NCBI RefSeq assembly: GCF_002723615.1
Contig: NZ_KZ304954.1
Coordinates: 62,001 to 126,000 of the forward strand
Length of the DNA: 64,000 bases
Origin: Limimaricola cinnabarinus
Lineage (GTDB): Bacteria; Pseudomonadota; Alphaproteobacteria; Rhodobacterales; Rhodobacteraceae
Direction of reading: 5' to 3'
This document shows positions 1-64,000 of this stretch, in pieces. Positions within the stretch are counted from its first letter, which is position 1. Each line of letters opens with the position of its first letter. The notes beneath the pieces are model-generated. The model ran no database searches. It was not told where the DNA came from and saw nothing but the letters and a program-made list of their open reading frames with translations. The position numbers and the translations under genes were made by a program.

Positions 1-1653
1 AGAAGAGGGGCAGCCTACCCCGATCCCCAACTACTCAAAGAGTGGGCCGTAAGAACCGCAGGTAAGAAGCCAGGGCGGATCGAATGGGCCGATTGGCTCT
101 GCGAGGCGCTGGGCCTCGTGCCGGAGGCGGGCGACAAGCCGCTCTCGGGGCATCTGGACTGTCACCTCGCGCTTGCCGAATGCCTCGCCTCCGGGCCGGG
201 GGCCGAGGGCAGCGGCGGGCTGTGGGACGAGGCGGCGGGCCGCGCGGCGCGGCAATGCTGCGACCGGCTGGCCGAACATGCCGAGGCCGCGGGCGAGATG
301 GGCACGCGCGATTACCGCTCGCTGTTTCTGGGCGTGATGCGCCGGGTGGAGGTGCGCAATCCCGATATCGGCCACCCCCAGATCCTCATCCGCGGCACGC
401 TGGAGGCGCGGGTGCAGGGCGCGGACCTGACGATCCTTGCCTCGATGAACGAAGGCTCATGGCCCGAGGCCCCGCCCGCCGATCCGTGGCTCAACCGCAA
501 GATGCGGGCGCAGGCGGGGCTGTTGCTGCCCGAGCGCCGCATCGGGCTTTCGGCGCATGACTACCAGCAGGCCGTCGCGGTGCGCGAAGTCTGGATCACC
601 CGTTCGACCCGCTCCTCGGACAGCGAGACGGTGCCGTCGCGCTGGATCAACCGGCTGACCAACCTGCTCGAGGGCCTGCCCGATCAGGGCGGGCGTGCCG
701 CCTTGGCCGAGATGCGCGCCCGCGGGGCCGACTGGCTGGCGCGGGCCACCGCGCTTTCGGTGGCGCAGGCCCGCGTGGCCCCCGCGCCGCGCCCCTCGCC
801 CCGCCCGCCCGTCGCGGCCCGGCCCGACCGGCTTTCGGTCACCGCGATCCGCACGCTGATCCGCGATCCTTACGCCATCTATGCGCGGAACGTGCTGCGG
901 CTGCGCAGCCTCGATCCGCTGACGCCAGAGCCCGACGCCGCGCTGCGCGGCACGGTGCTGCACGAGGTGTTCGAGAAATTCCTGAAGGAGCGCCTCGCGC
1001 CCACCGATCCGCGCGCCAAGGCGCGGCTGATGGAGGTCACCGAGGAGGTGCTGGAGGCACAATGCCCCTGGCCCACCGTGCGCAGGCTCTGGATCGCCCG
1101 GATCGCCCGGATCAGCGACTGGTTCCTGACCACCGAGGCCGCGCGGCAGAAACGCGCCACGCCGCGCCATTTCGAGATCGACGGATCGGCGGTGATGAAG
1201 GATCTGAACTTCACCCTCACCGCGCAGGCCGACCGGATCGACGAAGGCCCCGAGGGGCTGCTGATCTACGACTACAAGACCGGCGCGCCGCCGACCAAGA
1301 GCCAGCAGAAGACCTTCGAGAAGCAGCTCCTGCTCGAGGCCGCGATAGCCGAGCATGGCTCTTTCGTGAGCAAGGCGGCGCAGGAGATCGAGGTGAGGGG
1401 CCGCGTCGCGGGCGCGGCCTATATCGGGCTGGCGGGCAAGGGCACGACCGTCGACGCGCCGCTCGACGAGATCCCTCCCGCGCAGGTCTGGGCCCAGCTG
1501 CGCGAGCTGATCGCGCGCTGGCAGGAGCCTGAGCGCGGCTATTCGGCCCGCATGGCGATGATGAGCGACAAGGACCGCAGCGATTACGACCACCTGTCGC
1601 GCTTCGGCGAATGGGATTTCTCGCACGAAGCCCGAGGGGAGGATGTCGGATGA
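1..1653 (+). CDS. addB: AddB, AddAB helicase-nuclease subunit (5' truncated by window edge)
   Basis: C-terminal ~550 residues of AddB, the partner of AddA in the RecBCD-like helicase-nuclease that resects double-strand breaks. Visible is the C-terminal PD-(D/E)XK nuclease: an LHEVFEKF helix near nt 958-984, an aspartate in DRIDEG near nt 1230, and the catalytic YDYKTG at 1267-1284 followed by a KQLLLEAA motif. The helicase-like core also shows TLEARVQGADL and a MNEGSWPEAP segment. The 5' end lies outside the window. The stop overlaps the addA start in an ATGA arrangement, so the two subunits are translationally coupled. The first ~75 nt use codons (AGA AGA, CTA, GTA) unlike the rest; see findings. 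Identity is firm. Confidence 0.93.
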   Translation, partial: RRGAAYPDPQLLKEWAVRTAGKKPGRIEWADWLCEALGLVPEAGDKPLSGHLDCHLALAECLASGPGAEGSGGLWDEAAGRAARQCCDRLAEHAEAAGEMGTRDYRSLFLGVMRRVEVRNPDIGHPQILIRGTLEARVQGADLTILASMNEGSWPEAPPADPWLNRKMRAQAGLLLPERRIGLSAHDYQQAVAVREVWITRSTRSSDSETVPSRWINRLTNLLEGLPDQGGRAALAEMRARGADWLARATALSVAQARVAPAPRPSPRPPVAARPDRLSVTAIRTLIRDPYAIYARNVLRLRSLDPLTPEPDAALRGTVLHEVFEKFLKERLAPTDPRAKARLMEVTEEVLEAQCPWPTVRRLWIARIARISDWFLTTEAARQKRATPRHFEIDGSAVMKDLNFTLTAQADRIDEGPEGLLIYDYKTGAPPTKSQQKTFEKQLLLEAAIAEHGSFVSKAAQEIEVRGRVAGAAYIGLAGKGTTVDAPLDEIPPAQVWAQLRELIARWQEPERGYSARMAMMSDKDRSDYDHLSRFGEWDFSHEARGEDVG

Positions 1654-4600
1654 TCCGCGACGACGCGACAGAGCGACAGGTCCGCGCCGCCGATCCGGCC
1701 AGTTCCACTTGGCTTTCGGCCAATGCGGGGTCGGGCAAGACCCGCGTGCTGACCGACCGGGTGGCGCGGCTGCTCCTGGACGGCACCGATCCGCAGAACA
1801 TCCTGTGCCTGACCTACACCAAGGCCGCCGCCTCGGAGATGCAGAACCGGCTGTTCAGGCGGCTTGGCGAATGGGCGATGATGGAGGACGGCGCGCTGCG
1901 CGAGGCGCTGGAGCGGCTCGGCACGCCGCAGGCGATCACGCTGCGCTCGGCCCGCACGCTGTTCGCCCGCGCGATCGAGACGCCGGGGGGCCTGCGCATC
2001 CAGACGATCCACTCCTTCTGCGCGGGCCTGCTCAGGCGCTTTCCGCTGGAGGCCGGGGTCAGCCCGCAATTCACCGAGATGGAGGACCGCACCGCGCAGC
2101 TTCTGCGCGCAGAAGTGGTCGATGCCATGGCGTCGGGGCCGGAGCGCGGCCTCGTCGATGCGTTGGCGCTGCAGGCCTCGGAGGGAGACTTCGACAAGCT
2201 GCTGATGGATATCACGGCGCGGCGCGAGACCTTTCTCACCGCGCCCGACGACGCGGCGCTGGCGCGCTATTTCGACCTGCCCGCCGGGCTGACGCTGGAG
2301 CGGTTCTACGACGTCTGTTTGGAGCCGGATGATTTCGACACGCTGGAGGCGCTCAGGCTCTTGCTGCGCAAGGGCGGTGTGACCGATCAGAAGGCGGCGG
2401 CCCGGCTCGACGCCGTGGATCTCAAGGCCGCCCCCGATGCCGCGCTGCTCGACCTTCTCGAAAGCCTCATGCTGTTCGGAGCCTCCGCCGCCGCGCCCTT
2501 CGGCGCGAAGATCGGCAAGTTTCCGACCAGGAAGCTGCGCGAGAGCGATCCCGCGCTGATCGAACGGCTCGACGATCTGATGGCGCGGATCGAGGAGGGG
2601 CGCGGCACGCGGCTGGCGCTGAACGCGCTGGACAAGACCCGCAGGCTCGACGCCTTCGCCCGCGCCTTCGTCCCGGCCTATGAGCGGCAGAAGCTCCTGC
2701 GCGGCATGCTCGATTTCGACGATCTGATCGGCAAGGCGCGCAGGCTGCTGACCGATCCGGCGGTGGCGCAATGGGTGCTGTTCCGGCTCGATGGCGGGAT
2801 CGACCATATCCTCGTCGACGAGGCGCAGGACACGAGCCCGGCGCAATGGGCGGTGATCGAACGGCTGGCGCAGGAATTCGCCGCAGGCGAGGGCGCGCAG
2901 CCCGAACGCCGCCGCACCATCTTTGTCGTGGGCGACAAGAAGCAGTCGATCTATTCCTTCCAAGGTGCCGACCCCGAGGGCTTCGACCGGATGCAGGAGC
3001 ATTTCCGCGCGCGGCTGGAAGCGGCGGGCGCGGGCCTGAACCGGCTCGATCTCGAACATTCCTTCCGCTCTTCCGAGGCGATCCTGCGCGCGGTGGATGC
3101 GACCTTCGTCGGCCCGCACCGCGAAGGCTTGGGTGGCGAGGTGCCGCACCGCGCCTTCAAGTCCGAGATGCCGGGCCGGGTCGATCTCTGGCCGCCGGTC
3201 GAAAAGCCCGAGGCCGAGACCGAGGAGCCCGACTGGACCGACCCGGTGGACCGCCCCGGAGAGACCGACCCGGCGGTGGTGCTCGCCCGCCGCATCGCCG
3301 ACGAGATCGTGCGGATGAAGGCCCATGAGACGATCCCGGTCGAGCGCGGTCATTCGGGCGTCTATGACCGCCGCCCCGTCAGCGAGGGCGACGTGCTGAT
3401 CCTCGTGCAGCGGCGCTCGGCGCTGTTTTCCGAGATCATCCGCGCCTGCAAGGCGGCGGGGCTCAATGTTGCCGGGGCCGACCGGCTGCGGATCGGCGGC
3501 GAGCTTGCGGTCAAGGACATCGCCGCGGTCCTGCGCTTTCTCGCGCTGCCCGAGGACGACCTGTCGCTTGCCTGCGCGCTGCGCTCGCCGCTTCTGGGCT
3601 GGAGCGAGGCCGATCTCTACCGCCTCGCTCATGGCCGCCCCGGCCATCTTTGGCCCCGGCTGAGGGAGGCGCGCGAGCGTTACCCCGAGACGCTGGCCCT
3701 GCTCGACGACATGCGCCGGCAGGCCGACTACCTGCGCCCCTATGACCTGATCAACCGGCTGCTCCTGCGCCATGACGGCCGCCGCCGCCTGCTTGCCCGG
3801 CTCGGCCCCGAGGCCGAGGACGGGATCGACGCGCTGCTGAGCCAGGCGCTCTCCTACGAGCAGGCGCAGGTGCCGGGTCTGACCGGCTTTCTCGAATGGC
3901 TGGAGACCGACGATCTGGAGATCAAGCGGCAGGCGGAATCCGCGGGCGACCGGCTGCGCGTGATGTCGGTGCATGGCGCCAAGGGGCTGGAGGCGCCGAT
4001 CGTGATCCTGCCCGACGCCGCCAAGCGCCGGGTGGATCTGCGCGACAGGCTCTATGACGCGGGCGCGGCGCAGCTTTGGGCCGGGCCTGCCGCCGAGATG
4101 CCCGAGCCGATGCGCGCGCTGCGCGAGGGGCTGATCGAGGCGCAGGAGCGCGAGCGCCGCCGCCTGCTCTATGTGGCGATGACGCGGGCCGAAAGCTGGC
4201 TGATCCTCTGCGCGCCGGGCGATGTGGGCGAGGCGGGCGAGAGCTGGCACGCCACCGTGGCCGAAGGGCTCGAGCGGATCGGGGCGGCGCCCGCGCCGAT
4301 GCCCGGCGGCGAGGGGCTGCGCTACGCGCATCTCGACTGGGCCTGCGGCGATCTGCTCGCCCCCCGCGCCGCCGCCGCCGCTTTGCCCGCGCCGCCCGCC
4401 TATCCACCCGTCGTCCTGCCCGAGGCGCAGGCCGCGACGCTCTCGCCCTCGGATCTCGGCGGGGCCAAGGTGATGCCGGGCGATGCGGGCGAGGAGACCG
4501 ATGGCGAGACGGCGCGCGCGCGCGGCACGCTCATGCACCTGCTGCTCGAACACCTGCCCGCCCTGCCCGAGGACAGCCGCGCCGCCCAGGGCCGCCGTCT

Positions 4601-5024
4601 TCTGGCCAATGCCGAGGAGGCCGAGGGGCTCGACGAGACCGAGAGCCTGCTCACCGACGCGCTGGGCCTTCTGGCGGCCCCCGGTCTTGAGGCGGTCTTC
4701 GCCCCCGGCACGCTGGCCGAGGCCGGGATCACCGCCGCCCTGCCCGAGCTGGGCGGGCTGCGGCTGCATGGCGCGATCGACCGGCTGCTGATCGAGGCGG
4801 ACCGCGTCACCGCCATCGACTTCAAGACCAACCGCGTGGCGCCTGAGCGCCCCGAGGACACGCCCGAGGGCATCCTGCGGCAGATGGGTGCTTATGCCGC
4901 GATGCTGGAGCAGCTCTGGCCCGGCCGCAGGGTCGAGGTGATGGTGCTGTGGACGGCGCGGGCGGCGCTGATGCCCCTGCCGCGCGATCTTGTCATGGCG
5001 GCCTTGCGCCGGGCCGCCCATTGA
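1650..5024 (+). CDS. addA: AddA, double-strand break repair helicase-nuclease
   Basis: Catalytic helicase and second nuclease of AddAB; 1124 aa, normal for alphaproteobacterial AddA. The UvrD-type helicase begins with Walker A ANAGSGKT at residues 24-31, motif [12 protein letters not shown] near residue 388, and motif [14 protein letters not shown] near 430. A C-terminal RecB-like nuclease shows AIDFKTN near residue 1052. I chose the ATG at 1650 rather than an in-frame ATG at 1611 because it overlaps the addB stop by four bases (ATGA) and has a GAGGGGAGG ribosome site directly upstream, and because ~10 residues before the ATP loop matches the family. The complementary strand is open for over 1100 codons, but that is a GC-rich shadow. 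Confidence 0.96.
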
Positions 5025-5082
5025 CGCGCCAGGCCCGCGTCCTTACGTCTCTGATCCAACCCGAGACCCAAGGAGAGCCCCG

Positions 5083-5403
5083 ATGGCCACCGTTGCAGTC
5101 AATGACGCCAATTTCGACGCCGAAGTGCGTCAGTCCGATGTCCCCGTCGTGGTGGATTTCTGGGCCGAGTGGTGCGGCCCCTGCAAGATGATCGGCCCCG
5201 CCCTCGAGGAGCTGTCCGAGGAGTATGGCGACAAGATCAAGATCGTGAAGGTCAATGTCGACGAGAACCCGAATTCGCCCGCCCAGCTCGGCGTGCGCGG
5301 CATTCCGGCCCTGTTCCTGTTCAAGGATGGCGAGATCGTCTCGAACCGCGCCGGCGCCGCCCCCAAGGCCGCGCTGAAGGGCTGGATCGACGAATCGGTC
5401 TGA
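5083..5403 (+). CDS. trxA: Thioredoxin 1
   Basis: 106-residue cytoplasmic thioredoxin, a general disulfide reductase (substrates include ribonucleotide reductase, peroxiredoxins and PAPS reductase in the family). The active site WCGPC has its cysteines at residues 31 and 34, preceded by VVVDFWAEW, with the buried Asp at 25. The cis-proline loop GIPAL lies near residue 75. ATG at 5083 follows AAGGAGAG at about eight bases. It lies 58 bases after addA in the same direction, so read-through from addAB is possible, and a strong terminator follows immediately. Full length, no oddities. Confidence 0.97.
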
Positions 5404-5427
5404 TCCTCGGACAAACGACGACGATCG

Positions 5428-5449
5428 AGGCGCCTTCGGGCGCCTTTTT
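5428..5449 (+). terminator. Rho-independent terminator after trxA
   Basis: Seven-base perfect stem AGGCGCC / GGCGCCT closed by a TTCG tetraloop, then TTTTT at 5445-5449. It starts 24 bases after the trxA stop and separates trxA from hslVU. Confidence 0.9.
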
Positions 5450-5481
5450 CGTGCCTGATCCCCTGTCTGATCCGGGGCAAA

Positions 5482-5510
5482 CTTGCCCTCGCCCGCCCCG
5501 GCCCCCATAT
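5482..5510 (+). promoter_or_regulatory. Sigma-32 (RpoH) heat-shock promoter of hslVU
   Basis: -35 CTTGCCC at 5482-5488 and -10 CCCCATAT at 5503-5510, separated by 14 bases. This matches the classical sigma-32 layout (CTTGAAA, 13-17 bases, CCCCATNT) at nearly every position, and the downstream genes are heat-shock protease genes. The transcript would have a leader of about 80 bases before hslV. Confidence 0.8.
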
Positions 5511-5565
5511 CGGCCCGGATGGCGAAGGGGGCCCTCCCCTTCATCTTTCGACAAATACGCATGGC

Positions 5566-5583
5566 GCGCGGGTTCACCCGCGC
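5566..5583 (+). promoter_or_regulatory. Hairpin in the hslV 5' leader
   Basis: Perfect 7-bp stem GCGCGGG / CCCGCGC with a TTCA loop, ending five bases before the AGGAGGC ribosome site of hslV. It may stabilise the mRNA or modulate ribosome access. A leader stem-loop affecting message stability has been reported for E. coli hslVU; the function here is inferred. Confidence 0.5.
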
Positions 5584-5598
5584 CCGACAGGAGGCAAG

Positions 5599-6153
5599 AT
5601 GAGCGACGAGTTTCCCGGCTGGCACGGCACGACCATCATCGGCGTGCGCAAGGGCGGCAAGGTGGTGATCGCCGGCGACGGGCAGGTGAGCCTCGGCCAG
5701 ACCGTGATCAAGGGCACCGCGCGCAAGGTGCGCAGGCTGTCGCCCGGCGGCTACGATGTCATCGCCGGTTTCGCGGGCTCGACGGCGGATGCCTTCACCC
5801 TGCTGGAGCGGCTGGAAAAGAAGCTCGAAGCCACGCCCGGGCAGCTTGCCCGCGCCAGCGTCGAGCTTGCCAAGGACTGGCGCACCGACAAGTACCTGCA
5901 GAAGCTCGAGGCGATGCTGATCGTCTCGGATGGCAAGGATCTTCTGGTCATCACCGGCGCGGGCGACGTGCTCGAGCCCGAGCATGACGTCACCGCGATC
6001 GGCTCTGGCGGCAATTTCGCGCTCGCCGCGGGGCGCGCGATGATGGAGACCGATCTCGATGCCGAGGAGGTGGCGCGCCGCGCCATGGCGATCGCCTCCG
6101 ACATCTGCGTCTACACCAACGGCAAGCTGACCGTGGAGACGCTCGAGGCCTGA
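5599..6153 (+). CDS. hslV: ATP-dependent protease HslVU, peptidase subunit HslV
   Basis: Peptidase of the HslVU (ClpQY) heat-shock protease, 184 aa. It forms a double hexamer capped by HslU in the cytoplasm. The N-terminal threonine nucleophile is Thr11 in [12 protein letters not shown], so a 10-residue propeptide must be removed; short propeptides of this kind occur in alphaproteobacterial Hsl[14 protein letters not shown] and the IGSGGNFA motif are typical. ATG at 5599 follows AGGAGGC at a good distance. hslU follows after 37 bases in the same transcript, and a sigma-32 promoter lies upstream. Confidence 0.96.
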
Positions 6154-6190
6154 GCCTCGCGTCTTCCCTCCCCATACGAAGGACAGTCCC

Positions 6191-7489
6191 ATGAGCGACC
6201 TGACCCCCCGCGAGATCGTCTCCGAGCTCGACCGTTTCATCATCGGCCAGAAGGAGGCCAAGCGCGCCGTCGCCGTCGCCCTGCGCTCGCGCTGGCGGCG
6301 CAAGCAGCTCGGCGCGGATCTGCGCGACGAGGTGTATCCCAAGAACATCCTGATGATCGGCCCCACCGGCGTCGGCAAGACCGAGATCTCGCGCCGCCTG
6401 GCCAAGCTGGCGCAGGCCCCCTTCCTCAAGGTCGAGGCCACGAAATTCACCGAGGTCGGCTATGTCGGCCGCGACGTGGAGCAGATCATCCGCGATCTCG
6501 TCGAGGCCGCGATCTTCCAGACCCGCGAGCAGATGCGCGAGGAGGTGAAGTCCAAGGCGCATGAGGCGGCCGAGAACCGCGTCATCACCGCCATCGCCGG
6601 CACCGATGCGCGCGACCAGACGCGCGAGATGTTCCGTCGCAAGCTCAAGGGCGGCGAGCTCGACACCACGATGATCGAGATCGAGGTGACCGACAGCTCC
6701 AACCCGATGCAGGGCATGGACATCCCCGGCCAGCCCGGCGGCATGATGAATCTCGGCGACATCTTCGGCAAGGCGATGGGTGGCCGCAAGGTCAAGAAGC
6801 GCGTCACCGTGGCCGAGAGCTACGACCTCCTGATCGCCGACGAGGCCGACAAGCTTTTGGACGACGAGACGGTCACCAAGGCCGCGGTCGAGAACGTGGA
6901 GCAGAACGGCATCGTCTTTCTCGACGAGATCGACAAGGTCTGCGCCAAGTCGGATGCGCGCGGCGCGGATGTCAGCCGCGAGGGCGTGCAGCGCGACCTG
7001 CTGCCGCTGATCGAGGGCACCACCGTGACCACCAAGCACGGCCCGATCCGCACCGACCACATCCTGTTCATCGCGTCGGGCGCTTTTCACGTGGCCAAGC
7101 CCTCGGACCTTCTGCCCGAGCTTCAGGGCCGCCTGCCGATCCGGGTCGAGCTGCGCGCGCTGACCGAGGAGGATTTCGTCCGCATCCTGACCGAGACCGA
7201 CAACGCGCTGACCCGCCAGTACACGGCGCTGATGGGCACCGAGGAGGTGACGGTCGAGTTCACGCCCGAGGGCATCGCGGCCTTGGCGCGGATCGCGGCG
7301 GAGGTGAACCGCTCGGTCGAGAATATCGGCGCGCGCAGGCTCTATACCGTGCTGGAACGGGTCTTCGAGGAGCTGAGCTTCACCGCGCCCGACCGCGCGG
7401 GCGAGACGATCACCGTCGACGAGGCCTTTGTCGAGGCGCATCTGGGCGAGCTGTCGCGCTCGACCGACCTGTCGCGCTACGTGCTCTAG
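6191..7489 (+). CDS. hslU: HslVU unfoldase subunit HslU (AAA+ ATPase)
   Basis: 432-residue AAA+ ATPase that unfolds substrates and feeds them to HslV. Walker A GPTGVGKT is at residues 57-64, Walker B VFLDEIDK near 243-249, with the family's variable intermediate domain between them and sensor-2 [11 protein letters not shown] near the C terminus. The last residues LSRYVL match the conserved HslU tail that docks into HslV. The TAG stop shares a CTAG palindrome with the stop of the convergent phosphoesterase gene, so no spacer separates them. Confidence 0.97.
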
Positions 7490-8274
7490 ACCTCGCGCCA
7501 GACCCCCTTGGTCTTGGCGAAGCGCGCGGTCTGGATGATCCCGAAGCGGGGCCGGTCCTCGGCCCCGTATCGCTCCACCTTGATCGCGTCGGGCGCGATG
7601 TGCAGCAGGTTGAAGTTGTTGGTCTCCTCGCGCAGCCGCGAGGACAGCCCCGTCCCCGCCTGCACCAGAAGCACGCCCGGCGCCGCGGTGAGCGGGGCGA
7701 CGGCGGCGTTGTGCAGATGGCCCGAAAGCACCACGTCGGCGCCGCAGCGTCCGAGACAGGCGACGGCGGCGCGCGCGCCGCGCATCAGCCGCTTTTCGGT
7801 GCCCGGATCATGTTCGAGCGGGTGGTGCATCATCGCCAGATGGGTCCGACCGTCCTTCACCTCCGAGAACGCATCGCAGATCCGCCTTATGGTGCGCCGG
7901 CTGATCTTGCCCGACTGCCAGGCGAAGCGGTTGACGGTGTTGACCCCGACCAGCGCCACTTCCTCGTCGGCATATTCGGGTTCCAGATCCTCGCTGATGA
8001 TCTTCTGGTAGCGGTGGAACGGCTTGACGAAGCGCAGCCACGGATTGTCGATCGGCGTGTCGTGATTGCCCGGCACGGTGAAGACCGGCGGCGTCAGCCG
8101 CGAGATGAACTCGGCGGCCTGGGCGAACTGGCTTTCGCGCGCGCGCTGGGTCAGGTCGCCGGAAAAGGCCACGAGATCGGGCGAAAGCGCGTTGATCGTC
8201 TCGATCAACGGATCGAGCAGGTCCTCGCGGGTGCGGCCGAAATGCAGGTCCGAGATATGCAGCACGCGCCTCAT
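7486..8274 (-). CDS. Calcineurin-like metallophosphoesterase
   Basis: 262-residue cytoplasmic metal-dependent phosphoesterase. All metal-binding blocks are present: ISDLHFG (D and H), [22 protein letters not shown] and SGHLHN. It resembles class III cyclic-nucleotide phosphodiesterases of the CpdA type by length and motif order, but the substrate cannot be read from sequence. The start ATG overlaps the stop of the upstream diacylglycerol-kinase-like gene (ATGA), so the two are one operon and may act on related phosphorylated metabolites. The 3' end overlaps hslU by four bases. Confidence 0.85.
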
Positions 8275-9227
8275 GCCGCGCGCCCGCCCGGCTGGACCTT
8301 GTCCTTCGCCTCCTCCGGCACGATCACCTCGAAGGCATCGCGGATCATCTCGAATTCCAGCGGCCCGCGCATGGTGAACTTCTCGCCGTCGCAGGCGACG
8401 AGCTGTTGCGCGCGCCTGAGATGGATCGTCAGCCGGTCGGTGCAGATCAGCTCGAAATCCTCGCCCAGCCGCATCTGCCGCACGGCAAGGCGCAGCGCGT
8501 CGGACAAGAGCCCCATCCGCCCCTCATTGGGCGCGACGAAGACCGAGAACTTGCCATCGCGGATGCAATCGGCGCCCTGCAGCCCGAAATGTTCGAGCTG
8601 AAAGGCCGAGCGCGCGGCAAAGACCAGCGGTGTGCGGAAGCGGCGGCGCTGCCCCTCGACCTCGATCTCGACCTTGAGCGGACGCCGGAACCGCCAGAAG
8701 GTCTTGAGCACCGACCAATGCGCGGCGATGCGGCGGCGGCCCCAGCGGCGATAGACGGTCTCGCGCTCCTTGAGGATGGCGGGATAGACACCGATGCTGG
8801 CATTGTTGAGAAAGAGCTGCCCGTTCACCGCGCCCAGATCGACCTTGCGGCGATGCCCGGCGGCGATGACGCGGGCCGCGCTTTCGGGGTCTTCGGGGAT
8901 GCCGTAGCCACGGGCGAAGAAGTTGAAGGTGCCCAAGGGCAGGATGCCCAGCGCGCAGCCCGAGCCCCTAAGCGCCGAGGCGACGGCCATGATCGTGCCG
9001 TCGCCGCCCGCCGCGACCACGGTGCCGACGCCCTCGCCGACGGCCGCCTGCGCCGCCCCGGCGATGTCGCGGCCCTTGACGTGGCGCAGCTCGGCCTCGG
9101 GGCCGAGCACCTTCATCGCCCGGTCGATGGCCTCGGCTTCGCGGCTGTTGCGGCCCGAATGATCGTTGCAGATCACACGGATCCCGGCCCGGTCCGGGGT
9201 GGGTCGGGCAGCGATCGGATCGGACAT
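8271..9227 (-). CDS. Diacylglycerol kinase family lipid kinase
   Basis: 318 aa with the DAGK catalytic domain: VAAGGDGTIMAVASAL carries the nucleotide-binding GGDGT loop (about residues 94-98), and GILPLGTFNFFARGYGIP is the second conserved block (family form LGTxNDFAR). Members phosphorylate diacylglycerol, sphingoid bases or related lipids at the inner membrane face. This form has Asn-Phe instead of the usual Asn-Asp in LGTFNFFAR, which is seen in other members. It is co-transcribed with the downstream phosphoesterase. A 117-base gap separates it from the divergent MFS gene. Confidence 0.82.
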   Translation of the reverse strand: MSDPIAARPTPDRAGIRVICNDHSGRNSREAEAIDRAMKVLGPEAELRHVKGRDIAGAAQAAVGEGVGTVVAAGGDGTIMAVASALRGSGCALGILPLGTFNFFARGYGIPEDPESAARVIAAGHRRKVDLGAVNGQLFLNNASIGVYPAILKERETVYRRWGRRRIAAHWSVLKTFWRFRRPLKVEIEVEGQRRRFRTPLVFAARSAFQLEHFGLQGADCIRDGKFSVFVAPNEGRMGLLSDALRLAVRQMRLGEDFELICTDRLTIHLRRAQQLVACDGEKFTMRGPLEFEMIRDAFEVIVPEEAKDKVQPGGRAA

Positions 9228-9344
9228 GTCCGGTGGACTCCTTGCAGGCTTCGTCCCACAAACGCCTGGAGTCGGGGAAGGTTTCGATCCCCTTCATTGC
9301 CCCCGGCCCTGCCCCCCGGCCCCGTGACTTCGAAAGACGCCTGC

Positions 9345-10592
9345 ATGAGCTTCCTGCGATTCCTGCGCGACAACGCGCCCTTCCTCGCCGCGGGCGCGCT
9401 GCTGAGCTTCGGCTCCTCCTTCGGCCAGACCTTCTTCGTCTCGATCTTCGCAGGCGAGATCCGCGCCGAATTCGGGCTGAGCCACGGCGCCTGGGGCGGG
9501 ATCTACACGGCAGGCACGACGCTTTCGGCGCTGGCGATGATCTGGGCGGGCGGGCTGACCGACCGGTTTCGCGCGCGCCGCCTCGGCCCGGCGGCGATGG
9601 CGCTTCTGGGGCTGGGCTGCCTTGCCATGGCGCTGCTGCCGGGGGGCTGGGGCTGGGCGCTGGTGCCGGTGATCTTCGTGCTGCGCTTCGCGGGTCAGGG
9701 GATGATGGTCCATATCTCCGCCGTGGCCATGGCGCGCTGGTTCGCCGCCGGGCGGGGCAAGGCGCTGTCGGTCGCCTCGATGGGCGTGGCGCTGGGTCAG
9801 GCGGTGCTGCCGGTGCTCTTCGTGGCGGGGCTGGGGCTGGTGGACTGGCGCGCCCTGTGGGTCGTGGCCGCGGGGCTGTCCTTCCTCGCCATGCCGCCGG
9901 CTCTGGCGCTGCTGCGGCAGGAGCGGACGCCGCAGAGCATCGCGCAGGCGGGCCAGTCGTTCGGCATGGCCGGGCGGCACTGGACCCGCAACGCGGCGGT
10001 GACGCATTGGCTGTTCTGGCTGATCGTGCCCGCATTGCTCGGCCCGCCCGCATGGGGCACGGCGCTGTTCTTCCAGCAGGTGCATCTGTCGGAGCTGAAG
10101 CCCTGGAGCCTCGGGCAATGGGTGGCGCTGATGCCGCTCTTCACCGCGCTCACCATCGGCGCCAATTTCGCCACCGGCGCAGCACTCGACCGGTTCGGCA
10201 CGGCGCGGCTGATGCCGTTCCTGATGGTTCCGTGGACGCTGGCCTTCCTCGTGCTCTCGCAGGCCGACGGGCTGGGCATGGCGGCGCTGGGCCTCGCGGT
10301 GCTCGGGATCGGCACCGGGGCGCAGGCGGTGCTGCCCGGCGCCTTCTGGGCCGAGTTCTACGGCACGCGCCATATCGGCGCGATCAAGTCGGCGGCGGCG
10401 GCGGTGATGGTCTTCGGCTCGGCGGTGGGACCGGGGGTCAGCGGGCTGCTGATCGACCGCGGCGTCGATTTCCCGGACCAGATGCTGGGCATCGCGGCCT
10501 ATCTCGGCCTTGCCGGGCTGCTCGCCGCCTTTGGCGTGCGCCGCGCGGCGCGGCTCCTGCCCCGCGCGCAGGCGCAGCCCCGCGCCGCCTAG
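9345..10592 (+). CDS. MFS transporter
   Basis: 415-residue polytopic protein with about 12 hydrophobic segments in two sixes. The loop after helix 2 reads GGLTDRFRARRLGP, the Major Facilitator signature (GxxxDRxGRR type). The protein begins MSFLRFLRDNAPF. An in-frame GTG at 9324 would add seven residues; neither start has a strong ribosome site, and I prefer the ATG because it places the first helix close to the N terminus. The substrate cannot be inferred. The TAG stop is shared with the convergent Smr gene through a CTAG palindrome. Confidence 0.85.
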   Translation: MSFLRFLRDNAPFLAAGALLSFGSSFGQTFFVSIFAGEIRAEFGLSHGAWGGIYTAGTTLSALAMIWAGGLTDRFRARRLGPAAMALLGLGCLAMALLPGGWGWALVPVIFVLRFAGQGMMVHISAVAMARWFAAGRGKALSVASMGVALGQAVLPVLFVAGLGLVDWRALWVVAAGLSFLAMPPALALLRQERTPQSIAQAGQSFGMAGRHWTRNAAVTHWLFWLIVPALLGPPAWGTALFFQQVHLSELKPWSLGQWVALMPLFTALTIGANFATGAALDRFGTARLMPFLMVPWTLAFLVLSQADGLGMAALGLAVLGIGTGAQAVLPGAFWAEFYGTRHIGAIKSAAAAVMVFGSAVGPGVSGLLIDRGVDFPDQMLGIAAYLGLAGLLAAFGVRRAARLLPRAQAQPRAA

Positions 10593-11185
10593 CGGGCGCG
10601 GCGCAGATAGACGTAATAGGCGCCGTCGCCGCCATGGCGGATATGCGCCGGGGTGATCTGCAGCACCGCCTGTCTGAGCGGCGACAGGCCGAGCCATTGC
10701 GGCACCTGATGGCGCAGCACCCCGTGGCGCACCGGCATCGGCGCCTCGTAGTCCTTTTCCCGGCCCTTGCCGGTGATCACCAGCACGAGCCGGCGGCCCA
10801 TCGCCTGGCTCGACAGGATGAAGGCCACCAGCTCGGGATGCGCCTCGGACATGGTCATGCCGTGCAGGTCGAGCCGCGCCTCGGGCCTGAGCTTGCCGCG
10901 GGTCATGCGGCCATGCGCCTTGGCATCCATCGCCACCGGGGCGGCGCGCAGCCGGTCGCGCAGGCCGGGCAGGAGATCATCCTTGCGCGCGGTCTCGGCC
11001 TTCTGCCCGACCCTGAACCGGGGCAGCGGATCGAACGCCTCCGGGGGGGCGGGGTCCACGGGCTTGGGCGCGGGCTTGGCCTCGGGGGCGGGCGCGCGCG
11101 GCTTGCGCATCGGCGCGGCCTGTCGCGCGACGCTGTCCCACAGGGCCTTCTCCTCGGGCGACAGGTGCCGGGGCTTGCGCGCCAT
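10589..11185 (-). CDS. Smr domain protein
   Basis: 198 aa. The N-terminal half is charged and proline-rich (linker-like); the C-terminal half is an Smr domain with the diagnostic LDLHGMT near residue 105 and VLVITGKGR further on. Smr domains are nucleic-acid binding and often nicking or RNA-cleaving modules; free-standing alphaproteobacterial members have no assigned function. The ATG at 11185 overlaps the mltA stop by one base (TGATG), so it is coupled to mltA and timA. Confidence 0.88.
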   Translation of the reverse strand: MARKPRHLSPEEKALWDSVARQAAPMRKPRAPAPEAKPAPKPVDPAPPEAFDPLPRFRVGQKAETARKDDLLPGLRDRLRAAPVAMDAKAHGRMTRGKLRPEARLDLHGMTMSEAHPELVAFILSSQAMGRRLVLVITGKGREKDYEAPMPVRHGVLRHQVPQWLGLSPLRQAVLQITPAHIRHGGDGAYYVYLRRAR

Positions 11186-12216
11186 CAGGCCGGGTCGGCC
11201 AGCGTCTGGGGCAGCATGTCGAGCGCGCGCTGGATCGGCAGCAGCATCACCATCCGCCCGGTGTCGCGGGTCCGGCCCGCGCGCTTGCCCGCGAGCTTGC
11301 CGGTGCCGAAGAAGATGTCGGCGCGCTGGGCGCCCTTGATCGCCGATCCGGTGTCCTGCGCGATCATCAACCGGCGAAACCGGTCCTCGCCCTCGGTCTC
11401 GATCCAGACCGGCGCGCCGAGCGGCACGATCGACGGGTCCACCGCGATGCTGCGCAAGGGCGTGATCGAGCGGTTCATCGCGCCCAAGGGGCCGCGCTCG
11501 GGCGGGACCTCGTTCACCTCGCGGAAAAAGACGTAGGAGCGGTTGGTCCATAACAGCTCGCGCCCGTCGACCGGGTTGCGCCTGACCCATGAGCGGATCA
11601 CGTCGGCCGACACTTGGTGCGGCTCGTAGATGCCGCGCGCGACCAGCTCCTGCCCGATCGAGGAATAGGGCTGGCGGTTAGCCGCGCCGTAACCGAGCCG
11701 GATCACCTGCCCCGATGGCAGCCGCACCCGGCCCGAACCCTGGATCTGCAAGAAGAACAGCTCGACCGGATCGACATAGGCGATCTCGAGCCCGCGCCCC
11801 TTGAGCGCGCCGCCTTCCTCGATCTGTTGCCGGGTGAGCCACGGCTCCTCGGAAGGCAGATCGTCGGGCACGCGGTAGACCGGGGCGACATGGCGCCCGT
11901 CGGGCACCTCGGAGCCGCGCAGCTCGGGCTCGTAATAGCCGGTGAAGAGCGCATCCGCCCCGTCCTCGACCATCACCGGCAGGAAGAACAGCTCGAAGAA
12001 GCTCCTGGCGTCCTCGGCCTCGCCCGCCACGCCGCACAGCGCCTGCCAATCGCGGTCGCGCAGGTCCCGGCAGGTTTCGAGAAAGGCGGTCAGCGCGGCG
12101 GCGTGGTCATCGGCGGCCCAGCCGTCGAGTTGCTGGAACCCCAGAAGCTTCGGGCTTGCCGCCGCGCCGAGCGGCAGCCCGAGGGCCAGCGCCAGTGCCG
12201 CCGCGCGCCGGATCAT
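11185..12216 (-). CDS. mltA: Membrane-bound lytic transglycosylase A (MltA)
   Basis: 343 aa lytic transglycosylase that cleaves peptidoglycan glycan strands with formation of 1,6-anhydro-MurNAc. The MltA domain shows FTGYYEPEL near residue 93 and RLGYGAANRQPYSSIG; the C-terminal 3D domain contains MIAQDTGSAIKGAQRADIFFG with its aspartates. The N terminus is a signal peptide ending near AAAS-P, but there is no lipobox cysteine, so this protein is probably periplasmic rather than a lipoprotein like E. coli MltA. The start overlaps the timA stop (ATGA). Confidence 0.93.
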   Translation of the reverse strand: MIRRAAALALALGLPLGAAASPKLLGFQQLDGWAADDHAAALTAFLETCRDLRDRDWQALCGVAGEAEDARSFFELFFLPVMVEDGADALFTGYYEPELRGSEVPDGRHVAPVYRVPDDLPSEEPWLTRQQIEEGGALKGRGLEIAYVDPVELFFLQIQGSGRVRLPSGQVIRLGYGAANRQPYSSIGQELVARGIYEPHQVSADVIRSWVRRNPVDGRELLWTNRSYVFFREVNEVPPERGPLGAMNRSITPLRSIAVDPSIVPLGAPVWIETEGEDRFRRLMIAQDTGSAIKGAQRADIFFGTGKLAGKRAGRTRDTGRMVMLLPIQRALDMLPQTLADPA

Positions 12217-12872
12217 TCCCCGGTCGCCACCAGTTTCCAGTTGGGATCCTCGGTGCCCATCACGCGGCCGAAGGTCCAGACATCGCGCTGGCGCTTGATC
12301 TCGGAGGTCGAGCCCTCGACGATCTCGCCCGCGGCGTTGCGCACCACGTAAGTCAGCTCGCCGGTGAAGCGCACGGCGATCTCGCCCTCGCGCGTATCGG
12401 CATCGAAGCTCGCATCGCGCACCGCGACCTCGCCCAGACCGACGAAGGTCGCCTCGACCTTGAGCCCCTCGCGCTCGCGCGCGGCGACCACCTCGGCAAA
12501 GGCCTCGTGGACGTCATCGGAAAGAAACGGCTTCACGCTTTCGAGATCGCCGTTCTCGAAGGCCATGAGGATCATCTCGTACGCGCCGCGTGCCCCTTGC
12601 AGGAACTCGCTCAGGTTGAACGACGGATCCGCGGCCTTCATCGCGTAGAGCGCCTTGGCGGCGTCGCTGCCCTCGGGAACGTGATCGGTGATGTCGCGGT
12701 CGGGGCCGCCCTCGATCACCTCGAATTCGGGGCGCGCGCGGCGCTTTTCGGTCTGCGCGGGAAGGCTCGGCTTTTCGAAGCCCTCGCGCGTGCCCAGCAC
12801 CCCGCGCAGCCGCAGGATCAGGAAGATGGCGATGCCTGCGAGCACCAGAAGCTGGATGATGGGAGAGTTCAT
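12213..12872 (-). CDS. timA: Tim44/TimA family membrane-anchored adaptor
   Basis: 219 aa. A single N-terminal hydrophobic helix (about residues 4-22) is followed by a charged linker and a Tim44-like domain ending at the C terminus. The family is the bacterial relative of mitochondrial Tim44; in Caulobacter it was named TimA and is inner-membrane associated, with no settled role. I start it at the ATG at 12872 (MNSPIIQLL), which puts the anchor helix at the N terminus, not at in-frame starts further upstream. It heads the timA-mltA-smr operon and is divergent from fxsA. Confidence 0.85.
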   Translation of the reverse strand: MNSPIIQLLVLAGIAIFLILRLRGVLGTREGFEKPSLPAQTEKRRARPEFEVIEGGPDRDITDHVPEGSDAAKALYAMKAADPSFNLSEFLQGARGAYEMILMAFENGDLESVKPFLSDDVHEAFAEVVAAREREGLKVEATFVGLGEVAVRDASFDADTREGEIAVRFTGELTYVVRNAAGEIVEGSTSEIKRQRDVWTFGRVMGTEDPNWKLVATGE

Positions 12873-13013
12873 TCGGCGCCTCATGTCAGCACGGGCCTCG
12901 CACCGGACCCATGTCGCACCTATGTAAGCCACGCGAACCTTCAAGTCCACCGACCCACCGGCGCGGATCGTCGCGGGGCGCGGGGACGCTCACAGACCTT
13001 CGGGAGACCGCCC

Positions 13014-13526
13014 ATGTGGCTCTTCATCGCCTTCCTCGCCGTGCCGCTGATCGAGATCGGCCTGTTCATCCAGGTCGGCGGTCTGATCGGGCTCTGGCCG
13101 ACGCTTCTCATCGTGGTGCTGACCGCGATCGCCGGGACCGCGCTGGTGCGCGGGCAGGGGCTTCAGGCGGTCGCCCGGCTCAAGCGGTCGATGTCCGAGC
13201 TGTCGGACCCTTCGCGCGCGCTGGCCGATGGCGCGATGATCCTGTTCGCGGGCGCGCTCTTGCTGACGCCGGGCTTCTTCACCGATGCCTGCGGCTTCGC
13301 GCTGCTGGTCCCGGCGGTGCGCGGCCGGGTGTTCAAGCTTTTGAAGGACCGGGTGAAGGTGGCGAGCTTCGAGATGGGCCAGCCGCCGCATGGCGCCCAT
13401 CCCCGCCAACCGGGCGGCTATCCGGGCAGCCATGAGCGTCCGCGCGACACGGTGATCGACGGCGATTACCAGGAGCTGGGCGAGGGCCCGGCGCCGACGC
13501 ATCCCTCGGGCTGGACCCGCCATTGA
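13014..13526 (+). CDS. fxsA: FxsA family membrane protein
   Basis: 170 aa integral membrane protein with three to four hydrophobic segments in the first ~115 residues (LFIAFLAVPLIEIGLFI, ALVR loop, LLTPGFFTDACGFALLVP), then a soluble proline- and glycine-rich tail. LIEIGLF and TPGFxTD are FxsA hallmarks. E. coli FxsA was described through its overproduction relieving F-plasmid exclusion of phage T7; the physiological role is unknown. ATG at 13014 is the first codon after the divergent promoter gap with timA. Confidence 0.88.
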   Translation: MWLFIAFLAVPLIEIGLFIQVGGLIGLWPTLLIVVLTAIAGTALVRGQGLQAVARLKRSMSELSDPSRALADGAMILFAGALLLTPGFFTDACGFALLVPAVRGRVFKLLKDRVKVASFEMGQPPHGAHPRQPGGYPGSHERPRDTVIDGDYQELGEGPAPTHPSGWTRH

Positions 13527-13579
13527 GGGGGGGCGCGGGGGCTGATAGATAAGGCCTAACTGACACCGGAGGATCCCAG

Positions 13580-14125
13580 ATGACCGACACGCCCGACGCC
13601 CCCGCCAGCCCGCAGCCCGAAGGCCAGGCGCAACAGCAGCCCAAGGTGACGCAGCGCATCGTCGCGCAATATATCCGCGACATGTCCTTCGAGAACGCGC
13701 TGGCGCAGAAGGGCCTGTCGGGCGACCTGCAGCCCGAGGTCTCGGTTCAGGTCAACCTCGATGCGCGCAAGCGCGGCCAGGAAGGCCAGTACGAGGTCAT
13801 CACCAAGCTCAACATCACCTCGAAGGCCAAGGAGTCGGGCGAGCCGCTGTTCATCTTCGAGATCGAATATGCCGGCGTGTTCCAGATCTCCGGCGTGCCG
13901 GACGACCAGCTGCACCCCTATCTGCTGATCGAATGCCCGCGCATGATCTTCCCCTATCTGCGCCGGATCGTGTCGGACGTGACCCGCGATGGCGGCTTCC
14001 CGCCGCTGAACCTCGAGCAGATCGACTTCCTGCAGCTTTACCGCAACGAGCTTCAGCGCCGCGCGCAGCAGCAGCAGGCCCAGAAGGCTGCCGAGGCCGA
14101 GCAGGGCCCGTCGGGCACCGCCTGA
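13580..14125 (+). CDS. secB: Protein-export chaperone SecB
   Basis: 181 aa cytoplasmic chaperone that keeps preproteins unfolded and hands them to SecA. The SecB fold region spans about residues 20-155: QYIRDMSFEN, YAGVFQI, LLIECPRMIFPYLR and DGGFPPLNLEQIDF are all conserved blocks. A Gln/Ala-rich tail follows. It starts 53 bases after fxsA with GGAGGAT before the ATG. dnaQ converges on it with only three bases between the stops. Confidence 0.97.
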   Translation: MTDTPDAPASPQPEGQAQQQPKVTQRIVAQYIRDMSFENALAQKGLSGDLQPEVSVQVNLDARKRGQEGQYEVITKLNITSKAKESGEPLFIFEIEYAGVFQISGVPDDQLHPYLLIECPRMIFPYLRRIVSDVTRDGGFPPLNLEQIDFLQLYRNELQRRAQQQQAQKAAEAEQGPSGTA

Positions 14126-14128
14126 GGC

Positions 14129-14818
14129 CTAGCCGAACCTCTTCCAAAGCGCGTCGTCGCCCAGCTTGCCGATGAATTCGGCATGGGCGGCGGCCTCTTC
14201 CTCGGTGATCCGGGGAGGCAGCGGCGCGGATCGCGGACGCGGGCGCCATTCGGACTGCGCCGCATCATTGCCGCCTCCCTGCGCGACACCCAGCGCGAAA
14301 TCGGGCTGCCGCCCGCCGATCAGCTCCAGATAGACCTCGGCCAGGATCTCGCTGTCGAGCAGCGCGCCGTGCAGCGTGCGCGCGCCGTTGTCGATGCCGA
14401 AGCGACGGCACAGCGCGTCGAGCGAGGCGGGCGAGCCGGGAAAGCGCTTGCGCGCGATGGCCAGCGTGTCGAGCGCGCGGTCCATCGGGATCCTGGGCTT
14501 GTTGACCCAGCCCAGCTCGGCGTTGAGGAATTTCATGTCGAAGGCGGCGTTGTGGATCACCAGCCGCGCATCGCCGATGAAATCGAGGAAATCCTGCGCG
14601 ATGGCGGCGAATTTCGGCTTGTCGCGCAGGAAATCGTCGCCCAGCCCGTGCACCTCGAAGGCGCCCTTGGGCATGGAGCGTTCGGGGTTGATGTATTGGT
14701 GATAGGTCCGGCCCGTGGGCATATGGTTGAGCAGCTCGACCGCGCCGATCTCGACGATGCGGTCGCCCTCGGCGGGCTCGAAGCCGGTGGTTTCGGTGTC
14801 GAGTACGATCTCACGCAT
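14129..14818 (-). CDS. dnaQ: DNA polymerase III epsilon subunit (proofreading exonuclease)
   Basis: 229 aa DEDDh 3'-5' exonuclease. Exo I VLDTETTGFE (residues 5-14), Exo II VIHNAAFDMKFL, Exo III HGALLDSEILAEVYLEL with catalytic His and Asp are intact. The extension after the nuclease domain ends LWKRFG, resembling the clamp/alpha-binding tail of DnaQ. It overlaps coaE by eight bases in the maf-aroE-coaE-dnaQ operon, an order conserved next to the origin in Rhodobacteraceae. Confidence 0.95.
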   Translation of the reverse strand: MREIVLDTETTGFEPAEGDRIVEIGAVELLNHMPTGRTYHQYINPERSMPKGAFEVHGLGDDFLRDKPKFAAIAQDFLDFIGDARLVIHNAAFDMKFLNAELGWVNKPRIPMDRALDTLAIARKRFPGSPASLDALCRRFGIDNGARTLHGALLDSEILAEVYLELIGGRQPDFALGVAQGGGNDAAQSEWRPRPRSAPLPPRITEEEAAAHAEFIGKLGDDALWKRFG

Positions 14819-15404
14819 CGCGCAGCTCTCTCCTGATCCGGTCGATCACCTCTCGCACGGCGGCGCGGGCCGCGTCGAGTGTCACCGTCTCGATCAGGTA
14901 GTCGGCGCGGGCGCGTTTCTCAACATCCGGCATCTGCCGCGCGAGGATCGTATCGAGCTGCGCGCGCGTCATGCCGGGGCGGGCGAGCACGCGGGCGGCC
15001 TGCACTTCGGGCGGGGCGCTGACCACCACGACGGCGTCCATCTGCGCCTCGCCGCCGGTTTCGTAGAGCAGCGGGATGTCGAGCAGGGTGATATCGGCGC
15101 TCTGCGCCGCGACGAAGGCCTCGCGGTCTTCCTGCACCAGCGGATGCACGATGGCTTCGATGCGGGGCAGGGCGGCGGGATCGGCGGCGATGATGCGCTT
15201 GAGCGCGTCGCGTGAAACTGCCCCCTCGGCGACGGCTTCGGGGAAGGCCGCGCGCATCGGTTCCACGGCCGCACCGCCCGGCCCGTAGAGCCGGTGCACG
15301 GCGGCGTCGGCATCCCAGACCGGCAGGCCCTCATCGGCGAACATCGCCGCCGTCGTGGATTTGCCCATGCCGATCGAGCCCGTGAGGCCGAGGCGGAAGG
15401 TCAC
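14811..15404 (-). CDS. coaE: Dephospho-CoA kinase
   Basis: 197 aa, catalyses the last step of coenzyme A synthesis. The P-loop GLTGSIGMGKST is at residues 6-17; DADAAVHRLYG and the lid region follow. I start it at a GTG (15404) because it overlaps the aroE stop in a GTGA arrangement and places the P-loop where the family has it. No ATG fits better. Overlaps dnaQ by eight bases. Confidence 0.94.
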   Translation of the reverse strand: MTFRLGLTGSIGMGKSTTAAMFADEGLPVWDADAAVHRLYGPGGAAVEPMRAAFPEAVAEGAVSRDALKRIIAADPAALPRIEAIVHPLVQEDREAFVAAQSADITLLDIPLLYETGGEAQMDAVVVVSAPPEVQAARVLARPGMTRAQLDTILARQMPDVEKRARADYLIETVTLDAARAAVREVIDRIRRELRDA

Positions 15405-16231
15405 GCCAGCACCTTCGCGCGCAGCGCCTCCGTCACATTCGGCGTCGCGCCGAACCAGCGCTCGAAGCCCGGCACGGCCTGGTGCAGCAACATGCCGAGC
15501 CCGTCCACCGTGCGGCAGCCGCGGGCGCGCGCGGCGATCAGCATCGGCGTGTCGAGCGGGGTGTAGACGATATCGGTCGCCAGCGCCGAGGCGGGCAGGG
15601 CGGAGAGGTCGAGATCGAAGGGATCGGCGCCCGCCATGCCGAGCGATGTGGTGTTGACGAGGGTTGCCGCGCCCTCCAGCGCCGGGGCGGCCTCGGCCCA
15701 ATCGACCACGCGGATCTTCGGCCCGAAGGCCTCGGCCAGCGCCTCGGCCCGGGCGCGGGTGCGATTGGCGAGCCGGATCTCGGGCGTGCCGGCCTCGATC
15801 AGCGCGTCGAGCACCGCGCGCGCGGCCCCGCCCGCGCCCAGCACCACCGCCGGACCGGCGCTTGCCGTCCAGTCGGGCGCGGAATGGCGCAGATTGGCGA
15901 TGAAGCCATGGCCGTCGGTGTTGTCGGCATGGATGCCGTCCTCGCGGAAGGTCAGCGTGTTGGCCGCACCGATGCGCTTCGCGCGGTCGCTGACATGATC
16001 GGCGATCTGCAATGCCGCGAGCTTGTGCGGCAGCGTCACATTGGCGCCGCGAAATCCCATGCGGGGCAGGGTGCGAACGACATGGCCGAAATCATCCGGC
16101 TCCACGTGGAGCGGGGCGTAATGCCCCTCGATCCCCATCTCCGAGAGCCAATGCGCGAAAAGGCGCGGCGAGCGGGAATGGGCGATGGGGGCGCCGAGCA
16201 CCCCCGCCAGCGGAATGCGATGCGCGCTCAT
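15401..16231 (-). CDS. aroE: Shikimate dehydrogenase
   Basis: 276 aa NADP-dependent shikimate dehydrogenase of the aromatic amino acid pathway. Shikimate-binding block PIAHSRSP near residues 15-22, NVTLPHK with the catalytic lysine, DNTDGHGF, and nucleotide-binding GAGGAARA are all present. The ATG at 16231 overlaps the maf stop by four bases. A CACGTG-centred palindrome occurs in the gene near 16104-16117, but it is not a parS match. Confidence 0.96.
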   Translation of the reverse strand: MSAHRIPLAGVLGAPIAHSRSPRLFAHWLSEMGIEGHYAPLHVEPDDFGHVVRTLPRMGFRGANVTLPHKLAALQIADHVSDRAKRIGAANTLTFREDGIHADNTDGHGFIANLRHSAPDWTASAGPAVVLGAGGAARAVLDALIEAGTPEIRLANRTRARAEALAEAFGPKIRVVDWAEAAPALEGAATLVNTTSLGMAGADPFDLDLSALPASALATDIVYTPLDTPMLIAARARGCRTVDGLGMLLHQAVPGFERWFGATPNVTEALRAKVLA

Positions 16232-16827
16232 CTGTCGAGATCTCCCCTCAGCACCAGCCAGTTTATCAGCTCGACCAGCGGCAGGCCCAGCACGGTGAAG
16301 TAATCGCCCATCACCCGCACGAAGAGGCGCACGCCCTCCTCCTCGAGCTTGTAGCCGCCCACCGAGTGGCGGATCGAGTCCCAGTTGCGGTCGACGTAAT
16401 CGCGCAGGTAGCGCTCGGAGCATTTCGCCATGTCGAGCCGGACCACGCCGACATGGCGCCAGACCGGCTCCCCATCGAGGCAGACCACCGCCGCCGAAAG
16501 AAGCTGATGCGTGCGGCCCGACAGGCGGGTGAGCTGCTCGACCGCCTCATCGGGGCTTTCGGGCTTGGAGAAGACTTCGCCCCCGAGGTTCAGCACCTGA
16601 TCGCAGCCGAGCACCAAGGCACCGGGGCGGCGGGCCGAGACCTTAAGCGCCTTCATCTCGGCGAGCTTGTCGGCGAGATCGCGCGGCGGCGCGCCTTCGG
16701 CCAGAAGCGCGGCCTTCAGCGCGGCTTCGTCGATGCGGGCCTTTTCGATCTCGAAGGGGATCGCGGCGCCCTTCAGCAGATTGGCGCGGATCCGGGATCC
16801 GGAGGCAAGGACGAGGTTTTGGGTCAT
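16228..16827 (-). CDS. maf: Maf family nucleotide pyrophosphatase
   Basis: 199 aa Maf/HAM1-like fold enzyme that hydrolyses non-canonical or canonical nucleoside triphosphates. The N-terminal LASGSRIR loop and CDQVL acidic motif are typical; the catalytic-base region and SVGGYKLE near residue 160 are also conserved. First gene of the minus-strand operon running away from the probable origin, so its promoter must lie in or beside the origin DNA. Confidence 0.92.
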   Translation of the reverse strand: MTQNLVLASGSRIRANLLKGAAIPFEIEKARIDEAALKAALLAEGAPPRDLADKLAEMKALKVSARRPGALVLGCDQVLNLGGEVFSKPESPDEAVEQLTRLSGRTHQLLSAAVVCLDGEPVWRHVGVVRLDMAKCSERYLRDYVDRNWDSIRHSVGGYKLEEEGVRLFVRVMGDYFTVLGLPLVELINWLVLRGDLDR

Positions 16828-16950
16828 GGCGGCCTGTGGACGACTCTAGGGAGGAATCGGGATCGAATCATGAGCACGACTCGGTGGAGAGTTGTGACCG
16901 CTGTCGCGACTCGGGACAAGCGGGGTGAGTCGCCGGTGCGACTCAGCGAC

Positions 16951-16959
16951 TTATCCACT
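16951..16959 (+). promoter_or_regulatory. DnaA-box-like site
   Basis: TTATCCACT, eight of nine matches to the TTATCCACA consensus, in the middle of the GANTC array. Confidence 0.65.
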
Positions 16960-17161
16960 GGGGGCGAGAACAAGACGCAGTCTGGGGCCGATTGTGGGCA
17001 AAAGCGGGAGTCAAGCGCGCGACTCGGGGCTTCACAGCGGCAAGTCCTAAATTTTTTGCACTCTATAACAACGAGATAACCGATGTAGCCGAGTCGTTCC
17101 GAGTCCTCGTGGGAGTCGATCATCCTGTGGACGACTCTGGGGATGGGCGTTCAAACCCCGC

Positions 17162-17170
17162 TTATCCACC
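17162..17170 (+). promoter_or_regulatory. DnaA-box-like site
   Basis: TTATCCACC, eight of nine matches to consensus, immediately left of the pyrimidine-rich AT tract at 17174-17217, a plausible unwinding element. Confidence 0.65.
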
Positions 17171-17244
17171 TCCCTACTACTCTCTTCATCTTTTCTTTTA
17201 TCCTTATTCATTTGAGAAGGGGCCGGTCTGAGAAGGGGACCGAG

Positions 17245-17694
17245 ATGACCGACCTGCTGGCTGCGGCCTATCCGTGGATAAAGACCGGACACATCCTGTC
17301 CTTCGTGGCGTGGATGGCTGGGATGTTCTACCTGCCGCGGCTCTTCGTCTATCACGCGGAGCGGGCAGAGAAGGGCTCGGAGCTCGATGAGACCTTCCAG
17401 ATCATGGAAGCGAAGCTGCTGCGGCTGATCATGAGCCCGGCGATGATCTCGACCTGGATCTTCGGTCTTCTGCTGATCTCCACCGGGGTGGTCGACTGGT
17501 CGCAGCCCTGGCCCTGGATCAAGGCGGTGGCGGTGCTGGCGATGACGGGGATGCATGGCTGGCTGTCGAAGCGGCGCCGCGAGTTCGCGGCGGGCACCAA
17601 CAGCCGCACCGGGCGGCAGTACCGCATCGCCAACGAGGTGCCGACGCTGCTTTTGCTGGTGATCGTGGTGGCGGTGGTGGTCCGCCCGTTCTGA
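17245..17694 (+). CDS. hemJ: Protoporphyrinogen IX oxidase HemJ
   Basis: 149 aa membrane enzyme converting protoporphyrinogen IX to protoporphyrin IX in haem and bacteriochlorophyll synthesis. Four hydrophobic helices are visible, with KTGHILSFVAWMAGMFYLPRLFVYH holding the conserved His residues, and a C-terminal helix TLLLLVIVVAVVV. I start at the ATG at 17245, preceded by AAGGGGAC; an in-frame ATG at 17143 would add 34 residues encoded by origin DNA and is unlikely. First plus-strand gene to the right of the origin. Confidence 0.9.
   Translation: MTDLLAAAYPWIKTGHILSFVAWMAGMFYLPRLFVYHAERAEKGSELDETFQIMEAKLLRLIMSPAMISTWIFGLLLISTGVVDWSQPWPWIKAVAVLAMTGMHGWLSKRRREFAAGTNSRTGRQYRIANEVPTLLLLVIVVAVVVRPF
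17273..17281 (-). promoter_or_regulatory. DnaA-box-like site inside the hemJ 5' end
   Basis: CGTGGATAA on the plus strand, TTATCCACG on the minus: eight of nine matches. It lies in coding sequence, so it may be incidental, but it is the third TTATCCAC octamer in 331 bases. Confidence 0.4.
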
Positions 17695-17710
17695 GGGCCC
17701 CCCAGCAGCG

Positions 17711-17739
17711 TTGACGCGCGACTTGTCCACGCCTAAGAC
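17711..17739 (+). promoter_or_regulatory. Probable sigma-70 promoter of rho
   Basis: TTGACG at 17711-17716, 17-base spacer, TAAGAC at 17734-17739, in the 129-base gap between hemJ and rho. The -35 is good, the -10 modest. Confidence 0.45.
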
Positions 17740-17823
17740 TTCTCCCCGCTTGCCCGTCCGGGCAAAGCGATTCCATTTTCACGACTGACAAGAGCGGCCC
17801 GAGGGCCGCCGCAGGATCGTTGC

Positions 17824-19098
17824 ATGTCCCAGGACCGCCTGAATCTCGCCGACCTCAAGGCGCAGAGCCCGAAGGATCTTCTCTCCTTGGCCGAAGAGCT
17901 GGAGATCGAGAACGCCTCGACCATGCGCAAGGGCGACATGATGTTCGCCATTCTCAAGGAGCGCGCCGAGGAGGACTGGGTCATCGGCGGCGACGGCGTG
18001 CTCGAGGTGCTGCAGGACGGCTTCGGCTTCCTGCGCAGCCCCGAGGCGAACTACCTGCCGGGCCCCGACGACATCTATGTCTCGCCCGACATGATCCGCC
18101 AGTTTTCCCTGCGCACCGGCGATACGGTCGAGGGGGTGATCCAGGAGCCGAACGAGAACGAGCGCTACTTCGCGCTGGTCAGCGTCGAGAAGATCAACTT
18201 CGAGGCGCCCGAACGCGCGCGCCACAAGGTCGCCTTCGACAACCTGACGCCGCTCTACCCCGACGAGCGGCTGAAGATGGAGGTCGAAGAAGAAGCGGCG
18301 ACCAAGGACCGCTCGGCGCGGATCATCGATCTCGTCTCGCCGATCGGCAAGGGGCAGCGCTCGCTCATCGTGGCGCCGCCGCGCACCGGCAAGACGGTGC
18401 TGTTGCAGAACATCGCCCATTCGATCGAGAAGAACCATCCCGAGTGCTATCTCATCGTGCTCTTGATCGACGAGCGGCCCGAGGAGGTCACCGACATGCA
18501 GCGCTCGGTCAAGGGCGAGGTCGTCTCCTCGACCTTCGACGAGCCCGCGACGCGGCACGTTGCCGTCTCCGAGATGGTGATCGAGAAAGCCAAGCGCCTC
18601 GTCGAGCACAAGCGCGACGTGGTGATCCTGCTCGATTCGATCACCCGCCTTGGCCGCGCGTTCAACACCACCGTGCCGTCTTCGGGCAAGGTGCTGACCG
18701 GCGGTGTCGATGCCAACGCGCTGCAGCGCCCGAAGCGGTTCTTCGGCGCGGCGCGCAACATCGAGGAGGGCGGCTCGCTCACCATCATCGCGACCGCGCT
18801 GATCGACACCGGCAGCCGGATGGACGAGGTGATCTTCGAGGAGTTCAAGGGGACGGGCAATTCGGAGATCGTGCTCGACCGCAAGGTTGCCGACAAGCGC
18901 GTCTTCCCGGCGATGGACATCCTCAAATCCGGCACCCGCAAGGAGGACCTGCTGGTCGAGAAGGTCGATCTGCAGAAGACCTATGTGCTGCGCCGCATCC
19001 TCAATCCGATGGGCACCACGGATGCGATCGAGTTCCTGATCTCGAAGCTGAAACAGACCAAGACCAATTCCGATTTCTTCGACTCGATGAACACCTGA
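17824..19098 (+). CDS. rho: Transcription termination factor Rho
   Basis: 424 aa hexameric RNA helicase. N-terminal domain, then the primary RNA-binding cold-shock fold (GFGFLRSP near residue 65), Walker A APPRTGKT near 182-189, Walker [15 protein letters not shown] and Q/R-loop residues are intact. Length and motif order are standard. It starts 129 bases after hemJ; mnmE follows 14 bases after its stop, so rho is probably co-transcribed with the tRNA-modification and par genes. Confidence 0.97.
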
Positions 19099-19112
19099 CG
19101 CGGAGCGCGGCG

Positions 19113-20399
19113 ATGGATGTGGAGACGATCTACGCCTTGGCGACCGCGCGTGGCCGGGCAGGGGTCGCCGTGATCCGGATCTCGGGTCCCGCGGCGCATG
19201 GCGTGGCCGAACGGATGGCGGGGCCCTTGCCCCGGCATGGGCGGGGTCTGCGGCGGCTTCGGTCGGCCGAGGGCGAGGTTCTCGACGAGGCGCTGGTCCT
19301 GACCTTCGAGAAGGGGCGCAGCTTTACCGGGGCGCCGGTCGTCGAACTGCATCTGCATGGCAGCCGGGCGGTGATCAACGCCGTTCTGAATGAGCTTTCG
19401 GGGCAGCCGGAGCTGCGCCTGGCGCTCCCGGGCGAATTTACCCGCCAGGCGCTGGAAAACGGCCGGTTGGATCTTTCGCAGGTCGAAGGCTTGGCTGACC
19501 TTGTCGATGCGGAGACCGAAGCGCAGCGCCGTCAGGCGATGCGGGTGATGTCCGGCGGGCTGGGGCGGAAGGCCGATATCTGGAAGCGTGACCTTCTGCG
19601 CGCGATGGCGCTGCTGGAGGCGACCATCGACTTCGCCGATGAGGATGTCCCTGTCGATGTCACGCCGGAGGTGCTGGACCTGCTCTCGCGCTGCGAGACG
19701 GCGATGCGCGCGGAAGTCCAGGGGGTCGGGGCCGCGGAACGCATCAGGGATGGGTTCGAGGTCGCGATCATCGGCGCACCCAATATGGGAAAATCCACGC
19801 TTCTCAATCACTTGGCTGGCCGAGACGCCGCGATCATCTCGGACATACCGGGCACCACGCGCGATGTCATCGAGGTTCGGATGGATCTTCGTGGCTTGCC
19901 TGTCACCTTGCTCGATACGGCGGGGCTCAGGGATGCGGGTGACGAGATCGAAGCGATCGGGATTGCCCGGGCGAAGCAGCGTGCGGAGAATGCCGATATT
20001 CGCGTGCATCTTGTGACCGCCGAAGACTACAGGGATGGCGGCGATCATCCGAATGACCTTGTTCGGGTGGGGCTGGCGGATCGGGACCGATCCGGGCACC
20101 CCGGCATTTCCGGTCTGACCGGGCTGGGCGTGCCGGAACTGCTCGATGAAATTGCCAGTCGTCTCGAGAAGCGGAGCGAAGGGGCGGGGGTCGCGATTCG
20201 GGAGCGGCATCGCGAAGCCTTGCTTTCCGGCATTGCCGCTCTGGAAGAGTGCCGCTCCAAGGCGGAATCCTCCGATCTGCTCGATCTGGCGGCCGAAGAC
20301 CTTCGGCTTGCCGTGCGCGCGCTTGACACTTTGGTGGGTCGGGTCGATGTGGAGGATGTCCTTGGCGAAATCTTCTCGAGCTTCTGCATCGGAAAATAG
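19113..20399 (+). CDS. mnmE: tRNA uridine-5-carboxymethylaminomethyl GTPase MnmE
   Basis: 428 aa GTPase that works with MnmG to modify wobble U34 of certain tRNAs. N-terminal folate-binding domain, helical domain, inserted G domain with G1 [10 protein letters not shown]2/G3 DIPGTTRD and DTAGLRD, and a C-terminal FCIGK carrying the functional cysteine. The usual G4 (N/T/S)KxD is not recognisable; the aligned position reads GLAD (about residues 320-323, VRVGLADRD), so the lysine is missing. Three bases separate its stop from the mnmG start. GC at third positions is lower than in rho upstream. Confidence 0.93.
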
Positions 20400-20402
20400 G
20401 GG

Positions 20403-22268
20403 TTGTTTCACGTGAAACACGGAACCTACGATATCATCGTGGTCGGCGGTGGGCATGCCGGCGTCGAAGCCGCAGCCATCGCTTGCCGCGTGGGGGCCAA
20501 GACGGCCCTGATCACCATGAAAGCCGCGACCATCGGCGCCATGTCCTGCAACCCCGCGATCGGGGGGCTTGGCAAGGGTCACTTGGTGCGCGAAGTCGAT
20601 GCGCTGGATGGCCTTATGGGTCGTGTCGCCGATGCGGCAGGTATCCAGTTTCGGCTGCTCAACCGCAGGAAAGGGCCGGCGGTCCAAGGGCCGAGGTTGC
20701 AGGCCGACCGGGAAATCTACCGCAATACGATGCAGCGGGAGCTGGCGCAGATCGAGCTTCTTGACGTTCTCGAGGGCGAGGTTGCCGATCTCGAGTTGAA
20801 GCAGGGACGCGTGTCTGGCGTGATCCTGGCCGATGGATCGCATGTCGGGGCGGCCGCCGTCGTTCTGACCACCGGAACCTTCCTCGGCGGGGTTCTCCAT
20901 TTCGGCGGAGAAACCCGCCCCGGCGGGCGGCTGGGCGATGCGGCGTCGAACCGACTTGCGGAGCGGATCAGGAGCCTCGACCTTCCGATGGGCCGGCTTA
21001 AGACCGGAACGCCCGCCCGCCTCGATGGGCGAAGCATCGACTGGGCGCGCTTGGAGTCTCAGCCCGGGGATGACGCGCCGGTCATGCTGTCGTTTCTGAA
21101 CGACGCGCCGACGGCACGGCAGATTTCCTGCGGGATCACCCATACCAATCCGCAGGCCCATGAGATCATTCACGCCAATCTCGAAAAATCGGCGATGCAT
21201 AGCGGAAATATCTCCGGTTCCGGTCCGCGCTACTGCCCCTCGATCGAAGACAAGGTCGTCCGTTTCGCCGAGAAGGACAGCCATCAGGTTTTCCTGGAGC
21301 CCGAGGGCCTCAACACCGACACGGTCTACCCGAACGGTATTTCTACCTCGCTTCCACTGGATGTTCAGGAAAGCTTCATCCGCAGCATGGTCGGTTTGGA
21401 GAATGCTCGGATCGAGCAACCCGGTTATGCCATCGAGTATGACTATATCGACCCGAGGGCGCTCGATTCCGGGTTGGAGCTGAAATCTCTGCCGGGGCTG
21501 TATCTGGCCGGGCAGATCAATGGAACGACGGGCTATGAAGAGGCGGCGGCGCAGGGCTGTGTTGCCGGGTCTTCTGCTGCTGCCGCCGCACTCGGTCTGC
21601 CCGGTTTGTCGTTTAGCCGAACGACCTCCTATATCGGCGTGATGATCGACGACCTGATCACCCGCGGCGTAACGGAGCCCTACCGCATGTTCACATCGCG
21701 GGCAGAGTTCCGTCTTTCATTGCGCGCTGACAATGCCGACCAAAGGCTATCGCCCGAGGGGCGGAAGGCCGGTTGCATCGGCGAAGCCCGCTGGGCGGCA
21801 TTCTCGGCCAAGATGGACAAGTTGGAAGCAGGTCGCGCGGCCTTGTCCTCCGTCAAGTTCCCGGCCGCCGAACTGGCGCGCCGCGGTGCCAAGCTCAACC
21901 CGGAACGCCAAGCCAAGACGGGGATGGAAGCTCTTTCTCTGACGGATGTCGAGTTCTCGACCTTGGTCAATATGGCACCTGATCTGGGAGAGATCGAACC
22001 CGCAATCGGTGCGCAGATCAAGAACGAGGCCATTTACAGTGCCTATCTCAAGCGGCAGAGCCGCGATGCTGACGCGATCCGCCGCGACGAAGAGCGCAAG
22101 TTGCCCCGTGATCTCGATTATACAACCATTTCGGGGCTGTCGGCCGAGCTGCGCGACAAGCTTCAGAAGGCGCGCCCGGCTTCGGTGGGCGAGGCGGGGC
22201 GTATCGAGGGAATGACCGCCGCCGGTCTGCTGCTGCTGATGAATGTCAGTCGCAGGCTCGCGGCATGA
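20403..22268 (+). CDS. mnmG: tRNA uridine-5-carboxymethylaminomethyl synthesis protein MnmG
   Basis: 621 aa FAD enzyme, partner of MnmE. The FAD-binding [11 protein letters not shown] is at about residues 13-23, [15 protein letters not shown] and [11 protein letters not shown] follow, and the C-terminal helical domain is complete. The apparent start is TTG at 20403, giving [11 protein letters not shown]; the start region is the parS palindrome itself, and FHVK is the translation of TTTCACGTGAAA. A GTG at 20412 inside parS is the alternative start. The stop overlaps the rsmG ATG (ATGA). Confidence 0.95.
20404..20419. promoter_or_regulatory. parS centromere site (perfect)
   Basis: TGTTTCACGTGAAACA, a perfect 16-base palindrome identical to the widespread chromosomal parS consensus bound by ParB. 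It begins at the second base of the mnmG start codon, 2.5 kb from parA. Confidence 0.97.
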
Positions 22269-22894
22269 TGACGTCGGAAACTCCGCGGGCCCTCGACGAA
22301 ATAAATGTTTCACGTGAAACAGATGCCCGTCTCGACGCATATGCCGCTCTCGTTCGGAAATGGTCCCGGTCGATCAACCTCGTGTCAAAGAACGATCTCG
22401 ATCATGTCCGGGAACGCCATATCGAAGATTCGCTGCAACTGGCGTCCTTCCTGCCCAAAAACCGGGCCAATTGGCTCGATATAGGCTCGGGCGGCGGGTT
22501 TCCGGGGATCGTCATGGCCATCGTCGCCCGAGAACAGGCGCCGCAAACAAGGTTTGAATTGGTCGAAAGCGATGCGCGAAAGGCTGCCTTTCTTCGCACG
22601 GTCATCCGCGAATTGGAGTTGAACGCGACAGTGTCCTGCGAGCGTATCGAGGCGATGACGCCCCGCGCGGCCGATATCATGAGCGCCCGCGCCCTCGCAC
22701 CGCTTGATATGCTGCTGTCCTATGCCGACAGGCATCTCGCCCCCGGTGGAACCTGCCTGTTCCTCAAAGGAAAAACCGTCGAGACCGAGATCCATGTCGC
22801 GCGCGAGAAATGGGCTTTCGATCTTTCCTCTTACGTCAGCCGCACAGATGCTTCCGCCCGCATGCTTTCCATAACTGGCATTCACCATGTCTGA
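22265..22894 (+). CDS. rsmG: 16S rRNA m7G527 methyltransferase RsmG
   Basis: 209 aa SAM-dependent methyltransferase for G527 of 16S rRNA. The SAM-binding motif [16 protein letters not shown] lies near residue 75-90, followed by [12 protein letters not shown]. The second parS in the window encodes NVSRET near residue 14-19, a sequence often conserved in alphaproteobacterial RsmG for this reason. ATG overlaps the mnmG stop; another ATG follows immediately at 22268. The 3' end overlaps parA by eight bases. Confidence 0.95.
22306..22321. promoter_or_regulatory. parS centromere site (perfect, inside rsmG)
   Basis: Second TGTTTCACGTGAAACA, fully embedded in the rsmG reading frame, 1.9 kb from the first and 566 bases before parA. 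Confidence 0.97.
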
Positions 22895-23669
22895 AACCTG
22901 TCGCATCATAGCCTTGGCCAACCAGAAGGGCGGGGTCGGAAAGACAACCACCGCGATCAACCTTGGCGCCGCATTAGCCAAGGCCGGGAAGCGCGTTCTC
23001 TTGGTGGATATGGACCCGCAAGGCAATGCGTCGACCGGCCTGGGCCTCGCCGCAAGCGATCGAAGATCGACCAGCTACGATCTTCTTCTGGAGGACGAAC
23101 CGGCCACCGCCGGCATCCACGGCACCCAGGTCGTGGGGCTCGACATCATTCCCGCCACGACCGATCTGAGCTCCGCCGATGTCGATCTCATTTCGTCGAA
23201 GGGCAGAAGCCGCAGCCTGCGCAACCGCCTTGCCGAGCTTCTGCGCGATCGGCCCGATTACGACTATGTCCTCATAGATTGCCCGCCCGCGCTGAACCTG
23301 CTGACCATCAACGCCATGGTCGCCGCAGGCTCGATCATCGTCCCGCTCCAGAGCGAGTTCTTCGCGCTCGAAGGTCTGTCGCAGCTCATGCTCACGCTGC
23401 GCGAAGTGCGGGCTTCGGCCAATGAGAACTTGCGGATCGAGGGCGTCGTCCTGACCATGTATGACCGCCGGAACAACCTCTCCCAGCAGGTGGAGGCCGA
23501 CGCGCGTGGCACGCTGGGCGATCTCGTGTTCCGAACCGTCATCCCGCGCAACGTGCGCTTGAGCGAAGCGCCGTCTCATGCCATGCCGGTTCTCGATTAC
23601 GATCCCGCCTGCGCGGGAAGCATGGCCTATCTCGAACTGGCTGCTGAAGTGATACAACGCGAAGGGTAG
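22887..23669 (+). CDS. parA: Chromosome partitioning ATPase ParA
   Basis: 260 aa deviant Walker ATPase that moves ParB-bound origins. The deviant P-loop QKGGVGKTT is near residues 12-20, Walker A' VDMDPQGNASTGLG and Walker B YVLIDCPPALNLLT follow. It binds DNA nonspecifically when ATP-bound. It overlaps rsmG by eight bases and is followed by parB after eight bases. Confidence 0.96.
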   Translation: MSETCRIIALANQKGGVGKTTTAINLGAALAKAGKRVLLVDMDPQGNASTGLGLAASDRRSTSYDLLLEDEPATAGIHGTQVVGLDIIPATTDLSSADVDLISSKGRSRSLRNRLAELLRDRPDYDYVLIDCPPALNLLTINAMVAAGSIIVPLQSEFFALEGLSQLMLTLREVRASANENLRIEGVVLTMYDRRNNLSQQVEADARGTLGDLVFRTVIPRNVRLSEAPSHAMPVLDYDPACAGSMAYLELAAEVIQREG

Positions 23670-23677
23670 GGGTCGAC

Positions 23678-24559
23678 ATGGCCGAAAGACAAAAGACGCG
23701 CGGCTTGGGGCGGGGGCTCTCGGCGCTGATGGCCGATGTATCCCAGGACCAGACAGCCGCGGAAGAGGCGAGGCGCCCCGATATGATGGTTCCGATCGAA
23801 AGAATCCGTCCCAACCCCGATCAGCCGCGCCGTCATTTCGACGAAACGGCGCTCGAGGAGCTGGCCGCATCCATTCGCGAAAAAGGCGTGATCCAGCCGC
23901 TCATCGTGCGCCGTGACCCGTCCCGTGAGGGCCATTTCGAGATCGTTGCAGGCGAACGTCGCTGGCGCGCCTCGCAGCTCGCCAAGCTGCACGAACTGCC
24001 CGTCCTGATCCGCGAATACAGCGACACCGAGGTTCTCGAAGTCGCCATCATCGAGAACATCCAGCGCGCCGATCTCAACGCCATCGACGAGGCCGCGGGC
24101 TACCGGCAGCTCATGGACCGTTTCGGCCATACCCAGGAGCAGCTCGCCAGCGCCCTTGGCAAAAGCCGCAGCCATATCGCCAACCTGATGCGCCTGTTGT
24201 CTCTGCCCGAAGACGTGCAAGAGATGCTGACCTCCGGCCAGCTGACCGCGGGACATGCGCGAACCCTCGTCGGAAACGAGCAGGCGTCCAGCCTCGCGCG
24301 GCAGATCCTGCTCAAGGGAATGTCCGTCCGCGATGCGGAATCGCTGGTGCGCAAACCGGGCAAGGCCCCATCCCCCCGCGCCGCGCGCAAATCCGGCAAG
24401 GATGCCGACACGGTGCAGATCGAGAGCGATCTCTCGGCAACGCTCAAGATGCCGGTGAGCATAGATCACGATGCCCATGGCGAAGGCGGCAAGGTCACGC
24501 TGCGTTACCGCGACCTCGCCCAGCTCGATGATCTGTTGCGGCTGCTATCGGGGAACTGA
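23678..24559 (+). CDS. parB: Chromosome partitioning protein ParB
   Basis: 293 aa parS-binding CTPase clamp. N-terminal GLGRGLSALM (ParA-contacting segment), CTP-binding domain with PRRHFDE and GERRWRAS near residue 95-102, helix-turn-helix SALGKSRSHIANLMRLL near 158-174, and C-terminal dimerisation domain ending LDDLLRLLSGN. Both perfect parS sites lie upstream in the same cluster. hemW converges seven bases after the stop. Confidence 0.96.
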   Translation: MAERQKTRGLGRGLSALMADVSQDQTAAEEARRPDMMVPIERIRPNPDQPRRHFDETALEELAASIREKGVIQPLIVRRDPSREGHFEIVAGERRWRASQLAKLHELPVLIREYSDTEVLEVAIIENIQRADLNAIDEAAGYRQLMDRFGHTQEQLASALGKSRSHIANLMRLLSLPEDVQEMLTSGQLTAGHARTLVGNEQASSLARQILLKGMSVRDAESLVRKPGKAPSPRAARKSGKDADTVQIESDLSATLKMPVSIDHDAHGEGGKVTLRYRDLAQLDDLLRLLSGN

Positions 24560-24566
24560 CCAAGCT

Positions 24567-25730
24567 TCAGGCCAGAAGCTCGCGCAGAATCCCGTTGAGA
24601 ACAGGTCGCCCGGCAGGCGTCGCAGCAAGCCGGTCGCCTCTGCGGTGCAGCAGCCCGAGCTCCGCCAAACCGTCGACATTGGTGTCGAATGCAGTCAGTC
24701 CATCGACCAGTTCGGGCGAAAGCTCGATGCCCTCGCTGAGCCGAAGCCCCATCATCAGAGCCTCTTCCTGGCATTCAAGCGGCGTCAACAGCGACCGGTC
24801 AAGCTCGCCGCCCGAACCGGTCTCGACACCCTTCAGCCAAGCGCCGGGAGCTTTCGGAGCCTCGGTCGCCCAGCGTCCGACATCAAAGGTCAGACGGCCA
24901 TGCGCGCCCGGCCCGATGCCGAGCCAGTCTCCGGCCCGCCAGTAGATCAGGTTGTGCCGGCTTTCCGCGCCCGACACGGCATGGTTCGAAATCTCATAGG
25001 CGGGTAGCCCCGCGGCAGAGGCAAGCTTCTGCGTAATCTCATACATGTCTGCCGCGTGGTCTTCGTCAGGCAGACCGCGAAGACCGCCGCGCGCCAGACG
25101 ATCCCCGAAGGCCGTCCCGTCCTCCACCGTCAGCTGGTAGAGCGACAGGTGATCGGCGCAAAGCCCGAGCGCACGTTGCAGCTCGGCGGCCCAGTCTTCC
25201 GGTGTCTGGTCCTGCCGGGCATAAATGAGATCGAAGCTGACCCGCTCGAAGGCAGATCGGGCGATATCGAAGGCCTGCAGGCCTTCATCGACACTATGCA
25301 GGCGTCCGAGCCGCTTCAGATCGGCATCGTTCAGCGCCTGCATCCCCATGGAGACACGGTTGACCCCGGCCGTCCTGTAGCCCGCAAAGCGGTCCGCCTC
25401 GATCGAGGTGGGGTTCGCCTCCAAGGTCACTTCGAAATCATTGCGCAGCCGCCAGCGCCGTCCGATCCGATCGAGGATCTGCCCGACGATCCGCGGCTCC
25501 ATGAGGCTCGGCGTGCCGCCACCGAAGAAGACCGATCCGAGGATCCGGTCTCCGGTCTCTTCGGCCAGCCGGTCGATCTCCTTAAGATAGGCCGCGGCCC
25601 AGCGGTCCTGATCGATCGACTGCGCCACATGGCTGTTGAAGTCGCAATAGGGACACTTCGCCTGGCAGAAGGGCCAATGCAGATAGAGCCCGAACCCGCC
25701 CCGCTGCCAGTTCTGCAAGGTCTCAGCCAA
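24567..25730 (-). CDS. hemW: Radical SAM haem chaperone HemW
   Basis: 387 aa member of the HemN/HemW family. Radical-SAM cluster motif PFCQAKCPYCDFNSH (CxxxCxxC) is near residue 21-35, GGGTPSLME near 70, and a C-terminal HemN_C domain. The gene lacks the longer N-terminal extension of true HemN, so it is best named HemW, a haem-binding protein, rather than coproporphyrinogen oxidase. It overlaps rdgB by eight bases in the operon rph-rdgB-hemW. Confidence 0.9.
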   Translation of the reverse strand: MAETLQNWQRGGFGLYLHWPFCQAKCPYCDFNSHVAQSIDQDRWAAAYLKEIDRLAEETGDRILGSVFFGGGTPSLMEPRIVGQILDRIGRRWRLRNDFEVTLEANPTSIEADRFAGYRTAGVNRVSMGMQALNDADLKRLGRLHSVDEGLQAFDIARSAFERVSFDLIYARQDQTPEDWAAELQRALGLCADHLSLYQLTVEDGTAFGDRLARGGLRGLPDEDHAADMYEITQKLASAAGLPAYEISNHAVSGAESRHNLIYWRAGDWLGIGPGAHGRLTFDVGRWATEAPKAPGAWLKGVETGSGGELDRSLLTPLECQEEALMMGLRLSEGIELSPELVDGLTAFDTNVDGLAELGLLHRRGDRLAATPAGRPVLNGILRELLA

Positions 25731-26328
25731 AACAGCCTCGAAGCTTTTCCACGGCGCGCGCGCGGTGGCTCATCGCGTTCTTCGTATCGGCATCCATCTG
25801 CGCAAAGGTGACGTCGTGCCCCTCGGGGACGAAGATCGGGTCGTAGCCATGCCCGCGCGCCCCGCGCATGGGCCAGATCACCTCGCCCCCGGCATGGCCT
25901 TCGAAGATCTCCTCGTGCCCGTCGGGCCAGGCCAGTACGAGCGTGCAGCAGAACCGCGCGCGGTGCGGCGCCGGGGCGCCGGAGGCCAGGAGCTCGTCAT
26001 GCACCCGCTTCATGGCAATGTCAAAATCGCGGCCTTCGCCGGTTTCGGCCCAATCGGCGGTATGAACGCCGGGGCGTCCACCCAGGTCAAAGACCTCCAG
26101 CCCGCTGTCATCGGCAAGCGCCGGCAGACCGGTCGCCGCCACCGCCGCGCGCGCCTTGATGCGGGCATTGCCGACAAAGGTCGTTTCGGTCTCCTCGGGT
26201 TCGGGCAGGCCATGGTCGGCATTGCCCGTCACGGTAACGCCGAAGGGCGACAGAAGCGCGCGAAACTCGTCGAGCTTGCCCGCGTTATGCGTGGCGACGA
26301 CAAGCGACGTCTCGGTGAACCGGCGCAT
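25723..26328 (-). CDS. rdgB: XTP/dITP pyrophosphatase RdgB
   Basis: 201 aa housecleaning pyrophosphatase removing ITP, dITP and XTP. THNAGKLDEF near residue 13-22, TFVGNARIKA, ALADDSGLEV and the C-terminal SHRARA block match the HAM1/RdgB family. ATG at 26328 overlaps the rph stop by one base (TGATG). Confidence 0.95.
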   Translation of the reverse strand: MRRFTETSLVVATHNAGKLDEFRALLSPFGVTVTGNADHGLPEPEETETTFVGNARIKARAAVAATGLPALADDSGLEVFDLGGRPGVHTADWAETGEGRDFDIAMKRVHDELLASGAPAPHRARFCCTLVLAWPDGHEEIFEGHAGGEVIWPMRGARGHGYDPIFVPEGHDVTFAQMDADTKNAMSHRARAVEKLRGCFG

Positions 26329-27035
26329 CAGGCCACCGCCCCGAGCTGCTTGCGGGCCAGCTCGGCGCAGCCCGCTTCCGCCAGATCGAGAAGCTGCCCC
26401 ATCTGCTCGCGTGAAAAGGTCGAGCCTTCGGCCGACATCTGCACCTCGATCAGCCGCGCGCCCGACATGACGAAGTTTCCGTCGACACCCGCTTCGCTGT
26501 CCTCGGGATAGTCGAGATCGAGCACGGGTTGCCCGGCATAGAGACCGCAGCTCACCGCGGAGACCGGATCGGCCAGCGGATCGGTCTTGACCAGCCCCGC
26601 GGTCATCAGCTTCTGCACTGCCAGTTTCATGGCCACCCAGCCGCCGGTGATCGCCGCGCAGCGCGTGCCGCCATCGGCCTGGATCACGTCGCAATCGATG
26701 GTGATCTGCCGCTCGCCCAGAGCGTGGAAATCGACGCCCGCGCGCAAGCTGCGCCCGATCAGGCGCTGGATCTCCTGCGTGCGGCCCGATTGCGCCGCCT
26801 TGGCCTCGCGCCGCATGCGGCTGTTGGTGGCGCGCGGCAGCATGCCGTATTCCGCCGTGACCCAGCCCTGGCCCGAATTGCGCCTGAAGGGCGGGACGCG
26901 CTCTTCCACGGTGGCGGTGCAGATCACATGGGTATGGCCGACGCGGATCAGGCAGGAGCCTTCCGCATGGCGGTTGAAGCCCGTTTCGATCTCGACGTCG
27001 CGCAGCGCGTCATTGGTCCGGCCGGAGGGGCGCAT
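26328..27035 (-). CDS. rph: Ribonuclease PH
   Basis: 235 aa phosphorolytic 3'-5' exoribonuclease that trims tRNA 3' ends. The N-terminal [27 protein letters not shown] and [19 protein letters not shown] blocks are characteristic; full length (family about 238). First gene of the minus-strand operon rph-rdgB-hemW and divergent from hrcA across 168 bases. Confidence 0.96.
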
Positions 27036-27143
27036 GGTCTCATCCTTTCATGTATCGGGCTTGCGCATACGCCTTGCCCGCCCCAAATCCAAGGCCGGCC
27101 CAAGTCCAGACCGACCCAAATCCAACATGGGCATGGGCCCGCA

Positions 27144-27172
27144 TTGACCTTGGCCCGGTGCCGCCCCTAATG
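27144..27172 (+). promoter_or_regulatory. Possible promoter of hrcA-grpE
   Basis: TTGACC at 27144-27149, 17-base spacer, CTAATG at 27167-27172, about 30 bases before the hrcA ATG. I see no CIRCE element (TTAGCACTC-N9-GAGTGCTAA) here. Confidence 0.4.
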
Positions 27173-27203
27173 TGCCGTGCCCCCATGAGGACCCGAGCCC
27201 GCG

Positions 27204-28268
27204 ATGCCAGACAGATCGCCCCGAATCGAGGATATGAACGACCGCTCCCGCGAGGTGTTCCGCCGCGTGGTCGAGGGCTATCTCGAAACCGGCGCCCCCG
27301 TCGGCTCGCGCAGCCTGACGCGCCACATGTCCGAGAAGGTCTCGGCCGCGACGATCCGCAACACCATGCAGGATCTCGAACATCTGGGCCTTCTGGGGAG
27401 CCCGCATGTCAGCGCCGGCCGCATCCCGACCCAGTCGGGGCTGCGCATGTTCGTCGACGGGCTGCTCGAGGTCGGCGATCTTGATGGCGAGGACAGGCGC
27501 CGCATCGACCGCTCTATGGAGGAGGCCGATGGCGACGTGGCCGCGTTGCTCGACCGGGTGGGCCATGCGCTGTCGGGGATCACCCATGGCGCCTCGCTGG
27601 TGCTGACGCCCAAGCACGAGGCGCCGATCAAGCATGTCGAGTTCGTCTCGCTGGCGCCCGAGCGCGCCCTCGTCGTGCTGGTCTTCGCCGATGGCCATGT
27701 CGAGAACCGCATCTTCACCCCGCCCGCCGGTCAGACGCCCTCCTCGATGCGCGAGGCCGCGAATTTCCTCAATGCCATCGCCGGGGGGCACACGCTGCGC
27801 GAACTGGCGGGCGTGATCTCGCGCGAGATCGCGGCGCGGCGGCAGGAGATCGACCGGCTCGCCGCAGATCTGGTCGAATCCGGTCTCGCCACATGGGTCA
27901 ATCCGGGCGAGCAGGGCGAAAGACTGATCGTGCGGGGACGCGGCAATCTTCTGGGCGAGACCGCCGAGGCCGAGGATCTCGACCGGATCCGATCGCTCTT
28001 CGACGATCTCGAACGCAAGCGCGATCTGGCGCAGTTCCTCGATCTGGCCGAGGAGGGCGACGGGGTGCGCATCTTCATCGGCTCCGAGAACAAGCTTTTC
28101 TCACTTTCGGGTTCCTCTCTGGTCGTTTCTCCTTATATGAACGCCGACCGTAAGATCATCGGCGCCGTGGGCGTCATCGGCCCGACCCGTCTCAATTACG
28201 GGCGGATCGTGCCCATCGTGGACTACACAGCACAGCTGGTCGGGCGCCTCGTCTCCGACCGCTCCTGA
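27204..28268 (+). CDS. hrcA: Heat-inducible transcription repressor HrcA
   Basis: 354 aa repressor that binds CIRCE operators of chaperone operons. N-terminal winged helix with GAPVGSRSLTRH and SAATIRNTMQDLEHLGLL near residues 30-70, HVSAGRIPTQSGLRMFVD, and the C-terminal domain with FIGSENKLFSLSGSSLVVSPY. A later in-frame ATG at 27234 (MNDRSREVF) is an alternative start that would fit shorter family members. grpE follows after 15 bases. No CIRCE is visible in this window, so its targets lie elsewhere. Confidence 0.94.
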   Translation: MPDRSPRIEDMNDRSREVFRRVVEGYLETGAPVGSRSLTRHMSEKVSAATIRNTMQDLEHLGLLGSPHVSAGRIPTQSGLRMFVDGLLEVGDLDGEDRRRIDRSMEEADGDVAALLDRVGHALSGITHGASLVLTPKHEAPIKHVEFVSLAPERALVVLVFADGHVENRIFTPPAGQTPSSMREAANFLNAIAGGHTLRELAGVISREIAARRQEIDRLAADLVESGLATWVNPGEQGERLIVRGRGNLLGETAEAEDLDRIRSLFDDLERKRDLAQFLDLAEEGDGVRIFIGSENKLFSLSGSSLVVSPYMNADRKIIGAVGVIGPTRLNYGRIVPIVDYTAQLVGRLVSDRS

Positions 28269-28283
28269 AGGGAAAGACAGCAA

Positions 28284-28844
28284 ATGGCAGAGCAAGACGA
28301 ACCGCGCAGCCTCGACGAGCTGGCCGCAGAGGTCGACGAAAACGGCGAGGTGAGCGCCGAAGCCGCCGAAGGCTCGGACGATCTGGAGATTCTCAAGCGC
28401 GAACGCGACGAGATCCGCGACCGCTTCATCCGCGCGCTGGCCGATGCCGAGAACACCCGCAAGCGGGCCGAGCGCGACCGGCGCGAGGCCGAGAATTACG
28501 GCGGCTCCAAGCTCGCGCGTGATCTGCTTCCGGTGCATGACAATCTCGAGCGCGCGCTCGGCGCGATCGCCGAAGACCAGCGCGAGGCGCAAAAGGCGCT
28601 GATCGAGGGGATCGAGCTGACCATGCGCGAGCTTCTGAGCGTCTTCAAGAAGCACGGCATCCACCCGGTCGCGCCGCAGGTCGGCGACAAGTTCGACCCG
28701 CAGGTGCATCAGGCGATGTTCGAGGCCCCGGTGCCGGGGACCAAGGCGGGCGAGATCATCCAGGTCGCGGCGCAAGGCTTCCTGCTGCACGATCGGCTGC
28801 TGCGCCCGGCGCAGGTCGGCGTGTCTTCCTTTAAGGAAAGCTGA
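28284..28844 (+). CDS. grpE: Nucleotide exchange factor GrpE
   Basis: 186 aa cochaperone releasing ADP from DnaK. An acidic N terminus and long coiled coil (ILKRERDEIRDRFIRALADAE region, residues 30-85) precede the beta-wing domain containing GDKFDPQVHQAMFE. It follows hrcA closely and a strong terminator closes the operon. Confidence 0.95.
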   Translation: MAEQDEPRSLDELAAEVDENGEVSAEAAEGSDDLEILKRERDEIRDRFIRALADAENTRKRAERDRREAENYGGSKLARDLLPVHDNLERALGAIAEDQREAQKALIEGIELTMRELLSVFKKHGIHPVAPQVGDKFDPQVHQAMFEAPVPGTKAGEIIQVAAQGFLLHDRLLRPAQVGVSSFKES

Positions 28845-28907
28845 TAATTTTCCGGAACTTCCGGGCCGCCTGCCCGTTGGTGGGGCAAGTGATATTTGAA
28901 CGGTTTC

Positions 28908-28942
28908 AAAGGCGCGGCCCTCAGGGCCGCGCCTTTCTTTTT
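28908..28942 (+). terminator. Rho-independent terminator after grpE, also facing mutS
   Basis: Thirteen-base perfect stem AAAGGCGCGGCCC / GGGCCGCGCCTTT with a three-base TCA loop, then CTTTTT. Flanking A and T runs make it usable in both directions between convergent grpE and mutS. Confidence 0.93.
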
Positions 28943-28946
28943 GCCG

Positions 28947-31601
28947 TCATGACGAGGCAGAGGGCAAAAGCCCCCGCAGCTCGTAGAGCAGCTCCAGCGC
29001 CTCGCGCGGCGAAAGCTCGTCCGGCTGCACCCCGCGCAGCCGCTCCTCGACCGGCGAGGCGGCCGCAGGGCCGGGCTGCGGCGCCGGCGGCACGGCGGCG
29101 AAGAGCGGCAGATCGTCGATCAGCGCCTGCCGCGCCCCGCGGCCCGGCCCCTCGCTCTCGCCTTGTTCGAGCGCCTGAAGCACCACCCGCGCGCGGTCGA
29201 CCACCGAAGCCGGCAGCCCCGCCAGCCGCGCCACCTGCACGCCGTAGCTGCGATCCGCCGTGCCGCGGCGCACCTCGTGCAAAAAGATCACCTCGCCCTG
29301 CCATTCGCGCACCGCGACCGTGGCCGTCGCCACGCCGTCGAGCTTGGCGGCAAGCTGGGTCATCTCGTGGTAATGGGTGGCAAAGATGCCGCGGCAGCGA
29401 TTGACCTCGTGCAGATGCTCCAGCACCGCCCAGGCGATCGACAGCCCGTCATAGGTCGCCGTGCCGCGCCCGATCTCGTCGAGGATGACCAGCGCGCGGT
29501 CATCGGCCTGGTTGAGGATCGCCGCCGTCTCGACCATCTCGACCATGAAGGTCGAGCGCCCCCGCGCCAGATCGTCCGACGCGCCGACCCGGCTGAAGAT
29601 CTGGCTGACGATGCCGATATGCGCCGCAGCCGCGGGCACGAAGCTGCCGATCTGCGCCAGAACGGCGATCAGCGCGTTCTGCCGCAGGAAGGTCGATTTG
29701 CCCGCCATGTTGGGCCCGGTGAGCAGCCACAAGGGCGCGTCGCCCAGATCGCAATCATTGCCGACAAAGCTCTCACCGGCCCGGCGCAGAGCCTGTTCCA
29801 CCACCGGATGCCGCCCGGCCTCCACGTGAAACGCGCGGCTGTCGTCGAGCCGGGGGCGGCACCAGTCGGCGCCGCGCGCCAGATCGGCAAGGCCACAGGC
29901 CAGATCGATCTCCGACAGCGCCCGCGCGAGCTGGCCCAAGGGTCCGGCGGCGTCGAGAATCGAGCCTTTCAGCCTGTCGAAGACCCGCTTTTCCAGCTCC
30001 AGCGCATGGCCGCCCGCATTGAGGATGCGGGTTTCGATCTCGTTGAGCTCGACCGTGGTGAAGCGGACCTGGTTCGCCGTGGTCTGGCGGTGGATGAAGC
30101 GCTCCGAATGCGGCGGGGCGAGCATCTTGGCGGCATGGGTGGCCGTGGTCTCGATGAAGTAGCCCAGCACGTTGTTGTGCTTGATCTTCAGGCTCTGGAT
30201 GCCGGTCTCGGCGGCATACTCCGCCTGCATCCCCGCGATCACGCCGCGCCCCTCGTCGCGCAGGCGCCGCGCCTCGTCGAGCTCCTCGTCATAGCCCGAG
30301 GCGACAAAGCCGCCATCGCGCGCCAGAAGCGGCGGCTCGGCCACCAGCGCCTGGTCGAGCAGCTCGTGCAGCGCCGCATGCCCCGACAGATCGCGCACCG
30401 CTTCGGCCAGCGGGGCGGGCAGGTCGCGCCCTTCGGCCAGCGCGCCGATCTCGTCGGCGACGTCGAGCGTCGCGCGGATCGCCGCCATGTCGCGCGGGCC
30501 GCCCCGGTCGAGTGCGAGGCGCGACAGCGCCCGGTCGAGATCATGCGCGCCGCGCAGATGGCGGCGCAGATCCTCGCGCAGCCGGTCCTCGCCCACCAGA
30601 TGCGCCACCGTTTCCTGCCGCGCCGAAATGGTGTCGAGATTGCACGAGGGCGAGGCCACGCGCCGCTCCAGAAGCCGCGCGCCGCCCGCCGTCACGGTGC
30701 GGTCGATTGCATGCAGGAGCGAGCCGTCGCGCCCGCCGCCCATCGCATGGGTCAGCTCCAGCGAGCGGCGCGTCGCGGCGTCGATCCGCATCGCCGACAT
30801 CCGCGCCTCCTGCTGCGGCGGGCGCAGAAGCGGCAGCTTGCCCTTCTGCGTCAGCTCCAGATACTCGACCAGCGCCGCCATGGCGGAGATCTCGGCGCGC
30901 GAGAACGATCCGAAGGCGTCGAGCGAGGCGACCTGCCACAGCGCGGCGAGCCGCTTCGCTCCGCCCGCGCTGTCGAAGGCGCCCCGGTGCAGCGGCGTGA
31001 CCGAAAGATCGAAGCCCTCCGTGACCTCGCCGAGCGCCTGCTCCATGCTGTCCTCGACCAGAAGCTCGCGCGGGGTAAGCCGCGCCAGCTCCGGGCCCAG
31101 CGCCAGCCTCTCGCAGCCCAGCACCGACAGCGCGCCGGTGGAGATGTCGACCCAGGCCAGGGCGCAATCCTCGCGCAGTTCGGAGAAGGCGGCGAGGAAA
31201 TTGTGCCGCCGCGCGTCCAGAAGGCTCTCCTCGGTCAGCGTGCCGGGGGTGACGAGGCGCACCACGTCGCGCTTCACCACCGATTTCGAGCCGCGCTTCT
31301 TGGCCTCCGCCGGGTCTTCGAGCTGCTCGGCGATGGCCACGCGAAAGCCCTTGCGGATGAGCGTGAGAAGATAGCTCTCGGCCGCATGGACGGGGACGCC
31401 GCACATGGCGATGTCCTGCCCCATATGCTTGCCGCGCTTGGTCAGCGCGATGTCGAGCGCCTCTGCCGCCGCCACCGCGTCGTCGAAGAACATCTCGTAG
31501 AAATCGCCCATCCGGTAGAACAGCAGCGCGTCGCCATGCGCCGCCTTGATCTCCAGATACTGCGCCATCATCGGCGTCACGGTGCCGGCTTGCGTGTTCA
31601 T
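28947..31601 (-). CDS. mutS: DNA mismatch repair protein MutS
   Basis: 884 aa mismatch recognition ATPase. Mismatch-binding motif FYRMGDFYEMF is near residues 28-38, connector and lever domains follow, and the ATPase has Walker A GPNMAGKST, the signature region and Walker B VILDEIGRGT. Start at 31601 (MNTQAGTVTP) is preceded by GGGAGAGA. The open frame extends far upstream without a stop, but that part is antisense to maeB and not family sequence. Divergent from maeB across 144 bases. Confidence 0.97.
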   Translation of the reverse strand: MNTQAGTVTPMMAQYLEIKAAHGDALLFYRMGDFYEMFFDDAVAAAEALDIALTKRGKHMGQDIAMCGVPVHAAESYLLTLIRKGFRVAIAEQLEDPAEAKKRGSKSVVKRDVVRLVTPGTLTEESLLDARRHNFLAAFSELREDCALAWVDISTGALSVLGCERLALGPELARLTPRELLVEDSMEQALGEVTEGFDLSVTPLHRGAFDSAGGAKRLAALWQVASLDAFGSFSRAEISAMAALVEYLELTQKGKLPLLRPPQQEARMSAMRIDAATRRSLELTHAMGGGRDGSLLHAIDRTVTAGGARLLERRVASPSCNLDTISARQETVAHLVGEDRLREDLRRHLRGAHDLDRALSRLALDRGGPRDMAAIRATLDVADEIGALAEGRDLPAPLAEAVRDLSGHAALHELLDQALVAEPPLLARDGGFVASGYDEELDEARRLRDEGRGVIAGMQAEYAAETGIQSLKIKHNNVLGYFIETTATHAAKMLAPPHSERFIHRQTTANQVRFTTVELNEIETRILNAGGHALELEKRVFDRLKGSILDAAGPLGQLARALSEIDLACGLADLARGADWCRPRLDDSRAFHVEAGRHPVVEQALRRAGESFVGNDCDLGDAPLWLLTGPNMAGKSTFLRQNALIAVLAQIGSFVPAAAAHIGIVSQIFSRVGASDDLARGRSTFMVEMVETAAILNQADDRALVILDEIGRGTATYDGLSIAWAVLEHLHEVNRCRGIFATHYHEMTQLAAKLDGVATATVAVREWQGEVIFLHEVRRGTADRSYGVQVARLAGLPASVVDRARVVLQALEQGESEGPGRGARQALIDDLPLFAAVPPAPQPGPAAASPVEERLRGVQPDELSPREALELLYELRGLLPSASS

Positions 31602-31685
31602 GCGTCTCTCCCGGGGGTGCAGCGGCGCGACACTAGCTTTTGCGGGCTCCGTGCGAAACCCCGCAGCCGCGCTGACGCTAGGGCG

Positions 31686-31715
31686 TTGCGCCGCGCCGCA
31701 GCATCCCGCTATGCC
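31686..31715 (+). promoter_or_regulatory. Possible promoter of maeB
   Basis: TTGCGC at 31686-31691, 18-base spacer, TATGCC at 31710-31715. Position in the divergent gap fits, but both hexamers are imperfect. Confidence 0.3.
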
Positions 31716-31745
31716 TGTCCGTCCAAAGGCAGGAGGGACGACAGA

Positions 31746-34003
<2,258 letters not shown>

Positions 34004-34007
<4 letters not shown>

Positions 34008-34873
34008 TCTGGAACCTGGGCTCGATCAATGCCGATCACGTCTATGCGGTGCCGCATATCCCCGCGCCGGGCGAGACGCTGGCCGCGACCGCGCTGACCT
34101 ACGGGCTGGGCGGCAAGGGGGCGAACATGTCGGTGGCGGCGGCGCGCGCGGGCGCGCGGATCGCGCATCTGGGGGCCGTGGGCGCCGATGGCGGCTGGAT
34201 GGTCGAACGGCTGGAGAGCTACGGCGTCGATTGCGCCCATGTGCAGCGCCGCGAAGGGCCGTCGGGCCATGCGATCATCGCCGTCGATGCACGGGCCGAG
34301 AACGCCATCACGCTCTTTCCCGGCGCCAATCGCGAGATCGATCTCGACGCCGTGAAACAGGCTCTGGACAAGGCCGATCCGGGCGATCTGCTCATCACGC
34401 AAAACGAGACCAACGGCCAGGTCGAGGCGGCGGCGCAGGCGCGGGCGCGCGGGCTCAGGGTCGTCTATGCCGCCGCCCCCTTCGAGGCCGGGGCGGTGCG
34501 TGCGGTGCTGCCGCATCTCGATCTTCTGGTGCTCAACGAGGTCGAGGCGCAGCAGCTCTCGCAGGCGCTGGGCACGCCGATCGAGGAGCTGCCGGTGCCG
34601 CAGGTGGTGGTGACGCTGGGCGCCGCGGGCTGCGACTGGATCGAGACGGCGACCGGCGCGCGGCACCATGTCGATGCGCCGCGCGTCGAGGCGGTCGACA
34701 CCACCGGCGCGGGCGACACCTTCACCGGCTACCTGCTCGCCGGGCTGTCCGAGGGGCTGGAGATGCAAGCGGCGCTGAAGCTGGCCACGCAAGCGGGCGC
34801 GCTCAAGGTCGGGCGGCACGGCGCGGCCGATGCGATCCCCTCGCGCGAGGAGGTCGCGCAAGCGGCGTTCTGA
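34004..34873 (+). CDS. PfkB family sugar kinase (ribokinase-like)
   Basis: 289 aa. N-terminal GSINADHVYAVPHIPAPGETL and LGGKGANMSVAAARAG is the first PfkB signature; DTTGAGDTFTGYLLAGLSEG near residue 228 is the second, with the catalytic Asp. The double GG and N-rich substrate loop is ribokinase-like, but no ribose operon surrounds it, so the substrate is uncertain. Coupled to maeB by a four-base overlap. Confidence 0.85.
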
Positions 34874-34893
34874 GGGCGCGCGCGGCGGTCATC

Positions 34894-35664
34894 ATGCAGG
34901 ATTTCGTCTTCTCCGACCCTTGGGCGCTTCTGGCGGGCTGCGTCGCGGTGGTGCTGGTCGGGCTTTCCAAGGGGGGCCTGGGCGGCGCTCTGGCGCTCCT
35001 GGGCGTGCCGATCATGGCGCTGGCGATCCCGCCGGTGCAGGCGGCGGGCATCCTGCTGCCGATCCTTCTGGTGATGGACGCGATCAGCCTCTGGGCCTGG
35101 CGCGGGCAGTATCACATGGCGACCCTGAAGCGGATGCTGCCCGGCGCGGCGCTGGGCATCGGCATCGGCTGGCTGACGGCAGCGCTGGTGTCGGATGCGA
35201 TGGTGCGGCTGATCGTCGGGGTGGTGGCGTTGGCCTTCTCGGCGCGCTGGCTCCTCTCGGGGCAGACCCGCCGCGCCGCGCCCCGGCCGCAGAACGCGGC
35301 CCGCGCCTCGCTCTGGGCGACGCTGGCGGGCTATACCAGCTTCGTCGCCCATGCGGGCGGCCCGCCCTTTCAGGTCTATGCGCTGCCGCTCAGGCTCGAT
35401 CCAAAGCTCTTCACCGGCACCAGCGTGATCTTCTTCGCGGTGGTCAACCTCATCAAGGTGATCCCCTACGCCGCGCTGGGCCAGTTCGACGCCACCAATC
35501 TCATCGCCGCCGCGGCGCTGCTGCCGCTGGCGGTGGTGGCGACGCTGTCGGGCGCGTGGGTGGTCCGCCGGATGCGGGCCGAGATCTTCTACCCGGTGAT
35601 GTATGTCATGGTGGTGCTCGTCGGTCTCAGATTGTGTTGGGAGGGCCTCTTTGCGCCCATTTAG
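34894..35664 (+). CDS. TauE/SafE family membrane transporter
   Basis: 256 aa with about eight hydrophobic segments. The N-terminal LLAGCVAVVLVGLSKGGLGGALALLGVP repeat and the second-half YTSFVAHAGGPPFQVYALP are the two TauE/SafE repeats (family DUF81), which export sulfoacetate, sulfite or related anions. Substrate not determinable. It lies 20 bases after the sugar kinase, probably the last gene of the maeB transcript. Confidence 0.85.
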   Translation: MQDFVFSDPWALLAGCVAVVLVGLSKGGLGGALALLGVPIMALAIPPVQAAGILLPILLVMDAISLWAWRGQYHMATLKRMLPGAALGIGIGWLTAALVSDAMVRLIVGVVALAFSARWLLSGQTRRAAPRPQNAARASLWATLAGYTSFVAHAGGPPFQVYALPLRLDPKLFTGTSVIFFAVVNLIKVIPYAALGQFDATNLIAAAALLPLAVVATLSGAWVVRRMRAEIFYPVMYVMVVLVGLRLCWEGLFAPI

Positions 35665-35677
35665 GCTCGATCGGGCT

Positions 35678-35707
35678 TTGACAGCGCGGGCCGGGGCCGC
35701 GCATTCT
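35678..35707 (+). promoter_or_regulatory. Possible promoter of the 35758 gene
   Basis: Perfect -35 TTGACA at 35678-35683; an 18-base spacer leads to CATTCT at 35702-35707, a weak -10. The ATG is 50 bases further on. Confidence 0.4.
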
Positions 35708-35757
35708 GCTTCATCGAATGCCAAGGCCAGACCGGCAGGCCATCGAAAGGTCCACTC

Positions 35758-36546
35758 ATGCAGATCTCCGTCAGCCTCGCGCCCCCCTCTGATCCCGGCC
35801 CCGGGACCGGCCCCGTCACGGTCGGCTGGTGTCTGAGCGAAACCAAGGGCGGCCTGATCTACGCCCCGCCCGAGCGGGTCCGCTCGACCGATCTCGACCG
35901 GCGCCACGCCAAGTCGGCCTCGCGCTGCCCGGCGGTGATCAATCTCGAAAGCCGCTATTTCCTGATCCGCTGCCCCTTCGACATCAATGTCGGCTTCGAC
36001 CGCGACGAGAAGGGCGCGCCGCGCCTGCGCAACCTGAGCGGCCCGGCAAGCGCGATCCGCGGCTCCAAGCTCGGCGAAAAGCTGCATGTCGTCTCGGAGG
36101 CCGAATGGCGCCACAAGGGCGTGCCAACGCTGCAGCTGGCGCTGCCTTACGTCTTCCTGTGCGACGCGCCGGTCTATCTCAGCCAGGTCTCGCCCTTCAT
36201 GCACTACACCCCGAACCCGCTGCCCGGCACGATCTTCGGCGGGCGCTTTCCGATCAATGTCTGGCCGCGGCCCCTGATGTGGGCCTTCGAATGGCACGAG
36301 CCCGAAAAGCCCCTGAAGATCTCGCGCGGGGACCCGCTGTTCTATGTCGGCTTCGAGACGATGCCGCAGGATCGCGGGGTGGCGATGGTCGAGGCGCAGC
36401 GCACGCCCGAACTCGTGGAATATCTCGAGCTGATCTCGGGCGCGGTGAACTACGTCAACCAGACCTTCTCGCTGTTCGAGGCGGCCGAGGCCCGCCGCCC
36501 CGAGACGCTGGTCACCCCGGTGGCGCGCCGATCGCGCGGCACCTGA
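35758..36546 (+). CDS. Protein of unknown function between transporter and flagellar genes
   Basis: 262 aa, not assigned to any family I recognise. Codon use is normal for the window, GAAAGG precedes the ATG, and the composition is that of a folded cytoplasmic protein without signal peptide or membrane segments. Aromatic and proline-rich stretches stand out (HYTPNPLPGTIFGGRFPINVWPRP region, residues 142-165; MWAFEWHEPEKP, 174-185). Cysteines at about 25, 58, 71 and 134 do not form a metal motif. It stands alone with its own promoter-like sequence just before motB. It is very likely a real gene; function is open. Confidence 0.75.
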   Translation: MQISVSLAPPSDPGPGTGPVTVGWCLSETKGGLIYAPPERVRSTDLDRRHAKSASRCPAVINLESRYFLIRCPFDINVGFDRDEKGAPRLRNLSGPASAIRGSKLGEKLHVVSEAEWRHKGVPTLQLALPYVFLCDAPVYLSQVSPFMHYTPNPLPGTIFGGRFPINVWPRPLMWAFEWHEPEKPLKISRGDPLFYVGFETMPQDRGVAMVEAQRTPELVEYLELISGAVNYVNQTFSLFEAAEARRPETLVTPVARRSRGT

Positions 36547-36731
36547 ACGCGGCCCCCATGCCCGCCCGGCGGCGCGGCAGCGATCCCGCGCCCGCGCGCC
36601 GCTTTGTCCCCCTTGGCAACAGCCCCGCCCGGCGCCGCGCGCCGGCGGCGGCGCGCCCGCGCTACACCTCGGATTAACGCCGCCGCGCTATCGCCTGTCC
36701 CGGGGGCCATCCAGGGCCGAGGGGGAGCTGC

Positions 36732-37568
36732 ATGTCCGGACAGAACGCGCCGATCATCATCAAACGCAAGAAGGTCATCGCCGGGGGCGGGCATCATGGC
36801 GGCGCCTGGAAGGTGGCCTATGCCGATTTCGTCACCGCCATGATGGCCTTCTTCATGCTGATGTGGCTGCTCAACGCCACCACCGAGCAGCAGCGCAAGG
36901 GGCTGGCCGACTACTTCGCGCCGACCATCGCGATCAGCCGCACCTCCGCCGGCGGCGCCGACGTGCTCAACGGCGACACGCTGCACCAGAGCGACGCGCT
37001 GAGCCAGTCGGGCACCGGCTCCAACATGGGGCTGCGCGGGGCCGTGCCGCCCGACCGAAGCCCGCCGCGCCTGCGCCCGGGCGAGGGCGCGGCGGCGGCC
37101 GAGGTGGCGGCGCTGCGCGAGATCGAGGAGATGCTGCTCGGCCGCGGCGGCGAGAGCCTCGTGGCGCGCAAGGCGCTGCGCCACGTGGTGACGAAGCTGA
37201 CCGACGAGGGGCTGGTGATCGAGATCTTCGCCCGGCCCGGCGCGCCGATCTTTCCGCCCGGCGACACCGTGCCATTGCCGGTCACCCGGGCGCTGCTGGG
37301 CCTGGTGGCGCAGACCGCCGCGCTGGTCGACAACCCGGTCGCGGTTTCGGCCCATCTGGCCGCGCGCCCCGTCGTTCTGGCCGACAACCCGGTCTGGCGG
37401 CTTTCCTCTGGCCGGGCCGAGGCGGCGCGCGACGCGCTCGAGGCGGCGGGTCTGGCGCCGTCGCGGATGCGCCGCGTCACCGGCCTCGGCGATCGCAGCC
37501 CCGCCGCCGACGGCCCCGCCGCGCCGCGCAGCGACCGCCTCGAGATCACGCTGCTGCGGCGGCATTAG
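36732..37568 (+). CDS. motB: Flagellar motor stator protein MotB
   Basis: 278 aa. Cytoplasmic N terminus, one membrane helix containing the proton-accepting Asp (YADFVTAMMAFFMLMWLL, Asp at about residue 36), then a periplasmic OmpA/MotB-like domain with NPVWRLSSGRAEAARDALEAAG near residue 220, the peptidoglycan-binding signature. ATG at 36732 follows GAGGGGGAG. motA is not in the window. flgE follows after 70 bases. Confidence 0.92.
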   Translation: MSGQNAPIIIKRKKVIAGGGHHGGAWKVAYADFVTAMMAFFMLMWLLNATTEQQRKGLADYFAPTIAISRTSAGGADVLNGDTLHQSDALSQSGTGSNMGLRGAVPPDRSPPRLRPGEGAAAAEVAALREIEEMLLGRGGESLVARKALRHVVTKLTDEGLVIEIFARPGAPIFPPGDTVPLPVTRALLGLVAQTAALVDNPVAVSAHLAARPVVLADNPVWRLSSGRAEAARDALEAAGLAPSRMRRVTGLGDRSPAADGPAAPRSDRLEITLLRRH

Positions 37569-37579
37569 CACCGTCTTAA
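37565..37579 (+). promoter_or_regulatory. CtrA-box-like site upstream of flgE
   Basis: TTAG-N7-TTAA, seven of eight matches to the CtrA half-site arrangement TTAA-N7-TTAA, overlapping the motB stop and 59 bases before flgE. CtrA controls motility genes in Rhodobacteraceae, which makes the match credible but unproven. Confidence 0.4.
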
Positions 37580-37638
37580 GCCTGTTGCTCTAGGCCATCG
37601 GGCAACCCTGTTCTCCCGTCTCAGCGGAAAGGTCCTTC

Positions 37639-39051
37639 ATGACGATCTCCTCCTCCCTCAGCGCCGGTGTCTCCGGCCTCGCAGCCAATGCCCACCGGCT
37701 GGCCACGATCTCGGACAACATCGCCAATTCCGCCACTTACGGCTATCGCCGCGCGGTCACCGATTTCCATTCGCTGGTGATGGGCAATGATTCGGGGCGC
37801 TACGTGGCCGGCGGCGTCTCGGCCACCTCGCAAAGGCTGATCGACGAGAGCGGCGCGCTCTCCTCGACCACCAACCCGACCGACCTCGCGGTGCGCGGGC
37901 GCGGCTTTCTGCCGGTCAGCTCCTCGGTCATGGCGGGCGAGCGCGGCAGCGAGGATTTCCGCCTGACCACCACCGGCTCGTTCCGCGCCGACGAGGACGG
38001 CTACCTGCGCACCCCCGACGGGCAGACGCTGCTGGGCTGGCCGGCCGAGCTCGACGGTTCGATCGGCACCTATCCGCGCGACACCGCCAGCGGGCTGCAA
38101 CCGGTGCGCGTGCCCGCGGGCGAGCTGTCTGGCATCGCCACCACCGAGGTGACGCTCGCCGTGAACCTGCCCGCAACCGAAACGCAAGAGGAGTCGCTCG
38201 GCCTGCCCGAGGAGCTGACGGTCGAATATTACGACAATCTCGGCACCACCCAGCAGCTCGGCCTGACCTTCACCCCGACCGTTCCGGCCGCCGGCGCGCC
38301 GCCGAGCAACGAATGGACCCTGCAGATCACCGACGGGGCCTCGGCCGACGCGGTGGTGGGCGAATACACGCTGGTCTTCGACGACAGCCGCGGCGCGGGC
38401 GGCAGCCTCGCCACGATGACCGCCATCACCGGCGGCCCCTTCGACCCCGCGACCGGCACGTTCAGCATCGACGTGGCCGGCGGCCCGATCGAGATGGATG
38501 TCGGCCTGCCCGGCGTCTCGGGCGGGCTGTCGCAGCTGGCGGGCGTCTTCGCGCCGCTCTCGGTCGGGCGCGACGGGGCGGCGACCGGCAACCTGACCTC
38601 GGTGGAGGTCGATCCGGGCGGCTTCGTCCATGCCTATTACGACAATGGCGAGAGCCGCCGCATCTACCAGGTGCCGCTCGTCGACGTCGCCAATTCCAAC
38701 GGGCTGGAAACGCATGACGGCCAATCCTACTCGCTGACCCGCGAAAGCGGCGAGATGCTGTTGTGGAACGCGGGCGACGGGCCGACCGGCGACATCGTCG
38801 GCTTCGCGCGCGAGGAATCGACCGTCGACGTCGCCTCCGAGCTGACCCAGCTGATCCAGACGCAGCGCGCCTATTCCTCTAACGCCAAGGTGATCCAGAC
38901 CGTCGAGTTGTCCTTGGCCGAGGAGACCGACTTGCCGGTCGAGATCTCGGTCTGGGTCTTGGAGAGATCGGAGTTGATCCCCTTGAGGGTCTGCAGCGCG
39001 ACCATCGCGCCGTTGTTGGTCAGAATGCTGGACATGTGTGTGTGGTCCTAA
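37639..39051 (+). CDS. flgE: Flagellar hook protein FlgE with aberrant 3' end
   Basis: 470 codons. The first ~422 residues are a normal alphaproteobacterial FlgE: flagellar rod/hook N-terminal motif SLSAGVSGLAANAHRLATISDNIANS, hook body, and the C-terminal helix DVASELTQLIQTQRAYSSNAKVIQTV. There the similarity stops. The family continues with about a dozen more residues (DxMxQ...LKR type), whereas this frame reads 48 residues that are the antisense of a flagellin 5' end. The break is at 38895-38906. The C-terminal helix is needed for hook assembly, so the product is probably defective. Deletion, inversion or misassembly could explain it; see findings. Confidence 0.85.
   Translation: MTISSSLSAGVSGLAANAHRLATISDNIANSATYGYRRAVTDFHSLVMGNDSGRYVAGGVSATSQRLIDESGALSSTTNPTDLAVRGRGFLPVSSSVMAGERGSEDFRLTTTGSFRADEDGYLRTPDGQTLLGWPAELDGSIGTYPRDTASGLQPVRVPAGELSGIATTEVTLAVNLPATETQEESLGLPEELTVEYYDNLGTTQQLGLTFTPTVPAAGAPPSNEWTLQITDGASADAVVGEYTLVFDDSRGAGGSLATMTAITGGPFDPATGTFSIDVAGGPIEMDVGLPGVSGGLSQLAGVFAPLSVGRDGAATGNLTSVEVDPGGFVHAYYDNGESRRIYQVPLVDVANSNGLETHDGQSYSLTRESGEMLLWNAGDGPTGDIVGFAREESTVDVASELTQLIQTQRAYSSNAKVIQTVELSLAEETDLPVEISVWVLERSELIPLRVCSATIAPLLVRMLDMCVWS
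38871..39035 (-). pseudogene. fliC: 5' fragment of flagellin gene fliC
   Basis: Starting at an ATG at 39035 on the minus strand, the frame reads MSSILTNNGAMVALQTLK and then ISTGKSVSSAKDNS, the conserved N-terminal D0 segment of Rhodobacteraceae flagellin. After about 45 residues it runs into antisense flgE sequence and stops at a TAG (38871-38873), giving 54 codons instead of several hundred. TAGGA lies 10 bases before the ATG, with a short CA dinucleotide run between, so the start signals are intact. The rest of the flagellin and flaF/flbT, usually downstream, are absent. Confidence 0.85.
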
Positions 39052-39204
39052 AGCTCGGCGGCCATCGCACGCCGGGTTTCGATCAAGACCCCGGCTGGCG
39101 GGGCTGCTGACAGCCGTACTGACTATGCGCGGACCGGAGGGTTCCCCCCGCCGCATTTCGGTGCATCCCGGTTCGGGAGACGGGGCCTTTGTGACAGGCC
39201 GGGT

Positions 39205-39220
39205 TTAAGCGGGGCCTAAC
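39205..39220. promoter_or_regulatory. CtrA-box-like site upstream of fliC
   Basis: Plus strand TTAA-N7-CTAAC; read toward fliC it is TTAG-N7-TTAA, the same variant as at flgE. It lies 170 bases before the flagellin ATG, in the 229-base gap between flgN and fliC. Confidence 0.4.
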
Positions 39221-39264
39221 GCCAGAGGGGAAATGCGACGCATTCGATTCGAACCTGCCCCGGT

Positions 39265-39615
39265 TCAGGCCTTGTGCCGCAGCGCGCGGCCCGGCGCGGG
39301 CGCCGCCTCGGCCCGGCCCTCGCGGTCATAGGTGGCAAAGCCGCCGCGCGCGGCGCGCAGCGCCCGCGCCCGGGCCTGCCCCTCGCGCAGCCCCGCGAGC
39401 GCGGCTTCGAGCAGGCGCGCCACATGGGCGAGATCGCGTTCGAGATCGGCGAGGGCGGCGGGCGCGCCGGTCTCGGCCAGCTCCTTCTCCAGCTCTGCCA
39501 TGACGGCGCGCTTGGGCGAGACCAGCGCGCCCAGCTCGGCCATGTCGCCCGCCAGCAGCGCCGCCTTCTCGCGCGCGAGCAGGGCCGCGAGCCGCATCGT
39601 CGCGGGGCCGCTCAT
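39265..39615 (-). CDS. FlgN-like flagellar chaperone
   Basis: 116 aa, mostly helical and Ala/Leu/Glu-rich (MRLAALLAREKAALLAGDMAELGAL), the pattern of FlgN family chaperones for hook-filament junction proteins FlgK and FlgL. The family is poorly conserved, so I rely on size, helical content and location: it overlaps the rod-binding gene by four bases and lies next to fliK. If FlgK and FlgL are truly missing, this chaperone would have no client. Confidence 0.6.
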   Translation of the reverse strand: MSGPATMRLAALLAREKAALLAGDMAELGALVSPKRAVMAELEKELAETGAPAALADLERDLAHVARLLEAALAGLREGQARARALRAARGGFATYDREGRAEAAPAPGRALRHKA

Positions 39616-39923
39616 CGCGCGGCCTTCGACAGGCCGGCATAGAGCCGCTCGGCAAGGCCGATCCCGCCCGCCTCGACCATCCGCTCGGCCTGGGCCTGAA
39701 ACAGGAAGGAGCGGAACTGCTCCTCTCCCGCGCCGCCGCCGAAGCCGGTCTCCGGGGCGCCGGGATCGGACAGGCGCAGAAGCTCGGAGAGAAAGCCGGT
39801 CTCGAGCGCTTTGGCGGCCTGCCACGCCGGATCGTCCGGCGCGGCACCGCCCCTTGGCGCCGCGCCGGCGGGGCCGGGGCGGGGGAGAGGGGCGGCAATC
39901 GGCGAAAGGTCGAAAGGGGTCAT
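39612..39923 (-). CDS. Rod-binding protein (FlgJ N-terminal type)
   Basis: 103 aa. After a short Pro/Gly-rich N terminus, residues about 40-103 contain KALETGFLSELLRL and the EEQFRSFLFQAQAERMVEAGGIGLAERLY pattern of the FlgJ rod-capping domain. It lacks the muramidase domain of enterobacterial FlgJ, as usual in alphaproteobacteria. ATG at 39923. Divergent from fliK across 112 bases. Confidence 0.8.
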   Translation of the reverse strand: MTPFDLSPIAAPLPRPGPAGAAPRGGAAPDDPAWQAAKALETGFLSELLRLSDPGAPETGFGGGAGEEQFRSFLFQAQAERMVEAGGIGLAERLYAGLSKAAR

Positions 39924-39971
39924 GGGCGCGTTCCTTTGGAATGGCGACGCGCCCGACAATCCGCCGGGCCG

Positions 39972-39986
39972 GTAAATATACGGTAA
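39972..39986 (+). promoter_or_regulatory. CtrA-box-like site between rod-binding gene and fliK
   Basis: GTAA-N7-GTAA, six of eight matches to TTAA-N7-TTAA with exact spacing, in a short AT-rich patch of an otherwise GC-rich divergent gap. Confidence 0.3.
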
Positions 39987-40035
39987 GCCTTCTCTGTCAT
40001 CTTGCCCCCGAGCCGCCGCCCGGAAAGGACCGTGC

Positions 40036-42474
40036 ATGTTCAACCCGCTTCCTTCGGGGTACCACGCAGCCCCGATGCCGGTCCGGTCCGATGTTGCCGC
40101 CGAATCGGCGCTTCAGACGGATTTCTCGGCCCTGTTCGCAAGGATGCGGGCGGGGGCCGTGCAGGGGCCGGTGCCGGGCGTCGTTCCCCTGACCGACGGC
40201 CCGGCTGCGCGACCGGAGGAGGGACGCGCAGAGCAGGCGCTTTCCGCAGATGACGAAGGCGCATGGCCGGGCGGTGAGATGGCTGATTCGGAAGAGGAGC
40301 CTGGCCCCGTTGCCCTGCGCCCTGTGCCTTTCGGGAAGACAGGCGCGGCGTCCGCTCTCATGCCGTCCGATGCCCCCGGCTTGCCCCGGCCGAGCGCGCG
40401 CGCCCTGCCGGATGCGCTGCCCGGCGACGGGGGCGTTGGCGGGGCGGGCCCTGGCGCGCTCGAATGGCCCATATCCTCTCACCTCCCGGTGGCGCGAGAG
40501 GCTTTGCCTGCAAAGCCAGCCGTTCGGTCAACGGAGCGGGGCGCGCAGGCGCCAATGGAAGGTGACGCGCGGCGTGCTACGCTCGAAAGCGTCGCATCGG
40601 CCCCCTCGCATGGGCCGCCATACGCCCCTTTGCCCGTCCTCGTGCCCCGGGCAATCGCGGCGCCGGTGGCCGAAACGTCGGGCGGCCCGATGACAGGGCA
40701 GGGCGGCGATGAGGCCCGCGTGGTGTCTGCGCCGGTTCCGAAGGTGATGCCCGATCCGGTGGGGATGCCGGGGGGCGAGGTTCGGCCCGATCAAGCAGCG
40801 CGCCGGGAAATCGGTCCGGCTGCGCATGTCGGAGGGGGGCGGGGCGATGATCCCGGTCCCGTGATGAGGCACCACGCGCTGCCTGCTGTGCCGGCGCACC
40901 TTGAAGGAGCGCCGGCGTTGCCCGGGCGGGCCGATGTTCCATTGGGGGTGGCGTCGGTTTCGCCTGTGCCTCGCGGGGCGCAGGCGGAGGGGGGGCTTCC
41001 GCTGCGACCGGCGGCGGCCAACCTGCCGGGTGTCGCGGCACACGCGAAACTGCGCGTCAGCGATGCGCGGCCCATCCGGCAAGAGATGGCGATGGATGCC
41101 GGGGCGCGCGCGGTCCAGCCGGAGCGGGCATTGCCTCACATCGCTTTCGGTTCGCCCCCCGAGGCTGACCGGCAGGCGCCGATTGCGCGCGAGGCGGGGT
41201 CTTTCTCCATGGTTCGGGCGCCGGGGGGCATCGGCCAGCCGGAGGAGGGGGGCGAGCCGGGTTTGCCGGAGCCACGCGCTGCGCGGCTGGTGCCAGCGCC
41301 GGTTTCCTCGGTGGCGTGGCCGATGCGGGATGCCTCCCTTCCTCCGGCTCCAAACGGCGAGAACCCGCGTCCGGCTGCGATATCTTCAAGCACGGAGAAG
41401 ACCATTTCGCGCGATGATGATGCCGCAAGACCCGAGCCGCGCGCCGTGCGATCCCGCGCTGTGGGCGAGGGGCGATCCAGCGCCGTGCCGCCGCGCGCCG
41501 GTTTCGTGACTTCGGAGGTTTCGACCGGGCAGCCGGTCGTGGAAGGGGCACGTTTCGAAGCCTTTTCTGCCATGAGGCAGGGCAAGGGGAGAGAGGCGGT
41601 ACCGCCTGCGGGGGCGGAGGCCAGCGCAAGGAATACATGGCCCGTTTCGCGCATCGAGGGCTCATATGCGGACCGGCCCGCGCCGTGGCGTGAGTTGGAC
41701 TTGCCCGGCGGCGGGCTTGCGCGAATGGCGGCCTTGCCCCCGGAGCGGTCCGATGCCTTGCCCCGGCCAGATCGCGCCGCGGTGGTCGAGCCCACCCAGG
41801 CGCGGGCCCCGGCGCTTGCCGCCACGCCGCCCGGCGATGTCAGGCCATGGCCCGTGAAGCCGGTGCCTGACGTAACGGCGCGGCCCGCCATGCAGGCCGC
41901 TCCGATCATGGCGCCTTCACCCGCGCCTGATCCGCGAGGCGAGCCACCCGCCCCCCAAGCCTCTTTGGGCGAAGCGGGGGGCTTCGAAGCGGCGCTGCCC
42001 GGCCCTTCAGCCACGATGGCGGTCGATCGCGCGCCCGGGGCCGATCCGCGGCCCGGGCCGGGGCCGTCGAGCCCGCCGCCGGTGGCGCAGCAGCTCGCCG
42101 CCGCGATCACCGGCACGGCCGAGGGGCGGATCGAGATCCGGCTCGATCCGGAGGAGCTTGGCCGCGTCGCGCTGCAGCTGCAGACCGATGGCGACAGGAT
42201 CAGCCTCGTCATCACCGCCGAGCGGTCCGAGACCTCGGAGCTGCTGCGCCGCCACCTGCACGAGCTGGCGCAGGACTTCCGGGCGATGGGCTATCGCTCG
42301 GTCGATCTCGGTTTTGGCGGGCAGAATGGCGCGCATGACCGGAGCGGCGGCGCGGAGCGCGCCCGATCCGGCGCCGGGGCTGGGCCGCCATTACAGGACG
42401 CGGAGGACGAGACCCCCGCCGCGCCCATCCCTTCATCCGGCCCCGTCGGCGCCGGTCTCGATCTTCGCATGTAG
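40036..42474 (+). CDS. fliK: Flagellar hook-length control protein FliK
   Basis: 812 aa. Residues 1-660 are low-complexity, rich in Pro, Ala, Gly and Arg, with relaxed codon use, as expected for the secreted molecular-ruler part of FliK, which evolves fast. The C-terminal ~110 residues hold the conserved hook-control domain: GRIEIRLDPEELGRVALQL then SLVITAERSETSELLRRHL. This domain flips export specificity from hook to filament. flgD follows after nine bases. Family assignment rests on the C-terminal domain and context. Confidence 0.88.
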   Translation: MFNPLPSGYHAAPMPVRSDVAAESALQTDFSALFARMRAGAVQGPVPGVVPLTDGPAARPEEGRAEQALSADDEGAWPGGEMADSEEEPGPVALRPVPFGKTGAASALMPSDAPGLPRPSARALPDALPGDGGVGGAGPGALEWPISSHLPVAREALPAKPAVRSTERGAQAPMEGDARRATLESVASAPSHGPPYAPLPVLVPRAIAAPVAETSGGPMTGQGGDEARVVSAPVPKVMPDPVGMPGGEVRPDQAARREIGPAAHVGGGRGDDPGPVMRHHALPAVPAHLEGAPALPGRADVPLGVASVSPVPRGAQAEGGLPLRPAAANLPGVAAHAKLRVSDARPIRQEMAMDAGARAVQPERALPHIAFGSPPEADRQAPIAREAGSFSMVRAPGGIGQPEEGGEPGLPEPRAARLVPAPVSSVAWPMRDASLPPAPNGENPRPAAISSSTEKTISRDDDAARPEPRAVRSRAVGEGRSSAVPPRAGFVTSEVSTGQPVVEGARFEAFSAMRQGKGREAVPPAGAEASARNTWPVSRIEGSYADRPAPWRELDLPGGGLARMAALPPERSDALPRPDRAAVVEPTQARAPALAATPPGDVRPWPVKPVPDVTARPAMQAAPIMAPSPAPDPRGEPPAPQASLGEAGGFEAALPGPSATMAVDRAPGADPRPGPGPSSPPPVAQQLAAAITGTAEGRIEIRLDPEELGRVALQLQTDGDRISLVITAERSETSELLRRHLHELAQDFRAMGYRSVDLGFGGQNGAHDRSGGAERARSGAGAGPPLQDAEDETPAAPIPSSGPVGAGLDLRM

Positions 42475-42483
42475 GAGTTCAGC

Positions 42484-43146
42484 ATGACCCTCATTTCGGA
42501 TGCCGCCACGGCCAACACGATGCCTGCTCCGACGACCGGCGGTGCGGGCACGGACAGCGCCTCGGATTTCGACATGTTCCTGACGATGCTCACCGCGCAG
42601 ATCCGCAACCAGGACCCGCTGGAGCCGATGGATTCGGCCGATTACGCGGTGCAGCTCGCCACCTTCTCGGGCGTTGAGCAGCAGGTGAAGACCAATGACG
42701 CGCTCGCCGCATTGGCGGCGGGGATGAATGCGGGCGGCCTGTCCGACATCGCGGGCTGGGTCGGGCGCGAGGCGCGCGCGCCGATGCCCGCGCTGTTCGA
42801 CGGCGCGCCGATCCCGCTCGAGCTCGAGACGCAGATCGGCGCCGATGCGGGCGAACTGGTGGTGACGGACGCCACGGGGCGCGAAGTTGCCCGGCGGGCC
42901 GTGCCGGCGGGGGCGCAGGGCCTCGATTGGACCGGGGTGGATTCGGATGGCTACACCCTGCCCGACGGCGCCTATGGCTTCGAGCTGGTGAGCCTTGCCG
43001 AGGGCGAGGAGATCGGGCGCGCGGTGGTCGAGACCTATGGGCGGGTGCGCGAGGTGCGGCTTGGCGAGGCGGGGCCGATGCTGGTGATCGAGGGGGGCGG
43101 CGAGGTGGCCTCGGGCGCGGTCACCGCGCTGCGCGAGGCGCTCTAG
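42484..43146 (+). CDS. flgD: Flagellar hook capping protein FlgD
   Basis: 220 aa scaffold that caps the growing hook. N-terminal FDMFLTMLTAQIRNQDPLEPMDSADYAVQLATFSGVEQ is the classic FlgD signature, followed by a Tudor-like/Fn3 region with DWTGVDSDGYTLPDGAYGFEL. ATG at 42484, AGGAG before it. The TAG stop shares a CTAG palindrome with convergent ubiB. Confidence 0.94.
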   Translation: MTLISDAATANTMPAPTTGGAGTDSASDFDMFLTMLTAQIRNQDPLEPMDSADYAVQLATFSGVEQQVKTNDALAALAAGMNAGGLSDIAGWVGREARAPMPALFDGAPIPLELETQIGADAGELVVTDATGREVARRAVPAGAQGLDWTGVDSDGYTLPDGAYGFELVSLAEGEEIGRAVVETYGRVREVRLGEAGPMLVIEGGGEVASGAVTALREAL

Positions 43147-44678
43147 ACCAGCGAGGCAACCCAGCCCGCCGCCGCCGTCAGCGCCGCCCCCACGGCGATC
43201 CAGCCGATCGGCGGCAGATCGCGGCGGCGCGGCTCGGGCTCGGGGTGGGACTGGCGCACCAGCGCCGCCTCGGCCAGGGCGGGCAGGCGCGGGCCGAAGC
43301 GCGAGAGCACCTGCACCGTGCGCCCCAGATCGCGGGCCACGGCCTTGGGGCCGATGCTTTCGCGGATGTAATCCTCGACCACCGGGCGCGAGGCTTCCCA
43401 GATGTTGATATGCGGATCGAGCGTGCGCGCCACGCCCTCGACCACCACCATGGTGCGCTGCAGGAGAATCAGCTCGGTGCGGGTTTCCATACCGAAGCGC
43501 TCGGTCACCTCGAACAGGTAGTTCAAGAGCCGCGCCATGGAGATCCGGCTCGCATCCATGCCGAAGATCGGCTCGCCCACGGCGCGCAGCGCGGAGGCGA
43601 AGGCGTCCACGTCGCGGTCGGCGGGGACGTAGCCCGCTTCGAAATGCACCTCGGCGACGCGGCGGTAATCCTTGCGGATGAAGCCGAAGATGATCTCGGC
43701 ATAGACCCGGCGGGTGTATTCGTCGATCCGCCCCATGATCCCGAAATCGAGCGCGATCAGCGTGCCGTCGGGGCCGACCTTGAGGTTGCCCTGATGCATG
43801 TCGCCGTGAAAGTAGCCGTCGCGCAGCGCATGGGCGAGAAAGAGCTGCAGCACGCGGGCGGCGAGGCGCTTGCGGTCATGGCCCGCGGCGTCGATCTGCG
43901 CCACCTCGGCCGCGCCGATGCCATTGATCCAGCCCATCGTCATGACGCGGCGGCCCGAGAGATGCCAGCGCAGCACCGGCACCTCGAAGCCCTCATCCTT
44001 GGCGGTGTTGGCGGAAAATTCGGCCGCCGAGGCCGCTTCGAGCCGCAGGTCGAGCTCGCCCAGCACCACGCTTTCGAAATGCGCGATGACCTCGACCGGC
44101 CGCAGCCGGCGCGAGGCGGGCGAGAGCCGCTCGATCATCCGCGCGGCGAAATAGAAGGCCTCGATGTCGCGGCGGAAGGCCTTTTCGATGCCCGGGCGCA
44201 GCACCTTGACCGCCACCGTCTCGCCCGTCTCGGCCAGCTTGGCGCGGTGCACCTGCGCGATGGAGGCGGCGGCGACGGGCTCCGAGAACTCGGAAAACAG
44301 CCGGTCCACCGGCTGGCCCAGCTCGATCGCGATCGCGCGCTTGGCCTGCGCGGTGGGAAAGGGCGGCAGGCTGTCTTGCAGCACGCGCAGCTGCACGGCA
44401 AGCTCGTCGCCCACCACGTCCGGTCTGGTCGAGAGGATCTGGCCGAACTTGATATAGGCCGGGCCCAGAGCGGTGATGGCGCGGGTGGCGGGCGGCATGG
44501 CCGGATCGCCCTCGTAGCCGAGCCAGCGGAAGGGCGCGGCGAAGAGCCGGATCGCCACGCGCAGGGGCTTCGGCGCGTCCATCGCGTCGAGCACCACGGC
44601 CATCGCGCCGGTGCGCTCGAAGGTGGCGCCGGTGCGGATCAGCCGGACGAGGTTGTGCGGCCCCCTCAGAGCTTCCAT
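43143..44678 (-). CDS. ubiB: Ubiquinone biosynthesis accessory kinase-like protein UbiB
   Basis: 511 aa ABC1/ADCK family atypical kinase, membrane-anchored and required for ubiquinone synthesis. Hallmark [11 protein letters not shown] (KxGQ motif) is near residue 97-107, [11 protein letters not shown] replaces the P-loop with an Ala-rich nucleotide loop, and catalytic HGDMHQGN and DFGIMGR follow. Two C-terminal hydrophobic segments (residues about 490-511) are the membrane anchor. The start overlaps ubiE by 13 bases. Confidence 0.95.
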
Positions 44679-45412
44679 CCCGAATGCAGGCAGGCGACGC
44701 CCATGGTGAGGTTGCGATACTTCGCCTGCTCGAAGCCCGCCGCCTCGACCATGCCGAGAAAGCTCTCCTGATTAGGAAAGCGGCGGATCGATTCCACGAG
44801 ATACTGGTAGCTGTCGCGGTCATTGGCGATGAGCTGGCCCATCGCGGGGATGATGTTGAAGCTGTAGAGGTCGTAGACCTTCTGCATCATCTCGTTGGGG
44901 ATCTGGCTGAACTCGAGCACCATCAGCCGCCCGCCGGGGCGCAGCACGCGGTAGGCCTCGTCGAGCGCCTTTTGCGGGCGGGTGACGTTCCTGATGCCGA
45001 AGCTGATCGTGTAGACGTCGAAGCTGTTGTCGGGAAAGGGCAGGGCCATGGCGTCGCCCACCACCCAGTCGAGGCTCTCCTCCAGCCGCTCGGCCTCGGC
45101 CCGCTTGCGGCCCTCGACCAGCATGGATTCGGTCAGGTCGCAGACCGTGGCATGGCCGCGCCCGGCGCGCTTGAGAAAGCGGAACGACACGTCGCCCGTG
45201 CCGCCGGCCACGTCGAGCAGGCGCTGGCCGGGGCGCGGCGCCAGCCAATCCATCATCGCGTCCTTCCACAGCCGGTGGACGCCGCCCGACATGACGTCGT
45301 TCATCACGTCGTAGCGCGAGGCCACGGAGGTGAAGACGCCGCGCACGCGCTCGGCCTTTTCGTCCTCGCGCACCGTCTGGTAGCCGAAATGGGTGGTCTG
45401 GTCTTCGCTCAA
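44666..45412 (-). CDS. ubiE: Demethylmenaquinone/2-methoxy-polyprenyl-benzoquinol methyltransferase UbiE
   Basis: About 248 aa SAM methyltransferase for ubiquinone. THFGYQTV at the N terminus, [16 protein letters not shown] (SAM motif I) and [26 protein letters not shown] are UbiE signatures. I start it at a TTG (45412), which gives [12 protein letters not shown] and the usual family length. An ATG at 45463 would add 17 residues but would overlap the -10 of the divergent mutM promoter, leaving 30 bases between the two genes. The two starts cannot be separated by sequence alone. Operon with ubiB. Confidence 0.9.
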
Positions 45413-45440
45413 GGGTCTTGTCCCGTGCCGCTGCGATGCC

Positions 45441-45468
45441 TTGATAGGGCTCAATGGCGGCATATAGG
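45441..45468 (+). promoter_or_regulatory. Probable sigma-70 promoter of mutM
   Basis: TTGATA at 45441-45446, 16-base spacer, TATAGG at 45463-45468; the ATG is 26 bases beyond the -10. Confidence 0.5.
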
Positions 45469-45493
45469 CCGCGCCGGACGAAAGAAAGAACCC

Positions 45494-46345
45494 ATGCCCG
45501 AATTGCCGGAGGTCGAGACGGTTCGCCGCGGGCTCGTGCCCGCGATGGAGGGGGCGGTGATCGAAGCCGCCCATGTGAACCGGCCCGACCTGCGCTGGCC
45601 CTTTCCCGAAAGGATGGCCGAGCGGCTGACGGGGCAGCGGGTGGAGCGGCTGCGGCGACGCTCGAAATACATCCTCGCGGATCTGGAGAGCGGCGAGACG
45701 CTGATCGTGCATCTGGGCATGTCGGGGCGGATGACCGTCTCGGGCGTGAAGCTCGGTCGGTTTCACGTGGATCACCCGGCGCCCGCCAAGCACGACCATG
45801 TGGTGCTGGAGATGGCGGGCGGCGCGCGGGTGACCTTCAACGATCCGCGGCGCTTCGGGGCGATGGACCTCGCCCCGACCGACGGGCTCGACGACCACCG
45901 CCTGCTGCGTGGGATCGGGCCGGAGCCCTTGGGCAACCGCTTCGACGCGGCCTATCTCGTCGAGCGGCTCAAGGGGCGGATGGTGCCGATCAAGACGGCG
46001 CTGCTGGATCAGAAGATCGTGGCGGGGCTTGGCAATATCTATGTCTGCGAGGTGCTGCACCGCGCAGGCATCGATCCGCGCCGCAAGGCGGGGCGGATCT
46101 CGGCGGCGCGGGTGGCCTCATTGGTGCCGCTCATCCGCGTGGTGCTGGAGGAGGCGATCGCCTCGGGCGGCTCCTCGCTCAAGGATTACCGGCAGGCGGA
46201 TGGCGCGATGGGCTATTTCCAGCATGGCTTCCGGGTCTATGACCGCGAGGGCGCGGCCTGCGGCACCGCGGAGTGCGGCGGCGCGGTGGAGCGGATCGTG
46301 CAGTCGGGGCGTTCCACCTTCCTGTGCCCGCGCTGCCAGAGGTGA
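45494..46345 (+). CDS. mutM: Formamidopyrimidine-DNA glycosylase (Fpg/MutM)
   Basis: 283 aa bifunctional DNA glycosylase/AP lyase for 8-oxoguanine. Catalytic N-terminal proline in [14 protein letters not shown], helix-two-turn-helix, and a C-terminal zinc finger with CGTAECGG and CPRCQR. A near-parS sequence (45759-45774, 13 of 16) encodes RFHVDH. ATG at 45494 with AAAGAAAGAA before it. Divergent from ubiE. Confidence 0.97.
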
Positions 46346-46399
46346 CTTGAATGCCCGCGGCGCGCGCGGCAGGTTTCGCCAAAGCACCGGAGACGCCCC

Positions 46400-47176
46400 A
46401 TGGCCTACAGCACCATCCTCGTCGAAACCGCCGACGACATCGCCACCATCACGCTCAACCGCCCCGAGGCGATGAACGCCATCAACTCGACGCTGCTGCG
46501 CGAGCTGGTGGCCGCGCTGGAGGAAGCCGACCGCTCCGACAAGGTGCGCTGCATCGTGCTCACCGGCTCTGACAAGGCCTTTGCCGCCGGCGCCGACGTG
46601 GCCGAAATGGCGGAGCTGAGCTTTGTCGAGATGTATCGCCGCGCGCTCTATGCGGGCGACATGGCGCGGCTGGCGCAGACCCGCAAACCGATCATCGCCG
46701 CCGTTTCGGGCTATGCGCTGGGCGGCGGCTGCGAGCTGGCCATGGCCTGCGATTTCATCATCGCCGCCGACAGCGCCAAGTTCGGCCAGCCCGAAGTCAA
46801 TCTCGGCATCATGGCGGGGATGGGCGGCAGCCAGAGGCTGACCCGCGCCGTGGGCAAGGCCAAGGCGATGGACATGCACCTCACGGGCCGCTTCATGTCG
46901 GCCGAGGAGGCCGAGCGCGCAGGCCTCGTGAGCCGGGTGGTGCCCGCGCGCCAGCTTGCGGGCGAGGCGCGCGCCGCGGCCGAGAAGATCGCCGAGAAGA
47001 GCCAGCTTTCGGTGCTCGCCATCAAGGACGCGGTGAACCGCAGCCAGGAGGTCGGGCTTTCGGAGGGGCTGGCCTATGAGCGGCGGCTGTTCGAGGCGCT
47101 GTTCTCGACCGAGGACCAGGCCGAGGGCATGGCCGCCTTCCGCGAAAAGCGCGAACCGCAATACCGCGACCGGTGA
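46400..47176 (+). CDS. Enoyl-CoA hydratase/isomerase family protein
   Basis: 258 aa crotonase-fold enzyme. Oxyanion-hole blocks [14 protein letters not shown] and [21 protein letters not shown], catalytic Glu residues in the GQPEVNLGI and MDMHLTGR regions. Enoyl-CoA hydratase of beta-oxidation is the best guess; this position after mutM and before rpsT is conserved in relatives. ATG at 46400 follows GGAGACGCCCC. 110 bases to rpsT. Confidence 0.9.
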
Positions 47177-47215
47177 GCGGCGCGACAGAGGCTGTGGAAA
47201 AGACGGCGCGGCAGG

Positions 47216-47243
47216 TTGACTAGCGGGCGACTCGGCCTTAGAG
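47216..47243 (+). promoter_or_regulatory. Sigma-70 promoter of rpsT
   Basis: TTGACT at 47216-47221, 16-base spacer, TTAGAG at 47238-47243, about 44 bases before the rpsT ATG. Confidence 0.6.
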
Positions 47244-47286
47244 ACGCGGCTTCAGAACAGTTACCCCGCAAGTGGATTCTCGACAC

Positions 47287-47553
47287 ATGGCCAACACGCC
47301 CCAGTCCAAGAAGCGCGCTCGCCAGAACGAGCGCCGCTTCGCGATCAACAAGATGCGCCGGTCGCGCATCCGCACCTTCCTGCGCAAGGTCGAGGAGGCG
47401 ATCGCCTCCGGCCAGCAGGACGCCGCCCAGGCCGCCCTGCGCGAAGCTCAGCCCGAGCTGATGCGCGGCGTCACCAAGGGTGTGGTGCACAAGAACACCG
47501 CCGCCCGCAAGATGTCGCGGCTGTCGTCGCGCGTGAAGGCGCTCGCCGCCTGA
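47287..47553 (+). CDS. rpsT: 30S ribosomal protein S20
   Basis: 88 aa, basic and helical: [16 protein letters not shown] at the N terminus, [20 protein letters not shown] at the C terminus. ATG at 47287; an in-frame upstream ATG at 47272 is not family-like. A strong terminator follows 26 bases after the stop. Upstream of dnaA, as in most Rhodobacteraceae. Confidence 0.97.
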
Positions 47554-47579
47554 TCTTGCCGAAAGGCCGATGAATGCAA

Positions 47580-47610
47580 GGGGGTGCTCCGAAAGGGGCG
47601 CCCCCTTTTT
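47580..47610 (+). terminator. Rho-independent terminator of rpsT
   Basis: Eleven-base stem GGGGGTGCTCC / GGGGCGCCCCC (two G-U pairs), GAAA tetraloop, then TTTTT. It insulates rpsT from the dnaA leader. Confidence 0.92.
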
Positions 47611-48405
47611 CGTGTCTCGTGAAAGGGGCCGGGCGGCGCCGAATCCTTGTCTCCCGGTGGGGTGCGAATGGCTGCCATGCGTCTTCGGAATGGCGATTCC
47701 CGGAGGCTTCCGGGGAGAGAAATCCGCAATGAGGTCAAGAGCATCGCGGTATCTTGGCACCTCATTGCCGCTGCGACACGGCGCGGAATCGCCGGGCGTG
47801 GCCGGGGCGGCGCTGTCAAGTTCGGGCGCAGCGACAGGCGGGCCAAATCGGGGCCGATGTGACCCGCCCGCCCGGCATTGCGCCCCGGCCCTTAGGATTC
47901 AGGGGAGTCGCGAAACCCCGCCGGATTCGATCTCGCGGAGTCTCCCGTCAAGCGCGTTGTTCGGTTGATGAGATCCGAGCGCAGGGGCTAACTTGTCCCT
48001 GCGATTCACATCGTTCCTGGGGGAACATGGACGAGTCGACGCCACGATGGTCCGAAGGCCAGCTGCACGGCCGAATGATCGGATCCGCGACGAGGTGTCA
48101 GCTCTCTTGAGCGTGACGGGCGCACGGCCTTGGCCGTGATATTCGCCGTCTCGCGCTTGTCTGCATTGCGTCCGCCGCTTTGGCGGGCGTCACTGCCGTC
48201 ATGTCCCGATCCCGGGCCGAACTGCATGAGCGGATCGGCGGCATTGCCGTCTGTCCGTTCGGGCTCGGAGGTTAGGTCAGTCCGGTGCGGACCGGCGTCG
48301 GCGCTTGCGCGGCGGCGGCCGCACGAGCTGTGCCTGAATGTGAGGCGCAAGGCCGGGCGCGGCGGGCGCGTCCGGGTGACGATGAAGGCAGGTCGGGGAC
48401 AGGTC
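47611..48405. other. 795-base gene-free leader of dnaA with GANTC cluster
   Basis: No convincing gene in either strand: the open frames here have irregular codon use and no family resemblance. It holds nine GANTC sites (starts 47641, 47695, 47786, 47896, 47905, 47924, 47938, 48003, 48033), six of them within 142 bases. A weak promoter candidate is TTGATG at 47965 with CTAACT at 47988. No TTATCCAC DnaA box is visible. Confidence 0.65.
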
Positions 48406-49761
48406 ATGACGAACGAAATCTGGGTACGGGTCAGCGAAGAGCTCAAGCAGACGGTGGGCGCCAACAACCACACCACCTGGATCGCGCCGCTGCGCTTCGA
48501 GGAGCTGGTCGACGGTGTCGCCCGCTTCCACGTGCCCACCACCTTCCATGGCAACTACGTCCTTCAGAACTTCGGCGACCAGATCCTGACGCAGCTGGCC
48601 CGCGCCGGCATCACCGTGCAGCGCCTGATCTTCGCCCAGTCCGCCAATGCCGCCGCCGCGCCGCGCCCCGCCGCGCCGCAGCAAGCGGCCCCCGCCCAGA
48701 TCGCCGAGGAGGACGACGCCACCCCCTCGGCCACGCTCGACCCGCGCTTCACCTTCGACCGCTTCGTCGTCGGCAAGCCCAACGAGATGGCCCATGCCGC
48801 CGCGCGCCGCATCGCCGAGGGCGGCAGCCTCGGATTCAACCCGCTTTTCCTTTATGGCGGCGTGGGCTTGGGCAAGACGCACCTGATGCACGCCATCGGC
48901 CACGAGCTGAAGGCCAGCCAGCCGCATCTCAAGGTCGTGCTCACCTCCGCCGAGCAGTTCATGTATCGCTTCATCACCGCGCTGCGCGACAAGCGCATGA
49001 TGGACTTCAAGCAGCTGTTCCGCTCGGTCGACGTGCTCATGGTCGATGACATCCAGTTCCTCGGCGGCAAGGATTCCACGCAAGAAGAGTTCTTCCACAC
49101 CTTCAACGCGCTGATCGACGCCGGAAAACGGATCATCATCTCGGCCGACCGTGCGCCGGGCGCGATGAAGGACGTGGAGGAGCGGATCACCTCGCGCATG
49201 GGGTCGGGGCTGGTGGTCGATCTCTTTCCGACCGATTTCGAGCTGCGCGTCGGCATCCTTCAGGCCAAGGCCGACTATTACCGCGCGCAATATCCCGGCA
49301 TCGTGGTCCAGCCCGGCGTGTTCGAATTCCTCGCCCAGCGCATCTCCAACAATGTCCGCGTGCTCGAAGGCGCGCTGACGCGGCTTTTTGCCTTCGCCTC
49401 GCTGGTGGGGCGCGAGATCTCGCTCGAGATGACGCAGGACTGCCTCGCCGACATCCTGCGCGCCTCGGACCGCAAGATCACCGTCGAGGAAATCCAGCGC
49501 CGCGTGTCGGAGCATTACAACATTCGCCTCAGCGACATGATCGGGCCCAAGCGGGTGCGCAACTATGCCCGGCCGCGGCAGGTGGCGATGTACCTGTCGA
49601 AGAAGCTGACCTCGCGCTCCCTGCCCGAGATCGGCCGCCGCTTCGGCGGGCGCGACCACACCACCGTCATGCACGGGGTGCGCAAGATCGAGGAGCTGAA
49701 ATCCACCGACAGCCAGATCGCCGACGATATCGAACTGCTGCGCCGCGCGCTCGAGGAGTAA
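48406..49761 (+). CDS. dnaA: Chromosomal replication initiator DnaA
   Basis: 451 aa AAA+ initiator. Domain I begins MTNEIWVRVSEELKQTVG, a Pro/Ala-rich linker (residues ~85-115) is domain II, domain III has Walker A YGGVGLGKTH and Walker B VLMVDDIQFL, and domain IV ends with the DnaA-box-binding signature GGRDHTTVMHGVRKIEEL. ATG at 48406 is preceded by GGGGACAGG; an ATG at 48382 would add eight residues. First gene of dnaA-dnaN-recF-gyrB. Confidence 0.97.
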   Translation: MTNEIWVRVSEELKQTVGANNHTTWIAPLRFEELVDGVARFHVPTTFHGNYVLQNFGDQILTQLARAGITVQRLIFAQSANAAAAPRPAAPQQAAPAQIAEEDDATPSATLDPRFTFDRFVVGKPNEMAHAAARRIAEGGSLGFNPLFLYGGVGLGKTHLMHAIGHELKASQPHLKVVLTSAEQFMYRFITALRDKRMMDFKQLFRSVDVLMVDDIQFLGGKDSTQEEFFHTFNALIDAGKRIIISADRAPGAMKDVEERITSRMGSGLVVDLFPTDFELRVGILQAKADYYRAQYPGIVVQPGVFEFLAQRISNNVRVLEGALTRLFAFASLVGREISLEMTQDCLADILRASDRKITVEEIQRRVSEHYNIRLSDMIGPKRVRNYARPRQVAMYLSKKLTSRSLPEIGRRFGGRDHTTVMHGVRKIEELKSTDSQIADDIELLRRALEE

Positions 49762-49824
49762 TGCCGCGCCTCCGGCGCGAGGAATGACGCCACGCACCGC
49801 TGCCGAAATCGCTTGAGAACGGGC

Positions 49825-49843
49825 GGAAAACAGGTAGTTTTCC
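49825..49843 (+). promoter_or_regulatory. Hairpin in the dnaA-dnaN gap
   Basis: Perfect 7-bp stem GGAAAAC / GTTTTCC with AGGTA loop, 41 bases before dnaN. Possibly a leader structure or weak terminator; TTGAGA at 49813 could be the -35 of a dnaN promoter overlapping it. Confidence 0.35.
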
Positions 49844-49883
49844 AGTCCCGGCCCCGGTCGGCGACAACAGCGGAGCGAAGCAC

Positions 49884-51002
49884 ATGAAATTCTCGATCGA
49901 ACGCGGCGTTCTGCTCAAGGCCGTCGCACAGGCCCAGTCGGTCGTCGAACGGCGCAACACCATCCCGATCCTCGCCAACGTGCTGATCGAGGCCACGGGC
50001 GGCGAGGTGCGCTTCCGCGCGACCGATCTCGACATCGAGGTCGTGGACCGTGCCGCCGCCACCGTCGACACCGAGGGCGCGACCACCGTCGCCGCGGTGC
50101 TCCTCAACGAGATCGTGCGCAAGCTGCCCGACGGGGCGCTGGTCACGCTCACCGATCAGGGCGGCAATGGCCGGCTGACCATCGAGGCGGGGCGCTCGAA
50201 CTTCCAGCTCGCGACCCTGCCCAAGGAAGACTTCCCGGTCATGGCTTCCTCGGAATACGAGGCGAGCTTCACCGCGCCTGCGCCGGTGCTGCGCCGCCTC
50301 TTCGACAAGGCCAAGTTCGCCATCTCCACCGAGGAGACGCGCTACTACCTCAACGGCGTCTACATGCATGTGGCCGAGGGCGATGGCGGGCGCGTGCTGC
50401 GCTGCGTCGCCACCGACGGGCACCGCCTTGCCCGGATCGACGCCGAGCTGCCCGAGGGGGCCGAGAAGATGGCCGGGGTCATCGTGCCGCGCAAGACCGT
50501 GAACGAGCTGCGCAAGCTGCTCGACGACGACGAGGCGCAGATCGAGGTCTCGGTCAGCGAGACCAAGGTGCGATTCGTCACTCCCTCGATCACCCTGACC
50601 TCCAAGGTCATCGACGGCACCTTCCCCGATTACAGCCGGGTGATTCCGCAAAACAATCAGAAGCGGCTCGAAGTCGATGCCAGCGAATTCGCCAAGGCGG
50701 TCGACCGAGTCGCCACCGTCAGCTCCGAGCGGTCGCGCGCGGTCAAGCTCTCGCTCGAAGAGGACCGGCTGGTGCTTTCGGTCAATGCCCCCGATTCGGG
50801 CGCGGCCGAGGAGGAGCTCGCCGTGGCCTATGGCGACGAGCGGCTGGAGATCGGCTTCAACGCGAAATACCTGCAGGAGATCGCCAATCAGGTCGACCGC
50901 GAGAACGCGGTGTTCCTGTTCAACTCCTCGGGCGATCCGACCCTGATGCGCGAGGGCGACGACACCTCGGCCGTCTATGTCGTCATGCCGATGCGCGTGT
51001 GA
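49884..51002 (+). CDS. dnaN: DNA polymerase III beta subunit (sliding clamp)
   Basis: 372 aa ring-forming processivity clamp. MKFSIERGVLLKAVAQAQSVVERRNTIPILANVLIEA is the canonical N terminus; three clamp domains are evenly spaced, and the C terminus VYVVMPMRV is intact (binding pocket for clamp partners). It starts 122 bases after dnaA. Confidence 0.97.
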   Translation: MKFSIERGVLLKAVAQAQSVVERRNTIPILANVLIEATGGEVRFRATDLDIEVVDRAAATVDTEGATTVAAVLLNEIVRKLPDGALVTLTDQGGNGRLTIEAGRSNFQLATLPKEDFPVMASSEYEASFTAPAPVLRRLFDKAKFAISTEETRYYLNGVYMHVAEGDGGRVLRCVATDGHRLARIDAELPEGAEKMAGVIVPRKTVNELRKLLDDDEAQIEVSVSETKVRFVTPSITLTSKVIDGTFPDYSRVIPQNNQKRLEVDASEFAKAVDRVATVSSERSRAVKLSLEEDRLVLSVNAPDSGAAEEELAVAYGDERLEIGFNAKYLQEIANQVDRENAVFLFNSSGDPTLMREGDDTSAVYVVMPMRV

Positions 51003-51051
51003 CGCGGGCGGGATTTGCGTATTTGAAGAAAGATGAAGGGGAGGGTCGCGC

Positions 51052-52152
51052 GTGAGGGCGGCCGTCACCGCGCTCGAGCTGTCGCATTTCCGCTCGCACA
51101 AGCGGGCGCGGCTCGCGCTCGACGGGCGGCCCGTCGCCATCCACGGCCCCAACGGCGCGGGCAAGACCAACCTGATCGAGGCCGTCTCGCTGCTCTCCCC
51201 GGGGCGGGGGATGCGCCGGGCGGGGGCCGAGGAAATCGCGCGCCGGCCCGAGCGGCTGGGGTGGAAGGTGCTTGCCTCGGTCGAGGCCGAGGGCGCGCCG
51301 CACGAGATCGAGACGCGCGCCGAGGCCGGGCAGAGCCGGGCCGTGCGGATCGACGACAAGACCGTGCCGCAGGTGGCGCTGGCGCGGGTGCTGCGGGTGC
51401 TGTGGCTGGTGCCCTCGATGGACCGGCTCTGGATCGAGGCGGCCGAGGGACGCCGCCGGTTTCTCGACCGCGCGGTGCTCAGCTTCGAGCCCGGCCATGC
51501 CGAGGCGGTGCTCGACTATGAAAAGGCGATGCGTGAGCGCAACCGGCTCTTGAAGGACGGGGTGCGTGACGCGCATTGGTACGGCGCGCTGGAAGGGCGC
51601 ATGGCCGAGGCGGGAGAGGCGATCGGCAGCGCGCGCCGCGCCGCGATCGCCCGGCTCATGGCCGCGCAGGACGAGACCGAAACCGCCTTTCCCACCGCCG
51701 ACCTCGCGCTGTGCTACCCCGACGAGACGCCCGAGGAGGCCGAAGGGCTGCGCGCGGCCCTAGCCGCGATGCGAAGCCGCGACATGGCGGCGGGGCGCAC
51801 GCTGATCGGCCCGCACCGCGCCGATCTCGACGCGCTGTGGCGCGCCAAGGGGGTGGCCGCGCGCGATGCCTCGACCGGCGAGCAGAAGGCGCTGCTCATC
51901 TCGCTCATCCTCGCCAATGCCCGGGCACTGGCGGCCATGGGCGGCGCGCCGCCCGTGCTGCTGCTCGACGAGGTGGCGGCGCATCTCGACACGCGCCGCC
52001 GCGCGGCGCTCTATGACGAGATCTGCGCGCTCGGGCTGCAGGCCTTCATGACCGGCACCGAACCGGGGCTGTTCGAGGCCCTGGGCGACCGCGCACAGCG
52101 CATCGAAGTCACCGAGACCGCCGGTGTTTCGCAGATCAGGGACGAGACATGA
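51052..52152 (+). CDS. recF: DNA replication and repair protein RecF
   Basis: 366 aa SMC-like ATPase loading RecA at gaps. LELSHFRSHKRARLALDGR, Walker A IHGPNGAGKTNLIEA near residues 30-44, signature STGEQKALLISLILANA, Walker B PPVLLLDEVAAHLD. Start is a GTG at 51052 preceded by AAGGGGAGGG; no ATG fits. 49 bases after dnaN. Confidence 0.95.
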   Translation: MRAAVTALELSHFRSHKRARLALDGRPVAIHGPNGAGKTNLIEAVSLLSPGRGMRRAGAEEIARRPERLGWKVLASVEAEGAPHEIETRAEAGQSRAVRIDDKTVPQVALARVLRVLWLVPSMDRLWIEAAEGRRRFLDRAVLSFEPGHAEAVLDYEKAMRERNRLLKDGVRDAHWYGALEGRMAEAGEAIGSARRAAIARLMAAQDETETAFPTADLALCYPDETPEEAEGLRAALAAMRSRDMAAGRTLIGPHRADLDALWRAKGVAARDASTGEQKALLISLILANARALAAMGGAPPVLLLDEVAAHLDTRRRAALYDEICALGLQAFMTGTEPGLFEALGDRAQRIEVTETAGVSQIRDET

Positions 52153-52339
52153 CGCCTTGGGGGTGAACCCGGACGCCCTTGGGGTGGACGACCTTACGCC
52201 CGATGCCGGTCCGGGCCGCGCGGGCCGCATCCCGACCTTGCCGCCAGCGCCCGGGCGGGCCGGTCTCTGGGCCATCGCGGCGCCGGTCGGCATGGGGCTG
52301 CTCATACCCCTATTATGGCGCAAAATATGGGGGAAAATC

Positions 52340-54812
<2,473 letters not shown>

Positions 54813-54817
54813 CGCAA

Positions 54818-54841
54818 CGACGGGGGTGAATTCCCCCGTCG
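54818..54841 (+). terminator. Hairpin terminator after gyrB
   Basis: Nine-base perfect stem CGACGGGGG / CCCCCGTCG with TGAATT loop, five bases after the gyrB stop. The tail is T-rich but broken, so termination may be partial. Confidence 0.65.
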
Positions 54842-54916
54842 GTGTTCTATCTTGCGGGCTTGACCGCCGCGCCCGCCATGCGGGTGCGGCGCACAAGCAG
54901 CGAGGATGCGCATCAC

Positions 54917-55999
54917 ATGAGCGATCAGGCCCATCGCAGCGCGAAGGCGAACGAGACGCACCGCCAGCAATTCGAAAGCGCCCGCCAGGATGCGGAGCGC
55001 ATGGATCTGGGTGCCGAATCCGGCGTGCTGTTCGAACAGGCCATGGTGCAGACCCGCATGGCCGTCGCGCTGGCCGATCCCAACCGCGAGGATGCGCCGC
55101 TGGTCTTCGTCAACCGCGCCTTCCGCGAGCTCACCGGATATCCCGAGGAAGAGATCATCGGCCGCAATTGCCGCTTCCTGCAGGGGGAGGGCACCGATCC
55201 CGGCCAGGTGCGCAAGCTGCGCGAGGCGATCGAGAACGAGGATGTCGTGATCGTCGAGCTGCTGAATTACCGCAAGGACGGCACGCCGTTCTGGAACGCG
55301 CTGCATCTGGGGCCGATCTACAATGCCGACGGCTCGCTGCGCTACATCTTCGGCTCGCAATGGGACGTGACGGATGTCCATGCCGCGCGCGCCGACGAAA
55401 AGCACGCGCGGATGATGGAGCGCGAGATCAGCCACCGCATGAAGAACATGTTCGCGGTGATCTCCTCGATCGTGACCATGACCGGCAAGCTCGATGCCGC
55501 CGAGGGGCTGGCCGAGAAGATCAATGCCCGCATCCGCTCGCTCGGGCGCGCGCATGAGGCGATGCTGGAGGTCTCCTTCACCGACGGGCCGACCGACCCG
55601 ACCAAGCTGTTTCGCGACCTGCTGCAGCCCTATGCGCCCGGCGGCGCGGGCAGCGTCACCCTCGATGGCGGCAAGGTGCCGCTCGACAGCAATGTCGTCT
55701 CGCTGCTGGCGCTGTCGCTGCACGAGCTGGCGATCAACGCGGTCAAGCACGGCGCCTATTCGGTACCCGAAGGGCATGTCCGGCTCGATTGGAGCGTGAT
55801 CGACGGGCCGGAGGGCGAGCCGCAGCTCAGGCTCGGCTGGACCGAGACCGGCGGGCCCGCGCCGCGCGACGGCGCCCGGCGCGAGGGCGTCGGCATGACC
55901 ATCATCTCGCGCATGCTCGCGCTCGGCGATGGCGAGATCGCCTATGACTGGCGCCCCGAAGGGCTGCATGTCGACATTCACTTTCCGACCAGCCTGTGA
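54917..55999 (+). CDS. LOV-domain HWE-family sensor histidine kinase (blue-light sensor)
   Basis: About 360 aa, cytoplasmic, no membrane segments. Residues about 35-155 are a PAS/LOV domain with GRNCRFLQG near residue 82-90, the flavin-adduct cysteine motif of LOV photoreceptors, plus NYRKDGTPFWN. Then EISHRMKNMFAVISSIV, the phosphoacceptor His box of HWE/HisKA_2 kinases, and the HWE-type ATPase with LHELAINAVKHGAYS, LGWTETGGP and GVGMTIISRML. I start at 54917, which has GAGGA upstream. A single-domain response regulator follows after seven bases. Same domain architecture as LOV-HK of Brucella and Erythrobacter. Confidence 0.9.
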   Translation: MSDQAHRSAKANETHRQQFESARQDAERMDLGAESGVLFEQAMVQTRMAVALADPNREDAPLVFVNRAFRELTGYPEEEIIGRNCRFLQGEGTDPGQVRKLREAIENEDVVIVELLNYRKDGTPFWNALHLGPIYNADGSLRYIFGSQWDVTDVHAARADEKHARMMEREISHRMKNMFAVISSIVTMTGKLDAAEGLAEKINARIRSLGRAHEAMLEVSFTDGPTDPTKLFRDLLQPYAPGGAGSVTLDGGKVPLDSNVVSLLALSLHELAINAVKHGAYSVPEGHVRLDWSVIDGPEGEPQLRLGWTETGGPAPRDGARREGVGMTIISRMLALGDGEIAYDWRPEGLHVDIHFPTSL

Positions 56000-56006
56000 G
56001 GCACTG

Positions 56007-56405
56007 ATGAATCAAATGGACCCTCAGCTTTGCGCCGGCCTCGGCACATTGGCCGGCAAGACCATCCTCGTCGTCGAGGATGAGGTGCTGATCGCCATGG
56101 ACATCAACGAATGCCTCGAGGAGGCGGGCGCGAAAGTGCTCTATGGCCGCAACCTGCGGCAGGGGATGAAGCAGCTCGACCACGAGATCGACGTGGCGCT
56201 GCTCGATGTCTCGCTGGGCCACAGCGAAACCTGCCTGCCGATCGCCGAGGCGCTGCGCGACCGCGGCGTGCCCTTCGTGCTGCATTCGGGCGATCTGCAG
56301 CGCCTTGGCGAGACGATCTCCAGCATCGGTGCGCCGGTCTTGGAAAAGCCCTGCGACGTGGCCGTGATCCGCGGGGCGCTCCTCAAGGCGCTCGCCTCGC
56401 GCTAG
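56007..56405 (+). CDS. Single-domain response regulator
   Basis: 132 aa receiver domain only: VVEDEVLIAMDI (acidic pair), phosphoacceptor Asp in ALLDVSLGHS near residue 67, LHSGD (Ser/Thr position) and VLEKPC (conserved Lys). No output domain, so it acts by protein contact or as a phosphate sink or relay. It starts seven bases after the LOV kinase stop and is surely its partner. A short hairpin (56450-56474) lies downstream. Confidence 0.9.
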   Translation: MNQMDPQLCAGLGTLAGKTILVVEDEVLIAMDINECLEEAGAKVLYGRNLRQGMKQLDHEIDVALLDVSLGHSETCLPIAEALRDRGVPFVLHSGDLQRLGETISSIGAPVLEKPCDVAVIRGALLKALASR

Positions 56406-56777
56406 GTCGAATCGGCGGCGCGGCTCGGGCGCACTTCAAGGTTGCGGCCCCGGAGGAGCTGAAAGCCCCTCCGGCTGAAGGGTGCTGCGCCGGGCGGCGC
56501 CGATCATGGTGATGGCCGGAAATTGCAATTCGCACGACCGTCAACGGCTTGGGGCTGCATCCCGCCGCGAGAAATGGTTCCAAAAGGCCAATTCTGACTC
56601 GAAAAACCGCGTATTGTTGCCGAATTGTGCAAAATCGCGTAATCTATGGGGACCGGACCATGGAGGCAGCCCCATACGACAGGCGCCATGGCCGGACCAT
56701 CCTTTGTTGAACCGTCCCTTCACCGGAGCCGCATCGGCACCGGGGAAAGCGCTCTTTACCAGTTGATTGGATACATC
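56406..56777. other. 372-base gap before the small exported proteins
   Basis: Contains a terminator-like hairpin with 7-bp stem CCGGAGG / CCTCCGG (56450-56474) lacking a T run, and an unusually AT-rich patch at about 56567-56650 (TTGTTG at 56614, TAATCT at 56640 with a 20-base spacer) that probably holds the promoter of the next gene. I see no gene. Confidence 0.45.
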
Positions 56778-57041
56778 ATGAAAAGCCTGTCTCTGGCGAG
56801 CGGTGTGTTTTGTGCCGCCCTGGCCCTCCCCTCATTCGTCACGGCGCAGGAGACGCCGGGCTATTTCGACGGCGTGATCTCCACGTTGACGCAGAACGGC
56901 TACCGCGAGGCCCGGCTGGTCGACGCCGGAACGCGCCGCATCGTGGCCTTCGACGCCTATGGCAGCGAGGTCTCGCTGACCATCCATCCCCGCAACGGCA
57001 GCATCGAAAGCTGGGATTACGTCAACCTGCGCGATCGGTGA
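56778..57041 (+). CDS. Small exported PepSY-like protein
   Basis: 87 aa. Signal peptide MKSLSLASGVFCAALALPSF ends near VTAQ-E (cleavage about residue 23/24). The mature ~64 residues read FDGVISTLTQNGYREARLVDAG then SEVSLTIHPRNGSIESWDYV, the pattern of a single PepSY domain (helix, then beta strands carrying a substrate-mimic segment). PepSY proteins are thought to modulate proteases or act in the periplasm. Start at 56778 places the signal peptide correctly. Another small exported gene follows after 29 bases. Confidence 0.65.
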   Translation: MKSLSLASGVFCAALALPSFVTAQETPGYFDGVISTLTQNGYREARLVDAGTRRIVAFDAYGSEVSLTIHPRNGSIESWDYVNLRDR

Positions 57042-57070
57042 TCGCCCCGGCACGAGGAAAGGAAAACGCC

Positions 57071-57325
57071 ATGACACATATCGTTCGCATGAGTGTGACG
57101 CTCGGCCTTCTGGCGGCCGCGACGCTCGCGCAGGCGCAACCCATGCCACGGCAGATGCAGGATTTCGCGGCCCTCGGCTGGACGATCCAGGGCCATGTGG
57201 GCCAGGCCGAGGGGCAGGAGAGGATGCTGGTGCGCGATGCCCAGGGGCAGGACCGGATCGCGGTGCTGCACTCCTATTCGGGCCTGATCACCTATGAGAT
57301 GGCGCCGCATCCGGCGGAACGCTGA
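57071..57325 (+). CDS. Small exported protein, companion of the PepSY-like gene
   Basis: 84 aa with signal peptide MTHIVRMSVTLGLLAAATLA, cleavage near AQAQ. The mature part (MQDFAALGWTIQGHVGQAEGQERMLVRDAQGQDRI...) resembles the previous protein in length and in its helix-beta-beta plan but not clearly in sequence, so it may be a divergent duplicate. AGGAAAGGAAA precedes the ATG. Function unknown. A strong hairpin follows before convergent asd. Confidence 0.6.
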   Translation: MTHIVRMSVTLGLLAAATLAQAQPMPRQMQDFAALGWTIQGHVGQAEGQERMLVRDAQGQDRIAVLHSYSGLITYEMAPHPAER

Positions 57326-57347
57326 GCCATCCCGCCTTGGAAGAGAA

Positions 57348-57370
57348 GGGGCGGCCCCGGTGGCCGCCCC
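57348..57370 (-). terminator. Hairpin terminator of asd
   Basis: Perfect 9-bp stem GGGGCGGCC / GGCCGCCCC, loop of five. On the minus strand it is followed by TTCTCTT, so it serves asd; it also closes the small-protein operon from the other side. Confidence 0.7.
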
Positions 57371-57380
57371 CGATCCCGTC

Positions 57381-58403
57381 TCAGCCCTTCTTCAGGGCCT
57401 TCTGGCCGAGCGCCTCGGCGATCTGCACCGCGTTGAGCGCGGCACCCTTGCGCAGGTTGTCGGAGACGCACCACAGGTTCAGCCCGTTCTCGATCGTGCT
57501 GTCCTGCCGGATGCGGGAGATGAAGGTGGCGAAATCGCCCACGCATTCGACCGGCGTGACGTAGCCGCCGTCTTCGCGCTTGTCGACGACCATGATGCCC
57601 GGCGCCTCGCGCAGGATGTCGCGCGCCTCGTCCTCGTCGAGAAACTCCTCGAACTCGATGTTGAGCGCCTCGGAATGGCCGACGAAGACCGGCACGCGCA
57701 CGCAGGTCGCGGTGAGCTTGATCGAGGGGTCGAGGATCTTCTTGGTCTCGACGACCATCTTCCACTCTTCCTTGGTGCCGCCATCTTCCATGAAGACGTC
57801 GATATGCGGGATCACGTTGAAGGCGATCTGGCGCGGATAGACGGAAGGTTCCACCTCCTGACCGGGGACATACATGCCCTTGGTCTGGTTCCACAGCTCG
57901 TCGATCGCCTCCTTGCCGGTGCCGGAGACCGACTGGTAGGTCGAGACGACGACCCGCTTGATCTTCGCGCGGTCATGCAGCGGCTTCAGCGCCACCACCA
58001 TCTGCGCGGTCGAGCAGTTGGGGTTGGCGATGATGTTCTTCTTGGAATAGCCCAGCACCGCGTCGGCGTTGACCTCGGGCACCACCAGCGGCACGTCGGG
58101 ATCCATCCGGTAGAGCGAGGAGTTGTCGATCACCACGCAGCCCTGCGAGGCGGCCTTGGGCGCGTATTCCTTGGTCGCCTCCGAGCCGATGGCGAAAAGC
58201 GCCATGTCCCAGCCGGTGAAGTCGAATGTGGCGAGGTCCTGGGTTTTCAAAGTTCGGTCGCCGAAGCTCACCTCGGTGCCGAGCGAGCGGCGGCTGGCGA
58301 GAACGGCGATTTCCTCGATCGGAAACGCGCGCTCGTCGAGGATGTTGAGCATTTCGCGACCCACGTTGCCCGTGGCGCCGACGACGACGACCTTGTAGCC
58401 CAT
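57381..58403 (-). CDS. asd: Aspartate-semialdehyde dehydrogenase
   Basis: 340 aa NADP enzyme at the branch to lysine/diaminopimelate, threonine and methionine. MGYKVVVVGATGNVGREML nucleotide motif, LASRRSLG, catalytic Cys in IANPNCSTAQ near residue 129, and C-terminal RIRQDSTIENGLN block. ATG at 58403 follows CAGGAGGCTCC. Monocistronic, ending in a hairpin. Confidence 0.96.
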   Translation of the reverse strand: MGYKVVVVGATGNVGREMLNILDERAFPIEEIAVLASRRSLGTEVSFGDRTLKTQDLATFDFTGWDMALFAIGSEATKEYAPKAASQGCVVIDNSSLYRMDPDVPLVVPEVNADAVLGYSKKNIIANPNCSTAQMVVALKPLHDRAKIKRVVVSTYQSVSGTGKEAIDELWNQTKGMYVPGQEVEPSVYPRQIAFNVIPHIDVFMEDGGTKEEWKMVVETKKILDPSIKLTATCVRVPVFVGHSEALNIEFEEFLDEDEARDILREAPGIMVVDKREDGGYVTPVECVGDFATFISRIRQDSTIENGLNLWCVSDNLRKGAALNAVQIAEALGQKALKKG

Positions 58404-58501
58404 GTTCTGGAGCCTCCTGAAAGTTCGTGCGGTCCCTACACGTTTCGCCACGGAAGGGAAAGCGCCCGGGGGCGGTTCATGTGGCGTGATGTGGGAAAAA
58501 C

Positions 58502-58578
58502 TGGTCGGAGTGAGAGGATTCGAACCTCCGACCCCCTGCTCCCGAAGCAGGTGCGCTACCAGGCTGCGCTACACTCCG
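58502..58578 (-). tRNA. tRNA-Pro(CGG)
   Basis: 77 bases including an encoded CCA end. Acceptor CGGAGTG / CACTCCG, D arm GCGC..GCGC with AGCCTGGTA loop, anticodon stem CCTGC / GCAGG with loop TTCGGGA (anticodon CGG), T arm GGAGG-TTCGAAT-CCTCT. Reads proline CCG codons. Confidence 0.97.
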
Positions 58579-58632
58579 ACCGTGGCGCCGACCTAACGCC
58601 TCGCGCCGGGCTTTGCAAGAGGGTGCGCGCGC

Positions 58633-59598
58633 TCAATCCGCGCGGAAGCGTCCGGGCCGCAGAAACCGCTTGAGCACGCTGGCGCGAGGCGCGGAGCCGC
58701 TTTCCCAGCGCAGCCGGGTCTGCAGCACCGGCCGATGCGCCGAGCGGCCGCCGCGCCCCTCGCGCACCACGATGTAGAGCCCCGAGGCGATGATGATGCC
58801 CGCGCCGAGCATGGTCGGCCCGTCGGGCAGCTCGTCGAAGAACAGCGCGCCGTAGAGCGTGGCCCAGATGATCTGGCTGTATTGCATCGGCGCGACCACG
58901 ACCGCCTCGCCGGTGGAATAGGCCGCGACCATGATCCGCCCGCCGATCCAGCCCAGAGCCGAGATCACCGCGATCAGCCCGAAATCCGAGATCGGCATCG
59001 GCTTGTAGACGAAGGCCAGCGCCATCCCCATCAGCACGAAATTGGCGATCATCGGGTAGAGCAGCAGCACCACGGGCCGCTCCTCATGGCCGATCTTGCG
59101 CACCACGATCGAGGCGGTCGAGCCGCCCACCGCCACGCCCAGCGCCGCGAGATGGCCCAGCGACAGCTCGGTCTGGCCGGGGCGCAGCACCACCAGAACG
59201 CCCGCGAGCCCCACCAGCACCGCCGCCCAGCGGTGGATGCCGACGGTCTCGCCCAGCACCGGGATCGCCAGCACGGTGATCAGCAGCGGCGTGGCGAAGA
59301 TCAGCGCGTAGACCTGCGCCAATGGCAGGGCCGAGAAGGCATAGAAGGCGGAGGTGGCGGTGAGGAAGCCCGCGGCGGTGCGCAGCGCGACCCACCACGG
59401 GTGGCGCGGCCTCAGCGTGCCGGGTTCGGGATCGCCGATGATCATCACCAGCGCCAGCGGAAAGGCGAGCGTGACCGAGAAGAAGATCAGCTGGACCGGC
59501 GAGTAGCCGCTGCCCAGAAGCTTGATGACCGTGTCATGGGTGGCGAAGACGCCAAAGGAAACGAGCGCGAACAGCGCGCCTTTCGCGTTGTTGCCCAT
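58633..59598 (-). CDS. DMT (EamA) family transporter
   Basis: 321 aa with ten hydrophobic helices in two EamA repeats (GALFALVSFGVFATHDTVIKLL ... and LGHLAALGVAVGGSTASIVVRKIG ...), then a charged Arg-rich C-terminal tail of ~35 residues. Drug/metabolite exporter superfamily; substrate unknown. ATG at 59598. leuB lies 111 bases upstream, separated by a hairpin. Confidence 0.88.
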   Translation of the reverse strand: MGNNAKGALFALVSFGVFATHDTVIKLLGSGYSPVQLIFFSVTLAFPLALVMIIGDPEPGTLRPRHPWWVALRTAAGFLTATSAFYAFSALPLAQVYALIFATPLLITVLAIPVLGETVGIHRWAAVLVGLAGVLVVLRPGQTELSLGHLAALGVAVGGSTASIVVRKIGHEERPVVLLLYPMIANFVLMGMALAFVYKPMPISDFGLIAVISALGWIGGRIMVAAYSTGEAVVVAPMQYSQIIWATLYGALFFDELPDGPTMLGAGIIIASGLYIVVREGRGGRSAHRPVLQTRLRWESGSAPRASVLKRFLRPGRFRAD

Positions 59599-59678
59599 GC
59601 GTGTTCTCCCGGCCGGTTGATGCTCTCGACATCACCCTTGGCCGAGCCCGCGGCCCGATGCAAGGCGGCGGGGAAGGG

Positions 59679-59703
59679 GGCCGGGCGGATGCGCCGCCCG
59701 GCC
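59679..59703 (-). terminator. Hairpin after leuB
   Basis: Ten-base perfect stem GGCCGGGCGG / CCGCCCGGCC with five-base loop, six bases after the leuB stop. No T run follows, so it may slow polymerase or stabilise the 3' end. Confidence 0.5.
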
Positions 59704-59709
59704 ACCGGC

Positions 59710-60816
59710 TCACAGCGAGGCGTCGAGCGCCGCGAGGATGGCGTCGCCCATCTCGGCGGTGGAGATCGGGCTGCCGCCCTCGGGGCCGAGCAGGTCGCCG
59801 GTGCGCAGCCCGTCGGCCAGCACCTTTTCGACCGCCTTTTCCAGCCGCTCGGCCTCGGCGCCCTGATCGAAGCTGTAGCGCAGCGCCATGGCAAAGGAGA
59901 GGATGCAGGCGATCGGGTTGGCCTTGCCCTGTCCCGCGATGTCGGGGGCGGAGCCATGCACCGGCTCGTAGAGCGCCTTGGGGCGGCCATTGGCCATCGG
60001 TGCGCCAAGCGAGGCGGAGGGCAGCATGCCGAGCGAGCCGGTGAGCATCGCGGCGGCGTCCGACAGCAGGTCGCCGAACAGGTTGTCGGTGACGATCACG
60101 TCGAACTGCTTGGGCCAGCGGCAGAGCTGCATCGCGCCCGCATCGGCATACATGTGGCTCAGCTCGACATCGGGGTATTCGGCCTGGTGGATCTCGGTCA
60201 CCACGTCGCGCCACAGCACGCCCGATTCCATGACATTGGCCTTCTCCATCGAGCAGACCTTGTTGTTGCGGCGGCGGGCCAGCTCGAAGGCCGAGCGCGC
60301 GACGCGGGCGATCTCGCTTTCGGTGTAGCGCTGGGTGTTGATGCCGACGCGCTCGTTGCCCTCCTTGTGGACGCCGCGCGGCTCGCCGAAATAGACGCCC
60401 GAGGTCAGCTCGCGCACGATCACGATGTCGAGCCCGGCGACCACGTCGCGCTTGAGCGAGGAGAAATCGGCCAGCGCGTCGAAGCACTGGGCGGGGCGCA
60501 GGTTGGCGTAAAGGTCCATCTCCTTGCGCAGGCGCAGCAGGCCGCGCTCGGGCTTTTGGGAGAAGTCGAGCGTGTCGTATTTCGGCCCGCCCACGGCGCC
60601 CAGAAGCACGGCATCGGCGTTTTGCGCCTTTTCCATCGTGGCGTCGGTGAGCGGCGTGCCATGCGTGTCGAAGGCGATGCCGCCGACGAGGTCTTCCTCG
60701 ACGTCGAAGGCGAGGTCGCGCTTCTCGCCATACCAGCCGATGATCTTCTTCACCTCGTTCATGACTTCGGGGCCGATGCCGTCGCCGGCGAGGATCAGAA
60801 GGGAAGGATTGGACAC
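59710..60816 (-). CDS. leuB: 3-isopropylmalate dehydrogenase
   Basis: 368 aa NAD-dependent enzyme of leucine synthesis. [16 protein letters not shown] at the N terminus, [19 protein letters not shown], and [27 protein letters not shown] are signatures. Start is GTG at 60816 (MSNPSLLI) with GGAG nearby. leuC and leuD lie 3 kb upstream on the same strand, with two unrelated genes between. Confidence 0.97.
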
Positions 60817-60931
60817 TTTGGCGCTCCGGGTTGAAACGAATGGAATGCCGATGCGGTAGCCTCTGGCCGCCGCAGGGTCAAGTTCGGGGCGGGCGCGAAA
60901 GGATCTGCCGCGCGGCTTTCGGGGGGCGGTT

Positions 60932-62044
60932 CTAGTCGAGCAGCAGGTCGACCCAGACCAGCCGGTGCGCCGAGGCGCGCGTGGCGGCCTCGGCCAGATC
61001 GCCCGCCTCGGGCCAGACCACGCCCGCGCCGAGGACGGCGAGCCCCTCGCGCGAGGGCAGGACGTAATCCACGCGCAGGTTGCCCGGGCCCTCGGGCGGC
61101 GCGCTCCAATCGGCGGTGTCGAGCGCCGGCTCGCCCGCATGCGCCGCGTCGGCGGCGGCGCGGGCGCCGGGGCTTTCGGGGCGCGCATCCTGCAGGCGCG
61201 GATCGGCGAGCAGGGCGCGCATCGTCTCGCGCCGTCCCGCGCCATCGGCGGGGTCGAGATTGGCCAGCCCGAGGATCGCGAAGGGAGGTTTCGGGGGCGG
61301 GCCGAGATCGCCGTCCATGAACCGCTGCCAGAGCCGGATCTCGTCGCGGTTGCGCAGCCCGTTGGCGTCCTCCGGCCCGTCGAAGACCGGCGGCGTCGCG
61401 GCGAAGGCCATGAGGGTGAGCGGCCCGTCGGGCGTGCGCGCCGTCACCACCCAGTGCCCGGTGCTCGACAGGCGGCGCGCGGCCTGCGCCTCGGCCGAAG
61501 GGAAGGGCGCGCCGCCGCGCGCGGGCTGCTCCGCGCCGGGCAGGTCGCGCCACAAGAGCGGGGTGAAGTCGCGCCTGAGGTCGAGCGGGTGGCGCGACAT
61601 GAGCGCCATCGCGCCCTCGCCGGTGAAGCGGCCATAGCCCTGCGCATCGCGCGCGCGACCGGTCCGGCCATCGCCGTCGAGATCATGGCCCGAGGCGCGG
61701 CCCGCATTCGACGGCAGGGCGATGAGATGGGGGTAATCCGGCCCGCCCGCATCGCGCAGCAGCGCCGCGAATGCCGCGAGGGCCGCGCCCTGCGCGTCGT
61801 GATCGAAACCGGTCAGCAGCAGGATGTCGGGCGCGGCATGGGCGATGACGCGGGCGGCGTCCTGCACCTGCGCCTCATCGCGGCGGATGTCGCGCAGCAG
61901 CAGGCCGGGGCCGTCACGGCCCAGATCCGGGGCATAGGTGGCAAGGCGGAGCGGCTCGGCGCTGGCGGAAAGGGGGGCCGCGAGCAGGGCGGCAAGGGCA
62001 GAAAGGGCGGCAGGCAGGGCGCGGTGGCGCGCCGCCTGCCTCAC
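60932..62044 (-). CDS. Exported endonuclease/exonuclease/phosphatase-fold protein
   Basis: 370 aa. After an Arg/Ala-rich leader, [21 protein letters not shown] is a signal peptide (cleavage near ASA-E). The mature part is an EEP-like domain: [57 protein letters not shown], and [13 protein letters not shown] near the end. Substrate (nucleic acid, phospholipid or inositol phosphate) unknown. Start is GTG at 62044 overlapping the upstream stop (GTGA), so it is coupled to the membrane-protein gene. Confidence 0.8.
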
Positions 62045-62874
62045 GCCGGGATCAGCCCGGCCTCGCGCGCGGAGGCGCGTTCGCGCTGGGCGCCGATCAT
62101 CTCGGCCACGCGCTGCAGCGCGACGCCGCGCATCAGAAGGCTCGCCGGCAGGAAGGCCCAACAGGTCATGGTCCAGATCAGCGTATGCGGGTTCGACAGG
62201 TCGAGCGGGCCGAGCAGCGGCGCGCCGAGCGACAGCAGCGCCGGGATCACGAAGGGCAGCAGGAAGCCCAGCACGAGGTTGAACTGCCCGTCGCGGCGCA
62301 GGCGCCAGATCACGTCCGGCCCGGCGGTCGGGTCGAAGGTGGGCAGGTTGATCCAGACGTTGAAATGGCCCGAGCGCATCGGCCAGCCGCGATAGCGCAG
62401 CAGCCCGGCAAAGGTCACCAGCGAGCCGAGCGAAAGCAGGTAGCTCAGCGCCGCGCTGGCGCGGACCTGTTCGGTCAGCGCGGCGGGCGCGCCGTCGGGC
62501 AGGGTCAGCATGACGAGGCGCACGGGCGAATAGGGGATGTCGAGCAGCTGGCCCAACCCCGCGCCCAGCGTGGTGACCAGCGCCGCGATGGGCGCGGCTT
62601 CGGCCCCGTCGCGCAGCAGCACCGACAGCAGGAACACCGACAGCGCCGCGGCCAGAAAGCGGATGCGGTTGAAGGGCGGCGCGTCGCGGAATTCGACGAG
62701 GCTCGGCGAGAGCGAGGTGTATTCGACCACCGTGAAGAGCCCCGCGCCCAGCGCCACGAGAGCGACGATTTCCGGTGTGCCCGAACCGCCTGTCTGCAGC
62801 AGCATGGAGGGGGTTGCGATCATCAACACCACCAGCGCCGCCCGCAGGAGTCCTCCTGTCAGTCGCGTGACCAT
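62041..62874 (-). CDS. Integral membrane protein of unknown function
   Basis: 277 aa with about six hydrophobic segments (LLRAALVVLMIATPSMLL, EIVALVALGAGLFTVVEY, IRFLAAALSVFLLSVLLR, ALSYLLSLGSLVTFAGLL, LVLGFLLPFVIPALLSLG, LIWTMTCWAFLPASLLM). No family recognised. ATG at 62874. It forms a two-gene operon with the exported EEP-fold protein, which suggests a joint envelope function. It lies inside the leu region but has nothing visible to do with leucine. Confidence 0.75.
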   Translation of the reverse strand: MVTRLTGGLLRAALVVLMIATPSMLLQTGGSGTPEIVALVALGAGLFTVVEYTSLSPSLVEFRDAPPFNRIRFLAAALSVFLLSVLLRDGAEAAPIAALVTTLGAGLGQLLDIPYSPVRLVMLTLPDGAPAALTEQVRASAALSYLLSLGSLVTFAGLLRYRGWPMRSGHFNVWINLPTFDPTAGPDVIWRLRRDGQFNLVLGFLLPFVIPALLSLGAPLLGPLDLSNPHTLIWTMTCWAFLPASLLMRGVALQRVAEMIGAQRERASAREAGLIPA

Positions 62875-63206
62875 AGTTTGCCCATTTCTACGCCGAGCGG
62901 CCACGTTTCGATGTCGCGGCTCTGTACCGACGTGCCTCGGTCCTCGCGGACCCGATTGCCTCAATCCTGCCACTATTTGTGCCCTTTCCCGATGAAGGCA
63001 GCAACGACTGTTTTCCAACAAGCCGTTGAACTGCGGCGCTTTTGCGACGGGTCGGGCACGGCAATGAAGCGATAATGCGGCAAATCCCCCAAGATCGCAG
63101 GTTTGTCGATCCTTCATGTGGTGGTGAATGAGGGCCAATCCACCATATGGGGGGACCTTGGGCTGACCCTACGGCACGATCCGGCCATATGGGGCCGGAT
63201 ATGCAA
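62875..63206. other. Gap between leuD terminator and the membrane-protein gene
   Basis: No gene seen. It has two copies of CCATATGGGG at 63143 and 63185, a CCGGCC / GGCCGG hairpin at 63181-63198, and probably the promoter of the minus-strand operon. An isolated GATAAT (63071) has no well-placed -35. Confidence 0.4.
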
Positions 63207-63230
63207 GAGGCGGCCCCGAAAGGCCGCCTC
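63207..63230 (-). terminator. Hairpin terminator of leuD
   Basis: Nine-base perfect stem GAGGCGGCC / GGCCGCCTC with loop CCGAAA, 41 bases after the leuD stop on the minus strand. Confidence 0.65.
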
Positions 63231-63271
63231 ATTCCTGTCCGAATCCGGCGATGAGCCGGTGCCCGGAAAGC

Positions 63272-63877
63272 TCAGACCCAGGGGCGCGCCTGGCCCGCCT
63301 GCGCCTCGAAACTGTCGATCGCGCCGGCCTTCTCCATGGTCAGGCCGATATCGTCGAGCCCCTCGAGCAGGCAGTGCTTGCGGAAGGGATCGACCTCGAA
63401 GGAGAAGCTTTCGCCCTCGGAGGTGGTCACCGTCTGGTTTTCCAGATCGATGTCGAGCCGGGCGTTGGAGCCCTTCTCGGCATCCTTCATCAGCACGTCG
63501 ATCTGCTCTTGCGGCAGGGTGATCGGCAGGATGCCGTTCTTGAAGCAGTTGTTGAAGAAGATGTCCGCGAAGGAGGTCGAGATCACGCATTTGATCCCGA
63601 AATCCTTGATCGCCCAGGGCGCGTGCTCGCGCGAGGAGCCGCAGCCGAAATTGTCGCCCGCGACGATGATCTCGGCATTGCGGTAGGCCGGCTTGTTGAG
63701 CACGAAATCGGGGATCTCGTTGCCCGCGTCGTCATAGCGCATCTCGGCGAAGAGGTTCACCCCGAGCCCCGACCGCTTGATGGTCTTGAGGAACTGCTTG
63801 GGGATGATCATGTCCGTGTCGATGTTGACCAGCGGCATGGGGGCGGCGACGCCCGAGAAGCTTTCGAACTTGTCCAT
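63272..63877 (-). CDS. leuD: 3-isopropylmalate dehydratase small subunit
   Basis: 201 aa small subunit of the isopropylmalate isomerase. [15 protein letters not shown] near residue 17, [15 protein letters not shown] near 75, and [16 protein letters not shown] are family signatures. ATG at 63877 overlaps the leuC stop by one base (TGATG); a GTG codon one triplet earlier would add one residue. Confidence 0.96.
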
Positions 63878-64000
63878 CACATGATCTCCCGCACGTCGGT
63901 CAAATGTCCGGTGATCGCGGCGGCCGCCGCCATCGCCGGGCTCATCAAATGGGTCCGCCCGCCGCGGCCCTGCCGGCCCTCGAAATTGCGGTTCGAGGTC
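63877..64000 (-). CDS. leuC: 3-isopropylmalate dehydratase large subunit, C-terminal end
   Basis: Only the last ~40 codons are in the window. They read [20 protein letters not shown] and then [17 protein letters not shown]-stop, the conserved LeuC tail that contributes to the active site. The rest lies beyond the right edge. Coupled to leuD. Confidence 0.93.

Follow-up and report, generated by a model that had tools for sequence, protein, structure and literature searches.

The locus lies within a stretch of 64,000 nucleotides (the window), which is part of contig C4 in a genome of 67 contigs. An open reading frame at 37639-39051 (+) translates as FlgE up to the residues ...AKVIQTV and then continues as an antisense flagellin. 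The flgE body (codons 1-422; 37639..38904, +) is open and matches the Pfam domains Flg_bb_rod, FlgE_D2 (slightly below the Pfam cut-off) and Flg_bbr_C. The last of these covers residues 392-422 of the fused ORF and is cut at domain position 36 of 46, and the gene is without the usual final 12 residues DEMLQETTN(I/L)KR, an end that is intact in the relative G007 and in 53 of 80 named loci. Alignment of the window's genome (G000) with G003-G007 places the junction at 38904..38906, where the last base of the flgE Val codon and a common GA are followed by flagellin sequence. The out-of-context tail of the fused ORF (38905..39051, +) is the antisense of a flagellin 5' end and its leader. Its length varies among genomes, and stops shorten it in several, which leaves the idea of the tail as a selected product unsupported.

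On the opposite strand, a flagellin stub of 54 amino acids (38871..39035, -; Flagellin_N, 1.1e-07) begins with MSSILTNNGAMVALQTLK. It starts at 39035, consists of fliC codons 1-44 (38904-39035) and then runs into antisense flgE; Flagellin_N matches stub residues 4-47, corresponding to domain positions 1-44 of 139. The first-pass annotation had described flgE as switching after AKVIQTV into antisense flagellin, and fliC as starting normally and stopping after 54 codons in antisense flgE; both descriptions are borne out by the reading frames and by the Pfam domain cuts.

Genes left over from the flagellar cluster fla1 flank the junction on both sides. To the left, motB is complete (36732..37568, +; MotB_plug 3.3e-19, OmpA 2.8e-05), with an identity to the window copy of 80-88 % in G003, G004, G006 and G007 and of 70 % in G005. 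To the right follow a flgN-like gene (39265..39615, -; FlgN 1.9e-04, under the Pfam cut-off), which likewise stands beside fliC in G007, a flgJ-like gene for a rod-binding protein (39612..39923, -; Rod-binding 4.2e-09), fliK (40036..42474, +; Flg_hook 1.1e-17) and, as the right flank of the remnant, flgD (42484..43146, +; FlgD 9.8e-20). The housekeeping neighbour beyond is ubiB-like and of the ABC1 family (43143..44678, -; ABC1 2.1e-74) and occupies the same position in G003-G007. While ubiB was named by Pfam, further reading frames near the remnant resemble what we take to be dnaN, recF and gyrB.

The parental arrangement was found in the genus itself, for which eight genomes (G000-G007) were searched. 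In Limimaricola sp. G21655-S1 (G007), both halves lie on one strand with 25,401 bp between the two sites. This block holds flgK, flgL, flgI, fliP, fliF, motA, flhA, flgH, flgG, flgF, fliE, flgC, flgB, fliI and others, the names coming partly from sequence matches and otherwise from gene order and our own reading. G003, G004, G005 and G006 carry the same fused locus as the window, with 79-89 % DNA identity over nearly the whole fused ORF and a flagellin stub that is 94-98 % identical in G003-G006. For G001 and G002, the sequence search of this set returned at most a weak or partial match to the locus; thus, five of the six Limimaricola genomes retaining the locus are fused. Since the halves are 25.4 kb apart in G007 and joined in G000, G003, G004, G005 and G006, the fused flgE/flagellin junction is confirmed as genuine and lies far beyond chance.

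In G007, and also in G018, the two sites are in direct orientation with the block in between, as a direct-repeat deletion requires, and the genes follow the fla1 order motB-flgE-flgK-flgL-flgI-fliP...fliI-fliC-flgN-fliK-flgD, of which the window keeps only both ends. A published fla1 locus order is listed for Phaeobacter inhibens, in a study that describes the cluster as chromosomal and near oriC (PMC12363192, accessible part). By gene order and this published description, the deleted block is the core of the fla1-type flagellar cluster of Rhodobacterales. The synteny of the close relatives, with G007 in the intact parent order and G003-G006 fused, therefore upholds the earlier proposal that a deletion took flgK and flgL together with the 3' end of flgE and all that follows as far as the 3' part of fliC. 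A search of the rest of the window's genome for the missing block found no fla1-type copy of it elsewhere. As a side observation, the flagellin match in four other intact genomes (G012, G022, G031 and also G023) sits on the wrong flank of flgE or on the opposite strand, which means that the same deletion could not arise there.

Contigs C6 and C23 of the window's genome bear a second flagellar cluster, which is diverged and comprises a separate flagellin, flgL, flgK, flgE, flgI and more; locus L010 (G000 contig C6:1-20000) is a stretch of it. Matches of this second-cluster type occur in all eight Limimaricola genomes, in G007 besides fla1, and FlgI is likewise present in all eight, with two copies in G007. 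Second clusters of other origin, fla2 and fla3, are known in Rhodobacterales from the accessible part of the same study (PMC12363192). The expectation of the first-pass annotation that the strain would lack hook-filament junction and filament did not hold, as the C6/C23 cluster carries such genes, and with this second cluster in the genome motility need not be lost.

Using a 141-base junction query, we obtained junction-spanning matches in other genera. A junction-spanning protein query against GTDB contigs returned 80 loci, 27 of them fused, a proportion that is no frequency because the query favours fused loci. The fused loci include those of Limimaricola pyoseonensis, Roseivivax halotolerans, Marivivens donghaensis, Salipiger thiooxidans, Pseudosulfitobacter, Alloyangia, Roseovarius litoreus, Boseongicola aestuarii and several MAGs. 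They keep motB (apart from one contig-edge locus that does not reach it), flgE and mostly flgJ, fliK, flgD and ubiB, and no flgK, flgL, flgI, fliP, fliF, motA or flhA was seen within their reach. In L090 and L099, close relatives of L097, flgD lies about 3.2 kb from the junction, but in L097 it lies 1.4 kb away, which suggests that the fliK region was lost there after the fusion. Altogether, the identical junction occurs in 38 distinct genomes after removal of duplicates, MAGs and single-contig genomes included. The deletion and the parental order are shown, as is the identical junction in these 38 genomes, and the junction is no one-off: it is common to many genera. The 48-residue tail had been expected to speak against a fusion if relatives shared it on an intact flgE; relatives do share the tail, yet those that do are themselves fused.

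To place these counts in the family, we used a sample of 394 genomes, nearly all from different genera. The intact flgE end pattern (at most one mismatch) was found in 277 of them and the fused-junction pattern (at most one mismatch) in 31, of which 12 were exact and one more (G420) was confirmed by sequence; the other one-mismatch matches, assessed only from their letters, were excluded, so that at least 13 are fused, and none of these 13 has an intact-end match. Neither pattern matched 106 genomes. The 78 of these with at least 90 % completeness and at least 2.5 Mb were searched with the flgE protein, which gave matches in 24, 12 of them fla1-like. Among these 12, ten turned out to end normally, although the pattern had overlooked them, and two are fused (G188, G299). 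Abnormal 3' ends of a fla1 flgE in the family sample thus carry this very junction in 13 of 13 cases. In the other family genomes searched, the flgE protein search did not find a fla1 flgE, and many of them retain other fla1 remnants; a flgD match of E 3e-31 or better is present in 19 of 54 family genomes without fla1 flgE.

At the diagnostic site, the intact flagellins among the matches listed read GC (Ala) in 99 of 106 cases, GT in 2 and GA in 5. The fused junctions read GT, which are the flgE letters, in 38 of 38 genomes, even though the pattern used to locate them left these bases free. All crossovers therefore fall between that base and the letters specific to flagellin, and the switch is confined to the same 2-3 bases in all 38. 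Flagellins with GT as predisposed parents were considered and set aside, as they make up only the 2 of 106 sites among the matches listed.

The first-pass annotation had considered a deletion between 12-bp direct repeats, on the condition that both parent genes carried the 12-bp string in that orientation. This does not fit the parents: the string is that of flgE, and the nearest intact flagellin reads CCAGACGGCGGA, which in G007 matches the flgE sequence CCAGACCGTCGA in 9 of 12 positions. A perfect 12-bp repeat as the cause was therefore rejected, the flagellin side being different in intact genomes, and the imperfect one is unremarkable next to other repeats. Of 13 intact genomes, 10 could be scored, and in these the better-matching pairs of 12-bp windows in the neighbouring genes number between 5 and 31,846; exact repeats of 12-16 bp occur nearby in all nine intact genomes compared. 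At the two sites, the longest exact run in these nine genomes is 5-8 bases, although in some of them the best run of the scan may not be the site itself. Homology alone, with an imperfect repeat and many better pairs nearby, does not pick the site. Furthermore, the third codon positions of the flgE site vary freely between intact species, so that no conserved DNA motif is seen beyond the coding constraint: the parents have neither the conserved recombination site of a programmed excision nor a perfect repeat.

Phylogenetic analysis places fused and intact loci next to each other repeatedly. On a quick flgE tree (91 rows, 37 fused, with the duplicate genomes L079/L089), the fused label changes 19 times, 10 of these changes being forced by starred branches. 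A quick flgD+ubiB tree (with the duplicates L092/L260, L102/L254 and L114/L250) gave 17 changes, 12 of them forced. In a careful flgE+motB tree of 30 rows, hand-picked and mostly fused/intact neighbours, we counted 9 changes, 7 forced, and a single fused clade was rejected (p-AU 3.4e-31). Such counts of label changes do not separate loss from regain.

For five pairs of fused and intact genomes, the flagellin stub was compared with the sister flagellin, located by tblastn. In four of them (G006/G007, L088/L137, L085/L144, L095/L127), the stub shares the residues of its own lineage up to the junction; in the fifth (L086/L126), the codon beside the junction differs (A versus S). The sisters G006 (fused) and G007 (intact) are 90-100 % identical per 100 bases in the first 1.1 kb on either side, with no identity drop at the junction, and 88-99 % identical per kb farther out, across the 33 kb compared. 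Here, flgE of G006 follows that of G007 to within about 14 bases of the junction. The alternation of fused and intact genomes on the trees, stubs that mostly follow their own lineage and the even similarity of G006 and G007 support the idea that the deletion arose repeatedly and in place.

On balance, we regard repeated in-place deletion at a favoured site as the most likely reading of the locus. A 25.4-kb deletion removed the fla1 core, which begins with the 3' end of flgE and extends into fliC to include its 3' part, and left behind motB, the truncated flgE, the flagellin stub, flgN, flgJ, fliK and flgD. A possible mechanism is a one-way switch of template, in which the 3' end of flgE (KVIQTV|D) is exchanged for a similar stretch of the flagellin antisense (EIAQTA|E). 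Directed in this way, the switch would account for the retention of the flgE letters up to the switch point in every case, although not for the choice of this site over better repeats. We infer that the breakpoints are set by a site preference, and that losing fla1 is either favoured or tolerated, whether or not a second flagellum is present. Against repeated in-place deletion stands that, unless some step is site-directed, it is difficult to imagine separate events ending at the same 2-3 bases, and that a second recurrent scar of the cluster has next to no homology.

In this second scar, motB is cut after ...GGAWKVA and the DNA resumes at the flagellin start codon. We found it in 6 of 17 stretches fetched, some of which run up to a contig end or include the cluster in intact form; the six loci are L280, L281, L282, L285, L287 and L288. 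Beyond it, flgN, flgJ, fliK and flgD follow in most. The homology at its ends amounts to at most about 1 base, and on the flgD+ubiB tree its label changes 5 times, with 2 changes forced.

The main rival, which we consider possible though unlikely, is a single original scar that spread through homologous recombination. With the truncated flgE and the stub next to each other on one short piece of donor DNA, the deletion could be imposed on an intact recipient, and the 25-kb block could not return in the same way; a gene transfer agent, for example, packs about 4 kb. Such transfer would account for the same 2-3 bases and the constant GT throughout, as well as for another scar type that is likewise identical and nearly free of homology. 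Over the 75 bases that follow the junction on its right, fused Limimaricola genomes are 89-96 % identical to one another and 85-93 % identical to G007, as transfer would have it, but this excess similarity amounts to about 3 bases. Neither this comparison nor that of G006 with G007 revealed a clear donor tract in the genus: G006 tracks G007 until close to the junction, and the stubs of distant genera mostly match the flagellin of their own lineage. On the other hand, synonymous sites are saturated in most pairs, so that old tracts would be invisible.

Site-directed excision by a nuclease, a recombinase or a programmed event, with flagellum loss as a built-in and irreversible step, appears rather improbable to us. 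It would explain why both scar types keep their respective fixed ends across several lineages, why homology fails to predict the site, and why all 13 abnormal fla1 flgE ends in the family genomes searched are this junction. However, with third positions varying freely at the flgE site, no conserved DNA motif is seen beyond coding constraint, neither an enzyme nor a partner element is among the features identified, and a search of the window's genome did not turn up the excised block at another place.

It is very unlikely that the fused form is old in several lineages and that recombination with close relatives brought the intact cluster back. The fused label is indeed clustered on the flgE tree (19 changes against a mean of 28.8 after shuffling, with 0 of 500 shuffles as low), and fused genomes predominate among the locus-keeping Limimaricola genomes, as such a history would predict. 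A regain of 25 kb at the same base would, however, have to leave the flanks untouched, the block of G007 shows no foreign tract at either end beside G006, and fla1 is described as vertically inherited in the published census of 306 genomes (PMC12363192, accessible part). An assembly or data artefact, including the chimeric assembly considered in the first-pass annotation, is extremely unlikely, as the junction lies inside long contigs from five species of one genus (four besides that of the window) and in the single-contig genomes G171, G299 and G399, the fused contigs of L089, L092, L094, L097 and L101 match exactly the length in their assembler name, and several assemblers and MAG pipelines are represented.

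The genes left behind remain open and under constraint. No stops were seen in the matched flgE stretches on the flgE tree, nor in flgD in 66 rows of the flgD+ubiB tree, which include the flgD of the window (42484-43146) and L251-L278; flgD is thus open also in genomes from which fla1 flgE is gone. Within the fused loci, the flgE body shows signs of decay in just two cases: it is split by a frameshift in G299 (L202/L217) and appears shifted after codon 289 in L103. For pairs hand-picked from the flgE tree, flgE dN/dS is 0.018-0.28 between fused genomes (8 of 13 pairs with measurable dS) and 0.015-0.078 between intact ones (7 pairs with a value), the latter mostly at larger dS; for the flagellin stub, it is 0.00-0.17 in the pairs with a value. 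Remnants that are open and constrained would be odd for old dead genes, which leaves two options: the scars are mostly young, or the remnants are still of importance.

FlgI is present in 14 and absent in 23 of the 37 fused genomes searched (39 handles with two duplicates), and the deletion thus occurs with and without a second flagellum. FlgI was typed in 10 fused genomes, to which G004, G005 and G006 add further FlgI-bearing fused ones: none of the 10 is fla1-like, five resemble the second cluster of the window's genome and five are of a third type. An excised fla1 block residing elsewhere was therefore rejected for these 10. The FlgI of the third type (L238-L242) shows about 41-45 % identity both to the fla1 form and to that of the second cluster in the window's genome.

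Two known processes resemble the event in part. Deletion between short direct repeats is illegitimate recombination that leaves one copy of the repeat. In common with it, an imperfect 12-bp stretch is shared by both ends here and one copy is left; in contrast to it, better repeats remain unused, the switch is fixed within the repeat, the flgE letters are kept and the ends recur across genera. Programmed excision of chromosomal elements is known from the nifD element of cyanobacteria and skin of Bacillus. These are similar in the precise and recurrent removal of a block between two coding sequences, whereas here no recombinase was identified, there is no conserved site and no gene is reconstituted: both genes stay broken.

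In the literature searched, outside which supplementary tables fall, we found no description of this scar. A census of 306 genomes of Rhodobacterales describes vertical inheritance of fla1 with sporadic independent losses, and concerns the same cluster in the same order (motB/flgE/flgK/flgL to fliC/flgN/fliK/flgD) as here; its accessible part mentions no loss route, remnants or common breakpoint, the latter two being described in this work (PMC12363192). If a large cluster is lost independently, one would expect scars that are ragged and differ from lineage to lineage. In the many losses found here, the scar is the same to 2-3 bases, and a shared scar questions the independence of the "independent losses".

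We tentatively suggest, as a broader idea that may well prove wrong, that flagellum loss in Rhodobacterales could proceed via fixed molecular exits: a base-precise, recurrent excision of the fla1 core, brought about by a site-directed process or by a deletion allele spreading on short fragments, with the leftovers (motB, truncated flgE, flgN, flgJ, fliK, flgD) under purifying selection and perhaps in a flagellum-free role. Conserved leftovers in genomes without FlgI raise the question of their role there. The shared scar makes it possible to test directly by which route this major marine group loses its flagellum, and it provides a molecular marker for that loss.
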